Source: Dehalococcoidia bacterium
GTDB lineage: Bacteria; Chloroflexota; Dehalococcoidia; Tepidiformales; Tepidiformaceae
DNA length: 43,641 nucleotides
Reading direction: 5' to 3'
Assembly: GCA_020850615.1 (NCBI GenBank)
Contig: JADZEI010000090.1
Coordinates: forward strand, 1-43,641
Both the position numbers and the translations under genes were made by a program. Every line of letters begins with the position of its first letter. Position 1 is the first letter of the stretch. Below the pieces are notes generated by a model that ran no database searches, was not told the origin of the DNA, and saw only the letters and a program-made list of their open reading frames with translations. Below are positions 1 to 43,641 of this stretch, one piece after another.

Positions 1-69
1 CACGTCCGCCCGGTACTCCGGCGTGAACGACCGCCGTCGCCGGCGTCCCTTGCTCTCCGTTTCTGACAT
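1..69 (-). CDS. IS3-family transposase OrfA, N-terminal fragment (runs off window)
   Basis: Reading leftward from an ATG at 69, 23 codons run to the window edge. The peptide has a run of arginines followed by SFTPEYRADV, the usual opening of the helix-turn-helix OrfA protein of IS3-type elements, which binds the element ends and is frameshifted onto the DDE OrfB. A purine-rich GGGGAGGTCGGAGAAGG lies just before the ATG. The rest of the element is outside the window, so intactness cannot be judged. Confidence 0.75.
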   Translation of the reverse strand, partial: MSETESKGRRRRRSFTPEYRADV

Positions 70-123
70 CCTTCTCCGACCTCCCCGGTCATCTTGGATG
101 TCCGCCATTTCGGGGCAAGCCCA
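1..123 (-). mobile_element. Terminal part of an IS3-type insertion sequence
   Basis: The transposase start lies about 54 bp inside a sequence that, on the minus strand, begins TGGGCTTGCCCCGAAATGG. That matches the TG-initial, CCCCGAAA-containing ends seen in several IS3 groups. The proposed outer boundary is near 123. The other end and any target duplication are out of view. Confidence 0.55.
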
Positions 124-145
124 CCACTCACCGCTCCAAACCCGC

Positions 146-173
146 GTGAACCGTGAATCGTGAACCGTGAATC
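146..173 (-). repeat. Heptamer tandem array, GTGAACC/GTGAATC x4
   Basis: Four consecutive 7-bp units alternate GTGAACC and GTGAATC. The array lies 53 bp past the stop codon of the OsmC gene, whose sense strand reads it as GATTCAC/GGTTCAC. Related units occur at 36916-36936 and 37548-37561, also just behind stop codons. Confidence 0.8.
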
Positions 174-186
174 ACCCCGGCAGGGC

Positions 187-198
187 GCTCCGCGGAGC
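187..198. terminator. Palindrome downstream of the OsmC gene
   Basis: GCTCCGCGGAGC is a perfect 12-bp palindrome about 30 bp beyond the OsmC stop. It could fold as a weak terminator but has no T-run, so the role is uncertain. Confidence 0.3.
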
Positions 199-226
199 CT
201 CACCAACCGCTCGCCCCGGAACCGCC

Positions 227-667
227 CTACTCGGCCAGCTCCACCGAATCGATGATCTCCGGCGCGTTCATCAGCGTCTTGTGCACCGGGCAGCGGTTCG
301 CCACCGAGACCAGCTCGTCCCGCTGCTCCGGTGTCAGCGGCCCGCGCAACACGATCCGCCGCCGGAGCACGTCGATCTTCCCCTCCCGCTCGTGCTTGCA
401 CTCGAGGCAGTCCTTCGCGTGCACCCGCTCGTGCTCGACTTCGACCGCGACTTCGAGCAGCGGGATCTGCTTGCGCCGCGCGTAGATCTGGAGCGTCATC
501 GCGGTGCAGCCGCCCAGGGCCGCCGCCAGCAGCTCGTACGGCGTCGGGCCAAGGTCGTTGCCGTTGTCGTGCTCCGGTTCGTCGATGACGAAGCCGTGGT
601 GGCCGGCCGTGACCAGCTGGGCGTGGGTGTAGTCGGGGAGGGACTGGACGATGACCCGTGCAGGCAT
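227..667 (-). CDS. OsmC family protein (Cys-based peroxidase-like)
   Basis: The 146-residue product has the OsmC/Ohr fold signature. GPTPYELLAAALGGCTAMTL carries the first conserved cysteine on the long helix, and NRCPVHKTL near the C-terminus carries the second. In this family the two thiols reduce organic or fatty-acid peroxides in the cytoplasm. The two cysteines follow the general OsmC pattern, but DCLECKHE in the middle adds further cysteines typical of the YhfA-like subgroup, whose substrate is unknown. The start at 667 (MPARVIVQSL) was chosen over an upstream in-frame ATG at 775 because GGAG lies 10 bases before it and homology begins there. A terminator separates it from the multicopper oxidase gene upstream, so it is probably transcribed alone. 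A TACGCT box at 698-703 could be its -10. Confidence 0.88.
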   Translation of the reverse strand: MPARVIVQSLPDYTHAQLVTAGHHGFVIDEPEHDNGNDLGPTPYELLAAALGGCTAMTLQIYARRKQIPLLEVAVEVEHERVHAKDCLECKHEREGKIDVLRRRIVLRGPLTPEQRDELVSVANRCPVHKTLMNAPEIIDSVELAE

Positions 668-733
668 GCGCGGCGTGCTCCGGTGCGAAGTGCTCCCAGC
701 GTAGGCCACCCGCGCCCTGCGCTGAACGACCGA

Positions 734-759
734 AAGGCCCGGCACAGCGGCCGGGCCTT
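734..759 (-). terminator. Rho-independent-type terminator after the multicopper oxidase gene
   Basis: Perfect 9-bp stem AAGGCCCGG / CCGGGCCTT with an 8-nt loop. On the minus strand it is followed by a short TTTC. It lies 29 bp past the multicopper oxidase stop and before the OsmC gene. Confidence 0.65.
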
Positions 760-787
760 CCCGAGAACTGCCCACCCGGTCCAGGAG

Positions 788-1909
788 TCAGGCAGTGATT
801 GCGAGGACCGTCGTCAGGCCGAAGAAGCCGGCCGGGCTTTCCGCGTGCGAAAGGATGTGGCAGTGGAACGCCCACAGCCCCTCTTCCGTGCAGTCCACGA
901 GCGTGTCGTAACGGTTGCCCGGGGCCACGTCGATCGTGTCGCAGAGGTACGGCGCCGGCAGCGGGTAGCCGTCGATTGCCATCACCTGCATCGGCAGCCC
1001 GTGCAGGTGCATGGGGTGGTTCATCAGGCCCTCGTTCATCCAGCGGATGAGGATCTTCTCGCCCTTCTTCGCCGTCAGCACGTCCGTGGCCGGGAAGCCC
1101 TTGCCGTTGATCGTGTACCCCAGCGACGAGTCGTTCATGACGAGCACGTACTCTTTCGCCACCTGGTACCGCGGGCCCGACGCCGGCTCGACGATGAACG
1201 CGCCGAGGAGACCCCGGTTCACCTGGTCCATCGAGTTGTGGTGCGCGTGGTACATGTGCGTGCCCGCGTTGCGCAGCGAAAACTCGTAGGTGAACGACTC
1301 GCCCGGCTTGATCTCCGGCTGCGTCAGGATGCCGACGCCGTCCATGTTGTTCGGGATCAGCAGGCCGTGCCAGTGCGTCGAGGTCGATTCTTTGAGGTTG
1401 TTCTTGACGTGGATCCGCACCCGGTCGCCTTCGACGCCGCGAAGGATCGGGCCCGAGATCATGTTGTTGTAGCCGCGGCCCTTCTCGAAGCCGCCCGGCA
1501 CCGTCTCCCACTCCAGCTCGTCGCACGTCAGGTCCCAGACCTTGACGCCGTTTTCCATGCGCGGGGCGAGCTCCACGTTGCCCTTGCCCCGCGTCAGCGG
1601 GCTCTTGATGTTCTCCAGGAAGAGCTCGATGCCCTTCGCGTGGTCGTGGTCGATCTTCTCCCAGTCGGCCAGCTCGGCCGTCTCGGTCTGTGTTGCCGTG
1701 GCGGTCACCTGCGCGCCGCCACCCGAACCATCCGGACCCGGGGTTGTCGTCTTGATGGCCACCTGGGCGGCCGCTTCCGCACCGCCGCTGCCGTCGCTGC
1801 AGGCAGCCGCGATGAGGCCGCCAGCCATGGGCACGGCTGCGCCCACCACCGCGGCCCGCTTCAGGAACATCCTGCGCGGTAGGCGCAGATCTTCGATCGT
1901 AAATGCCAA
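788..1909 (-). CDS. Multicopper oxidase, Tat-exported lipoprotein
   Basis: The product is about 373 residues from a TTG start at 1909, which has GGAGG 10 bases upstream and keeps the full twin-arginine signal (PRRMFLK) and lipobox (LIAAAC). Copper motifs appear in order: HWHG (about 177), YHAHHNS (about 218), HPMHLHG (about 296) and FHCHILSHAE (about 348). These are the type 1, 2 and 3 ligands of a two-domain laccase-like enzyme that oxidises phenols or metals and reduces O2 on the outer face of the membrane. A low-complexity Ser/Thr/Gly linker follows the lipidated cysteine. In relatives the blue-copper axial ligand is usually Met in an AES..GM context; here the sequence is AESPAGFF, with Phe at that place, which would raise the redox potential. 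A TAGAAT box about 60 bp upstream could be the -10. Nitrite reductase is a less likely alternative because two HxH pairs typical of a trinuclear site are present. Confidence 0.88.
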   Translation of the reverse strand: MAFTIEDLRLPRRMFLKRAAVVGAAVPMAGGLIAAACSDGSGGAEAAAQVAIKTTTPGPDGSGGGAQVTATATQTETAELADWEKIDHDHAKGIELFLENIKSPLTRGKGNVELAPRMENGVKVWDLTCDELEWETVPGGFEKGRGYNNMISGPILRGVEGDRVRIHVKNNLKESTSTHWHGLLIPNNMDGVGILTQPEIKPGESFTYEFSLRNAGTHMYHAHHNSMDQVNRGLLGAFIVEPASGPRYQVAKEYVLVMNDSSLGYTINGKGFPATDVLTAKKGEKILIRWMNEGLMNHPMHLHGLPMQVMAIDGYPLPAPYLCDTIDVAPGNRYDTLVDCTEEGLWAFHCHILSHAESPAGFFGLTTVLAITA

Positions 1910-2030
1910 GGGTTCCGTTCCTCCACGAACAGATAGTGAGATAGTCCCAAGGACACCGATTCTAGGTGACGGGCGGGTGGGTGCGTTTCCGGGGACCGGT
2001 AGGCTATTGGCTATGCTGATAGTCGAACCT

Positions 2031-2087
2031 GTTCGCGACAATAACGAACCCGCCGGCGGGCAAATTGCTGCAATCAGTGTCGCGAAC
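2031..2087. terminator. Nested inverted repeats downstream of pepA
   Basis: Perfect 10-bp outer arms, GTTCGCGACA at 2031-2040 and TGTCGCGAAC at 2078-2087, enclose a 12-bp palindrome CCCGCCGGCGGG at 2049-2060. On the minus strand the inner palindrome is followed by TTCGTTATTG. It starts 15 bp past the pepA stop, so termination or transcript 3'-end protection is the likeliest role. Confidence 0.45.
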
Positions 2088-2101
2088 GGCCCAACTCAGA
2101 T

Positions 2102-3610
2102 TCAGCCGCCCAGCGATACCGCCAGGTTCACCAGCGTCCGCACGGAATAGCCGCTCGCGCCCTTACTTACCCAGCCTTTATCTTTGTCCGCCATGTCCAC
2201 GCCCGCGATGTCGAGGTGGACCCAGGGCGTGTCGCCGGCGAACGGCTCCAGGAACTTCGCCCCCACGATCGTGCCCGCGCCGCGCGTGCCGACGTTCTTC
2301 ATGTCCGCCACGTCGCTCTTCAGGAGCTCGTCGTACTCCTTGAACATCGGCAGCCGCCACGTCTTCTCGCCCGCCGCCGCTGCTGCTGCTTCCACCTTCG
2401 CCGCCAGCCCGTCGTTGTTCGTCAGCACGCCGAAGCAGACATCCCCAAGCGCGATCGAGACCGCCCCGGTGAGGGTCGCGACATCGACGATCGCACGCGC
2501 GCCGAGCTCCTTCGCGTAGCTGATCGCGTCGCAGAGGACGAGCCGGCCCTCCGCGTCGGTGTTGATGATCTCGACCGTCCGGCCGTTCATCGCGGTCACC
2601 ACGTCGCCGGGCTTGGTCGCGCCGCCGCCGGGCATGTTCTCCGTGCACGGCGCGATGGCAACGACGTCCACCTTCGGTTTCAGCGCCGCGATCGCCTGCA
2701 TCGCCGCGATCACCGAGGCGGCGCCCGTCATGTCCGCCTTCATCGCTTCCATGTTCGCCGCCGGCTTGATACTGATCCCGCCCGTGTCGAACGTGATTCC
2801 CTTGCCCACGAGCGCGATGTCGTAGCCTTCGCCGCCCTTGCCCCGGTACGAAAGCCGCACCAGCTTGGGCGGCTGGTGGCTCCCCTTCGCCACCGAAAGC
2901 AGCGACCCCATCCCCTTGCGCTCCATGTCCGCCCGTTCCAGCACTTCGCACTCGACGCCCGAGCGCGCCGCCATCTCCCACGCCTGCTGAGCCAGGTCGC
3001 CCGGCGTCAGGTGGTTCGAAGGTGCGTTCGCCAGGTCCCGCGCGAAGTTCGTCGCCTCGCCGAGCAGCACCCCGCGGGCCACGCCGGCTTCGAGCGACGC
3101 CACCTTCCCGGCGGTGTGCTCCACCAGGACGAGCGTCGCGATCTCGCCGCGGTCGTCGTCCTTCGTGCCCGTGCCCTTGTGCTTCAGGAACCGGTAGCCG
3201 CCGAGGACCGCGCCTTCGGCCACCGCCTGGGCAGCTCCTTGTGGGTCCAGCCCGCCGATGCCGGCGCCGTGGGTCAGCGTGGCCACCGTCTTCACACCCG
3301 GCTTACGCAGGTGCCGCACCACGTTCGCCGAGAGGTTGCGGACGGCGTCGAGGTCGAAGTCCTTCTCCTTGCCCAGCCCCGCCACGAGCACGCGCGGCGC
3401 CCGCAGCTTGCCGAACGTGTGCAGCATCGTCAGTTCGCCCGCCTTGCCGCGGATGTCGCCCATCGCGATCAGGCTCGAAATCGCGCCACCGAGCGACTGG
3501 TCGACGGCGCCCGTCCCGCCACCGGGGCTGGTCACCCCTTCGAAGAGGTTGACGACGAGGACATCCGCCTCGTGCTGTGCCAGGTCCCCGGCTGCGACGC
3601 GTACATCCAC
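2102..3610 (-). CDS. pepA: Leucyl aminopeptidase (M17 family)
   Basis: The 502-residue product matches the usual PepA length. It has an N-terminal macro-like domain and a C-terminal catalytic domain. The two-metal site is visible: GKGITFDTGG (about 272), MKADMTGA, and the signature NTDAEGRL (about 349). The enzyme removes N-terminal residues, preferring Leu, from peptides in the cytoplasm as a hexamer; some relatives also bind DNA, which cannot be judged here. The start is taken as the GTG at 3610 because six G residues lie 8 bases upstream and the longer frame to 3682 adds only non-conserved sequence that overlaps the promoter. It is divergent from the PAP2 gene, with a 16-bp palindrome between them. 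Confidence 0.93.
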   Translation of the reverse strand: MDVRVAAGDLAQHEADVLVVNLFEGVTSPGGGTGAVDQSLGGAISSLIAMGDIRGKAGELTMLHTFGKLRAPRVLVAGLGKEKDFDLDAVRNLSANVVRHLRKPGVKTVATLTHGAGIGGLDPQGAAQAVAEGAVLGGYRFLKHKGTGTKDDDRGEIATLVLVEHTAGKVASLEAGVARGVLLGEATNFARDLANAPSNHLTPGDLAQQAWEMAARSGVECEVLERADMERKGMGSLLSVAKGSHQPPKLVRLSYRGKGGEGYDIALVGKGITFDTGGISIKPAANMEAMKADMTGAASVIAAMQAIAALKPKVDVVAIAPCTENMPGGGATKPGDVVTAMNGRTVEIINTDAEGRLVLCDAISYAKELGARAIVDVATLTGAVSIALGDVCFGVLTNNDGLAAKVEAAAAAAGEKTWRLPMFKEYDELLKSDVADMKNVGTRGAGTIVGAKFLEPFAGDTPWVHLDIAGVDMADKDKGWVSKGASGYSVRTLVNLAVSLGG

Positions 3611-3652
3611 GTGTTGTTCCCCCCGGTAGTCGATGTGATACGGTTTTCGGTG

Positions 3653-3682
3653 AGTGTACCGGCGCCCGCGATCGCGGGCCAA
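3653..3682 (-). promoter_or_regulatory. Probable pepA promoter
   Basis: On the minus strand TTGGCC (3682-3677) and TACACT (3658-3653) are separated by 18 bp. Initiation near 3646 would give a leader of about 36 nt containing the G-rich ribosome site of pepA. Confidence 0.5.
3664..3679. promoter_or_regulatory. 16-bp perfect palindrome in the pepA / PAP2 divergent region
   Basis: GCCCGCGATCGCGGGC is fully self-complementary and overlaps the -35 and spacer of the proposed pepA promoter. It could be an operator. Its core GCGATCGC equals the cyanobacterial HIP1 octamer, but one copy proves nothing. Confidence 0.4.
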
Positions 3683-3711
3683 CGCGCCACCCGGGCACCC
3701 CCAGCTCGACG

Positions 3712-4500
3712 ATGACCGCAGCCAACCGGCCCCTTTCGCAGACCCAGGTGCCCACGGTGCTCGGCCGCGCCTGGCACCTCACCCGCCGCGCCGGCGTCCA
3801 CGAAGCCGTCATCGTCGTCGCCGCGTTCCTCGTCTACTTCTACGTGCGCGGCATGGTCGTCGACCGCGCGGGCCAGGCCATGGTCAACGCCTTCGACCTG
3901 ATCGCCCTCGAACGGCAGCTCGGCATCTATCACGAGCTCGAGATGCAGTCCTGGATCCTGGATAGCTACGCCGCGATCAAGGTGATGAACTGGATCTACT
4001 TCTGGGGGCACATGCCCCTGGTCATCGGCTTCGCCGTCTGGCTCTACGCCTGGCACCGGCCGACCTACACCCTCGTGCGCAACGCCTTCCTCGCCTCTGG
4101 CGCCATCGGCGTCGTGATCTACGCGCTCTACCCGGTCGCGCCGCCCCGCCTCGTCCCCTTCGGCGGCTACGTCGACACCATGGCCATCTTCGACCGCGTG
4201 GGCTACAACGCCCAGGAAGTGAGTGCGTTCGTGAACCCGTTCGCGGCGGTGCCCAGCCTGCACTTCGGCTGGTCGCTGCTCCTCGGCGCCGTCATCGTGA
4301 AGGTCGCGAACCACCACGCCCTCCGCGTCGTCGGCGTCGCCTGGCCCATTGCGATGTTCTTCGCGGTCGTGCTCACCGGGAACCACTTCATCCTCGACGC
4401 GGTGGCGGGCGCGATCGTGTCGTTCGCGGGCCTCGGCATCGCCTACGCCATCCACCGCGCCCGACCCGCTCTCCTCACCCGCCTCGGCCTCGCTCCGTAG
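3712..4500 (+). CDS. PAP2 superfamily membrane phosphatase / Aur1-like
   Basis: The product has 262 residues with about six hydrophobic segments. AAVPSLHFGW (about 179-188) and GNHFILDAVAG (about 221-231) carry the Ser-His and His-Asp motifs of the PAP2 fold, in the arrangement of the inositolphosphotransferase (Aur1/Ipt1-like) branch. Members hydrolyse or transfer phosphate-linked head groups of lipids at the membrane. The substrate cannot be read from sequence. The start MTAANRPL at 3712 was chosen because upstream in-frame codons fall in the divergent promoter region; no clear ribosome site precedes it, so the start is less certain than the gene. Confidence 0.82.
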   Translation: MTAANRPLSQTQVPTVLGRAWHLTRRAGVHEAVIVVAAFLVYFYVRGMVVDRAGQAMVNAFDLIALERQLGIYHELEMQSWILDSYAAIKVMNWIYFWGHMPLVIGFAVWLYAWHRPTYTLVRNAFLASGAIGVVIYALYPVAPPRLVPFGGYVDTMAIFDRVGYNAQEVSAFVNPFAAVPSLHFGWSLLLGAVIVKVANHHALRVVGVAWPIAMFFAVVLTGNHFILDAVAGAIVSFAGLGIAYAIHRARPALLTRLGLAP

Positions 4501-4535
4501 GACACGCGCTGACCCGCTGCTGCTTCGGCACGCGG

Positions 4536-4541
4536 TATACT
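4536..4541 (+). promoter_or_regulatory. TATACT -10 box of a leaderless-type promoter
   Basis: TATACT lies 6 bases before the ATG at 4548, so transcription would start at or next to the start codon. The same arrangement recurs five more times between 17378 and 20470. Confidence 0.6.
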
Positions 4542-4547
4542 CCGTAT

Positions 4548-4778
4548 ATGGACGCCCCCGTCCCGCCCGCCGAGCAGACCGCGCTCCTCCTCGCCCGCAT
4601 CGAGCTGGCGAAGCAGTGGGACCGCGACGACGAGGCCTACTGGCGCCACGCCACCCTCGAAGAGCGCGCCCGCGCGATCGTCGAGCTCTCGCGCGCGGCC
4701 GATGCGATGCGCGCCGCCCGCGGCACCCCCTGGCCTTTCGAGCCCTTCGCGTTCCCCCGCCTCGGCCAACGTGACTGA
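4548..4778 (+). CDS. Small protein of unknown function (76 aa)
   Basis: The family is not recognised. The product is acidic to neutral, rich in Ala, Arg and Glu, probably helical in its middle (about 10-57), and ends in an aromatic and proline-rich WPFEPFAFPRL. It has no signal peptide or membrane segment. Support for a real gene is the TATACT box 6 bases before the ATG, the same leaderless arrangement as the antitoxin genes near 17.4-20.8 kb. It stands alone between the PAP2 gene and the REP block. By promoter and size it could be a lone antitoxin, but nothing in the sequence confirms this. Confidence 0.6.
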   Translation: MDAPVPPAEQTALLLARIELAKQWDRDDEAYWRHATLEERARAIVELSRAADAMRAARGTPWPFEPFAFPRLGQRD

Positions 4779-4805
4779 CTCCCCGCCCTCCAGCGACACG
4801 CGCAA

Positions 4806-5080
4806 ATCAGTAGCGCGCGCGTGAGCGAGCGCTCGCGCACCCCCAAGCACTCCCGCCCCGCGCCAGCCCGACACAGCCCCACGTCAGCAGCGCGCACCCC
4901 TAGCACTCCCGCCCCGCGTAGCCCGATACCCGCGCACGCCGAGCAGCGGGCCCTATCAGTAGCGTGCGCGTGAGCGAGCGCCCGTGTGCCCCCAGCGCCC
5001 ACGCCCCGCGCCAGCCGGGCTCAGTACACCCCAGCAGCGCGCCCTCCAGTACCTCCGCCCCGCGTAGCCCGATAGCCGCG
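4806..5080 (+). repeat. Left block of GTAG-headed REP-like hairpin units
   Basis: Two composite units sit here in plus orientation. Unit 1 has GTAG at 4810-4813 followed by an imperfect hairpin to 4838; unit 2 has GTAG at 4959-4962 with a more degenerate hairpin. Each GTAG hairpin is preceded by ATCA and followed by a second module of the type CTCCCGCCCCGCG..GCCCGATA (near 4850, 4905, 5000 and 5050). The stems contain the palindrome GCGAGCGCTCGC in unit 1. The arrangement matches REP sequences mobilised by REP-associated transposases, and such a gene follows directly. This fills the gene-free stretch 4779-5096. Confidence 0.75.
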
Positions 5081-5096
5081 CACCCCCCAACAGCGG

Positions 5097-5594
5097 CTAC
5101 GGACCGAGCTCGTACCGCTCCCCATCCTGCTGGTACAGCACATACCCGATCGCCGCTGCGACCGCGTCGTCGTTCCACAGGTACCGCGTACTCCCGTGGC
5201 GCGACCACAGTCGCTCATCGCTCCCAGCCATCCCCAGCGCCCGCAGTCGGCGTGTCGTCCATGCTTTGAACGTGACCATAATCTGTTCGGGCGATGTCTC
5301 CGCTCCCACAACCGCGTGGATGTGGTTGGTGCGGACATTCAGCGCCAGCAACCCCCAGCCTCTCACGGCGCAGACTTCCTCGATCGCCGCAGCGGCCGCG
5401 TCACGTTCAGCTCCTTGCAGCGAGCGAGGTGCGTTCTTCAGCCGGTTCCGCTCCCACGCATTCCGCGCCGGCGAAGGCGCCACGCAGGGCTCACCGAAGT
5501 CGCGGTTGTCCCGGTCCATCGAACCGCGCGGGTCGCCATGCAGCCAGGAGCCGTAGCAGCGGAAGGTGATGAGGAAGGCGAGAGGGTCGCTCAC
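5097..5594 (-). CDS. REP-associated tyrosine transposase (IS200-like Y1/HUH)
   Basis: The 165-residue product has the Y1 transposase layout: an N-terminal LITFRCYGSWLHGD strand, the HUH motif NHIHAVV (about 90-96), and a C-terminal helix AIGYVLYQQ (about 147-155) bearing the tyrosine expected to attack DNA. Proteins of this type nick and join single-stranded DNA at REP hairpins in the chromosome and rarely move themselves. The start is GTG at 5594. It is flanked on both sides by GTAG-headed hairpin units in opposite orientation (4806-5080 and 5604-5780), the classical neighbourhood of a domesticated REP transposase. No second ORF such as TnpB is next to it. The reading frame is intact with both catalytic motifs, so it is probably active or recently so. 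Confidence 0.85.
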   Translation of the reverse strand: MSDPLAFLITFRCYGSWLHGDPRGSMDRDNRDFGEPCVAPSPARNAWERNRLKNAPRSLQGAERDAAAAAIEEVCAVRGWGLLALNVRTNHIHAVVGAETSPEQIMVTFKAWTTRRLRALGMAGSDERLWSRHGSTRYLWNDDAVAAAIGYVLYQQDGERYELGP

Positions 5595-5603
5595 GCGGCG
5601 CAG

Positions 5604-5780
5604 TCTAGCGGGGCGTGTATCGCGCTGCGCGGAGCATGGGTACTCGGGGCACGCGAGCGCTCGCTCACGCGCGCGCTACTGATAGCCCGGACGATGCGGC
5701 GCGGGCGTGCCTCGCGCTGCGAGGGGCATCGGTACTCGGGGCGCGCGAGCGCTCGCTCACGCGCGCGCTACTGATAGCCC
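5604..5780 (-). repeat. Right block of GTAG-headed REP-like hairpin units
   Basis: Two units in minus orientation mirror the left block. GTAG on the minus strand is at 5679-5676 and 5771-5768, each with a hairpin core identical to that at 4814-4838 for about 24 bases (5651-5675 and 5743-5767). A second hairpin module, for example CCTCGC-GCT-GCGAGG at 5710-5724, lies on the far side of each. Together with the promoter region to 6000 this fills the gap before the nuo operon. Confidence 0.75.
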
Positions 5781-5902
5781 CGTCGGCGCGCGCCTCCTCG
5801 GCGCGGACGACGCTCGCATTCGCGAATTCGATGTTCTCGCCAACACGCCATAACGGATTCGTCCGAACTCGCCGGCCGCAGCCCCCCACCCCCTCCGTCG
5901 CC

Positions 5903-5931
5903 TTGCCCCGTCCTTTCCCCGGTGGTAGCGT
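5903..5931 (+). promoter_or_regulatory. nuo operon promoter, sigma70-like
   Basis: TTGCCC at 5903-5908 and TAGCGT at 5926-5931 are spaced by exactly 17 bp. Initiation is expected near 5938, about 62 bases before the leader ORF. The same TTGCC-type -35 with 17-bp spacing is seen at 25385-25413. Confidence 0.6.
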
Positions 5932-5951
5932 TTGTGTGCTCAGTCACAAAC
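5930..5951. promoter_or_regulatory. Rex-like operator overlapping the nuo start site
   Basis: Perfect inverted repeat GTTTGTG-N8-CACAAAC. The inner TTGTG-N8-CACAA has the half-sites and spacing of the NADH-sensing repressor Rex (TTGTGAANNNNTTCACAA), although the inner AA/TT bases are not kept. It abuts the -10 box, an ideal place for repression by a sensor of NADH/NAD+. No rex gene is in this window. Confidence 0.55.
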
Positions 5952-6000
5952 CGCGCACCGGGGCCCCGAGCCCCGTTTCGAACTGGAGGGTGAGCCCAAC

Positions 6001-6081
6001 ATGAGCCCCGCCCGCTGCGTCCATGCCACGCTCCGGGGCTGCGTGTTTCCTGTTTCCCAACAACGGAGGCCCCGCCCATGA
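6001..6081 (+). CDS. 26-codon leader ORF translationally coupled to nuoA
   Basis: An ATG at 6001, preceded by GGAGGGTGA 7 bases upstream, opens a frame of 26 codons. Its TGA (6079-6081) overlaps the nuoA start codon in an ATGA arrangement. The peptide is basic, contains two cysteines and ends in Arg/Pro-rich residues (QQRRPRP). Its last codons cover the nuoA ribosome site, so ribosomes finishing it could reinitiate at nuoA or expose that site. Whether the peptide itself matters is unknown; the strong ribosome site and exact overlap argue against chance, but a short ORF of this kind can arise randomly. Confidence 0.45.
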
Positions 6082-6443
6082 GCTTCTACGACACCTGGTC
6101 GGCGGTGCTCATTGCCACCATCGCGGGCTTCACGCTCGTCTTCACCGCGCTCGTGGCAACGAAGCTGCTCGCACCCTACGCCCGCGAACGCGCCAAGGGC
6201 GTGTCCTACGAGTGCGGCATGCTCCCTATCGGCCGCAACTGGTCCCAGATCCACGTCCGCTACTACCTCCTCGCCATCCTCTTCCTCATCTTCGATGTCG
6301 AGACCGTCTTCATCTTCCCGTGGGCCGTCACCCTCGGCGCCGACGTCCCGCTGTTCGTCTTCTACGAAATGCTCGTCTTCATCGGCGTGCTCGTGCTTGG
6401 CCTCGGCTATGCATGGAAGCGCGGCGTACTGGAGTGGAAATGA
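6078..6443 (+). CDS. nuoA: NADH-quinone oxidoreductase subunit A
   Basis: The 121-residue product has three membrane helices and the conserved loop YECGMLPIG followed by [14 protein letters not shown], the hallmark of NuoA/ND3. The subunit sits in the membrane arm beside the quinone channel; in other complexes its loop, including this Cys, moves during the active/deactive transition. CGGAGG lies 8 bases before the ATG. It is the first gene of the operon, coupled to an upstream leader ORF, and its stop overlaps the nuoB start (ATGA). Size and motifs are ordinary. Confidence 0.96.
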
Positions 6444-7015
6444 CAACGCCATCCGCGGCCAAGGGCGCCGCTTCCCCCTACGTCCCTGACTTCGGCGCAG
6501 AGGCCGAGCGGCTCCGCCCGATCGAGCTCCCCCAGGGTCAGGCGGCCTATAAGGTCGTCCTCCCCGGCGTCATCCAGGTCGGCGCCGATACGGTCCTCGC
6601 CATGAGCCGCAAGAGCTCCCTCTGGCCCATGACCTTCGGCCTCGCCTGCTGCGCCATCGAGATGATCGCCACCTTCATGGCCAACCACGACCTCGACCGC
6701 TTCGGCATCGTCCCCTGGGCCAGCCCCCGCCAGAGCGACGTCATGATCGTCTCCGGCACCGTCACCAAGAAGATGGCCCCGGCGATCAAGCTCCTCTACG
6801 AGCAGATGCCGAACCCCAAGTACGTCATCTCCATGGGCGCCTGCGCCACCAACGGCGGCCCCTACACCGAATACGACCGCGTCCTCCAGGGCGTCGACAA
6901 GATCATCCCGGTCGATGTCTACGTCCCGGGCTGCCCGCCGCGCCCCGAATCGCTGCTCGATGGCTTCCTCGCCCTCCAGCGCAAGATCATGGAAGAGAAG
7001 AGGATGGTCGGATGA
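6440..7015 (+). CDS. nuoB: NADH-quinone oxidoreductase subunit B
   Basis: The 191-residue product carries the four ligands of cluster N2, the last iron-sulfur centre before quinone: the tandem Cys70-Cys71 in GLACCAIEM, Cys135 in GACATNGG and Cys165 in GCPPRPE. The N-terminal 35 residues are an Ala/Pro-rich extension. It overlaps nuoA by 4 bases and nuoC by 4 bases, consistent with tight coupling. A second full NuoB is encoded at 24310-24972; the two share the motifs but differ clearly in the stretch between them (here [15 protein letters not shown]). Confidence 0.97.
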
Positions 7016-7563
7016 GCAAGAACCCGGCCAGCCTGCCCTATCCCGTCGGCAGCCAGGTCCCGCATGGCGAGCTGAAGTCGATCATCCAGCGCGTCCTCAA
7101 GGACGTGCCCGTCGAATTCGGCGAAACGAAGACCGACCTCGACGTCATCGTCCAGCCGGCAGATCTCGCGCAGCTCGTCGGCGGCCTCCGCGACCGCAAG
7201 GAGCTCGCCTTCGACTTCCTCCGCAACATCACGGGGGTGGACTACGGCGAAGAGGGCATGGCGCTCAAATACGCGCTCTACTCGTTCACGCACGGCCACG
7301 CCCTCCAGGTGACCGTCCCGCTGCCGCCGGCGCAGGACCCGCACCCGGTCGTGCCGTCGCTCGCCGCGCTCTACCCGGCCGCTGACTGGCACGAGCGCGA
7401 AGCCCACGAGATGTTCGGGATCGACTTCGAAGGCCACCCGAACCTCCGCAACCTCCTCCTCGAAGAGGACCTCCACATCCACCCGCTCCTCAAGGCGCAC
7501 CCGCTCCAGGCAGCGGAGATCCTGCAGGGCATCGAGAGCGGGCCTCCGGGGTTCAAGTTCTGA
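7012..7563 (+). CDS. nuoC: NADH-quinone oxidoreductase subunit C
   Basis: The 183-residue product has the 30-kDa subunit signature near its C-terminus: [19 protein letters not shown]. NuoC stabilises the peripheral arm around NuoB and NuoD and binds no cofactor. It is a separate protein here, not fused to NuoD as in enterobacteria. The ATG overlaps the nuoB stop by 4 bases and the stop overlaps the nuoD ATG (TGATG). Confidence 0.96.
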
Positions 7564-8714
7564 TGAGCATCCACTGGCCAGAAGCACCGAACCTCGTCAG
7601 CGAGGCCGATTTCGACACGGTCGACATGACCATCAACGTCGGCCCCCAGCACCCGGCCACCCACGGCGTGTTCCGCATGGTCCTCACCGTCGACGGCGAA
7701 GTCGTCGTCGATTGCGAGCCCTACATCGGCTACCTCCACCGCGGGCTCGAAAAGCTCAGCGAGCACAACGACTACCGCCAGGCCATGGGCTTCTGGGACC
7801 GCACCGACTACCTCGCCGGGATCACCTGCGAAGTCGCCTACTGCATGGCCGTCGAAAAGCTCTCCGGCATCGCCGTGCCCGAGCGCGCCGAGTACATCCG
7901 CGTCATCATGGCGGAACTCGGCCGGATCAACTCGCACCTCATGTTCCTCGGCGCTTTCGGCACCGACGTCGGCTCCATGGGCACCACCTTCTCCTACGCC
8001 TTCCGCGAACGCGAGAAGGTCTACGACCTCTTCGAAGAGGTCGCGGGCGACCGCCTCTTCCCGACCTACATCCGCGTCGGCGGCGTCTCCATGGACCTGC
8101 CGGACAACTTCGAGCAGCGCTGCCGCTGGGTCCTCAGCGGCGTGCAGCAGGGCCTCGAAGACCTCGACGGCCTCCTCACCGGCAACGAGGTGTTCGTCGA
8201 GCGCTGCCGCGGGCTAGCGCCCATGACCACCGAGCGCGCCATCGCCCTCGGCATCACCGGGCCCATCCTCCGCGCGACGGGCATGCCCTGGGATCTCCGC
8301 CGCGCCGAGCCCTACGGCGTCTATCCCCGCCTCGATTTCGACATCCCCATCGGCCGCAGCGGCGACATCTTCGACCGCTTCTGGGTCCGCATGGCCGAAG
8401 TGCACCAGAGCATCCGGATCATCGAGCAGTGCCTCAAGGACATCCCCAAGGGCGGCCTCGTCCTGAACCCGGACCTGCCCAAGACGCTCCGCATCGACGA
8501 GGGCGAGTGCTACTTCCGCTACGAAGGCACCAAGGGCGAATACGGCGTCTTCGCGCAGTCGAAGGGCGGCAACAAGCCGTACCGGATGAAGCTGCGCTCG
8601 CCCAGCTTCTGCAACCTCTCCGCGCTCCGGGAGATGGTCGTCGGCACCTACGTCGCCGACGCCGTCGTCATCCTCGGGTCGCTCGATATCGTGCTGGGTG
8701 AGGTGGACAAGTAA
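7563..8714 (+). CDS. nuoD: NADH-quinone oxidoreductase subunit D
   Basis: The 383-residue product opens with the 49-kDa subunit signature NVGPQHPATHGVFR and GYLHRGLEKL, which line the quinone pocket facing cluster N2. FRYEGTKGEYGVF and PYRMKLRSPSF near the C-terminus are also typical. The fold derives from [NiFe] hydrogenase large subunits, but the metal-binding cysteines are absent, as expected for complex I. It overlaps nuoC by 1 base and nuoH by 1 base (TAATG). Confidence 0.97.
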   Translation: MSIHWPEAPNLVSEADFDTVDMTINVGPQHPATHGVFRMVLTVDGEVVVDCEPYIGYLHRGLEKLSEHNDYRQAMGFWDRTDYLAGITCEVAYCMAVEKLSGIAVPERAEYIRVIMAELGRINSHLMFLGAFGTDVGSMGTTFSYAFREREKVYDLFEEVAGDRLFPTYIRVGGVSMDLPDNFEQRCRWVLSGVQQGLEDLDGLLTGNEVFVERCRGLAPMTTERAIALGITGPILRATGMPWDLRRAEPYGVYPRLDFDIPIGRSGDIFDRFWVRMAEVHQSIRIIEQCLKDIPKGGLVLNPDLPKTLRIDEGECYFRYEGTKGEYGVFAQSKGGNKPYRMKLRSPSFCNLSALREMVVGTYVADAVVILGSLDIVLGEVDK

Positions 8715-9898
8715 TGTCGTCACTGCCGTTCGCGGACCCGATCTTCGGGATCCCCAGCTGGCTCGATATCATCGTCCGCGTGATCGTCGCGGCCCTCGTG
8801 CTGACGGTCATCGTCATCTACGCCACCTATGGCGAGCGCAAGCTCCTCGGCCGCTTCCAGCAGCGCCTTGGCCCGATGAAAACCGGCCCCTGGGGCCTCT
8901 GGCAGGGCGTCGCCGACGCCGTCAAGCTCGTCGGCAAAGAGGACATCCGCCCCAACAATGCGGACCGCTGGGTGTTCGAATTCGCGCCCTACCTCACCTT
9001 CATCCCCATCTTCGTCACGCTGGTGACGCTCCCCGTGGCCCAGGAGTGGGGCATCCGCAACCTCTCGCTCGGTCTCTTCTTCGTCTTCGCGGTGATGGGC
9101 CTGAACATCGTCGGCATCGTCATGGCCGGCCTCGGCTCGGGTAACAAGTACGCCCTCCTCGGCGGCGTCCGCGCGGCCGCGCAGATGATCAGCTACGAAA
9201 TCCCGCTCGTCATCAGCCTCCTCTCGGTGACCATGGTCGCGGGCACGCTCGACCTGAACCTCATCGCGGCGATGCAGAGCCTGAGCCCGGACGAGGGCCA
9301 GCACGCGCCGTTCATCGCGCTCCAGCCGCTCGCCTTCCTCATCTTCTTCACGGCCATGCTCTCGGAGCTCCACCGCGCGCCCTTCGACATTCCCGTCGCC
9401 GAATCCGAAGTCGTCGGTGGCTACTTCGTCGAGTACTCCGGCATCCGCTGGTCGATGTTCCAGCTCGCGGAATACGCCTCGCTCTTCGCCTGGGCCATCT
9501 TCGGCAGCGTCGTCTTCCTCGGCGGCTGGGCGGTGCCCGGGCCGGATACGTTCAACCTCGGTAGCTGGTGGGGCCCCGACTGGGCCTGGCACGCCGCCTT
9601 CACCATCGTGAAGGCGCTCCTCTGGTTCGTGGTCATCGTCTGGATCCGCGCCACCGTGCCACGCCTCCGCATCGACCAGCTCATGAACTTCTGCTGGAAG
9701 GTCCTCCTCCCGCTCAGCCTCGTCCAGTTCCTCATGACCGGCTTCGCCGTCGTCTACGAGTGGCCCGAGTGGGTCATGGCCATCACCAGCGCCGCCGGCG
9801 CGGCCGTGCTCATCGCCATCATCATCCGGCGGGCGCTCCGCAAGCCGAAGAACACCCTGGTGGGCTCCTACCGCCGGGCGCAGGTGCCTGTCCAATGA
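8714..9898 (+). CDS. nuoH: NADH-quinone oxidoreductase subunit H
   Basis: The 394-residue product has about eight membrane helices. ERKLLGRFQQRLGP and SELHRAPFDIPVAESE are NuoH/ND1 signatures; the second contains the acidic residues of the first proton channel at the quinone chamber. NuoH couples quinone reduction to the membrane arm. The C-terminal tail is short and basic. The stop overlaps the nuoI start by 4 bases. Confidence 0.97.
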   Translation: MSSLPFADPIFGIPSWLDIIVRVIVAALVLTVIVIYATYGERKLLGRFQQRLGPMKTGPWGLWQGVADAVKLVGKEDIRPNNADRWVFEFAPYLTFIPIFVTLVTLPVAQEWGIRNLSLGLFFVFAVMGLNIVGIVMAGLGSGNKYALLGGVRAAAQMISYEIPLVISLLSVTMVAGTLDLNLIAAMQSLSPDEGQHAPFIALQPLAFLIFFTAMLSELHRAPFDIPVAESEVVGGYFVEYSGIRWSMFQLAEYASLFAWAIFGSVVFLGGWAVPGPDTFNLGSWWGPDWAWHAAFTIVKALLWFVVIVWIRATVPRLRIDQLMNFCWKVLLPLSLVQFLMTGFAVVYEWPEWVMAITSAAGAAVLIAIIIRRALRKPKNTLVGSYRRAQVPVQ

Positions 9899-11532
9899 AA
9901 GGTTTGCTCAAAGGCCTCGGCGTGACTGCGAACGTCTTCACGCGCAAGCCGGTCACCATCGAGTACCCCGATACCAAGCACCTGCTCCCCGTCCGGGCCC
10001 GCAGCTTCCCCGTTCTCACCTGGGACTTCGACCACGACGAGCCCTTCTGCACCGGCTGCAACGTCTGCGTCCGCAACTGCCCGGTCGACTGCATGACCGC
10101 GACGATGCAGGACAACCCGAAGTACACCGAGGGCACCAGCAACCGCCGCAAGCTCGTCGAGAAGTTCTGGATCGACTACGGCCGCTGCATGCGCTGCAAC
10201 ATCTGCGTCGAAGTCTGCCCCTTCGAAGCGATCGTGATGGACAACAACTGGACCGGCCACGAGCACGCGTCCTTCGACCGCCGCGACCTCCACATGGACC
10301 TCGATGAGCTCCTCCGGCCCAGCCGCACCGGCTCGCTCGAAGTGCCGTTCCGCCCGCAGGACAACATCGAGCTGATCGAGAAGCAGGTGAAGGGCGAGGA
10401 GCTCCCCGAGGAGACGTTCAAGGGCGCCCGGCCGCCGGCCCGCCAGGCCCAGTTCGAGCGCGTCGCCCGCGGCGAGCCGGCCGCCATCCAGGAGCGCGAG
10501 CCGGAGAAGCCGAAGGCCACCGCCGCCACGGCTGCCGCGGCTGCTGCCGGTGGCGAAGTGGAGATCCTCTCCGAATCGAAGATCCGCGCCAAGCGCATGC
10601 GCGCCGAACGCACCGCGAAGGAGCACCAGGACCGCGGCGAAGCCGTCCCGGCCGAGGTCCTCGCGGACATCGAGAAGTACCGCAACATGAAGCCGGGCGT
10701 GCCCTACACCCCCGGCGGCGCGGCTGCCGGCGGCGGCATGGGTACCGGCGAAGTCCTCACCGGCACCAACCCCGATGGCTCGATGCGCTTCCCGCCGGGC
10801 GTCGGCACCGGTCCCAAGGGCGACCCGAACTCGCCCGAAAAGGTGAAAGCCAAGCGCATGCGCGCCGAGCGCAAGGCGAAGGAAGCCACCGACGCCGGCG
10901 AGCCGATCCCGGACGACGTCGCGCAGACGCTCTACGACCTCGGCTCGGACCTCGCCCCGAACGGCACCATCTGGGCCACGCTCGCGGGCCCCGCGGGTGG
11001 CAGCGGTGGCGGTGGCGGCATCTCCCTCGGCGGCACGAACACCGATGGCTCGATGCGCTTCCCGCCCGGCATCGGCACCGGCCCCAAGGGCGACCCCAAC
11101 TCGCCCGAAAAGGTGAAGGCGAAGCGCATGCGCGCCGAGCGCAAGGCGAAGGAAGCCACCGACGCCGGCGAGCCCATCCCCGACGATGTCGCCGAGACGC
11201 TCTACGCGATGGGCTCGGACCTGGCCCCCGGCGGCTCCATCTGGGTGAAGGAGCTCGGTGAAGGCGCCCCCGGCGAGCCCATGGCCGCGCCCGCCGGCGG
11301 CGGAGCTGCTGCGGCGCCCGGCGCTGCGGCCCCGGCCGGCGGCGGCATGACCTTCCCGCCCGGCATCGGCACCGGCCCCAAGGGCGACCCCAATAGCTAC
11401 GAAAAGGTCCGCGCGAAGCGCATGCGCGCCGAACGCAAGGCGATGGAGGCCCAGGACAAGGGCGAACCGATTCCAGACGACGTCATTGCAACCCTGCGCG
11501 AGCTGGGCAGCCCGATGGCGGGAGGGCAGTAA
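9895..11532 (+). CDS. nuoI: NADH-quinone oxidoreductase subunit I with long repeat-bearing C-terminal extension
   Basis: The product has 545 residues; NuoI is normally about 160-230. Residues 1-130 are a standard ferredoxin-like domain with two 4Fe-4S sites (Cys52, 55, 58, 62 and Cys98, 101, 104, 108) that pass electrons to NuoB. After an acidic linker and an Ala run (about 205-220) come four copies of a basic helix plus a GEP.PDDV..TL segment, at about 227-265, 315-355, 405-445 and 503-540. Copies 2 and 3 lie in near-identical 90-residue units (291-380 and 381-470) that begin TN.DGSMRFPPG.GTGPKGD. Gly/Ala/Pro-rich stretches join the units. The repeats carry no cysteine and no family is recognised. 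They could be a docking platform for an acidic electron donor in place of the missing NuoEFG; that is inference. The frame is open throughout and stays in register with nuoJ. Confidence 0.93.
   Translation: MKGLLKGLGVTANVFTRKPVTIEYPDTKHLLPVRARSFPVLTWDFDHDEPFCTGCNVCVRNCPVDCMTATMQDNPKYTEGTSNRRKLVEKFWIDYGRCMRCNICVEVCPFEAIVMDNNWTGHEHASFDRRDLHMDLDELLRPSRTGSLEVPFRPQDNIELIEKQVKGEELPEETFKGARPPARQAQFERVARGEPAAIQEREPEKPKATAATAAAAAAGGEVEILSESKIRAKRMRAERTAKEHQDRGEAVPAEVLADIEKYRNMKPGVPYTPGGAAAGGGMGTGEVLTGTNPDGSMRFPPGVGTGPKGDPNSPEKVKAKRMRAERKAKEATDAGEPIPDDVAQTLYDLGSDLAPNGTIWATLAGPAGGSGGGGGISLGGTNTDGSMRFPPGIGTGPKGDPNSPEKVKAKRMRAERKAKEATDAGEPIPDDVAETLYAMGSDLAPGGSIWVKELGEGAPGEPMAAPAGGGAAAAPGAAAPAGGGMTFPPGIGTGPKGDPNSYEKVRAKRMRAERKAMEAQDKGEPIPDDVIATLRELGSPMAGGQ
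10765..11304 (+). repeat. Two 270-bp in-frame direct repeats inside nuoI
   Basis: Units 10765-11034 and 11035-11304 encode NuoI residues 291-380 and 381-470. The first about 190 bp differ at few, mostly third-codon, positions; the ends diverge in Gly/Ala-rich linker. This shows recent in-frame duplication with purifying selection on the protein. Confidence 0.85.
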
Positions 11533-11535
11533 GCC

Positions 11536-12036
11536 ATGGCCACCGAAGTCCTCTGGTGGATCTTCGCGGTCGCGATTGTGGTGACCTCGGCCGGCGTCGT
11601 GCTGTCCGGCTCCGTCATCCACTCCGCGATCTGGCTGATCCTCAGCCTCGCCGGGATCGGCGCGATGTACCTCTTCCTCACGGTCGAGTTCCTCGCGCTC
11701 GTCCAGTTCCTTATCTATGGCGGCGCGGTCACCGTGCTCATACTCCTCGCGCTCATGCTCACCCGCATGGGCGCCGGCGGGAAACCGGACCGCGTGACCG
11801 GCGGCCAGGCGCCCTTCGCCGCGCTCGTCGGCGCCGGTCTCTTCGTCGTCCTCTTCGGCGTTGTCATCGGCACCGACTGGGGCGACGTTCCGGATGCGCC
11901 TTCGAACATCCCCATCGAAGCGATTAGCGACGTGCTCTTCAGGGAGTTCGGCGCACCCTTCGTGATCGCCTCCGTCCTGTTGCTGGTAGCCCTCGTCGGG
12001 GCCATCATCCTTGCCCGGCAAGAGGAGGGCGACTAA
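11536..12036 (+). CDS. nuoJ: NADH-quinone oxidoreductase subunit J
   Basis: The 166-residue product has five hydrophobic segments and the ND6-type core LTVEFLALVQFLIYGGAVTVL, where a pi-bulge helix gates water access in known structures. It starts 3 bases after the nuoI stop, with GGAGGG about 9 bases upstream. Length and layout are normal. Confidence 0.95.
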   Translation: MATEVLWWIFAVAIVVTSAGVVLSGSVIHSAIWLILSLAGIGAMYLFLTVEFLALVQFLIYGGAVTVLILLALMLTRMGAGGKPDRVTGGQAPFAALVGAGLFVVLFGVVIGTDWGDVPDAPSNIPIEAISDVLFREFGAPFVIASVLLLVALVGAIILARQEEGD

Positions 12037-12039
12037 GCC

Positions 12040-12348
12040 ATGGTGCCGATGGAGAACTACCTCATCCTCAGCGCCATCGTCTTCTCGCTGGGGGTCTACG
12101 GAGTGCTGGCGCGGCGCAACGCCGTCCTGGTGCTCATGAGCGTCGAGCTCATGCTGAACGCGGTCAGCCTCAACTTCATCGCGTTCGCCACCTATCTCGA
12201 CCCGGATCGGATTCTCGGCGCCATCTTCGCCGTGTTCGTCATCACCGTCGCCGCCGCCGAAGTGGGCCTCGCGCTCGCCATCGTCATCCGGTTGTTCCGC
12301 AGCCGGTCGACCAGCAACGTCGACGAAGCAGCCATCCTGAAGTGGTAG
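12040..12348 (+). CDS. nuoK: NADH-quinone oxidoreductase subunit K
   Basis: The 102-residue product has three membrane helices with the two conserved glutamates of the ND4L fold, in SVELMLNAVSLNF and AAAEVGLALAI, part of the E-channel. The ATG at 12040 follows nuoJ by 3 bases; a second ATG at 12049 (MENYLILS) matches relatives better and may be the true start, with GGAGGG further upstream. Confidence 0.95.
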   Translation: MVPMENYLILSAIVFSLGVYGVLARRNAVLVLMSVELMLNAVSLNFIAFATYLDPDRILGAIFAVFVITVAAAEVGLALAIVIRLFRSRSTSNVDEAAILKW

Positions 12349-12366
12349 AAGGGGTCTAGCGCAAGC

Positions 12367-14289
12367 ATGGGAGCTGAACAGGCCTATCTGCTCGCCGCAG
12401 TCCCGGCGGGCATGTTCTTGGTGCTTGCCCTCTTCGGGCGGTACATGCCGCGCGGCGGCGACTTCCTCGGCGTGCTCGCCATCGGCACGTCGTTCGTCCT
12501 CTTCTTCTTCGTCCTCGTGGACTTCCTCGACTTCTACAACTTCGAAGAGCACCACGTCGCCATAACGAAGACCATCGAATGGGCGCGCATCGGGCCCCCG
12601 GGCGGCGGCTGGGACCTCCGCTTCGGCACCTACGTCGACCCCATGACGATCGTCATGTTCGGCGTCATCACCAGCGTCGCCCTGATGGTGAACATCTTCT
12701 CCATCGGCTACATGAAGAACGAACCGCGCTACTGGTGGTTCTTCGCCGTCCTCCAGCTCTTCGCCGCCTCGATGCTCATGCTCGTGATGGCGGACAACCT
12801 CCTCCTCCTGCTCATCTCCTGGGAGCTGGTCGGCGTCTGTTCCTTCCTCCTCATCGGCTTCTACTGGGAAAAGCGCAGCGCGACAGAAGCCGCGAAGAAA
12901 GCGTTCATCACCACCCGCACCGGCGATGTCGGCCTGATGATCGGCATCATCCTGCTCTACCGCGAAGCCGGCACCTTCAACATCCAGGAAATCATCCACA
13001 TGGCCGAAGCGGGCGAGATCGGCGGAACCTCGCTCTTCGTCACCATGGCCTTCCTCTTCCTCGGTGCGATGGGCAAGAGCGCCCAGGTCCCCTTCCACGT
13101 CTGGCTCCCCGACGCGATGGAAGGCCCGACGCCCGTTTCCGCGCTCATCCACGCGGCCACCATGGTCGTCGCCGGCGTCTACCTCACCGCCCGCATGCTC
13201 CCGGTGTACGCCGAAGCCGATGGCATGCTACTCATCATCACGCTCGTCGGCCTGACCACCGCGCTCGTCACCGGCTTCATCGCCATCACGCAGACCGACA
13301 TCAAGAAGGTGCTCGCCTACTCCACGGTGGGCCAGCTCGGGTTCATGTTCGTCGCGCTCGGCACGGGCCACCCCACCGCGGCGATGTTCCATCTCATGAC
13401 CCACGCTTTCTTCAAGGCGCTCCTCTTCCTCGGCAGCGGCTCGGTCATCCACGCCACCCACCACCACCAGGAGATGGACGACCTCGGCGGCCTCTGGAAG
13501 AAGATGCCAATCACCGGCACCACCTTCCTCATCGGCTGCGTCGCGCTCTCCGGCCTGGCGCCGCTCGCCGGCTTCTGGTCGAAGGACGAGATCTTTGCCG
13601 AGACGCTCGACAAGTGGGGCTGGACGGTCATCCCGCTCGGGATCGCTGCCATCTTCACCGCCTTCTACAGCACGCGGCTCTTCATCCGCACGTTCATGGG
13701 CCAGCCGCGCAACAAGCACGTCTACGAGCACACCCACGAATCGAATGCCCTCATGACCGGCCCGCTCCTCTTCCTCGCGGCGCTGGCCCTGGTCTCGGGC
13801 TTCTTCGTCTTCGATGGCGTGGCGGAGGCGATCGGCTTCCCCGGCGGCATCGGCGCCTTCGTCTTCTCCCACGAGCCACACCACTTCGGCCTGGGCGATA
13901 TCGACTGGCCGCTCGCCGCCGCCTCGACCGGCATGTCCATCGTGGGCATCTTCTTCGGCGCATGGCTCTACTGGGGCAACAGGCTGGCGAAGTCCACCCG
14001 CATCGCCGAAGCGCAGCCGGGCGTCTACCAGCTGCTCAAGAACAAGTTCTACTTCGATGAGCTCTACCAGTGGTTCATCGACAAGGCGGTCCTCGGCTTC
14101 TCGTTCCTGACGAGCTGGTTCGACCGCTACGTGGTAAACGACACCGGTGTCGATGGTTCAGCCCAGCTGACCGGCTACACGGGTTCGGTGTTGAAGTACA
14201 TCCAGACCGGCCGCCTGCCGAACTACGCCATGGGCATCGCCCTCGGCGTGCTCACGCTCGCGCTCGCCGGCCTGGCGGTGAGGGGCTAA
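12367..14289 (+). CDS. nuoL: NADH-quinone oxidoreductase subunit L
   Basis: The 640-residue antiporter-like subunit lies at the far end of the membrane arm. SWELVGVCSFLLIGFYW carries the conserved channel Glu; GKSAQVPFHVWLPDAMEGPTP and HAATMVVAGVYL are classic ND5 motifs containing the Lys of the proton path. The C-terminal part (about 540-640) has the amphipathic segment and final helix that run along the arm. It starts 18 bases after nuoK with AAGGGG upstream. Confidence 0.97.
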   Translation: MGAEQAYLLAAVPAGMFLVLALFGRYMPRGGDFLGVLAIGTSFVLFFFVLVDFLDFYNFEEHHVAITKTIEWARIGPPGGGWDLRFGTYVDPMTIVMFGVITSVALMVNIFSIGYMKNEPRYWWFFAVLQLFAASMLMLVMADNLLLLLISWELVGVCSFLLIGFYWEKRSATEAAKKAFITTRTGDVGLMIGIILLYREAGTFNIQEIIHMAEAGEIGGTSLFVTMAFLFLGAMGKSAQVPFHVWLPDAMEGPTPVSALIHAATMVVAGVYLTARMLPVYAEADGMLLIITLVGLTTALVTGFIAITQTDIKKVLAYSTVGQLGFMFVALGTGHPTAAMFHLMTHAFFKALLFLGSGSVIHATHHHQEMDDLGGLWKKMPITGTTFLIGCVALSGLAPLAGFWSKDEIFAETLDKWGWTVIPLGIAAIFTAFYSTRLFIRTFMGQPRNKHVYEHTHESNALMTGPLLFLAALALVSGFFVFDGVAEAIGFPGGIGAFVFSHEPHHFGLGDIDWPLAAASTGMSIVGIFFGAWLYWGNRLAKSTRIAEAQPGVYQLLKNKFYFDELYQWFIDKAVLGFSFLTSWFDRYVVNDTGVDGSAQLTGYTGSVLKYIQTGRLPNYAMGIALGVLTLALAGLAVRG

Positions 14290-14292
14290 CCG

Positions 14293-15804
14293 ATGACCTT
14301 CGATGAGGGCCAGGGCTACGTAGTCCTCGCCACCCTGCTGGCGCCGCTGGTCGCCATGACCATCCTCCTGTTCGTCCCGGGCGACCGCAAGGACGTGGTC
14401 CGCTACGTCAGCGGCTTCTTCGGCGCCGTCATGCTCGCCCTTTCGATCTACATCTTCGTCGCCTTCCAGTTCGGCGACGGCGCCTCATCGATCCAGATGC
14501 AGCTCCGCTGGGACTGGATAGAGAACACCGCCTTCCTCGGCGAAGACGGCATCCAGCTCTACCTCGGCGTCGACGGCATCTCCGCCGCGATGGCGCTGCT
14601 CACCGGCATCGTCGCCTTTGCCGGCACCCTCGCCGCCTCCAAGCTCGACTACCGCACGAAGGACTTCTTCATCCTCTACTGGGCGCTCGTCGGCGGTGTC
14701 TACGGCACGTTCTTCGCGCTCGACCTGTTCTTCTTCTTCTTCTTCTACGAGCTGGCGGTCATGCCGCTCTACCTGCTCATCGGCGTCTGGGGTTCCACGC
14801 GCAAGGAATACGGCGCGATGAAGCTGACCCTGATGCTGGTCGCCGGCTCCGTCCTCATCTGGGTCGGCATCTTCGCCACCGTCCACGAAGCCGGGCTCGG
14901 CACGTTCAACATGCCCGCCCTCTGGGCCGCCGGCCAGGACGGCACCCTCGACCCGACCTTCCAGAAGACGTTCTTCCCGTTCTTCGTCATCGGCTGTGGC
15001 GTGCTCGCCGCGCTCTGGCCGTTCCACACCTGGTCGCCCGACGGCCACATGTCCGCCCCGACCGCGGTCTCGATGGTCCACGCCGGCGTGCTGATGAAGC
15101 TCGGCGCCTTCGGCATCATCCGCCTCGGCATCCAGATGCTCCCCGAAGGCGCGGAGTTCTGGATGCCCGGCCTGATGGTCCTCGGCACCATCGGCGCGGT
15201 CTACGGCGCGGTCGCCGCGCTCACCCAGCGCGACTTCAAGCTCATCTCCGGCTACAGCTCCGTCAGCCACATGGGCTACGTGCTCATGGGCCTCGCCACC
15301 ATGAACTCGATCGGCATCACCGGCGCGGTCATGCAGATGTTCAGCCACGGCGTCATGACGGCCCTCGTCTTCCTCATGATTGGCGCGCTCTACGACCAGG
15401 CCCACACCCGCGACCTGAAGGACTTCGGCGGCCTGGGCAAGGTCATGCCGATGTGGGTGGTGTTCTACACCATCGCGGGCCTCGCCAACGTCGGCTTACC
15501 GGGCCTCTCCGGGTTCACCGCCGAGTTCCACATCTTCGTGGGCACGTTCAAGACCTACCCGCTCTTCGGCGGCCTCGCGGTCTTCGCCGCCGCCCTGGCA
15601 GCTGCCTACATGCTCCGCATGTTCTCGATCGTCTTCTTCGGCCCGTTCAACCCCCGCTGGAGCGACCTCAAGGACCTGACACCGCTCGAACGCATGTCCG
15701 GCGCCTTACTCATCGGCTCGATCGTCATCATGGGCGTCTGGTGGGCCCCCTTCGTGGACCGCATCGGCTTTAGCGTCGAGCAACTCCCGCGGATGGTGAG
15801 CTGA
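14293..15804 (+). CDS. nuoM: NADH-quinone oxidoreductase subunit M
   Basis: The 503-residue product is the ND4-type proton channel. FYELAVMPLYLLIGVWG carries the channel Glu, and LWPFHTWSPDGHMSAPTAVS and HAGVLMKLGAFGI match the conserved core. About fourteen helices are expected. GAGGGG lies 8 bases before the ATG, and the start follows the nuoL stop by 3 bases. Confidence 0.97.
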   Translation: MTFDEGQGYVVLATLLAPLVAMTILLFVPGDRKDVVRYVSGFFGAVMLALSIYIFVAFQFGDGASSIQMQLRWDWIENTAFLGEDGIQLYLGVDGISAAMALLTGIVAFAGTLAASKLDYRTKDFFILYWALVGGVYGTFFALDLFFFFFFYELAVMPLYLLIGVWGSTRKEYGAMKLTLMLVAGSVLIWVGIFATVHEAGLGTFNMPALWAAGQDGTLDPTFQKTFFPFFVIGCGVLAALWPFHTWSPDGHMSAPTAVSMVHAGVLMKLGAFGIIRLGIQMLPEGAEFWMPGLMVLGTIGAVYGAVAALTQRDFKLISGYSSVSHMGYVLMGLATMNSIGITGAVMQMFSHGVMTALVFLMIGALYDQAHTRDLKDFGGLGKVMPMWVVFYTIAGLANVGLPGLSGFTAEFHIFVGTFKTYPLFGGLAVFAAALAAAYMLRMFSIVFFGPFNPRWSDLKDLTPLERMSGALLIGSIVIMGVWWAPFVDRIGFSVEQLPRMVS

Positions 15805-15805
15805 T

Positions 15806-17359
15806 ATGGATTACAAGCTTTTCATCCCCGAGTACATCGCCGGCGGCTGTGCGGTTGCGATCATCGGCCTCGAGCTCTTCATGCCGAAGGTCCGCCGCGA
15901 CATCCTCGCCTATCTGACCTTCTTCGCTGCGCTCGCCTGGGGCGCCGCCTCCCTCTTCTTCGTCGGCAGCGACCCGAAGACCTTCCCGATGCCCGGCACC
16001 GGTGGTGTCGAAGAGGGCGTCGCAGGGCTCATCCAGGTCGACAACTTCACGACCTTCTTCCGCCTCCTCGGCGCGGGCATCGTGGCCGTCGTCGCGCTCC
16101 AATCCGCCGCCTACATGCGCGACCGCGCGCAGACGGCGAGCGAGTACTACGGCCTCCTGCTCGTCGCCGGCGCCGGCATGGTCTACATGGCCGCCGCCCG
16201 CGAGCTCATCACCGCCTACATCTCGCTCGAGCTCCTGAGCTTCTGCCTCTATATCCTCGTGGGCTACCTGAAGAAGGATAAGCTCAGCAGCGAAGCCAGC
16301 CTGAAGTACATCCTCCTCGGCGCCTTTTCCAGCGCGATGCTCCTCTACGGCATCAGCCTCATCTACGGCGTCACCGGCACTACCACCTACGACGGGATCG
16401 CCGCGGCCCTGAGCGAACGCGGCAGCGACACCGACCCGGCGGTCGTCGTCGGGTTCGTCCTCATCCTCGCCGGCGTCGGCTTCAAGGTTTCCGCCGCGCC
16501 GTTCCACATGTGGGCCCCGGACGCCTACCAGGGCGCGCCCCTGCCCATTACCGGCTTCCTTTCGACCCTGTCGAAGGCAGCTGGCTTCGCGCTCGTCCTC
16601 CGGCTCTTCTCGTCCGCCTTCACGACGGACGCGGAAATGTGGCGCTGGGCCGTCTCGGTCCTCGCCGCCGCGACCATGCTCATCGGCAACCTCGTCGCCA
16701 TCCAGCAGACAAACCTCAAGCGGCTCGTCGCCTACAGCTCGATCGGCCAGGTGGGCTACATGCTCATCGTCATCGCTGCCATCGGCTATGGCGACGCCGA
16801 GGTCGGCCGCGACGCCTCCGCCGCGCTCCTGCTCCACATCGTCGGCTACGTTGTCTCGACGCTCGCGCTCTTCTCCGCGCTCACCGCCTACTACAACAAG
16901 ACCGGCGACGACAGCATCGAGGGCCTGCGCGGCCTCTCGGAGACGCAGCCGTTCCTGGCGCTGGTCATCACCATCTCGCTATTCTCGTTCGCGGGCCTGC
17001 CGTTCTTCGCCGGATTCGCGACGAAGCTGCTCATGTTCCAGGCGGCGACGAGCACGGAGCTGCTCTGGCTCATCGGCCTCGGCGTCCTGAACAGCTTCAT
17101 CTCGCTCTACTACTACCTGATGGTCATGCGCCAGATGTACCTGTTCGACCCGATGGCCGGGTTGAAGCGCTTCAGCGTGAACCCGCTGCTCATGGTGCTC
17201 ACCGCGGGTCTCGCCGCCGGCATCGTGTTCATCGGCGTCTATCCCGGCCCGGTATTCGAAGGCGCCGAGCGCGCCACGAACCCGCTGTTCGACCGCGGCG
17301 CGGACATCGCCTCCACCATCGCCGGTGGCAACGAAGACGCCCAGGCCCGCAACCCCTAG
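15806..17359 (+). CDS. nuoN: NADH-quinone oxidoreductase subunit N
   Basis: The 517-residue product is the ND2-type channel and the last gene of the operon. ISLELLSFCLYILVGY has the conserved Glu, and KVSAAPFHMWAPDAYQGAP and TNLKRLVAYSSIGQVGYML are typical. It begins 1 base after the nuoM stop. No convincing terminator hairpin follows; the next gene has its own TATACT box 19 bases after the nuoN stop. Confidence 0.97.
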   Translation: MDYKLFIPEYIAGGCAVAIIGLELFMPKVRRDILAYLTFFAALAWGAASLFFVGSDPKTFPMPGTGGVEEGVAGLIQVDNFTTFFRLLGAGIVAVVALQSAAYMRDRAQTASEYYGLLLVAGAGMVYMAAARELITAYISLELLSFCLYILVGYLKKDKLSSEASLKYILLGAFSSAMLLYGISLIYGVTGTTTYDGIAAALSERGSDTDPAVVVGFVLILAGVGFKVSAAPFHMWAPDAYQGAPLPITGFLSTLSKAAGFALVLRLFSSAFTTDAEMWRWAVSVLAAATMLIGNLVAIQQTNLKRLVAYSSIGQVGYMLIVIAAIGYGDAEVGRDASAALLLHIVGYVVSTLALFSALTAYYNKTGDDSIEGLRGLSETQPFLALVITISLFSFAGLPFFAGFATKLLMFQAATSTELLWLIGLGVLNSFISLYYYLMVMRQMYLFDPMAGLKRFSVNPLLMVLTAGLAAGIVFIGVYPGPVFEGAERATNPLFDRGADIASTIAGGNEDAQARNP

Positions 17360-17377
17360 CACCGCCCGGGCATCGCG

Positions 17378-17383
17378 TATACT
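17378..17383 (+). promoter_or_regulatory. TATACT -10 box, leaderless-type
   Basis: TATACT lies 6 bases before the ATG at 17390, with no ribosome site between. Confidence 0.6.
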
Positions 17384-17389
17384 GGCGAT

Positions 17390-17644
17390 ATGGCGAACCG
17401 CCTGGCACACCGGACGAAGATCCTGGCTGGCCCCGAGGACCTCGAGGCCGACAAACGCGCGCTCGACGCCCCGCTCACCGAGGCCGAGCGCGCCCGCCGC
17501 CGGGAGCTCATCAAGGCGTACGACGCCTTCCTCGCGGCTACGCGCGACTACGACCCGGACAGCGGCGACATCGTCGAGGACATCCGCCAGGCCCGCGAGG
17601 AGCGCATCGACGCCATCCTGGGACTGGCGCCCAATCGAACCTGA
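17390..17644 (+). CDS. Small protein of unknown function (84 aa)
   Basis: The family is not recognised. The protein is highly charged, with an RARRRELIKAYDAFLAATRDYD stretch around residues 34-55 that should be helical, and no membrane segment. It begins with a leaderless TATACT arrangement and lies 46 bp before the Phd/PIN pair, which has its own box. Size, charge and setting would fit an antitoxin-like or regulatory protein, but no known antitoxin motif is visible. Confidence 0.6.
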   Translation: MANRLAHRTKILAGPEDLEADKRALDAPLTEAERARRRELIKAYDAFLAATRDYDPDSGDIVEDIRQAREERIDAILGLAPNRT

Positions 17645-17677
17645 AGTCCGGCGTAGCGATGCAGTTGCCCATGGTCA

Positions 17678-17683
17678 TATACT
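17678..17683 (+). promoter_or_regulatory. TATACT -10 box of the Phd/PIN pair
   Basis: TATACT lies 7 bases before the antitoxin ATG at 17691. It matches the boxes before the ParD genes. Confidence 0.6.
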
Positions 17684-17690
17684 CGTGACC

Positions 17691-17942
17691 ATGACAGGCG
17701 TGCGAACCATCCCGGCCGGCGAATTCAAAGCCCGCTGCCTCGCCCTTCTCGACGAGGTCGCGGAGACCGGCGAGCACATCATCGTGACCAAGCGAGGCCG
17801 CCCCGTGGCTGAAATCTCACCTCCCCGGACGCCGCGCAAGGCCGACGGGCGATACGATGACGGTCTCGCGGGAACGCTCATCTATTGCGGTGATATCATC
17901 AGTCCAGCTGTTCCGGCAGAGGAATGGGAAGTCATGCGGTGA
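17691..17942 (+). CDS. Type II antitoxin, Phd/YefM family
   Basis: The 83-residue product has the family opening TIPAGEFKARCLALLDEVAETGEHIIVTKRGRPVAEI, shown here in two parts for length: an N-terminal PAGEFKARCLALLDEV helix region and the strand IIVTKRGRPVAEI. Phd-type proteins bind their own promoter through this half and block the toxin through the C-terminal tail (here LAGTLIYCGDIISPA and after). The ATG is set by the TATACT box. The TGA overlaps the toxin start, so toxin translation depends on antitoxin translation. Confidence 0.88.
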   Translation: MTGVRTIPAGEFKARCLALLDEVAETGEHIIVTKRGRPVAEISPPRTPRKADGRYDDGLAGTLIYCGDIISPAVPAEEWEVMR

Positions 17943-18322
17943 TCGTCTGCGACACCCATACATGGTTGTGGTGGGCTGTCGAGGACGCGCGGCTCAGCAG
18001 TGTGGCGCTCGCTGCGCTTGACGACGAGAGAGACTGCATCGGGATACCGGCCATCTCGGTGTGGGAACTCGGGATGTTGGCTGCGAAGCAGCGGATCACC
18101 CTCACGGTTCCGGTCGACGAGTTCGTCCACCGGGTCCTTGCGAGACAACCGGTGCAGTTGTTGCCCGTGTCGCCGGAAATCGCGTTGGCCGGCAGCCGGT
18201 TACCGATTCACGGGGATCCCGGCGACCGGCTCATCGCGGCGACTGCCATCATTCACGACGCGCCGCTCATCACCGCTGACGCGCAGCTGCAGGCGCTCCC
18301 CTTCCTTCGCACCCTCTGGTAA
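17939..18322 (+). CDS. PIN-domain toxin (VapC-like ribonuclease)
   Basis: The product has about 127 residues from a GTG that overlaps the antitoxin stop (GTGA); an in-frame ATG at 17924 would add five residues. The PIN fold acid residues are visible: Asp in VCDTHTWLWW, Glu in SVWELGML, and Asp in DPGDRLIAATA and LITAD. PIN toxins cut tRNA or rRNA using Mg2+. With the Phd-type antitoxin just upstream this is a complete type II pair. It converges on the lipoprotein gene at 18348. Confidence 0.87.
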   Translation: MIVCDTHTWLWWAVEDARLSSVALAALDDERDCIGIPAISVWELGMLAAKQRITLTVPVDEFVHRVLARQPVQLLPVSPEIALAGSRLPIHGDPGDRLIAATAIIHDAPLITADAQLQALPFLRTLW

Positions 18323-18347
18323 CGACCGATTGGTGGGCCCCCGCCCC

Positions 18348-18971
18348 CTACTGCTCCAGCCGCTCCAGCACCCGCGCCATCTCGCCCCCCAGCGCTTCCG
18401 CGCTCGACTGTGCGTCCTGGCCGTGCGTGTTGAGCGTGATGAACCACTTGCCCTTTAGCACCGTCAGCGACCGCTCGCTCGTGAACGCCCTGTCGCCGAT
18501 GCCCGGTACGTCCTTCGCGTCCTTGAAGAGCGCCTTGTTCTCCTCGTAGAGCTTCGCGACCGTGTACTTCCGGTCCCGCAGGCCCTCGCTGAACCCGTCT
18601 TCGTGGATGATCGAGAGTTGCACGAGCGCGATCGGGATCCCCTCGGACCCCCACGTGCAGATCACCTGCCCCATTGGGTTCGTCGCCGACTTCGCATCGT
18701 CCGGGTCGTCCGCGGGCTCCTGGCCCATCAGCGCCCGCACCTCTTCGACGGTCATGAGCGGGCAGGCCGTCGCCGGCGCGCCCTTCGAGCTCGAGCTGCT
18801 CGCCGCCGAGCCGCTGTCGCCCTTCTTCGCTGCGTCCGACCCGTCCTCGTTGCGCGCATCGCCGGAGCCGCCTCCAGCGCCGCTGTCGCCGCCCCCGCCA
18901 CAGGCAGCGAACGTCAGTGCCACGCCTGCGAAGGCAGGCGCGAGGAAGCGGGCAGCCCGGGAAGTCAGCAT
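18348..18971 (-). CDS. Lipoprotein, DUF3558-like
   Basis: The 207-residue product has a signal peptide (MLTSRAARF to lipobox FAAC), then a Gly/Ser/Asp-rich spacer of about 55 residues that probably crosses the envelope polymer layer. The folded part starts at ACPLMTVEEVRALMG and contains CTWGSEG, so two cysteines could pair. This pattern resembles small secreted DUF3558-type proteins of unknown role. GGAG lies 7 bases before the ATG at 18971; a longer frame to 19028 lacks a ribosome site. No catalytic motif is visible. Confidence 0.8.
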   Translation of the reverse strand: MLTSRAARFLAPAFAGVALTFAACGGGGDSGAGGGSGDARNEDGSDAAKKGDSGSAASSSSSKGAPATACPLMTVEEVRALMGQEPADDPDDAKSATNPMGQVICTWGSEGIPIALVQLSIIHEDGFSEGLRDRKYTVAKLYEENKALFKDAKDVPGIGDRAFTSERSLTVLKGKWFITLNTHGQDAQSSAEALGGEMARVLERLEQ

Positions 18972-19138
18972 GATTCGGCTCCGTCGTATGCGAGTGTCCT
19001 GATCGTCGGCACGGCGCCGCGCTCCCACAGACCCGGCGATGCCGTGCGGACGCTCGCCTGTGTGAAGTACGTCACCGTGTATCCGCCCAACGGCGGAGCC
19101 CGCGTCCGCCCTCAGCGGGGCTCCACCGGCTCTGGCCC

Positions 19139-19157
19139 GTGGTCAAATGATGACCAC
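19139..19157. promoter_or_regulatory. Inverted repeat upstream of the 64-aa gene
   Basis: Perfect 7-bp arms GTGGTCA / TGACCAC with a 5-bp centre, 37 bp before the ATG at 19194. It could be an operator. Confidence 0.4.
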
Positions 19158-19193
19158 AGGGCCGGCCGCGACCGGCAAGGAGGGAAGCAAGCG

Positions 19194-19388
19194 ATGAAGG
19201 TGTTGGACTTCAACCTCTACCTCGACGACCACAACCGCCGGGTCGCACGCATCGAGCGCACGGCCATCCTCCGCGCGGACCAGCCGCGGCGCGCGGGCCG
19301 CGTGGTCATCCCGCTCCGCGAAGCCGTCACCGTGCAGCACGGCACGATGGTGCGCGGCCCCTGGCCCGAGCCCCCGGCAGTCGCCTGA
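19194..19388 (+). CDS. Small protein of unknown function (64 aa)
   Basis: A strong ribosome site (AAGGAGGG, 7 bases upstream) precedes the ATG. The protein starts MKVLDFNLYLDDHNRR, is basic in the middle (RADQPRRAGR) and has predicted strands (VVIPLREAVTVQHG). It has no membrane segment and no recognised family. The standard Shine-Dalgarno leader contrasts with its leaderless neighbours, so it probably belongs to a different regulatory group. Confidence 0.65.
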   Translation: MKVLDFNLYLDDHNRRVARIERTAILRADQPRRAGRVVIPLREAVTVQHGTMVRGPWPEPPAVA

Positions 19389-19396
19389 TCGACGCA

Positions 19397-19444
19397 GTCC
19401 GCCGCGGACGATCCCCCGTCCCCCTCCCCAGCTCCGCGGCGGAC
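19397..19444. terminator. 12-bp inverted repeat after the 64-aa gene
   Basis: Arms GTCCGCCGCGGA (19397-19408) and TCCGCGGCGGAC (19433-19444) are exact complements around a 24-nt loop, starting 8 bp past the stop. Confidence 0.5.
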
Positions 19445-19449
19445 CTCAT

Positions 19450-19478
19450 GGTGGGTGGCCCTCCCCCGGCCACCCACC
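19450..19478. terminator. 11-bp hairpin before the ParD block
   Basis: GGTGGGTGGCC / GGCCACCCACC pair perfectly around a CTCCCCC loop. With the previous inverted repeat it isolates the toxin-antitoxin block from upstream transcription. Confidence 0.5.
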
Positions 19479-19497
19479 TCCCCCAAAGCCCGGCCGC

Positions 19498-19503
19498 TAT
19501 ACT
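19498..19503 (+). promoter_or_regulatory. TATACT -10 box of orphan ParD
   Basis: TATACT lies 7 bases before the ATG at 19511. Confidence 0.6.
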
Positions 19504-19510
19504 CCCCGCA

Positions 19511-19762
19511 ATGCACGTCGAACTGAGCCCCGGATCGCAGCGCATCGTCGAAGCCGCGCTCGCGTCCGGCGAATTCGCCACCCCCGAAGAGCTGGTTGAA
19601 GCCGCGCTCGCTGCCTGGGGCTGCCGCTCTCCGCTCGCCGCGGCTGTCGCCGTGGGCCTCGCCCAACTCGACCGCGGCGAACGCATTCCCCTCACGCCCG
19701 GACTCGGCGACGACATAAAACGACGCGGCCGAGAGCGCCGGCACGGCTCCACGCGCCCCTGA
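19511..19762 (+). CDS. ParD-family antitoxin without an adjacent toxin
   Basis: The 83-residue product shares the ParD-type N-terminus with the next two antitoxins: MHVELSPGSQ then SGEFATPEELVEAALAAWG. Its C-terminus differs: VGLAQLDRGERIPL and DDIKRRGRERR are the common ParD tail in which helices wrap a ParE toxin. No toxin frame follows; instead there are 31 bp and then the promoter of the next ParD. It is therefore an orphan, either because its toxin was lost or because it acts on a distant toxin. Confidence 0.85.
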   Translation: MHVELSPGSQRIVEAALASGEFATPEELVEAALAAWGCRSPLAAAVAVGLAQLDRGERIPLTPGLGDDIKRRGRERRHGSTRP

Positions 19763-19793
19763 CGGCCGCGCCGAAGGCCGCCGCGCCCGCTGC

Positions 19794-19799
19794 TATACT
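19794..19799 (+). promoter_or_regulatory. TATACT -10 box of the first ParD/ParE pair
   Basis: TGCTATACT (an extended -10) lies 6 bases before the ATG at 19806. Confidence 0.62.
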
Positions 19800-19805
19800 C
19801 GGACC

Positions 19806-20129
19806 ATGCACGTCGAATTGACGCCCGAGGCCCAGCACATCATCGAAGCCGCAATCGAACGTGGCGAATTCGCGACGCCGGAACAGCTCGTGGATTCCGT
19901 GCTCACCGCCTGGGCTGGCGTTCCCTGCGACGATGCCGGCGACGAGCCGGGCACAGCGCAGCGCCAGGTCGTTGCGGCGTTCAACGAGGATGGACAGCTC
20001 GAACTGCGCTACCTCGACGAAGTCATCGCTGAGGCCCTCGCGGACGGCGACGACGAGTACGAGGACTGGACGCCCGAACTGGCCGCCCGCCTCCTCGAAG
20101 AATCCAGGCAAGCCGCCCAGCGTCGCTGA
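19806..20129 (+). CDS. ParD-family antitoxin, first pair
   Basis: The 107-residue product has the N-terminal module MHVELTPEAQHIIEAAIERG and EFATPEQLVDSVLTAWAG, nearly identical to the antitoxin at 20477, then an acidic C-terminal half (YLDEVIAEALADGDDEYEDW) that should bind the toxin. The TGA and the toxin ATG share one base, giving coupled translation. Leaderless start by the TATACT box. Confidence 0.87.
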   Translation: MHVELTPEAQHIIEAAIERGEFATPEQLVDSVLTAWAGVPCDDAGDEPGTAQRQVVAAFNEDGQLELRYLDEVIAEALADGDDEYEDWTPELAARLLEESRQAAQRR

Positions 20130-20407
20130 TGCGAGTCCGTGTCTCGCGGCGGGCCAGGAGCGACATCCGAGGGATCCTTGCTTTCGTGGGCATGGAGGAG
20201 CAGCCGCCCGCCGATCGGCTCGATGCTGCGATCGCATCTCTCGGACAGATGCCAAATCGCGGCCTCCGTCCTGCCGGGTTCGAAGGCACTCCGGTGCGTG
20301 CCATCCGCGTTCGGCGGTGGCTTGTCGTCTACCACGTCGACCGCGACGTCCGCGTCCTGCGCGTGGTGCTCGGCTCGCAAGACCTCCGCCAGCTCCCCCT
20401 CCGGTGA
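20129..20407 (+). CDS. ParE/RelE-family toxin, first pair
   Basis: The 92-residue basic product has the ParE/RelE layout: an N-terminal strand and helix (VSRRARSDIRGILAFV), then a C-terminal sheet (VRAIRVRRWLVVYHV and VRVLRVVLG..DLRQLPL). ParE toxins poison gyrase and RelE toxins cut mRNA; the sequence does not decide between them. Paralogous to the toxin at 20794 with a similar C-terminus. Start shares a base with the antitoxin stop. Confidence 0.86.
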   Translation: MRVRVSRRARSDIRGILAFVGMEEQPPADRLDAAIASLGQMPNRGLRPAGFEGTPVRAIRVRRWLVVYHVDRDVRVLRVVLGSQDLRQLPLR

Positions 20408-20464
20408 CTGTGGTGCATGCTTCCGGACGCCGCTACACCCAATCGGACCCGCCGCGCCCGCTGC

Positions 20465-20470
20465 TATACT
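20465..20470 (+). promoter_or_regulatory. TATACT -10 box of the second ParD/ParE pair
   Basis: TGCTATACT lies 6 bases before the ATG at 20477. Confidence 0.62.
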
Positions 20471-20476
20471 CCAACC

Positions 20477-20797
20477 ATGCACGTCGAACTGACGCCCGCG
20501 GCCCAGCAGATCATCGAAGCCGCGATCGAGCGCGGCGAATTCGCGACGCCGGAACAGCTCGTCGATTCCGTGCTCACCGCCTGGGCGGGCGTCCCCTGTG
20601 CCGATGCCGGCGACCATGAACCGCTCACCATGGTCGGCATCGTCCGCGATGGGCGGATACAGTACCGGGACGTGAACGAACTCATCGAGGAAGCCCGGCA
20701 AGCCGCCGCCCGCGGTGAGATCCACGACTGGACTCCCGAACACGCGGCCAGTCTCCTGGAACGGGCGCGGCAGGCGGTCGAGAACCGGCGCGGATGA
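20477..20797 (+). CDS. ParD-family antitoxin, second pair
   Basis: The 106-residue product has the same DNA-binding half as its neighbour (MHVELTPAAQQIIEAAIERG, then EFATPEQLVDSVLTAWAG), but a different tail: VRDGRIQYRDVNELIEEARQ followed by TPEHAASLLERARQ. The stop overlaps the toxin start by 4 bases (ATGA). Confidence 0.87.
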   Translation: MHVELTPAAQQIIEAAIERGEFATPEQLVDSVLTAWAGVPCADAGDHEPLTMVGIVRDGRIQYRDVNELIEEARQAAARGEIHDWTPEHAASLLERARQAVENRRG

Positions 20798-21084
20798 GAG
20801 TCCGGGTCACAGAACGGGCGGACGACGACATCTTGGGTATCCTCGAGTTCGTCGGCAGGGACGAGTGGCCCCCGGCAGAGCGGCTGCTCGCAGAGCTCAA
20901 TGCCGCGGTCGACTCGCTCCAGGAGCTGCCCCGTCGTGGATTCCGGCCCAAAGGCATCCCGCAGCCCTCGGTGCGCGCAATCCGGGTGCGCGACTGGCTC
21001 GTGCTCTACGAAGTGGGCAAGGACGTCGAGGTCCTGCGTGTAGTGGACGGCAACCGCGACCTCCGCCAGCTCCCCCTCCGCTGA
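20794..21084 (+). CDS. ParE/RelE-family toxin, second pair
   Basis: The 96-residue product has VTERADDDILGILEFVG at the N-terminus and VRAIRVRDWLVLYEVG plus VLRVVDGNRDLRQLPLR at the C-terminus, the ParE/RelE fold. The core helix differs clearly from the first toxin, as expected if each pair is self-specific. It meets the HxlR gene tail to tail, 1 base apart. Confidence 0.86.
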   Translation: MRVRVTERADDDILGILEFVGRDEWPPAERLLAELNAAVDSLQELPRRGFRPKGIPQPSVRAIRVRDWLVLYEVGKDVEVLRVVDGNRDLRQLPLR

Positions 21085-21085
21085 C

Positions 21086-21505
21086 CTACGACGGCACGAT
21101 CCGGGCCCGGCTGCGCGGCGCCGCACGGTCGCACGTCGGGCAGTGGTACACCACGCTCAGCCCGTGTCCGCACTCCTTGTCGACGAACGAGAGGTCGTGC
21201 TCCGCGTAGCGCTCGCCCCAGGTCGCCATCGCGCCCACCACCACGCCCAGCGCGTGCCCCTTCGTCGTCAGCACATATTCGGCCCGTGGCGGGTGGTCGC
21301 TATAGAACCGCCGCGCCACCACGCCCTCGCGCTCCAGCAGCTTCAGCCGGTCCGAGAGCACGCTCGCCGGGATCCCCTCGACGCTTGCCTGCAGCTCCGT
21401 GAACCGCGCCTGCCCCCGCAGCAGGTCCCGCACCACCAGCAGCGTCCAGCGGTCCCCCACCACGTCCAGCGTCGCCGCCACCGGGCAACGGACTTTCCGC
21501 GTCAC
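21086..21505 (-). CDS. HxlR-family transcriptional regulator
   Basis: The 139-residue product starts at GTG with AAGGAGG 6 bases upstream. CPVAATLDVVGDRWTLLVVRDLL, split here as CPVAATLDVV and GDRWTLLVVRDLL, is the HxlR opening, and FTELQASVEGIPASVLSDRL is the recognition region of the winged helix. HxlR proteins are small dimeric regulators that often sense aldehydes or thiol stress through the N-terminal Cys. The C-terminal CGHGLSVVYHCPTC resembles a small zinc knuckle. It is divergent from the FO synthase gene and may regulate it. Confidence 0.9.
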   Translation of the reverse strand: MTRKVRCPVAATLDVVGDRWTLLVVRDLLRGQARFTELQASVEGIPASVLSDRLKLLEREGVVARRFYSDHPPRAEYVLTTKGHALGVVVGAMATWGERYAEHDLSFVDKECGHGLSVVYHCPTCDRAAPRSRARIVPS

Positions 21506-21532
21506 GGTTGTCCTCCTTCCGCTTCGTCCGGT

Positions 21533-21561
21533 ATCCTACCAGCGCGACGGTCTAACTCCAA
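21533..21561 (-). promoter_or_regulatory. Promoter of the HxlR gene
   Basis: On the minus strand TTGGAG (21561-21556) and TAGGAT (21538-21533) are spaced by 17 bp, about 28 bp before the GTG. Two copies of TAGTRACT (21568-21575 and 21586-21593) lie further upstream toward the FO synthase gene and could be regulator sites. Confidence 0.55.
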
Positions 21562-21632
21562 GTTCCGTAGTGACTCCGCAATCGCTAGTAACTGGTCGCC
21601 CCGCCAAGGCGGTCGGAAGGCAGGTCCCCCCA

Positions 21633-24125
21633 ATGCTCGATTCCTCCAGGCCCGTTCTCGCGGCCGCCCGCGATGGCCGCCTGCCCACCGACCGCGAGGC
21701 CCGCTCGCTCGCCGCCGAGACCGACCTCGACGCCCTCCTCCCCGTCGCCTCCGAGCTGCGCGATGGAGGCCACCGCAACGTCGTCTCCTACTCGCGCAAG
21801 GTCTTCATCCCCCTCACCCAGCTCTGCCGCGACGTCTGCCACTACTGCACCTTCGCGAAGCCGCCCGTGCCCGGCCAGAAGGCGTACCTCACCCCGGACG
21901 AGGTGCTCGAGGTCGCCCGCGCGGGGGCGGCCGCAGGCTGCAAGGAAGCGCTCTTCACCCTCGGCGACAAGCCCGAGCTCCGCTACCGCGTCGCGAAGCA
22001 GGAGCTCGAAGCCCTCGGCTACGAGTCCACCATCGCCTACCTCCGCGCGATGGCCGAGCTGGTCTATCGCGAGACCGGCCTGCTCCCGCACGCCAACCCT
22101 GGTGTCATGACCCGCGACGAGATCGCCGCCCTCCGCGAGGTTTCGATCTCCCAGGGCATCATGCTCGAAAGCGTCTCCGAGCGGCTGCTCGAACGCGGCC
22201 AGGTCCACTTCGGCTCGCCCGACAAGGCCCCGAAGGCCCGCCTCGACACCATCCGCATGGCCGGCGAGCTCGCCGTGCCGTTCACCAGCGGCATCCTCAT
22301 CGGCATCGGCGAAACCCGCCTCGAACGCGTGGAGTCGTTCCTCGCGCTCCGCCGTCTGCACCGCGAGTTTGGCCACATCCAGGAGATCATTGTCCAGAAC
22401 TTCCGCGCCAAGGCCGACACGAAGATGGCCGATGCCCCCGAGCCCGACCTCGACGACCTCCTCTGGTCGATTGCGATGGCGCGCGTGGTCTTCGGCCCCG
22501 AGATGAACATCCAGGCGCCCCCGAACCTGAGCTACGAGCTCTACCCGCGCCTCGTCGCCGCCGGCCTGAACGACTGGGGCGGCGTCTCGCCGGTCACCCC
22601 GGACCATGTGAACCCCGAGGCCCCCTGGCCGCACCTCGAAGAGCTCAGCGTCAACACCGCCGCCTGCGGCAAGGTCCTCACCGAGCGCCTCGCCCTCTAC
22701 CCCGCCTACGCGCTCGACGGCGACCGCTGGCTCGACCCGGCGATGCGCACGCCGGTGATCCGCGCCATCGACGCCGACGGCTTCGCCCGCGTCGAGGCCT
22801 GGTCGCCCGGCGACTCCGACGCGCCACTTCCGGCGGAGTACGTCCCGCGCCGGGTCGAGCTCGGGGCCATCGTCGGCCGCGAAAACGGCCGCTTCGCGGC
22901 CCGCAAGCCCGGCGGCACGGCCACGGTCGAGGTCGCGCGCATCCTAGAACGCGCGAAGGCCGGCAAAGAGCTCGACGAAATCGACATCGCCCGTCTCTTC
23001 CAGGCCCGCGGCGACGACTACCACGCGGTCTGCACCGCCGCCGACGACCTGCGCCGCGCCATCAACGGCGAAACCGTCAGCTACGTCGTCAACCGGAACA
23101 TCAACTACACGAACATCTGCTACTTCCGCTGCCAGTTCTGCGCCTTCGCCAAGGGCAAGATGAGCGAGTCCCTCCGCGGCACGCCCTACGACCTCGGGCT
23201 CGACGAAGTGCAGCGGCGCGTCCACGAAGCCTGGGAGCGCGGCGCGACCGAGGTCTGCATGCAGGGCGGCATCCACCCCGAGTACACGGGCCAGAAGTAC
23301 CTCGAAATCCTCCGCGCGGTGAAGGACGCGGTGCCGCGCATGCACGTCCACGCCTTCAGCCCGCTCGAAGTCGCCCAGGGCGCCGAGACGCTCGGCATCA
23401 CCGTCACCGAGTTCCTCATCCGGCTCAAGGAAGCGGGGCTCGGCACGCTCCCGGGCACCGCAGCCGAGGTCCTCGACGACGAGGTCCGCGCCACGCTCTG
23501 CCCCGACAAGCTCACCACCGGGAAGTGGCTCGACGTTGTCGAACGCGCCCACCGCGTCGGGTTCAAGACCACCTCGACGATCATGTACGGCCACATCGAC
23601 GGCCCGCGGAACTGGGCCCGGCACCTGGTCCGCCTGCGCGAGCTGCAGAAGCGCACCGGCGGCATCACCGAGTTCGTCCCCCTGCCGTTCGTGCACATGG
23701 AAGCGCCGATCTACCTCAAGGGGCGCGCCCGCAGCGGCCCCACCTTCCGCGAGGCCGTGCTCATGCACGCGGTCGCCCGCCTGGCGCTGCACCCCTGGAT
23801 CACGAACATCCAGGTCTCGTGGGTGAAGATGGGCCCCGAAGGTGCGAAAGCCGCCCTCAACGCCGGCGTGAACGACATGGGCGGCACGCTGATGAACGAG
23901 AGCATCTCCCGCGCGGCCGGCGCCGCCTTCGGCCAGGAGCTCCCGCCCGAGCAGATGGAATCCCTCATCCGCGAAGCCGGCCGCACCCCGCAGCAGCGCA
24001 CCACCGCCTACGGCCTCGCCCCCGAAGACCGCCAGATCGCCTCCTTCGGCGCCCCCGGCCTCGCCCCCATCATCCTCACCCCGGTGAGGAAGTACGAGCG
24101 CCGCCGCGAAGAAGCGGCGGTGTAG
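21633..24125 (+). CDS. fbiC: Bifunctional FO synthase (CofG-CofH fusion)
   Basis: The 830-residue product contains two radical SAM modules. The first (CofG-like) has CRDVCHYC with Cys65, Cys69 and Cys72; the second (CofH-like) has CYFRCQFC with Cys496, Cys500 and Cys503. Each triad binds a 4Fe-4S cluster for SAM cleavage. CofH joins tyrosine to the flavin precursor 5-amino-6-ribitylaminouracil and CofG closes the ring to give FO, the chromophore of coenzyme F420. Fusion of the two is typical of actinobacteria and Chloroflexota. The ATG at 21633 has GGAAGGCAGG upstream; the longer open frame to 21399 runs over the HxlR gene. The organism therefore probably makes F420. A GTTGTCC heptamer array begins 2 bp after the stop. 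Confidence 0.94.
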   Translation: MLDSSRPVLAAARDGRLPTDREARSLAAETDLDALLPVASELRDGGHRNVVSYSRKVFIPLTQLCRDVCHYCTFAKPPVPGQKAYLTPDEVLEVARAGAAAGCKEALFTLGDKPELRYRVAKQELEALGYESTIAYLRAMAELVYRETGLLPHANPGVMTRDEIAALREVSISQGIMLESVSERLLERGQVHFGSPDKAPKARLDTIRMAGELAVPFTSGILIGIGETRLERVESFLALRRLHREFGHIQEIIVQNFRAKADTKMADAPEPDLDDLLWSIAMARVVFGPEMNIQAPPNLSYELYPRLVAAGLNDWGGVSPVTPDHVNPEAPWPHLEELSVNTAACGKVLTERLALYPAYALDGDRWLDPAMRTPVIRAIDADGFARVEAWSPGDSDAPLPAEYVPRRVELGAIVGRENGRFAARKPGGTATVEVARILERAKAGKELDEIDIARLFQARGDDYHAVCTAADDLRRAINGETVSYVVNRNINYTNICYFRCQFCAFAKGKMSESLRGTPYDLGLDEVQRRVHEAWERGATEVCMQGGIHPEYTGQKYLEILRAVKDAVPRMHVHAFSPLEVAQGAETLGITVTEFLIRLKEAGLGTLPGTAAEVLDDEVRATLCPDKLTTGKWLDVVERAHRVGFKTTSTIMYGHIDGPRNWARHLVRLRELQKRTGGITEFVPLPFVHMEAPIYLKGRARSGPTFREAVLMHAVARLALHPWITNIQVSWVKMGPEGAKAALNAGVNDMGGTLMNESISRAAGAAFGQELPPEQMESLIREAGRTPQQRTTAYGLAPEDRQIASFGAPGLAPIILTPVRKYERRREEAAV

Positions 24126-24127
24126 GC

Positions 24128-24155
24128 GTTGTCCGTTGCTCGTTGTCCGTTGTCC
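24128..24155 (+). repeat. Heptamer array GTTGTCC x4, 3' of FO synthase
   Basis: Units GTTGTCC, GTTGCTC, GTTGTCC, GTTGTCC begin 2 bp after the FO synthase stop. The inverse array at 24255-24310 ends the facing gene; between them are about 99 bp without a gene. Confidence 0.85.
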
Positions 24156-24254
24156 GGCGCGATTCGTCCCTAAGGCGGGCGGCGCGCCCCGGACATGTGT
24201 GGCCTAGCAGACGCTGACGAGCAGAGGGGCGCAATACGCGCGCTACCCTCTCAC

Positions 24255-24310
24255 GGACAACGGACAACGGACAACGGACAACGGACAACGGACAACGGAC
24301 AACGGACAAC
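24255..24310 (-). repeat. Heptamer array GGACAAC x8, 3' of the second nuoB
   Basis: Eight exact 7-bp units; the last base is also the last base of the TAG stop of the second nuoB. On that gene's sense strand the array reads GTTGTCC, as behind FO synthase. Confidence 0.9.
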
Positions 24311-24972
24311 TAAACCTTGAACGCTTCCCCAATGTACGGCTTGTCGTACTGCACGAACGGCGGCCAGAGCTCCTCGAGCTCCTTCCGGATCGGGTCGCCG
24401 TCGGGGAGGTAGCGGTGGAACTGCGGTTCCACGTCCCGCCGCTGCCACTTCTTGCCGATCGTGTCCTCCTTGATCTTGTCCTGGAGGAGCATCAGGCCCG
24501 TGAGCAGCGATTCCGGCCGCGGCGGGCAGCCCGGCACGTAGACATCCACCGGCAGCAGCGTGTTCACGCCCGGCGTCACGCTGTAGGCATAGGCGAACGG
24601 CCCGCCCATGATCGCGCAGCCGCCCATCGCCAGCGCCCACTTCGGCTCCGGCATCTGCAGCCAGATGCGGCGGACCGCCGGCGCCATCTTCCACGTCACC
24701 GTGCCCGGCACGATCAGCAGGTCCGCCTGCCGCGGCGACGCCCGGAAGATCTCCGCCCCGAACCGCGCGATGTCGTAGCGCGGCGTCGCCGTCGCGATCA
24801 TCTCCATGGCGCAGCAGGCCAACCCGAACATCGCCGGCCACAGCGACGAGCGCCGGGCCCAGTTCAACACCTGGTCGACCGAGGTGATGAGGACGTTCTG
24901 CTGGACCTCTTCTTCGACGTCCGTGTCGAGTCGGAGGGGGAGCGGCTGATAGACCTTGTTCGCCTGTGCCAT
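24310..24972 (-). CDS. Second NuoB-type subunit (complex I iron-sulfur protein)
   Basis: The 220-residue product keeps all four N2 cluster ligands: Cys53-Cys54 in GLACCAMEM, Cys119 in GGCAIMGG and Cys149 in [27 protein letters not shown] is the canonical NuoB helix-loop, closer to the classical bacterial form than NuoB in the main operon. A tail of about 65 residues follows. It is not next to other nuo genes but converges on FO synthase. It may replace NuoB in the same complex under other conditions or belong to a second complex encoded elsewhere. A TACCCT box (24982-24987) lies 9 bases before the ATG with no ribosome site. Confidence 0.93.
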
Positions 24973-25149
24973 GGTTCGTGCAGGGTATCACAAAGCCCGC
25001 GTTGCGCGCTGCGAGCTCCCCGCGCCGGCAGTCTCGTCGCTGTGCCAGGCGCATGACGCTTTGTAAGCGCTTAGTCAGGACTCGCTCGCCCGGATAGACG
25101 CCATCCCCCGCACCTGCGGATGGCCCACTGGAGAGCCCGAAGACAGCCC

Positions 25150-25356
25150 TTACCGGCTCCGGTTCATGTGGTACTGACCGTCATTAATCGGCTCTTCGAT
25201 GAACAGCTCGCCGTTCCGGATCTTGATGTTGTAGCCACAGTCCGGGTTCGTGCAGACCCATGCCTTAAAGTGAATCGGCGCACCCTGGCTCCCGAAATCG
25301 CTGAACGGTACCAGGTCACCGTCGTCGCACTTACGACACTTCGGAAACGCGTACAT
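25150..25356 (-). CDS. Small zinc-ribbon protein (68 aa)
   Basis: The protein has KCRKCDDGD near the N-terminus and CTNPDCGYNIKIRNGE in the middle, two cysteine pairs about 25 residues apart that should hold one zinc. The end is basic (YHMNRSR). Such proteins may bind nucleic acid or partner proteins; the specific role is unknown. A G-rich leader (GGGGGG about 11 bases before the ATG) and a clear promoter support the gene. Upstream 25357-25433 holds that promoter only. Confidence 0.75.
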   Translation of the reverse strand: MYAFPKCRKCDDGDLVPFSDFGSQGAPIHFKAWVCTNPDCGYNIKIRNGELFIEEPINDGQYHMNRSR

Positions 25357-25384
25357 CCCACCAACCCCCCTATCTCAGGCGCGG

Positions 25385-25413
25385 ATAGTAGCGTACGCCC
25401 ATTCGCGCGGCAA
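25385..25413 (-). promoter_or_regulatory. Promoter of the 68-aa zinc-ribbon gene
   Basis: On the minus strand TTGCCG (25413-25408) and TACTAT (25390-25385) are spaced by 17 bp, about 28 bp before the ATG. Resembles the nuo promoter. Confidence 0.6.
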
Positions 25414-25433
25414 TCAGTCGACTCGCGACAGAT

Positions 25434-26165
25434 TCAGTCGCGACCGTTCGAACCGTGCCCGTGGTCGCAATCGCCGCCCTCACCGCACCCGCCGTGCCCG
25501 TCGCACGCCTCCGGGATATGCGGCGAAAGGTTCGCGGGGCTGCGCTGCAGCAGCACGCCCACCCGCGGGATCGGCGGCAGCACGAACGGCCCCAGGTTCA
25601 CCAGGTCGATCGCATCGAACCCGCACTCCGTGAACGACGCCGCCAGCCGCCCCCACCCGCGCAGGTCCACTTCCGCCGTGCCCGGCGAAAGCAGCTTGCG
25701 GTGCCAGCGCTCGAGCCGTTCGCTCTTCACGGGCGCCACCTCGAGCACCAGCCCGGCCCCGCCCGGCGCCAGCACCCGCGAGAGCTCCCGCCCGAAGTTG
25801 TGCAGCACGTCGTCGTCGAACCGCCGCACGAAGTAGAAGCACGTCAGCGCGTCGACCGACCCATCGCGCAGCGGCAGCTTCTCCGGCCACGCGACCGCGT
25901 CCAGCGGGCCCGGCCCGGGCGTGATGTCGAGCGTGACCGGCGCCTCATCCATGCCCGCCCGCGCCGCCACCAGGTGCGCGAATGCCGCCGTCCCGCAGCC
26001 GATGTCCACGTACCGCTTGCCCGGCGCCAGGTCGAGCAGCTCGACCACCCGCCCCACGCGCGGCGTGATCGCCGCCATCGCCGCCTGCGAATCGATGAGT
26101 CGCCCCCACGGGCTCGCCGCGAAGGCCGCCCGGGCCGCGATCGCGCTCTTCCGCCGCCGGATCAC
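25434..26165 (-). CDS. SAM-dependent methyltransferase with His-rich tail
   Basis: The product has about 243 residues from a GTG that overlaps the upstream gene's stop (GTGA). KRYVDIGCGTAAFAHLVAAR is the SAM-binding motif I of class I methyltransferases, followed by a motif II/III region (LRDGSVDALTCFYFVRRF) and LAPGGAGLVLEVAP. The substrate is unknown. The last 20 or so residues are rich in His, Gly, Cys and Asp (GHGGCGEGGDCDHGHG), which suggests metal binding; this tail is not part of the methyltransferase fold. Translationally coupled to the 142-aa gene before it. Confidence 0.83.
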   Translation of the reverse strand: MIRRRKSAIAARAAFAASPWGRLIDSQAAMAAITPRVGRVVELLDLAPGKRYVDIGCGTAAFAHLVAARAGMDEAPVTLDITPGPGPLDAVAWPEKLPLRDGSVDALTCFYFVRRFDDDVLHNFGRELSRVLAPGGAGLVLEVAPVKSERLERWHRKLLSPGTAEVDLRGWGRLAASFTECGFDAIDLVNLGPFVLPPIPRVGVLLQRSPANLSPHIPEACDGHGGCGEGGDCDHGHGSNGRD

Positions 26166-26590
26166 AGCACGTAGCTCAGGCGCATGCGCGCGCGGCTCGC
26201 CGCCGCCTCGCGCGTGATCGCCAGAAGCGCCGCGGCCTGCCCCGGCAGCGTCGTCGCGCCCGACCGCGCCACCAGCGCCGCCGACTGCGGGTCGTTCGTC
26301 AGCGCCGCCGTCAGCCCTTCGAGCGAGCCAAGCAGGTCCGCCGCCGGCTGCCACGCCAGCTCGAGCTTCTCGCGGTCCTCCACGTCCTCCACGGTCGCGT
26401 CGTAGAACGTCGTCAGCGGCCCCAGCGGCACGCGGAACGTGTCGTGCAGCCGGTCGGCGAGCGCAATCAGCGGGTGTTGCGCGCCGAACCCGCGGACCAC
26501 CGCGAAGGACATCAAAGCGACCAGGGCGTCTCCTCCTCCGGGCAGTTCCCGCGGCGCCGGCCCGCCCTCTATCTCGACGACGAGGCGCAT
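26162..26590 (-). CDS. Protein of unknown function (142 aa)
   Basis: The family is not recognised. The product starts MRLVVEIEGG and is mostly helical and soluble, with an Ala/Leu-rich C-terminal half (AALVARSGATTLPGQAAALL). No cysteine or metal motif is visible. The ATG at 26590 has no ribosome site, but TACCTT lies exactly 6 bases upstream, the leaderless arrangement seen elsewhere in this window. The stop overlaps the methyltransferase start, so the two probably act together, perhaps as enzyme and accessory protein. Confidence 0.7.
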   Translation of the reverse strand: MRLVVEIEGGPAPRELPGGGDALVALMSFAVVRGFGAQHPLIALADRLHDTFRVPLGPLTTFYDATVEDVEDREKLELAWQPAADLLGSLEGLTAALTNDPQSAALVARSGATTLPGQAAALLAITREAAASRARMRLSYVL

Positions 26591-26596
26591 AGGTAG

Positions 26597-26602
26597 AAGG
26601 TA
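26597..26602 (-). promoter_or_regulatory. TACCTT -10 box, leaderless-type
   Basis: On the minus strand TACCTT is followed by 6 bases and the ATG at 26590. Confidence 0.45.
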
Positions 26603-26642
26603 GCAGGTGTGGCCAACCAGTCACCCGCCGGGCGCGCCGGCG

Positions 26643-27401
26643 TCACCACTCGGCGGCGGCCGCCTCCGCTTCCGCGGCCGCATCGCACTGCTCACGCCAC
26701 TCGCAGAGCACGCAGCCGGGCCCGGGCAGCGCCTCCCACTCGGTCGTCGCCTGCATCCGCGCCGCCACCCGCGCCATGCGCTCCATCGTCGCCGCCGCGT
26801 CGTCGCGGGTCAGCTGGCGCACCCGCCGGTCGCCGCTGCGCAGGTTCCACGCGACCGCCGTCACCTCGGCCTCGCGCGGGAGCCGCAGCTGCGTGCGCAG
26901 CGCCAGGTGGGCGATGTCGAGCTGCGCGTCGACCGTCTCGTCGAGCTCCCAGCGCCCCGTCTTCCAGTCGATGAGCTGCCACCGCCCGCCCCGGAGCCGG
27001 TCCGCGCGGTCCGCCCGCGCGCTGACCGCGATCCCGCGCCGCACGGAGGGCACCCACGTGTCGAGCTCGGGCCGGCTCCACTCGCTTTCGATGGTCGCAT
27101 GGGCCGCGCACCCGGCTTCGAACAGCTCGAACGCGGTCGCGTGCCACTCCGTGCCCGGGCCCGCGCGCGCGTGCGCCGGCATCCGCAGGTAGGCGTCGAG
27201 CTCCGCCCGCCCGTCGGCCGGTTCGCCCGTCTCGCAGAGCACCTTCATCGCCCGGTGCACGCCCTTGCCCACCACCGGCGCCGGCGCACCCGGGTCCGGC
27301 GGCCACGCCAGCCCGCTGACGTAGCGGTACCAGTACTGCTTCGTGCACCGCAGGAAGCACTGCACCTTCGAATGGTTGATACGGAAAAGCACTCCGCTCA
27401 T
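26643..27401 (-). CDS. PD-(D/E)XK nuclease family protein with Fe-S-type cysteines
   Basis: The product has about 252 residues. INHSKVQCFLRCTKQYWYRY holds the conserved N-terminal Cys region, VGKGVHRAMK follows, and WQLIDWKTGRW is the catalytic D...D-x-K core of the RecB/Cas4-like nuclease family. GCVLCEWREQC near the end supplies three more cysteines; with the N-terminal one this is the usual 4Fe-4S arrangement of AddB, Cas4 and related proteins. It probably cuts or processes DNA ends. No cas or recB-like helicase gene is beside it. The start at 27401 was chosen from homology; TACGAT lies 9 bases upstream. An in-frame ATG at 27440 is possible. Confidence 0.8.
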   Translation of the reverse strand: MSGVLFRINHSKVQCFLRCTKQYWYRYVSGLAWPPDPGAPAPVVGKGVHRAMKVLCETGEPADGRAELDAYLRMPAHARAGPGTEWHATAFELFEAGCAAHATIESEWSRPELDTWVPSVRRGIAVSARADRADRLRGGRWQLIDWKTGRWELDETVDAQLDIAHLALRTQLRLPREAEVTAVAWNLRSGDRRVRQLTRDDAAATMERMARVAARMQATTEWEALPGPGCVLCEWREQCDAAAEAEAAAAEW

Positions 27402-27507
27402 CGCGCGCGCATCGTACGCCGTGACCGTGCCTTTCGAAAGCATGGCGCGGCACTGGCGCGGCACCGGCACGCGGCGTACGTTGGGCACGCCCCCGCCCGG
27501 AGAAACG

Positions 27508-27921
27508 ATGAACGAAGAACAGAGCAAGCGCCTCGCCGACGCCGCCGACTCCCTCGTCCAGGCCGCCGAGGCGCTCGATGACGCCCGCGAGCTCCTCACG
27601 GATACCCGCTTCGAAAGCGAGCAGGACCGCGACCGCGTCGCCGCCAGCCAGAACCTCGCCAGCCGCGTCGACAACGCCGCCAAGCGCATCCAGGACGCCA
27701 TCCGCAAGGGCGTCGTCGCCGGCGGCGCGACCGGCCGCCCGGGCGCCTACCAGCGCTACCGCGAAGCCACCCTCGCCGCGCGCGAAGGCCGCGCCCTTGC
27801 CCGCACCATCTCCGAACAGGACGGCTCCGCGAGCAAGCGCACCCGCGGCGAAGAGGCGATCGCCCGCCTCGAAACGGCGCTCGATGTCGCCGTGATGCTC
27901 GTCTTCCTCCCGGTGGAATAG
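27508..27921 (+). CDS. Helical protein of unknown function (137 aa)
   Basis: GGAG lies 5 bases before the ATG. The protein is almost wholly charged helix (EEQSKRLADAADSLVQAAEA, then RVDNAAKRIQDAIRKG), with a Gly-rich loop around 70-76 and a hydrophobic end (DVAVMLVFLPVE). Coiled-coil pairing is likely. No family is recognised. It is divergent from the nuclease gene and precedes the amidase by 78 bp, which is probably a separate unit. Confidence 0.7.
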   Translation: MNEEQSKRLADAADSLVQAAEALDDARELLTDTRFESEQDRDRVAASQNLASRVDNAAKRIQDAIRKGVVAGGATGRPGAYQRYREATLAAREGRALARTISEQDGSASKRTRGEEAIARLETALDVAVMLVFLPVE

Positions 27922-27999
27922 CCGCTCGCCCCTTGCCCGGCGGCCCGCGGCGGCGCAAGCTTCCGCGCTGATGCGCCGTCGTGGCGCGAGGGGGGACAC

Positions 28000-29406
28000 A
28001 TGACCGGGCTCCAGGCCGCCTGCGACATCGCCGAAGCCGTCCGCACGCGCCACATCTCCGCGCGCGAAGCCGTGCAGGCCGCGCTCGACCGCATCGTCGC
28101 GGCCAACAGCGCCCTCAACGCGTTCGTCCACCTCGACGCCGAGGCCGCCCTGCGCGCCGCCGCCGCCGTCGACGAGCGCGTGGCCCGCGGCGAAGACCCG
28201 GGGCCGCTCGCGGGCGTGCCCATCGGCGTGAAGGATCTCGAAGACGCGGCCGGGATGCCCACGACCAACGGCTCCCGCGCCTACGCCGGCCAGGTCGCGC
28301 ACCGGGACTCCGTGCAGGTGGCACGGCTCCGCGCGGCCGGCGCAATCCCCCTCGGCAAGACGAACACGCCCGAGTTCGGCTACAAGGGCTTCACCGAGAA
28401 CCAGCTCTTCGGCGCCACCCGCAACCCCTGGAACCCCGCCCGCACGCCCGGCGGCTCCAGCGGCGGCAGCGCGGCCGCGGTCGCCGCCGGGATGGTCCCG
28501 CTCGCCACGGGCAGCGATGGCGGCGGCTCCATCCGTATCCCCGCGAGCTTCTGCGGCATCTACGGGATCAAGCCCACGGCCGGCCGCATCCCGATGGCCG
28601 ACGCGCACTACCCGCACTGGGCGACGCACAGCACCCGCGGCCCCCTCGCCCGCACCGTCCGCGATGCCGCCCGCTATCTCGACATCGCCGCCGGGCCGCA
28701 CCCGGACGACCTCCACAGCCTCGACGCGCCCTCCGGCGGGTTCGAAGCCGCCGCCCGGGGCGGACCGCCGCGCATCGCCCGCATCGCCTGGAGCCGCGAT
28801 CTCGGCTACGCCGCCGTCGTCGCGGAGGTCGCGGACATCGCCGAGAAGGCCGCCCGCCGCCTCGCGGAAGCGCTCGGGGCCGAGCTCGTGCCCGCGGACC
28901 CCGGCTTCGCCGAGCCCATGCCCGCCTGGCTCACGCTCGGTGCACCGGGCGATGCCGCCCTCGTGGACAGCCTGCCCCAGGCCCAGCGTGAGCTGCTCGA
29001 GCCCGGCTACCTCCGCATGTCCGAAGCCGGCCGCCAGTTCTCCGCGGTCGATGTCGCGAACGCGCTCCAGGCGCGCCACCGGGTGAACCGCACCGTGAAC
29101 CGCTTCCTCGAGGAGTACACGCTCCTCCTCACGCCCACCGTCGCCGCGCCCCCGTTCGCCGCCGAAGGCCCGCCGCCCATGGTCATCGCCGGCCGCGATG
29201 TGGGCCCCGCCGGGTTCATCCCGTTCACCTACCCGTTCAACCTCACGGGCCACCCGGCCGCCTCGCTCCCCGCGGGCGTGGATGGCGACGGCATGCCAGT
29301 TGGCCTGCAGGTCGTGGCACCGCGGTTCGCCGATGCGCTGCTCCTCGCGGTGAGTGCCGCCTACGAAGCCGCCTGCCCGTGGGAGGGCCCGCCAGCGAAT
29401 TCGTGA
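28000..29406 (+). CDS. Amidase (amidase signature family)
   Basis: The 468-residue product has the Ser-cisSer-Lys triad region: Lys in [12 protein letters not shown] (about 76), the glycine/serine loop [15 protein letters not shown] (about 150-164), and the nucleophilic Ser in [14 protein letters not shown] (about 177). The family hydrolyses amides or acts as GatA; gatB and gatC are not adjacent and the C-terminal part diverges from GatA, so a catabolic amidase is more likely. A G-rich site precedes the ATG at 28000. The stop is 79 bp before the next gene. Confidence 0.9.
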
Positions 29407-29485
29407 ACCGGCGCGCTTGCGCCTTCGCCTCCCCTCGCGTCCCCTTTAAGGTGGCAGAGCACCACCGCAGCGGACGAGGTTCGGC

Positions 29486-30022
29486 TTGGACAACACTCTT
29501 CACATCGCGGCCATCTGGCTGCACATCTTCGGCATCGCCCTTTTCGTGGGCCCGCAGTTCTTCCTGGCCTTCGCCTGGGTGCCCGCATCCCGGCAGATCG
29601 AGCCGCTCGCCATGCGCGTCACCGCGATGCGCACGATCACGCACCGCTTCGGCTACATCGGCGGAGCTGGCCTCGTCCTCATCCTCATCGCCGGCACTTA
29701 CCTCATCTCCACCTGGCGCGACTTCTACGCCATCCCCGAGGACGAGCCGTTCACCGGACTCCGCTACGGCGTCCTCTTCATCATCAAGATGACCGTCCTC
29801 CTCGTGATGCTCGCGATGCTCGGCCTCCACACCTTCCTCGTCGGCCCCCGCCTCGTCGACGCCATCGAAGCCCAGGCCAACGGCCGCGGCAGCGAAGCCG
29901 AAGTCTCCCGCCTCCGCCGCTACTCGATGTTCCTGAGCATCGGCGGCCTCGTCCTCACCCTCGCCATCATGATCATGGGCGTGATGATGAACACCACCGA
30001 ATTCTCCTTCGAAGAAACCTAG
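29486..30022 (+). CDS. Four-helix integral membrane protein (CopD/DUF4149-like)
   Basis: The 178-residue product has four hydrophobic segments (about 5-28, 55-76, 92-115 and 147-168). The first contains HIAAIWLHIFGIALFVGPQF, with histidines in the membrane, as in CopD-like and DUF4149-like proteins that may bind heme or copper. Function is unproven. The start is TTG at 29486 with GAGG 6 bases upstream. Confidence 0.72.
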   Translation: MDNTLHIAAIWLHIFGIALFVGPQFFLAFAWVPASRQIEPLAMRVTAMRTITHRFGYIGGAGLVLILIAGTYLISTWRDFYAIPEDEPFTGLRYGVLFIIKMTVLLVMLAMLGLHTFLVGPRLVDAIEAQANGRGSEAEVSRLRRYSMFLSIGGLVLTLAIMIMGVMMNTTEFSFEET

Positions 30023-30059
30023 GCCAGGGCCATCGGCACATCCGAGCCGCGACCGTACA

Positions 30060-30103
30060 TCCGAGCCGCGACCGTGAGGGAGCGGAGGCGCACCCCCCGC
30101 ACC
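30060..30103 (+). repeat. Direct repeat copy 1 with GA-bulged GTGA hairpin
   Basis: Contains CCGC-GA-CC-GTGA-GG-GA-GCGG (30066-30085), a 20-nt hairpin with tandem G-A mismatches and a GNRA-type loop. A truncated extra copy of the first half lies just before it (30041-30055). Confidence 0.8.
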
Positions 30104-30140
30104 CCCGGCACGCGGAGCCGGTACGACGGCACCCCCAGGT

Positions 30141-30183
30141 GTAGCCGGGGCCCCTCGTGGGCCCGAGCGTCTAAGCCCAACGG
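30141..30183 (+). repeat. GTAG-headed hairpin with GCGTCTAAGCCC tail
   Basis: GTAG at 30141-30144, then a GC-rich GGGCCC / GGGCCC stem (about 30148-30164), then GAGCGTCTAAGCCCAACG. The same tail follows a different stem at 41670-41716. Confidence 0.7.
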
Positions 30184-30220
30184 ATGCCCCACCGATAGGT
30201 ACCGCCCCGAGCAGCGGAAA

Positions 30221-30264
30221 TCCGAGCCGCGACCGTGAGGGAGCGGAGGCGCACCCCCCGCACC
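30221..30264 (+). repeat. Direct repeat copy 2 with GA-bulged GTGA hairpin
   Basis: Identical over 44 bp to 30060-30103; the hairpin is at 30227-30246. These copies sit in a 653-bp gene-free stretch (30023-30675) that otherwise holds GTAG hairpins. Confidence 0.8.
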
Positions 30265-30399
30265 ACCGCCTCGCGCCAGCGCGCGACACGCACCGCCCCG
30301 GGGCACGCCCCCGCGCCACGAGCCGGCCGCTCGCTCCGCTCCTGCCCTCGCAGCGAACGGGCTTGGCACGCGCTGCCGCGAGACATCCCGCGGACAGTC

Positions 30400-30424
30400 C
30401 CGCGGAGCACTGCTCCGCGGCTAC
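30400..30424 (-). repeat. GTAG-headed hairpin, minus orientation
   Basis: On the minus strand GTAG (30424-30421) is followed by perfect 10-bp arms CCGCGGAGCA / TGCTCCGCGG around one base. It belongs to the family at 33623, 33707, 41489 and 41738. Confidence 0.75.
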
Positions 30425-30448
30425 GGCTTCGCCCCGGCCGCCGCAGCG

Positions 30449-30474
30449 GTAGTTCGCCGAGCCCGGCCTCGGCG
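30449..30474 (+). repeat. GTAG-headed hairpin
   Basis: GTAG at 30449-30452, then CGCCGAG / CTCGGCG arms (30455-30461 and 30468-30474). The stem resembles that at 41675-41697. Confidence 0.7.
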
Positions 30475-30605
30475 CCCCGCCCTCCCGCGCGCCTCTCGCC
30501 CGCCCCATAACAACGACATTGCGATCGGGTGACGACCCGGTGGCAGTACACCCCACGCACCCCCGGAGCGCCACGCGACGGCTACTGTCGCGAATCCGCT
30601 GTGCC

Positions 30606-30619
30606 GATACCCGGGTATC
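30606..30619. promoter_or_regulatory. 14-bp palindrome before the GGDEF-EAL gene
   Basis: GATACCCGGGTATC is perfectly self-complementary and ends 56 bp before the ATG at 30676; it may be an operator. Confidence 0.4.
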
Positions 30620-30675
30620 CGCGGCTCGGGCCCAGCATCGCATGCCCGGCGAATCCGCGCGGTCGAAGGGACACC

Positions 30676-32355
30676 ATGGCGAGCGACCGCGGGCCACGCA
30701 GCCTGTTGGGACTCAGCACCGGCGCGCTCTATCTCTCGGCGGCGCTTGCCGGCACACTCGGCGGCCTTGGCGTCGCGTGGGCGTTCGGCGCCAGGCAGCG
30801 CGCACCCCTCGAGACCGCCGTCGTGCTGCCGCTCGCCACCTCCGTGGTCATCTTCGTCGTCCTGACTGCCGTCGTCTCGTCGCGCGTGACGCGGGCGCAG
30901 CGCGCCATGCGCGAAGCGCTCGTCTCGCTGGAGCGCGGCCAGCGCCCGGAGGTGCCCGAACACCGCCTGCCGCGCGAGTTCGTGGAGATGCTCACCGCCC
31001 TCGACGGCGCATCCAGGCGCGTCCGCGAGACCGCCCGCCGCCTGCAGCACGAAGCGTTCACCGACGCGCTCACGGGCCTGCCCAACCGCGCCTGCTTCAT
31101 GTCCCGCTTCACCGAGCTGCTCGAAGAAGCCGCCGCCCGCAAGCAGCAGGTTGCCGTGCTCTGCCTCGACCTCGACCGCTTCAAGGTCATCAACGACACG
31201 CTCGGCCACGGTGTCGGTGACAAGCTGCTCTCCGTCCTCGGCCAGCGCCTCGCCGCGACCGTTGGGCCCGGGCAGATGGTCGCACGGCTCGGCGGCGACG
31301 AGTTCACCGTGCTCGCCGCCGACATGCTGCCGATCGAGGCGATGGCTCTCGGCGACCGCGTGGTGCAGGCGCTGAACCAGTCCTTCCACGTCGCCGGCCA
31401 CGAGCTCGTTGTCACCGCGAGCATCGGCCTCGCCGTCAGCACGCCCGGCGAGACCAGCCCGACGGAGCTCCTCCGCAAGGCCGACATCTCGCTCTACCAG
31501 GCCAAGGGCGAGGGCGGCTCCCGCTGCATCCTCTTCCGCCCCTCGCTCGATGGGCGCTCCGCCGAGAACCTCAGCCTCGAAGTCGACCTCCGCAAGGCCG
31601 TCGACCGCGACGAGCTGATCCTGCACTACCAGCCGCAGGTCGACCTCCGGTCCGGGCGCATCACCGGCGTGGAGGCGCTCGTGCGCTGGAATCGCGCCCA
31701 CAGGGGCATCATCCCGCCCGGCCACTTCATCGCCCTCGCGGAAGAGACCGGCGAGATCGTCCGCATCGGCCAGTGGGTGCTGGACCAGGCCTGCCGCGAA
31801 GCGGCCGCGTTGAATCACCAGCACGGCGGCCACCTCACCGTCTCCGTGAACGTCTCCGCGCGCGAATTCCGCAAGGGCAACCTCGTCGAGCGCGTCGCCG
31901 CGGCCCTCCGCCATAGCGGCCTGCCCGCCCACCTGCTCGAAATCGAAGTCACCGAAAGCAGCGTCATCAACGACCTCGCCGGCGCCGTCTCGACGCTCCA
32001 GGAGCTCCGCGCGCTCGGCGTGCGGCTCGCGATCGACGACTTCGGCACCGGCTACTCCTCGCTCAGCTATCTGCAGAAGCTCCCGCTCGACACGCTCAAG
32101 ATCGACCGCTCGTTCATCGAGGCCGCCGGCCGCGACGCCCGCACGTCGGCCCTGGTGCACGGCATCATCAGCCTCGCCCATTCGCTCCAGCTGGATGTGG
32201 TGGCCGAGGGCGTCGAAGTCCAGCGCCAGGTGCAGCTGCTCGAAGAGGCCGGGTGCGAACGCGGACAGGGCTACTACTTCGCGAAACCGCTCGAAACCCG
32301 GGAGCTCTCGGCCCTGATCGACCGCGTGCGCGACCTGCACCGCCGCGCCGCCTGA
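30676..32355 (+). CDS. Membrane GGDEF-EAL protein (cyclic-di-GMP turnover)
   Basis: The 559-residue product has two membrane helices (about 15-35 and 45-68), a linker, a GGDEF domain with intact GGDEF (about 206-210), and an EAL domain with GVEALVRW (about 332), DDFGTGYSS, and KIDRSFI plus AEGVE. GGDEF makes and EAL degrades cyclic-di-GMP; both active-site motifs are complete, so either activity is possible. The inhibitory RxxD site that normally precedes GGDEF is absent (GPGQMVARL instead). No separate sensor domain is seen; the membrane part may sense. GAAGG lies 6 bases before the ATG. The stop is 1 bp from the stop of the convergent protease gene. Confidence 0.93.
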   Translation: MASDRGPRSLLGLSTGALYLSAALAGTLGGLGVAWAFGARQRAPLETAVVLPLATSVVIFVVLTAVVSSRVTRAQRAMREALVSLERGQRPEVPEHRLPREFVEMLTALDGASRRVRETARRLQHEAFTDALTGLPNRACFMSRFTELLEEAAARKQQVAVLCLDLDRFKVINDTLGHGVGDKLLSVLGQRLAATVGPGQMVARLGGDEFTVLAADMLPIEAMALGDRVVQALNQSFHVAGHELVVTASIGLAVSTPGETSPTELLRKADISLYQAKGEGGSRCILFRPSLDGRSAENLSLEVDLRKAVDRDELILHYQPQVDLRSGRITGVEALVRWNRAHRGIIPPGHFIALAEETGEIVRIGQWVLDQACREAAALNHQHGGHLTVSVNVSAREFRKGNLVERVAAALRHSGLPAHLLEIEVTESSVINDLAGAVSTLQELRALGVRLAIDDFGTGYSSLSYLQKLPLDTLKIDRSFIEAAGRDARTSALVHGIISLAHSLQLDVVAEGVEVQRQVQLLEEAGCERGQGYYFAKPLETRELSALIDRVRDLHRRAA

Positions 32356-32356
32356 G

Positions 32357-33517
32357 TCACATCCCGCGGATGAGCCCCGCCTGCTTGAGCACGCCCAGGA
32401 TCCGGTCGCGCCCGATGATGCCGACCACGTGCCCCTCCCGGACTACGGGCAGGTGCGTCAGGTCGCGGTTCTCCATTTCCAGCAGGATCTCCGAGACGAG
32501 CCGGTCGGGCGCCACCGCCTGGAGCTGGGAGCTCGGCACCATCGCCTCGCGGGCGGTCATGCGGTCCCACAGCGCTTCCGGCACCGCGCGCAGCTGGTAC
32601 GCGCTCACGATCCCCGCCAGCCGCCCCTCCGCCTCCACCGCGTAGCAGACGCGCGGGTTGATTTCGAGCACACCCCGCGCCAGCGAGGCCACCGACATCT
32701 CCGGGTCCACCGTCGGCGGGTTCGTGAGCATCAGCTCGCCCGCGCGGTACTGGTCGAGCGCGCGCACGTAGCGGCTCTGCATCAGCCCCTGCCGGGCCGC
32801 GTTTTCGAGGAAGAACCCGAGGAACACGAGCCAGAGCGCGCCGAATCCCGGCTCCGCCACGTACACGTCCACGTCGAGCGCCGCCAGGATGCCGAGCGCG
32901 ATCAGCAGCCACGCGAACCCGCGCCCGGTCCACGCCGCGATCTGCGTCGAGACGCTGTGGTTGCCGGTCACGAGCCAGATCAGCGACCGGAACACGCGCC
33001 CGCCGTCCATCGGGTAGGCCGGGATCATGTTGAACACCGCCAGCATCCCGTTGGTCAGGCCGAGCCAGAGCAGCACGAGGTCCAGCGCGCGGGCGTCCGC
33101 GCCGCCGGGGTCGCGCCCGCCGAGGACGTACCACGCGGCGATGAACGCGATGCCGATGAGCAGGCTCGAAAACGGCCCCGCCGCCGCCATGAACAGCTCG
33201 GCGAGCGGCTTCTTCGCCTCCTGGGTGATGTGCGCCACGCCGCCGAGGACGAAGAGCGTGATGCTCTTCACCGGTATCCGGTACCACCGCGCGACCACGC
33301 TGTGGGCCAGCTCGTGGAGGACGATCGACCAGAAGAAGAGGATCACGCTCGTCAGCGCCATCAGCACGTACGTGAGCGTCGAGGCGTCTTCGAGCATCTC
33401 CGGGAAGATGCGGGTGGCCAGCAGCCACGTGCTGAGCCCGAGCAGGATGAACCAGCTCGGGTTGATCAGGATCGGGATGCCGAGGAGGCTGCCAACGCGG
33501 ATGTTACGAAAACCCAT
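32357..33517 (-). CDS. Site-2-type zinc metalloprotease (M50) with two CBS domains
   Basis: The 386-residue product has about six membrane helices. HELAH (about 68-72) and NMIPAYPMDGGR (about 161-172) are the zinc-binding motifs of M50 intramembrane proteases. The C-terminal 130 residues contain two CBS motifs (LTNPPTVDPEMSVAS and ligand-type LTHLPVVREGHVVGIIGRD), which bind adenine nucleotides. Such proteases cut membrane-bound regulators; CBS may sense energy state. At the start TACACT is followed by 7 bases, six of them G, then the ATG, so the gene may be leaderless or use that G-run as ribosome site. Confidence 0.9.
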   Translation of the reverse strand: MGFRNIRVGSLLGIPILINPSWFILLGLSTWLLATRIFPEMLEDASTLTYVLMALTSVILFFWSIVLHELAHSVVARWYRIPVKSITLFVLGGVAHITQEAKKPLAELFMAAAGPFSSLLIGIAFIAAWYVLGGRDPGGADARALDLVLLWLGLTNGMLAVFNMIPAYPMDGGRVFRSLIWLVTGNHSVSTQIAAWTGRGFAWLLIALGILAALDVDVYVAEPGFGALWLVFLGFFLENAARQGLMQSRYVRALDQYRAGELMLTNPPTVDPEMSVASLARGVLEINPRVCYAVEAEGRLAGIVSAYQLRAVPEALWDRMTAREAMVPSSQLQAVAPDRLVSEILLEMENRDLTHLPVVREGHVVGIIGRDRILGVLKQAGLIRGM

Positions 33518-33524
33518 CCCCCCG

Positions 33525-33530
33525 AGTGTA
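33525..33530 (-). promoter_or_regulatory. TACACT -10 box of the M50 gene
   Basis: On the minus strand TACACT lies 7 bases before the ATG at 33517. Confidence 0.45.
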
Positions 33531-33565
33531 CAGCCCCCACCCACCCACACACCGTAAGGAACCAT

Positions 33566-33607
33566 CTGTTGGCTGTTGGCTGTTGGCTGTTGGCTGTCGG
33601 CTGTCGG
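33566..33607 (+). repeat. Heptamer array CTGTTGG x4, CTGTCGG x2
   Basis: Six contiguous 7-bp units with a switch of one base after unit four. The array at 43430-43478 has the same plan. Lies upstream of the M50 gene, within the gene-free stretch 33518-33888. Confidence 0.9.
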
Positions 33608-33608
33608 C

Positions 33609-33740
33609 TCAGAGGCGAAGCCGTAGTCGCGGAGCATCGGCTCCGCGGCCCCCAGGATCACGCCTCGCGGTAGCCCGCCACCAATTCGCCCCCGGCGGGC
33701 GAAGCCGTAGCCGCGGAACACCGCTCCGCGGGATTGTCCC
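33609..33740 (+). repeat. Two GTAG-headed hairpins in tandem
   Basis: GTAG at 33623-33626 with CGCGGAGC-ATCG-GCTCCGCG, and GTAG at 33707-33710 with CCGCGGA / TCCGCGG arms. Both are preceded by GCGAAGCC. The first is near-identical to the units at 41477 and 41726 for about 65 bp. Confidence 0.8.
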
Positions 33741-33837
33741 AACCACGCCCCGCGCCAGCCTGTGTTCGTATCGGTATCCCGCATCCCCGCCTCGCGCCGA
33801 CGGTTGGCCTCAGATCGGCATCTACGGCACGCTCTCG

Positions 33838-33886
33838 CCGACAGCCGACAGCCGACAGCCGACAGCCGACAGCCGACAGCCGACAG
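33838..33886 (-). repeat. Heptamer array CCGACAG x7, 3' of the LysM gene
   Basis: Seven exact units end 2 bp from the LysM stop codon; on that gene's sense strand they read CTGTCGG. Inverted relative to the array at 33566-33607. Confidence 0.9.
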
Positions 33887-33888
33887 CC

Positions 33889-34512
33889 CTACGGCACCCG
33901 CAACGTCTGCCCCGGCTGCAGGTTCGAACAATCCGCATCGATCGACGGGTTCGCGCCGCGCAGCCCCTCGATCGTCGTGCCCAGGCTCGCCGCGATCCCG
34001 CCGCACGTGTCGCCGTCGGCCACGGTGTACTCCTTCGCGTCGCTCGACGGCGTCGGCGTGCGGTTCGTGCCCGTCCCCGTGCCGGTCGTGCTCGTGGCCG
34101 TCGCCGCCGAAGGCACCACCAGCTTCTGCCCCGGCGAGATGTTCGCGCAGTTCGCGTCGATCGTCCGGTTCGCCTTCAGCAGCGCGTCCAGCGTCACGCC
34201 CAGGTTCGCCGCGATCGCCGAGCAGGTGTCGCCCGGCTGCACTTCGTACTCCTTGCGGCCGTTCCCCGCCGGCGCCGTCCCCGCGGTCGTCGTCAGCGTC
34301 GGCCCGCCGAGGATCTGGATCGTGTCGCCGCTGATCTTGTAGACCATCGGGTTCTGGATCGGCGTCGAAGTCGGCACGAGCGCCGGGTCGGTCACGCGCT
34401 GGCCGTCGCCCTCGGCCGTTTCGCCGCCGCCGCCGCAGGCAACGAGCACCAGGCCCGCGGCCATCACCGCCATCAGAGACGCAATTCCCCTCACGCGAGT
34501 GATGCTAGGCAT
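33889..34512 (-). CDS. LysM-domain lipoprotein
   Basis: The 207-residue product has a signal peptide with lipobox LVAC, a low-complexity spacer, and two LysM domains: EYEVQPGDTCSAIAANLGVT (about 88-130) and EYTVADGDTCGGIAASLGTT (about 161-205), each ending in a PGQ.L.VP. Both have an extra Cys pair. LysM binds peptidoglycan or related glycans, so the protein probably anchors at the cell envelope. It follows the M28 peptidase gene by 11 bp with GAGG upstream, an operon; both are lipoproteins that could work together on peptides or wall material. Confidence 0.88.
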   Translation of the reverse strand: MPSITRVRGIASLMAVMAAGLVLVACGGGGETAEGDGQRVTDPALVPTSTPIQNPMVYKISGDTIQILGGPTLTTTAGTAPAGNGRKEYEVQPGDTCSAIAANLGVTLDALLKANRTIDANCANISPGQKLVVPSAATATSTTGTGTGTNRTPTPSSDAKEYTVADGDTCGGIAASLGTTIEGLRGANPSIDADCSNLQPGQTLRVP

Positions 34513-34523
34513 GGTCCCCCGCC

Positions 34524-35894
34524 TCAGGCAAACGTCGCCACGAATTCCTTGACCATCGCGTAGGCCAGGTCGCCGCAGCGCTCCAGGTCGTCCGGGTCGA
34601 TCGTGTCGATCGTGTCCTCCGGCGTGTGGAACTTGCCCAGGTCGTCCGTCGTGAGGAACAGCACCGGCACACCCTCCTCGCGGAAGCTCTGGTGGTCGCT
34701 CCCGAGGAAACCGGCCAGTTCGTGCGGCAGCGCCTCGATGTCGAGCTCCTCCGCCACGCTGTCCGCCTGCTGCACCAGCTCCGCCGACCCGATGAGCTGG
34801 ATCGCGTCGCCCAGGCCGGTCATGTCCAGGTTCAGGAACACCTCCGGCAGCGTGCCCTCGCCGGCCATCCGTTCGGCCAGCGCGTCGCTGCCGAAGAGGC
34901 CCGATTCCTCCGCGCCGAAGGTCACGAAGCAGAGCCCCGCGTCGATGCCGTCGGCCGCGAAGGCCCGCGCGAGCTCGAGCGTGGTCGCGGTGCCGCTGGC
35001 GTTGTCCAGCGCCCCGGGCGCGCTCGCCACCGAGTCGTGGTGTCCGCCGACGAGGACGCTGCAGGTCGCGCCCGGCGCCGGCCGCGCGATGACGTTCCAG
35101 CTCGTGCTGCGGATGCCCGGCACCTCGAGCGTGAGCTCGGCGCCCGACGCGGCGGCCGCCATCAGCGCGGCCCCGCTCTCCTGCGAGACGCCCACCGCCG
35201 GGATGGTCACGCCCTCGCCGCCGTTGCCGATGAAGTCGTCCGCCGCGTTGTTGATGACGATGATCGCGACCGCGCCCCGGCTCTGCGCCGACTGGATCTT
35301 CTGCGCGAACGGGATGTCACCCCGGTCCGCGAGCACGACCTTGCCCCGGACGTCTTTGCCGGCGAAGTCCTCTTCGCGCGCCAGCCCCACGTACACCGCC
35401 GTCCCGGAGGCCGAGCCGCCCGGGCTGCCGTTCATCGTGAAGCTGTCGAACGCCTCCTGCCCCGCCGAGACGCTGCCCGCGCGGAAGCGGTCGCCTTCGT
35501 ACTCGAACTCCATGACCTCGACGTCGTAGCCGTACCCGGCGAACGTCGCGCGGATGTACTCGATCGCGGCCCGGTCGCCGGCGCCGCCGGCCTCGCGCGT
35601 GCCGATGACCTCGGACAGCTGCCGGATGTGTTCGAACGCGTTCGCGCCGATGTGCTCCGCGGCGCCGAGGCTCGGCTTCGCGGTCGGCGTCGCGGTCGCC
35701 TGCGTCGTCGCCGCCGAGGTTGGGGTCGACCCGTTGCCCGGGGTGGTCGCGGTGCCGGTGGCAGTGGTCGAAGCGGTTGAGTCGGCGGGCGTCGCGGTCT
35801 CACCGGTGCCGGTCGAATCGTCCTTGTCGGAACAGGCGGAGAGGAGGGCCGCGGAAAGCACGGCCGCAAGCACCAGGGCGCGGATATTCACCAT
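34524..35894 (-). CDS. M28-family metallopeptidase lipoprotein with PA domain
   Basis: The 456-residue product has lipobox LSAC, then a Ser/Thr/Ala-rich linker to about residue 75. A PA insert (about 150-245, GKVVLADRGDIPFAQKI) precedes the two-zinc catalytic part: GGHHDSV, GALDNASG, GAEESGL, NLDMTG and FHTPEDT give the His, Asp, Glu-Glu, Asp and His ligands. It is an extracellular aminopeptidase of the M28 type. The ATG at 35894 is followed at once by GTG (35891); TACCCT lies 6 bases before that GTG, so a leaderless GTG start is possible. Confidence 0.92.
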   Translation of the reverse strand: MVNIRALVLAAVLSAALLSACSDKDDSTGTGETATPADSTASTTATGTATTPGNGSTPTSAATTQATATPTAKPSLGAAEHIGANAFEHIRQLSEVIGTREAGGAGDRAAIEYIRATFAGYGYDVEVMEFEYEGDRFRAGSVSAGQEAFDSFTMNGSPGGSASGTAVYVGLAREEDFAGKDVRGKVVLADRGDIPFAQKIQSAQSRGAVAIIVINNAADDFIGNGGEGVTIPAVGVSQESGAALMAAAASGAELTLEVPGIRSTSWNVIARPAPGATCSVLVGGHHDSVASAPGALDNASGTATTLELARAFAADGIDAGLCFVTFGAEESGLFGSDALAERMAGEGTLPEVFLNLDMTGLGDAIQLIGSAELVQQADSVAEELDIEALPHELAGFLGSDHQSFREEGVPVLFLTTDDLGKFHTPEDTIDTIDPDDLERCGDLAYAMVKEFVATFA

Positions 35895-35897
35895 GCG

Positions 35898-35903
35898 AGG
35901 GTA
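35898..35903 (-). promoter_or_regulatory. TACCCT -10 box of the M28/LysM operon
   Basis: On the minus strand TACCCT lies 3 bases before the ATG at 35894 and 6 before the GTG at 35891. Confidence 0.4.
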
Positions 35904-35936
35904 CGCGACTCTGCCGTTAAGCAGCCGAAAACCGGC

Positions 35937-36377
35937 TCAGCGGCGGAAACGCCGCTTTATCCGCTGCCACGTGCTGGCGCTGGCCGGTTCGTACTGGATG
36001 TAGCGGTCCCGCCAGTAGACGCCCTGCGAGCCGCCGCGGGTGCTGCCACCGCCCGCCGGTCGCGAACGGAAGAACGACATCGCGAAGGCGCCGAGGAAGA
36101 CGACCACGCCCGCGAACGATGCCCAGATCAGCGGCTCCCAGAAGCTCGCGAGGATCAGCCCGCCCAGCACCATCGCCGCACCGGCGATCAGGAACGACGT
36201 GAGGTTCACATTGGCCAGCGGGTTCGGCCGCGGGGCCCGCGGCGGAGCTGGCGCCTGGCTCCGCTTCGCCTTCGCCGCCATGATGGAGACGGGCTTCTTC
36301 TCCCCCGCCGGCAGGGGCTCCTCCTGATCCAGCCGGGCCAGGATCTCTTCGATCTCGCGTTCGATGCGGTCTGCCAT
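35937..36377 (-). CDS. Small membrane protein of unknown function (146 aa)
   Basis: A charged N-terminus (DRIEREIEEILARLDQEE, helical) and an Ala/Pro-rich linker lead to two membrane helices (about 78-98 and 101-117), then a basic cytoplasmic tail ending KRRFRR. No enzyme motif is seen. The topology suits a scaffold or accessory protein. GGGGTGG about 8 bases upstream may be the ribosome site. Divergent from the cupredoxin gene. Confidence 0.72.
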   Translation of the reverse strand: MADRIEREIEEILARLDQEEPLPAGEKKPVSIMAAKAKRSQAPAPPRAPRPNPLANVNLTSFLIAGAAMVLGGLILASFWEPLIWASFAGVVVFLGAFAMSFFRSRPAGGGSTRGGSQGVYWRDRYIQYEPASASTWQRIKRRFRR

Positions 36378-36485
36378 TACGCCACCACCCCAACAGTAGG
36401 CGATCCCGAGACGCGCGTCGATGGGAGCAGCGCCTGCGTCTCAACGTTTACATTACGTAGGGTGGAGATTCGCTGACGTGCCACC

Positions 36486-36514
36486 TTGCACCCGCCGCGT
36501 GGCGCCCATATAAC
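36486..36514 (+). promoter_or_regulatory. Promoter of the cupredoxin lipoprotein gene
   Basis: TTGCAC (36486-36491) and TATAAC (36509-36514) with exactly 17 bp between. Initiation near 36521 leaves a leader of about 13 nt without a ribosome site. Confidence 0.6.
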
Positions 36515-36533
36515 ACCATCGAGCCCGCCCCGC

Positions 36534-36911
36534 ATGGACCGCCTTCGCAGCCTCGCCGCCCTCGCCGCCGTCATGGCCTTCGCCGCCGCCTGCGCCGATT
36601 CCGGCGGCGGCGGCGCCCCGGGCCGTGAGCGCGTCCAGGTCGCGATAACCCTCGGCGATGGCGGCTGCTCCCCGGAGCGCATCGAAGTCGACGAGGGCCC
36701 CATCCGCTTCTACGTCACGAATCCGCGCTCCTCGACCGTGACCTCGTTCGAAGTGCTCGATGGCAAGCAGACCATCACCGCGGTCCGCAACGTGCTCGGC
36801 GGTATCGCCCGCTCGCAGGACGTCGAGCTCCAGCCCGGCACCTTCACCACCCGCTGCACCCAGGGCAGCACCGGCGGCACCGGCACCCTCATCGTCCGCG
36901 ACCTGCCCTGA
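36534..36911 (+). CDS. EfeO-type cupredoxin-domain lipoprotein
   Basis: The 125-residue product has lipobox AAAC, then one beta-rich domain: VQVAITLGDGGCSPERIEV, IRFYVTNPRSSTVTSFEVL and LQPGTFTTRC. This matches the N-terminal cupredoxin domain of the iron-uptake protein EfeO; the M75 peptidase half of EfeO is absent. Two cysteines (one in GGCSP, one in TTRC) may form the site or a disulfide. It could bind copper or iron at the cell surface. A second in-frame ATG at 36486 is ruled out because it falls on the -35 element. Confidence 0.78.
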   Translation: MDRLRSLAALAAVMAFAAACADSGGGGAPGRERVQVAITLGDGGCSPERIEVDEGPIRFYVTNPRSSTVTSFEVLDGKQTITAVRNVLGGIARSQDVELQPGTFTTRCTQGSTGGTGTLIVRDLP

Positions 36912-36915
36912 GCGG

Positions 36916-36936
36916 GGTTCGCGGTGCACGATTCAC
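36916..36936 (+). repeat. Three degenerate heptamers 3' of the cupredoxin gene
   Basis: GGTTCGC, GGTGCAC and GATTCAC, 4 bp after the stop. On the other strand they read GTGAATC-GTGCACC-GCGAACC, the type seen at 146-173. Confidence 0.55.
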
Positions 36937-37030
36937 GCGGGTTCGAACCGCTCGAGTGCTCTGGTGTCACTCGCGCCTGCGCAACCAAAGGTAGATGTGG
37001 CACCATAGGGCCCCGCAGAGGAGGTGACTC

Positions 37031-37481
37031 GTGGCGAACGAACCTCTGCCCGTGCCGACCGGCGACCTGGTCCTCTATCAGACTCCCGGATGCGCTCGAG
37101 GAGCTCATCGAACTAGGAGCCGCCGCCCGCTTCCTTGAGCCTCCGGTCATCGAGGGCGAATCCCTTGACGATGTACTCGGCGATGCGCCGAGTCGCCCAG
37201 GTCCGGAACTGGGTGCCCCGCTGCGACTTGACCCGGTATCCGACGGAGATGATGACGTCGAGGTTGTAATGGGCTACGCCCCTGGTAACCGATCGGTCAC
37301 GCTGAACTGTTGCAAAATTTGCAACAGTTGCTTCCTCCAGCAGTTCACCTCGGCGAACACGTTCCGGATGTGCCGGGACACCACCGACTTGTCGCGCTGG
37401 AAGAGGTCCGCCATCTGCTGGAGGGAGAGCCAGACGGTGTCGTCCTGCACCCGGACGTCGACGCGGGTCGTACCGTGGTCC
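37031..37481. pseudogene. RhuM-family protein gene, broken by inversion, frameshift and stop
   Basis: A strong ribosome site (GAGGAGGTGA) and GTG at 37031 open a plus-strand fragment that reads VANEPLPVPTGDLVLYQTP, ending near 37086. The continuation is on the minus strand from about 37481: DHGTTRVDVRVQDDTVWLSL, QQMADLFQRDKSVVSRHIRN, then NLDVIISVGYRVKSQRGTQF and FALDDRRLKEAGGG. These are RhuM-family segments in order. A one-base loss near 37348 (GAGGTGAAC where GAGGGTGAAC restores frame) separates two minus-strand frames, and TAG at 37115-37113 interrupts GGGS-stop-FDELLERIRE. About 395 bp has therefore been inverted inside the gene. It is a dead remnant of a virulence or phage-type accessory gene. 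Confidence 0.8.
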
Positions 37482-37547
37482 GGCCCGCAAGCCCGACTTC
37501 GACTGTGACCGCCTCGCGACGGCCGTGCGCCCGGGCACGACGCCCCC

Positions 37548-37561
37548 GTGAACCGTGAAGC
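37548..37561 (-). repeat. Two heptamers 3' of msrA
   Basis: GTGAACC-GTGAAGC, 11 bp beyond the msrA stop. Confidence 0.5.
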
Positions 37562-37572
37562 CCTCAGGCACG

Positions 37573-38229
37573 TCAGGCGCTGACCCCGCCCCCCGGGTAC
37601 GCCGCCTGGCAGAACCCGTGATTGCAGTACCCCCGCGGGTTCCGGGCGAGGTACTGCTGGTGGTATGGCTCCGCGTAGTAGAACGGGCCGGCCTCCGTGA
37701 TCTCCGTGACGATCGGGCCGTAGCCAGCCTTCGTCAGCTCCGCCTGGTACCGCTCGCGCGAGGCCTCCGCGGCCGTCCGCTGGGCCTCGTCGTGGACATA
37801 AATCGCGGACCGGTACTGCGTCCCGACGTCGCCGCCCTGTCGGTGCAGCTGCGTCGGGTCGTGGTTCTCCCAGAACACCTTGAGGAAGTCCTCGTAGCTC
37901 GCTTTCCCGGGGTCGTAGATGACGACCGCCGCCTCCGCGTGGCCGGTCAGCTGCGAGCACACCTCGTCGTACCACGGGTTCGGCGTGGGGCCGCCTGTGT
38001 ACCCCACGAACGACGAATACACGCCCGGCACCTGCCAGAGGAACTTCTCTGCGCCCCAGAAGCAGCCCATGGCGAAGGTGGCACGTTCGAAACCTTCGGG
38101 CCACGGGCCCTCCAGCGGCGTCCCGAGCACGAGGTGGTTCCCGGAAACCGGTACCGGCTGCGCGCGCCCGGGCAGCGCTTCTTCGCGAGTCGGGATGGCC
38201 ATCGGCTGGCGTCGGATATGGATAGGCAT
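37573..38229 (-). CDS. msrA: Peptide-methionine (S)-S-oxide reductase MsrA
   Basis: The 218-residue product has the catalytic motif FAMGCFWGAEKFL (Cys about 55), GYTGGPTPNPWYDEVCSQLTGHAEA and DPTQLHRQGGDVGTQYRSAI, all MsrA signatures. A C-terminal Cys (NHGFCQAAYP) can act as recycling cysteine. It repairs oxidised methionine with thioredoxin. The start at 38229 has GGGGG 6 bases upstream; a second ATG at 38202 (MAIPTREEAL) matches relatives well but lacks a ribosome site. Confidence 0.94.
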   Translation of the reverse strand: MPIHIRRQPMAIPTREEALPGRAQPVPVSGNHLVLGTPLEGPWPEGFERATFAMGCFWGAEKFLWQVPGVYSSFVGYTGGPTPNPWYDEVCSQLTGHAEAAVVIYDPGKASYEDFLKVFWENHDPTQLHRQGGDVGTQYRSAIYVHDEAQRTAAEASRERYQAELTKAGYGPIVTEITEAGPFYYAEPYHQQYLARNPRGYCNHGFCQAAYPGGGVSA

Positions 38230-38490
38230 GCGAAACCCCCGGGGGAATGCGCCGCCGGTCACTCACTGGGGCGAACGGCGGGCGCGGGTTGCACCCTATT
38301 CTACGGTGTCCGCGACCCCGCCCGGCGTTTCACCCGGCCGCGCGGCGGAGGGCCCGCGATGCCTTCGAAACCGGCGGCCAAGCGCCGCCTTTACCGCCCG
38401 CCCGGTGGCCCAGCTCCCGTCCGGCGCCGATGATCCCCGTAGCGACCGAATTCTGTGCCCTTCCCAACAGTCCAGACGGGAAGGCAGCGT

Positions 38491-38496
38491 TACTAT
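38491..38496 (+). promoter_or_regulatory. TACTAT -10 box of the zinc-ribbon gene
   Basis: Initiation near 38503 would give a leader of about 30 nt with GGAGG before the GTG at 38534. No clear -35. Confidence 0.45.
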
Positions 38497-38533
38497 CATG
38501 CCGGCCCCGGACGGGGGCGTGGAGGATGCGGCT

Positions 38534-39181
38534 GTGTCGACCCCGATCGAGTTCACCGGCAACTACCAGGACCTTTCGACCGAGAACGGCTTCCAGTTCA
38601 AGTTCATCTGCGAACGCTGCCAGAACGGCTACATGAGCAGCTACCAGCAGAACAGGCTCGGGCTCGCCAGCGGCCTCATGCGCAGCGCCTCCAACTTCAC
38701 CGGCGGCATGTTCGGCCGCGGCGCCGATTCTGCCTACGACATCCAGCAGGCCATCGGCGGCAAGCAGCACGACGGCGCCCTCAAGCGTGCCGTCGAAGAG
38801 ATCCGGCCGCTCTTCAAGCAGTGCCGCCACTGCGGGGACTGGCGTTGCGAGCAGGTCTGCTGGAACACCTCCGCGAACATGTGCAAGGACTGCGCACCCA
38901 TCGCCGAAGAGGTCGAGACCCGCGTCCGCGCCCAGTTCGTCGAGACGCAGGTCCAGAACGACACCTTCCTCGAAGAGAACGTCCGGATGTCGGCGAAGGG
39001 CAAGGAAGTCAACGCCAACTGCACGAGCTGCGGCGCCGAGACGCTCGGCAAGAAGTTCTGCCCCGAATGCGGCACCCGCACCGCCACCGCCGTCGCAGCC
39101 TTCTGCGGCGAATGCGGCGCGAAGTCGACGCCCGGCTCGAAGTTCTGCGCCGAGTGCGGCGCGAAGCTCACCGCCAGCTGA
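38534..39181 (+). CDS. Zinc-ribbon protein (215 aa)
   Basis: GGAGG lies 8 bases before a GTG start (MSTPIEFTG). Several CxxC pairs follow: FICERCQNGY (about 27), QCRHCGDW and MCKDCAP in the middle, then a C-terminal double zinc ribbon, CTSCGAE..FCPECG and FCGECGAK..FCAECGAKL. Double zinc ribbons of this type mediate protein contacts. The middle (GLASGLMRSASNFTGGMFGR) is Gly-rich. No catalytic site is visible and the function is unknown. Faces the ChrA gene across a strong hairpin. Confidence 0.83.
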   Translation: MSTPIEFTGNYQDLSTENGFQFKFICERCQNGYMSSYQQNRLGLASGLMRSASNFTGGMFGRGADSAYDIQQAIGGKQHDGALKRAVEEIRPLFKQCRHCGDWRCEQVCWNTSANMCKDCAPIAEEVETRVRAQFVETQVQNDTFLEENVRMSAKGKEVNANCTSCGAETLGKKFCPECGTRTATAVAAFCGECGAKSTPGSKFCAECGAKLTAS

Positions 39182-39183
39182 AC

Positions 39184-39209
39184 CCGCGGGCCTGACGCCA
39201 GGCCCGCGG
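39184..39209. terminator. Bidirectional hairpin between convergent genes
   Basis: Perfect 11-bp stem CCGCGGGCCTG / CAGGCCCGCGG with a 4-base ACGC loop, 2 bp after one stop and 17 bp before the other. No T-run. Confidence 0.6.
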
Positions 39210-39226
39210 AGCGCTCGACCACGCCC

Positions 39227-40390
39227 CTACCGCACCAGCTCGTACAGCAACCCCGCCCCCGCGCCGCCGAGTACGATCCACGCGCTGTTCGGGTTGAACC
39301 GCACCAGCACCAACGCCGCGACCCCGAGCAGCGCCGCCTGGAACCAGTCGTCCAGCGCTTCCCGCCCCAGCGTCACGCACACGCTCGCCATCAGCGCCAC
39401 CGCGGCCGCGTTCACCCCATCGAGGAACGGCGAGGCCCATGGCGACCGCCGCAGCCGGGGCACCAGCGGGTGCGTCAGCGCCACGAACAGGAACGATGGG
39501 AGGAAGATGCCGGCCGTGGCCGCGGCCGCGCCCGGTACGCCGTCGAGCACGTAGCCGATGAACGTCGCCGTCGTGAACACCGGCCCGGGCGTGAACTGCC
39601 CGACCGCGATCGCGTCCACGAGCTGCTCCTCCGTGAGCCAGCCGCGGCCCTCCACGAGGTCCGTCTCGATGAACGCGAGGAGCACGTACCCGCTGCCATA
39701 CAGCACCGCGCCGATCTTGAGGAACACGAGGAACAGCTCGCCCAGGCTATACCCGGCCGGTGCCGCCGCCGCCCACCACCCGCCGGGGAGCAGCGGGATC
39801 GGCAGGAACGCACCCGCGGCCGCCCCTCCCCGTGGCCCCCACCGCCGCAGCAGCGTCCACCCGAGCAGCGCCAGCCCCGCTCCGATAATGATCACGAACT
39901 CCTGGACGTCGAACAGCGAGAGGACGACCGCTCCGGCCACGACCAGCAGCGTGGCCGGCCCCTTGATCACCGCGCCGCGTAGTCCCCAGACCGCCTGCAC
40001 GATGATCGCCAGCACCACCGGCTGCGCGCCGAGGAGGATGCCCTCGCCCGCCGGCGTCGTGCCGTACTCCACGTAGGCCCAGGCCAGCGCGAGGACGATG
40101 GCCACCGCCGGCGCGATGAAGCACAACCCGCCGAGCCAGAGCCCTCGCCACCCGGCCCGCTGGTGGCCGAGGTGCATCGTCATCTCGGTCGAGTTCGGCC
40201 CGGGGATCAGGTTCGTCACGCCCAGCAGGTCCGCGAACTCCTGGTCCGTGACCCATCGCTTCTCGGCGACGAGCTCTCGCCGCATGAGCGCGATGTGCGC
40301 CGCCGGGCCGCCGAACGCGATCGCCCCCAGCCGCGCGAAATACCGCGCGACCTCGCCCGGGGAGCCGCGACTGGCCCGCGTCGTGCTCAC
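39227..40390 (-). CDS. chrA: Chromate transporter ChrA family
   Basis: The 387-residue product is a fused two-domain CHR protein. Each half has the family pattern: AFGGPAAHIALM with TNLIPGPNSTEM in the first, GSGYVLLAFIETDLVEGRGW with VGQFTPGPVFTTAT in the second. About ten membrane helices. ChrA exports chromate by proton antiport; many relatives are untested, so the substrate is inferred. The start is GTG at 40390, with GGGGG only 2 bases upstream. Confidence 0.92.
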   Translation of the reverse strand: MSTTRASRGSPGEVARYFARLGAIAFGGPAAHIALMRRELVAEKRWVTDQEFADLLGVTNLIPGPNSTEMTMHLGHQRAGWRGLWLGGLCFIAPAVAIVLALAWAYVEYGTTPAGEGILLGAQPVVLAIIVQAVWGLRGAVIKGPATLLVVAGAVVLSLFDVQEFVIIIGAGLALLGWTLLRRWGPRGGAAAGAFLPIPLLPGGWWAAAAPAGYSLGELFLVFLKIGAVLYGSGYVLLAFIETDLVEGRGWLTEEQLVDAIAVGQFTPGPVFTTATFIGYVLDGVPGAAAATAGIFLPSFLFVALTHPLVPRLRRSPWASPFLDGVNAAAVALMASVCVTLGREALDDWFQAALLGVAALVLVRFNPNSAWIVLGGAGAGLLYELVR

Positions 40391-40438
40391 GGCCCCCAGC
40401 CTGAACGCGAACGATGAACCGCGAAAGCCCCGCCGCGC

Positions 40439-41377
40439 TCAGGCCGTGATAGCGTCGACCTCGGCCAGCTCCTCGGGCGTGAGCCGCCACTCCACCGCCG
40501 CGGCGTTCTGCTCGATCTGCTCCGGCTGGGTCGCGCCCGCGATCACGCTGGGGACGTACGCCTTCGAAGCGAGCCAGCCCATCGCCAGCTCGAGCATCGT
40601 GTGGTCCCGCTCCCGCGCGAACGCCTCGAGCTTTTCGAGCATGTCCCAGTTCCGGTCGTTCACGAAGCGCGTCGCGCGGGGCCCCCAGGCAGCGAGGCGC
40701 GTGCCTTCGGGCATCGGCTCATCGCGCCGGTACTTGCCGGTCAGCAGGCCGCTCGCCAGCGGGAAGTACGGCAGGATGCCCACGCCGAACTTCTCGCATG
40801 CCGGCACGAGCTCGGCTTCGATGCCGCGGTTCACGAGGCTGTACTCGTTCTGCGCCGAGACGAACGGTGTCAGGTGGCCAATCCGCGCGACGTAGTGGCA
40901 CTCCGCCGTCTGCCAGCCGCTGAAGTTCGAATGGCCGGTGTAGCGCACCTTGCCCGCCGCAACCAGGTCGTCCAGCGCGCGCATCGTCTCTTCGATCGGC
41001 GTCTTCGGGTCCGGCGTGTGCACCTGGTAGAGGTCGATGTAGTCGGTGTTCAGCCGCCGCAGCGAGTCCTCGCAGGCCTGCACGATGTACTTCCGCGAGG
41101 CGCCCGACTTGTACGGCCCCTCGCCCATCTTCATCCCGAACTTCGAGGCGACCACCACATCCTTGCGCCGCCCGCCGAGCGCGCGCCCGAGCAGCTCCTC
41201 CGACCGCCCCTGTCCGCCGTACACGTCCGCCGTGTCGAAGAGGTTGATCCCCACCTCGATCGCCTTGTCGACCACGGCCTGCGTCGCCTCCGCGTCGATG
41301 CGCATCCCGAAGTTGTTGCAGCCCAATCCGGCCACCGAGACCTGGAGCCCGGAGTTGCCGAGCGTGCGGTATTCCAT
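40439..41377 (-). CDS. Aldo/keto reductase
   Basis: The 312-residue product has the AKR barrel with the catalytic tetrad: Asp and Tyr in FDTADVYGGQGRSEELLGRA, Lys in VVVASKFGM and His in DLYQVHTPD. The NADPH-binding end is seen in VIAGATQPEQIEQNAAAV. It belongs to the voltage-gated-channel-beta/YhdN-like branch; the substrate is unknown. The open frame extends upstream to 41647 through hairpin repeats, but homology starts at MEYRTLGNSG, so the ATG at 41377 is taken. Confidence 0.93.
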   Translation of the reverse strand: MEYRTLGNSGLQVSVAGLGCNNFGMRIDAEATQAVVDKAIEVGINLFDTADVYGGQGRSEELLGRALGGRRKDVVVASKFGMKMGEGPYKSGASRKYIVQACEDSLRRLNTDYIDLYQVHTPDPKTPIEETMRALDDLVAAGKVRYTGHSNFSGWQTAECHYVARIGHLTPFVSAQNEYSLVNRGIEAELVPACEKFGVGILPYFPLASGLLTGKYRRDEPMPEGTRLAAWGPRATRFVNDRNWDMLEKLEAFARERDHTMLELAMGWLASKAYVPSVIAGATQPEQIEQNAAAVEWRLTPEELAEVDAITA

Positions 41378-41476
41378 GAAGAGGGTCCCCCGTCGTAGTC
41401 CGCGGAGTATCCCGGATCCGCCCCCCATTGTCAGCGGATAGCCGGCGGGCGCCTGAGCCCAGCGGAGCGCGGCGCC

Positions 41477-41597
41477 GGGGGCGAAGCCGTAGTCGCGGAG
41501 CATCGGCTCCGCGGCCCCAAGGATCATGCCCCGCGGTAGCCCGTCACCAACGCCCGGCGCCGCGAGGCCGGGAGCCCCGCGACCGCCCGCCTCGCCC
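41477..41597 (+). repeat. 121-bp repeat, copy 1, with GTAG-headed hairpin
   Basis: GTAG at 41489-41492 then CGCGGAGC-ATCG-GCTCCGCG. The unit recurs 249 bp downstream with only a few differences. The stretch 41378-41999 has no gene. Confidence 0.88.
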
Positions 41598-41669
41598 GGA
41601 TTGCCCTCGCCCCCGCTTCCATCTTCTCCTGACCCCACGAACGACATGGGGCTGTCCCGCTGCGCAGCG

Positions 41670-41716
41670 GTAGTCCGCCGAGCCCAGTCTCGGCGGAGCG
41701 TCTAAGCCCAACGCCT
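41670..41716 (+). repeat. GTAG-headed hairpin with GCGTCTAAGCCC tail
   Basis: GTAG at 41670-41673, stem TCCGCCGAG / CTCGGCGGA, then GCGTCTAAGCCCAACGC. The tail equals that at 30165-30182 although the stem differs. Confidence 0.78.
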
Positions 41717-41725
41717 GCCACGCCC

Positions 41726-41846
41726 GGGGGCGAAGCCGTAGTCGCGGAGCATCGGCTCCGCGGCCCCAAGGATCATGCCCCGCGGTAGCCCGCCACCAAC
41801 GCCCGGCGCCGCGAGGGCGGGAGCTCCGCGACCGCCCGGCTCGCCC
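41726..41846 (+). repeat. 121-bp repeat, copy 2, with GTAG-headed hairpin
   Basis: Near-identical to 41477-41597. GTAG at 41738-41741; hairpin 41743-41762. Confidence 0.88.
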
Positions 41847-41999
41847 CGGTATCGCTCCACCCAGCGCATCCTGTCCTGTCCCCCGCGCGAAAGACGAGAC
41901 GGGGTGAGAGCCAGGCCAATCAGTAGCCCGACCATCAGGGAGGGCAGGTCCGCCCCTCCCGCTCCCGCCCCCGCGGCAGCCCCACCCCGCCCCGCGCGC

Positions 42000-42956
42000 C
42001 TACAACCCCCGCAGGAACTCGATCATCGCCGCATTCACCTCCGCCGGCCGCTCCTGCTGCGTCCAGTGTCCGCACCCCGGCAGCAGCACCGTCTTCCGCA
42101 GGTTCGGCAGATGCACCGGCAGGTCCGTCACCGTCTGCCGGTTCGCGATCACCCCGTCCCGCTCGCCCGCGATGAACAGTGCCGGCTGCATGATCTTCGC
42201 CCCGTGGAACGGCGCCATCAGCTCCCACGTCCTGTCCACGTTCCGGTACCAGTTCAGCCCGCCGCGGAACCCCGCCCGCTCGAACTCCGCCGTGTAGAAG
42301 TCCAGGTCCGCCTTCGTCACGAACGTCTCCCAGTCCTCGCCCGGGTCCACCGACCAGTCCAGGAACTTGCGGTCCTTCGGCATCTGCCGGAAGACGGTGC
42401 CCGCGGCCGGTTCGCCCGAAGCCGAGTAGAGGAACATCCGCTGCGACCGCCGCACGTCCGCCTCCAGCTCCGCCTCTGCCACGCCCGGCTCCTGGAAGTA
42501 GAGGATGTAGAAGAAGTTCTCGCCCGCCATCATCTTCATCCCGTCCGTCGGGCGGATGGACCCGCGCGGCGTGTACGGCACCGAAAGGCCGATCACCGCC
42601 CGGAAGATGTCGGGCCGCATAAGCGCCGAGTTCCACGCCACCGGCGCGCCCCAGTCGTGCCCCGCGATGACGGCCGTCTCCTCGCCGAGCGCCTGCACCA
42701 GGCCCACCATGTCCCCGGCGAGGTGCAGCTGCGTGTAGGCCGCGATGTCCTGCGGCGCCTCCGTCTGGCCGTAGCCCCGCTGGTCCGGCGCGACCACATG
42801 GAAGCCCGCGTCCGCGATCGCGGTGATCTGATGGCGCCAGGAGTACCAGGATTCCGGGAAGCCGTGGCAGAGCAGCACCAGCGGCCCTTCGCCGGCCTCC
42901 GCGATGTGCATCCGGATGCCGTTCGTCTCGACAAATCGATGAGTGATTTCCGTCAT
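42000..42956 (-). CDS. Alpha/beta hydrolase, epoxide hydrolase type
   Basis: The 318-residue product has HGFPESWYSWRHQ (oxyanion HGxP motif, about 31-43), the nucleophile in GHDWGAP (Asp101), a cap domain (about 135-245) with tyrosines that may activate the epoxide, the acid in AGERDGV (Asp267) and the base in GCGHWTQQ (His297). An Asp nucleophile with HGxP fits epoxide hydrolases and separates it from esterases. GAGGGG lies 8 bases before the ATG, and the start region carries an inverted repeat, so the gene is probably repressed by a dedicated regulator that is not in view. Confidence 0.92.
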   Translation of the reverse strand: MTEITHRFVETNGIRMHIAEAGEGPLVLLCHGFPESWYSWRHQITAIADAGFHVVAPDQRGYGQTEAPQDIAAYTQLHLAGDMVGLVQALGEETAVIAGHDWGAPVAWNSALMRPDIFRAVIGLSVPYTPRGSIRPTDGMKMMAGENFFYILYFQEPGVAEAELEADVRRSQRMFLYSASGEPAAGTVFRQMPKDRKFLDWSVDPGEDWETFVTKADLDFYTAEFERAGFRGGLNWYRNVDRTWELMAPFHGAKIMQPALFIAGERDGVIANRQTVTDLPVHLPNLRKTVLLPGCGHWTQQERPAEVNAAMIEFLRGL

Positions 42957-42958
42957 TA

Positions 42959-42989
42959 AGGATCCCCTCGTGAGTGTGGCGGGGATCCT
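42959..42989. promoter_or_regulatory. Operator-like inverted repeat at the epoxide hydrolase start
   Basis: Perfect 9-bp arms AGGATCCCC / GGGGATCCT with a 13-bp centre. One arm overlaps a minus-strand TAGGAT (-10-like, 42990-42985) and the other the ribosome site, well placed to block transcription. Confidence 0.55.
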
Positions 42990-43020
42990 ACGGTAATCGC
43001 GGGGCCTGTGCAGCCGCCCC

Positions 43021-43299
43021 TCAGGGCGCGACCGGCTCGGCCTCGGGCTCCGGCGCGGGTTCGCCTTCGGCGCCCTTCTTCTTCATCTCCATGTGCTCCA
43101 GCCCCGCGATGCTGAAGCCGAGGTCACCCAGCTCGCAGAGGAAGCTGCAGTAGGTCAGCCGGAGCGCACTCGTGGACTTCGCCGGGAGGTAGCTGAGCTT
43201 GCAGCGCGTGCAGCGCGTCAGCCCGTGCAGCTCTTCGTTGCGGAGCGGCATCGGCGGCTGCGCCTGGCCTTCGTTGCGGTCGTCAGTCATTGTGCTCAT
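43021..43299 (-). CDS. Small CxxC protein of unknown function (92 aa)
   Basis: CTRCKLSYL and YCSFLCELGD give two cysteine pairs about 20 residues apart that should bind zinc. The end is a Glu/Pro/Ala-rich tail (EGEPAPEPEAEPVAP) likely to be disordered. AGGGTGATG precedes the ATG, and a CATACT box (43324-43319) could be its -10. The family is not recognised. Confidence 0.68.
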   Translation of the reverse strand: MSTMTDDRNEGQAQPPMPLRNEELHGLTRCTRCKLSYLPAKSTSALRLTYCSFLCELGDLGFSIAGLEHMEMKKKGAEGEPAPEPEAEPVAP

Positions 43300-43641
43300 A
43301 GCTCATCACCCTGCTCCCAGTATGCGCCACCTTCTCCTTACATGCTTGTACGTCATTCGGCAATGATTGGCGCAACCTTCACCTCCCGCTGAACCGCATT
43401 GGCATGGACCAAACAACACGCCAGCCTTGTTGTTGGCTGTTGGCTGTTGGCTGTTGGCTGTTGGCTGTCCGCTGTCCGCTCCCGGCGACACGCCAGCTCC
43501 CCTCGCCCGCGGCAGCGGGAGACACGATGGCAAAGGGCCAGGATGGCGGATGAAAATGGCTGCCTCGGTGGTGGCTGAAGGGCGTTCCCTTTCTGGTGCT
43601 TTGAGCCCGTGCGGGAGACTGCCCTGGGTGCTCGACTGAAG
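43300..43641. other. Right-end stretch without a recognised gene
   Basis: Apart from the likely promoter of the small CxxC gene and the heptamer array, nothing is recognised. Bases 43525-43641 have lower GC than the rest and may belong to a feature continuing past the window. Confidence 0.4.
43430..43478 (+). repeat. Heptamer array CTGTTGG x4, CTGTCCG x2
   Basis: A variant first unit (TTGTTGG) is followed by four CTGTTGG and two CTGTCCG units and then CTC, the same plan as 33566-33607. Confidence 0.88.

Follow-up and report, generated by a model that had tools for sequence, protein, structure and literature searches.

Several described systems resemble the locus analyzed here. The closest is TnpAY1 class 3 (Quentin et al., 2018; PMC6006769), which, in the portion of that paper drawn on here, has the motifs NHVH and YV[VI][AENY]EQ, is reported from Planctomycetes, Acidobacteria and Proteobacteria, and is associated with repeats having the foot CnGA. 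As far as that portion goes, our locus shares with class 3 the NH[VI]H motif, a conserved W and the Y----Q motif, a core of ~155 aa conserved at the N-terminus, and gene-side hairpins with many further copies across the genome. Planctomycetota and Acidobacteriota are phyla of both the homologues found here and published class 3. In contrast, the host here is one of the Chloroflexota, two of its repeat families have the foot CAGT, and the feet of the homologues follow CNG[AT]. In the repeats described here the stem covaries, a G is opposed to an A and the loop is GNNA; we found no description of these features in the same portion of PMC6006769. Class 3 is rare and barely studied, and its proposed place as a link between IS200 and (domesticated) RAYTs rests on a couple of dozen proteins.

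RAYTs, or TnpAREP proteins of class 2 (Nunvar, 2010, PMC2817692; PMC8266576, on TnpAREP biochemistry), are likewise flanked by inverted units, with one repeat family per gene and with repeats that are intergenic and multicopy. They differ in having Y...NP and an invariant GT[AG]G outside the stem, where the present system has YxxxxQ and a CNG[AT] foot. The IS200/IS605 transposases (e.g., of IS608 and ISDra2) share the HUH fold and a Q rather than N downstream of the tyrosine. They act on a strand-specific, single-stranded substrate and their insertions are biased to one replication strand, features for which we suggest a counterpart below. However, IS200/IS605 elements are autonomous insertion sequences with subterminal hairpins in one orientation, whereas the present gene is not found in repeated whole copies and its Q occupies Y+5. 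TIRYTs (Di Nocera, 2013, PMC3733652) are also Y1 genes flanked by inverted repeats other than GTAG REPs. Most are class 2.1 according to the portion of Quentin et al. (PMC6006769) drawn on here, and have C-terminal HTH domains, none of which was found in the protein studied here.

The locus is very probably a class 3 REPtron, that is, one stable gene for an IS200-like HUH/Tyr nuclease that is flanked by, and would act on, its own units (family A).

The locus and its gene

The window (the whole stretch of DNA analyzed, 43,641 nucleotides) is one contig of a draft genome of 4.17 Mb in 95 contigs (C90 in our numbering). The host belongs to the Chloroflexota, as an earlier sequence-only reading had proposed. 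We identified an intact ORF of 165 codons at 5097-5594 on the minus strand, which begins with GTG at 5594 and stops at 5097. It is located in the interval from a PAP2-family gene (3577-4500) to nuoA (6078-6443), with which the nuo operon begins. The encoded 165-aa protein matches Pfam Y1_Tnp (E 5e-6, above the Pfam cut-off). Its catalytic residues are H90xH92, in the HUH motif NHIH, and Y150. H90, H92, Q155 and the catalytic tyrosine itself are invariant in an alignment of 19 relatives.

Four family A units, two per side, converge on the gene, which is the layout that the sequence-only reading had described. Those in the 3' flank are on the plus strand, at 4806-4843 (25-nt core hairpin 4808-4832) and 4955-4994 (core 4957-4981, one mismatch). 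Those in the 5' flank are on the minus strand, at 5646-5683 (core 5657-5681) and 5738-5775 (core 5749-5773). The inverted arms are 95-97% complementary. The four units had been thought to share an identical core of about 24 bp; this holds for three of them, and the fourth (4957) is off by one base. Two weak matches on the plus strand, at 4880-4900 (CAGCAGCGCGCACCCC) and 5027-5047, form the direct-repeat family D6 and are probably degenerate or truncated family A units. A small ORF of 76 aa without a Pfam match (4548-4778, plus strand) is located between the PAP2 gene and the repeat island.

Classification of the protein

Judged by its motifs, the window protein is not a canonical class 2 RAYT but matches the description of TnpAY1 class 3 in Quentin et al. 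(2018). Its Y motif reads YVLYQQ, with Q at Y+5, rather than the class 2 form Y---NP, and the protein has both an NHVH-type HUH motif and the Y----Q of class 3. It scores 19.5 bits against the REP_Tyr_transpos profile (NCBIfam NF047646), for which the cut-off is 80. The five class 2 paralogues that share its genome, all with Y...NP, reach 65-80 bits, just under the cut-off themselves. The view of the locus as a textbook GTAG REP transposase, taken in the sequence-only reading, is thus given up. The score against the IS200 profile (NCBIfam NF033573) is 26.1 bits, also below the cut-off (55).

An AlphaFold model of the window protein (pLDDT 87) gives Z 14-15 against the TnpAs of IS608, ISDra2 and IS200 and Z 10.4 against E. 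coli TnpAREP (4er8), so the predicted fold scores nearer to IS200 transposases than to TnpAREP. A single-protein sequence search of solved structures gave no match, and a profile search reached IS200 TnpAs at E ~0.001. In a tree of 95 class 3 and five class 2 proteins, a very long branch splits the classes with full support (100/100), and the two class 3 paralogues of this genome join (100/92) beside a protein of a related genome (G001). Homologues of the window protein are mainly from Planctomycetota and Acidobacteriota.

Family A repeats

The family A core (CAGTAGCGCGCGCGTGAGCGAGCG) occurs in 75 copies genome-wide (≤3 mismatches). A reversed-pattern control found 0, which excludes chance as the source of the family. 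This count, of the kind that the sequence-only reading had proposed, shows that the units are not confined to the locus. Alignment of 77 units indicates that conservation is sharp from the AT at -2 to about +36. Each unit comprises the foot CAGTA, the stem GCGC/GCGC, a G opposite an A, an inner stem of 2-3 bp, and the loop GTNA. The G opposite A is present in 68 of 71 distinct copies. A compensated change of the stem, from GCGC/GCGC to GCCC/GGGC, is seen in seven distinct copies, concentrated in a few arrays. By a crude codon measure, 76 of the 77 units score as non-coding. Apart from scattered near-matches, family A is restricted to its own genome, as is expected if each gene maintains its own repeat family.

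Among adjacent family A units up to 700 bp apart, 32 pairs share an orientation and 0 are opposite; the pair that spans the gene (701 bp apart) is in opposite orientation. The sequence-only reading had proposed a count of orientation pairs; the inversion across the gene is borne out and inverted doublets are absent. Published REPs often form such doublets (REPINs or BIMEs), whereas family A forms direct arrays only.

Energy folding of a single copy favors a different, longer hairpin that is no stabler than those of shuffled sequences. This alternative pairs in 81% of cells, without compensatory changes, and one of its pairs is A.C in 29 of 71 copies. A second hairpin in the tail of the unit (CCGCGCCAGCGCGC, ~+45 to +55) is not claimed; shuffled sequences match it in 31 of 77 cases.

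A hairpin common to class 3, and the meaning of GTAG

A scan of 84,980 species genomes identified 80 class 3 loci, mostly in Planctomycetota and Acidobacteriota, with a few in Chloroflexota and other groups. A strict motif search around ~100 class 3 loci in several phyla found 216 units, compared with 1.6 in shuffled sequence. Near class 3 genes, units favor the converging order (69 upstream on the plus strand and 51 downstream on the minus strand, vs. 24 upstream minus and 19 downstream plus). In the consensus, the foot CNG[AT][AG] is followed by a stem of 4 bp that covaries, then by a G and an A opposed to each other, and the loop is GNNA. When proximal units were selected blind to the outer stem, 124 of 165 distinct units made four of four pairs, and with the partners slid by 1-3 bases only 0-3.6% did so. 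These units include 18 stem types (e.g., CCGC/GCGG, GCCC/GGGC, ACAC/GTGT and CCAC/GTGG). Independent evidence for covariation comes from this set of 165, selected without reference to the outer stem; the alignment and covariance model (A3 and R1) were built from units with intact stems, and their 100% pairing is not independent evidence.

The foot is CAGA, CCGA or CGGA in class 3 homologues and CAGT in families A and D. The published form CnGA is found in most homologues and in a further family of this window (family E), and CNG[AT] describes the class as a whole. The first stem base of family A, a G, is C, A or T in relatives, in most of which the partner is changed to match. Because this G varies and covaries with its partner in related class 3 units, we conclude from the sequence comparison that GTAG is probably not a conserved head but a by-product of the foot CAGT, an A and the first stem base G. 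Families A and D do contain the letters of GT[AG]G; their last G pairs and covaries, and homologues occur without it. The sequence-only reading had treated GTAG as the recognized head of the unit, which probably does not apply to family A; true GTAG repeats lie beside the five class 2 RAYTs.

Units of other families are present elsewhere in the window, all on the plus strand. The covariance model identified two family E units of class 3 type, at 30061-30085 (foot CCGA) and 30222-30246 (both 37.9 bits), and a further class 3 type unit at 41921-41945 (33.1 bits). No cognate gene for the family E units was seen in the window. A canonical GTAG REP of class 2 type (family B, one mismatch) is located at 41670-41696. 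At 30040-30330 and at 41921-41945, class 3 type units (family E, foot CCGA) lie near a class 2 type GTAG repeat. A truncated class 3 type unit is fused immediately ahead of a full one at ~30041.

Other Y1 genes and their repeats

The genome has a second class 3 gene (C66:121663-122145), the sole such relative of the window gene there, whose product is 56% identical to the window protein. It is flanked by family D (CAGTGGCGCGACCAATAGGGAGCGC), which has 38 copies. Adjacent family D pairs are in the same orientation in eight cases and opposite in one, which spans the gene. We also identified five class 2 RAYT-like genes (C66:93158, C17:4106, C6:48184, C95:4536 and C66:61303), each flanked by a different GTAG-headed hairpin family. 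The genome therefore has seven or more Y1 genes, whose repeat families differ. Family B (GTAGTCCGCCGAGCCCAGCCTCGGCGG), which brackets the gene at C66:93158, is a true GTAG repeat with 102 copies. In many places family B repeats lie directly 5' of family A units, with ~35 bp spacing, forming class 2/class 3 mosaics (e.g., C9:49565-49623, C73:8801-8975 and C77:830-888).

The covariance model detects at least 148 class 3 type units in this genome, a lower bound as 150 candidates were scored. In the GTDB family, all 13 genomes with a class 3 gene have at least eight units (8 to at least 148 model matches). Among the 25 genomes lacking the gene, 21 have no unit and one (G037) reaches eight or more. 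The co-occurrence of gene and units over these 38 genomes is strong by Fisher's test, with relatedness ignored (p 2.6e-9). G037 has ten class 3 type units and no class 3 gene that we could find, possibly a case of gene loss with the repeats left behind.

Orientation of the repeats on the chromosome

Units are preferentially located on whichever strand is richer in C at the scale of tens of kb (30 of 35 clusters for family A, 32 of 38 for family B and 14 of 16 for family C). For family D the bias is not significant (5/8). When the skew was computed from gene bodies alone, with the two gene strands balanced, units are on the C-rich strand at 52 of 59 places separated by more than 3 kb (p 1.4e-9). 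Sorted by how many of the two flanking genes are on the C-rich strand, the ratios are 10:1 (none), 32:2 (one) and 30:7 (two). Gene direction was considered as the cause of the bias and rejected, because the 10:1 ratio persists with neither flanking gene on that strand. The bias recurs in an independent genome of another genus (G009), in which 16 of 17 class 3 type units are on the C-rich strand (p 2.7e-4).

The C-rich strand is the coding strand of the ribosomal-protein operon locus, the nuo operon and 190 of 316 called genes. This hints that the C-rich strand is leading and that the strand carrying the units is the lagging-strand template, as for IS608. In a relative assembled as a single contig (G021), skew splits the chromosome into two arms, with switches at ~0-60 and ~1,300 kb. 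The dnaA gene of that genome (C1:919123, 919 kb) is inside one arm, far from both switches, and so does not mark the origin in this family. A search of our own genome for rpoB domains, toward locating the origin, gave no match.

We consider it an evenly balanced proposition that the orientation of class 2 and class 3 units, which belong to two unrelated RAYT classes and nearly all face one way with respect to the GC-skew arms, carries the footprint of strand-specific, replication-coupled insertion into single strands, whatever the direction of neighboring genes, with head-to-tail pile-up. A possible precedent, by analogy, is the finding that tandem REP arrays are oppositely oriented on the two sides of the SBW25 chromosome (Bertels & Rainey, 2011; PMC3116915).

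Alternative explanations

If the gene were a canonical class 2 RAYT with GTAG-headed REPs, the letters that head family A (GTAG) and family D (GTGG) and the RAYT-like layout would be explained, and genuine class 2 RAYT/GTAG pairs do occur in the same genome. We regard this as improbable, given that the Y motif and profile scores are unlike those of the five class 2 paralogues, that the tree separates the classes by a very long branch at 100/100, and that the G ending GTAG covaries as part of a stem pair, the feet of homologues being CAGA, CCGA and CGGA. The lean of fold and profile toward IS200 TnpA (26 vs. 19.5 bits; Z 15 vs. 10) would instead suit an ordinary insertion sequence of IS200/IS605 type, or its remnant, with the repeats as its ends. 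However, only two class 3 genes, 56% identical, face 75 and 38 repeat copies, and the units converge at both flanks, where IS200 ends are on the same strand. The Q is at Y+5 and not Y+4, and the score falls short of the 55-bit cut-off of the IS200 profile. This is the least probable of the alternatives.

The repeats could also be host elements (transcription terminators, nucleoid or polymerase sites) kept for their function, with the gene merely located among them. The units are intergenic, their hairpins are GC-rich, and the gene on the 5' side is co-oriented in 57 of 82 cases, all of which would be compatible with such a role. Yet every class 3 gene has its own family of units converging on it from both sides, genomes without the gene are almost free of units, and the strand bias is independent of the direction of flanking genes (10:1). 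A host function of this kind is thus very improbable as an explanation.

Proposed mechanism and significance

For the class 3 REPtron, we computed the gene, units, covariation, genome copies, gene-unit co-occurrence, direct arrays and strand bias, and from these we infer binding, cleavage, mobility and fork coupling by reference to the IS200/TnpAREP pathway (PMC8266576, and the portion of PMC6006769 drawn on here). When the chromosomal strand becomes single-stranded, a unit would fold into a hairpin (foot CNG[AT][AG], 4-bp stem, opposed G.A, 2-3 bp stem and GNNA loop). The enzyme would recognize foot plus hairpin, the foot serving as a guide while recognition would rely on the opposed G.A and the loop, a role that we liken to that of the mismatch bulge in E. 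coli REP. The HUH motif and a metal would position the scissile bond in the folded unit, Y150 would attack, and the strand would be rejoined. Units may be excised and inserted in this strand-specific way, often beside an existing copy and in the same orientation. If new units always entered the same exposed strand next to a copy already there, both the direct arrays and the strand bias would result.

Class 3 very probably extends to the Chloroflexota, a phylum not named for class 3 in the literature cited (PMC6006769 in the portion drawn on), and the conserved covarying hairpin provides an exact test substrate. Because one genome holds two class 3 and five class 2 systems, each paired with a separate repeat family, specificity could be tested cleanly within it. 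The most interesting part of the analysis of this locus is the orientation bias of the repeats. It bears on the question of how REPs are propagated, since it predicts that units insert into single-stranded DNA at replication forks.

The site in relatives

No class 3 gene adjoins nuo among the gene-bearing relatives in which both were located. In ten relatives, the region upstream of nuoA has no class 3 gene; the flanking genes differ and there is no precise empty site. A stretch upstream of nuoA (~5920-5950, GGTGGTAGCGTTTGTGTG...GTCACAA) is kept in relatives and is probably the nuo promoter region; the repeat island stops ~150 bp short of it. In another genome (G007:C35, ~1826-1847), a copy of a class 3 gene is truncated exactly where a unit lies on the opposite strand.
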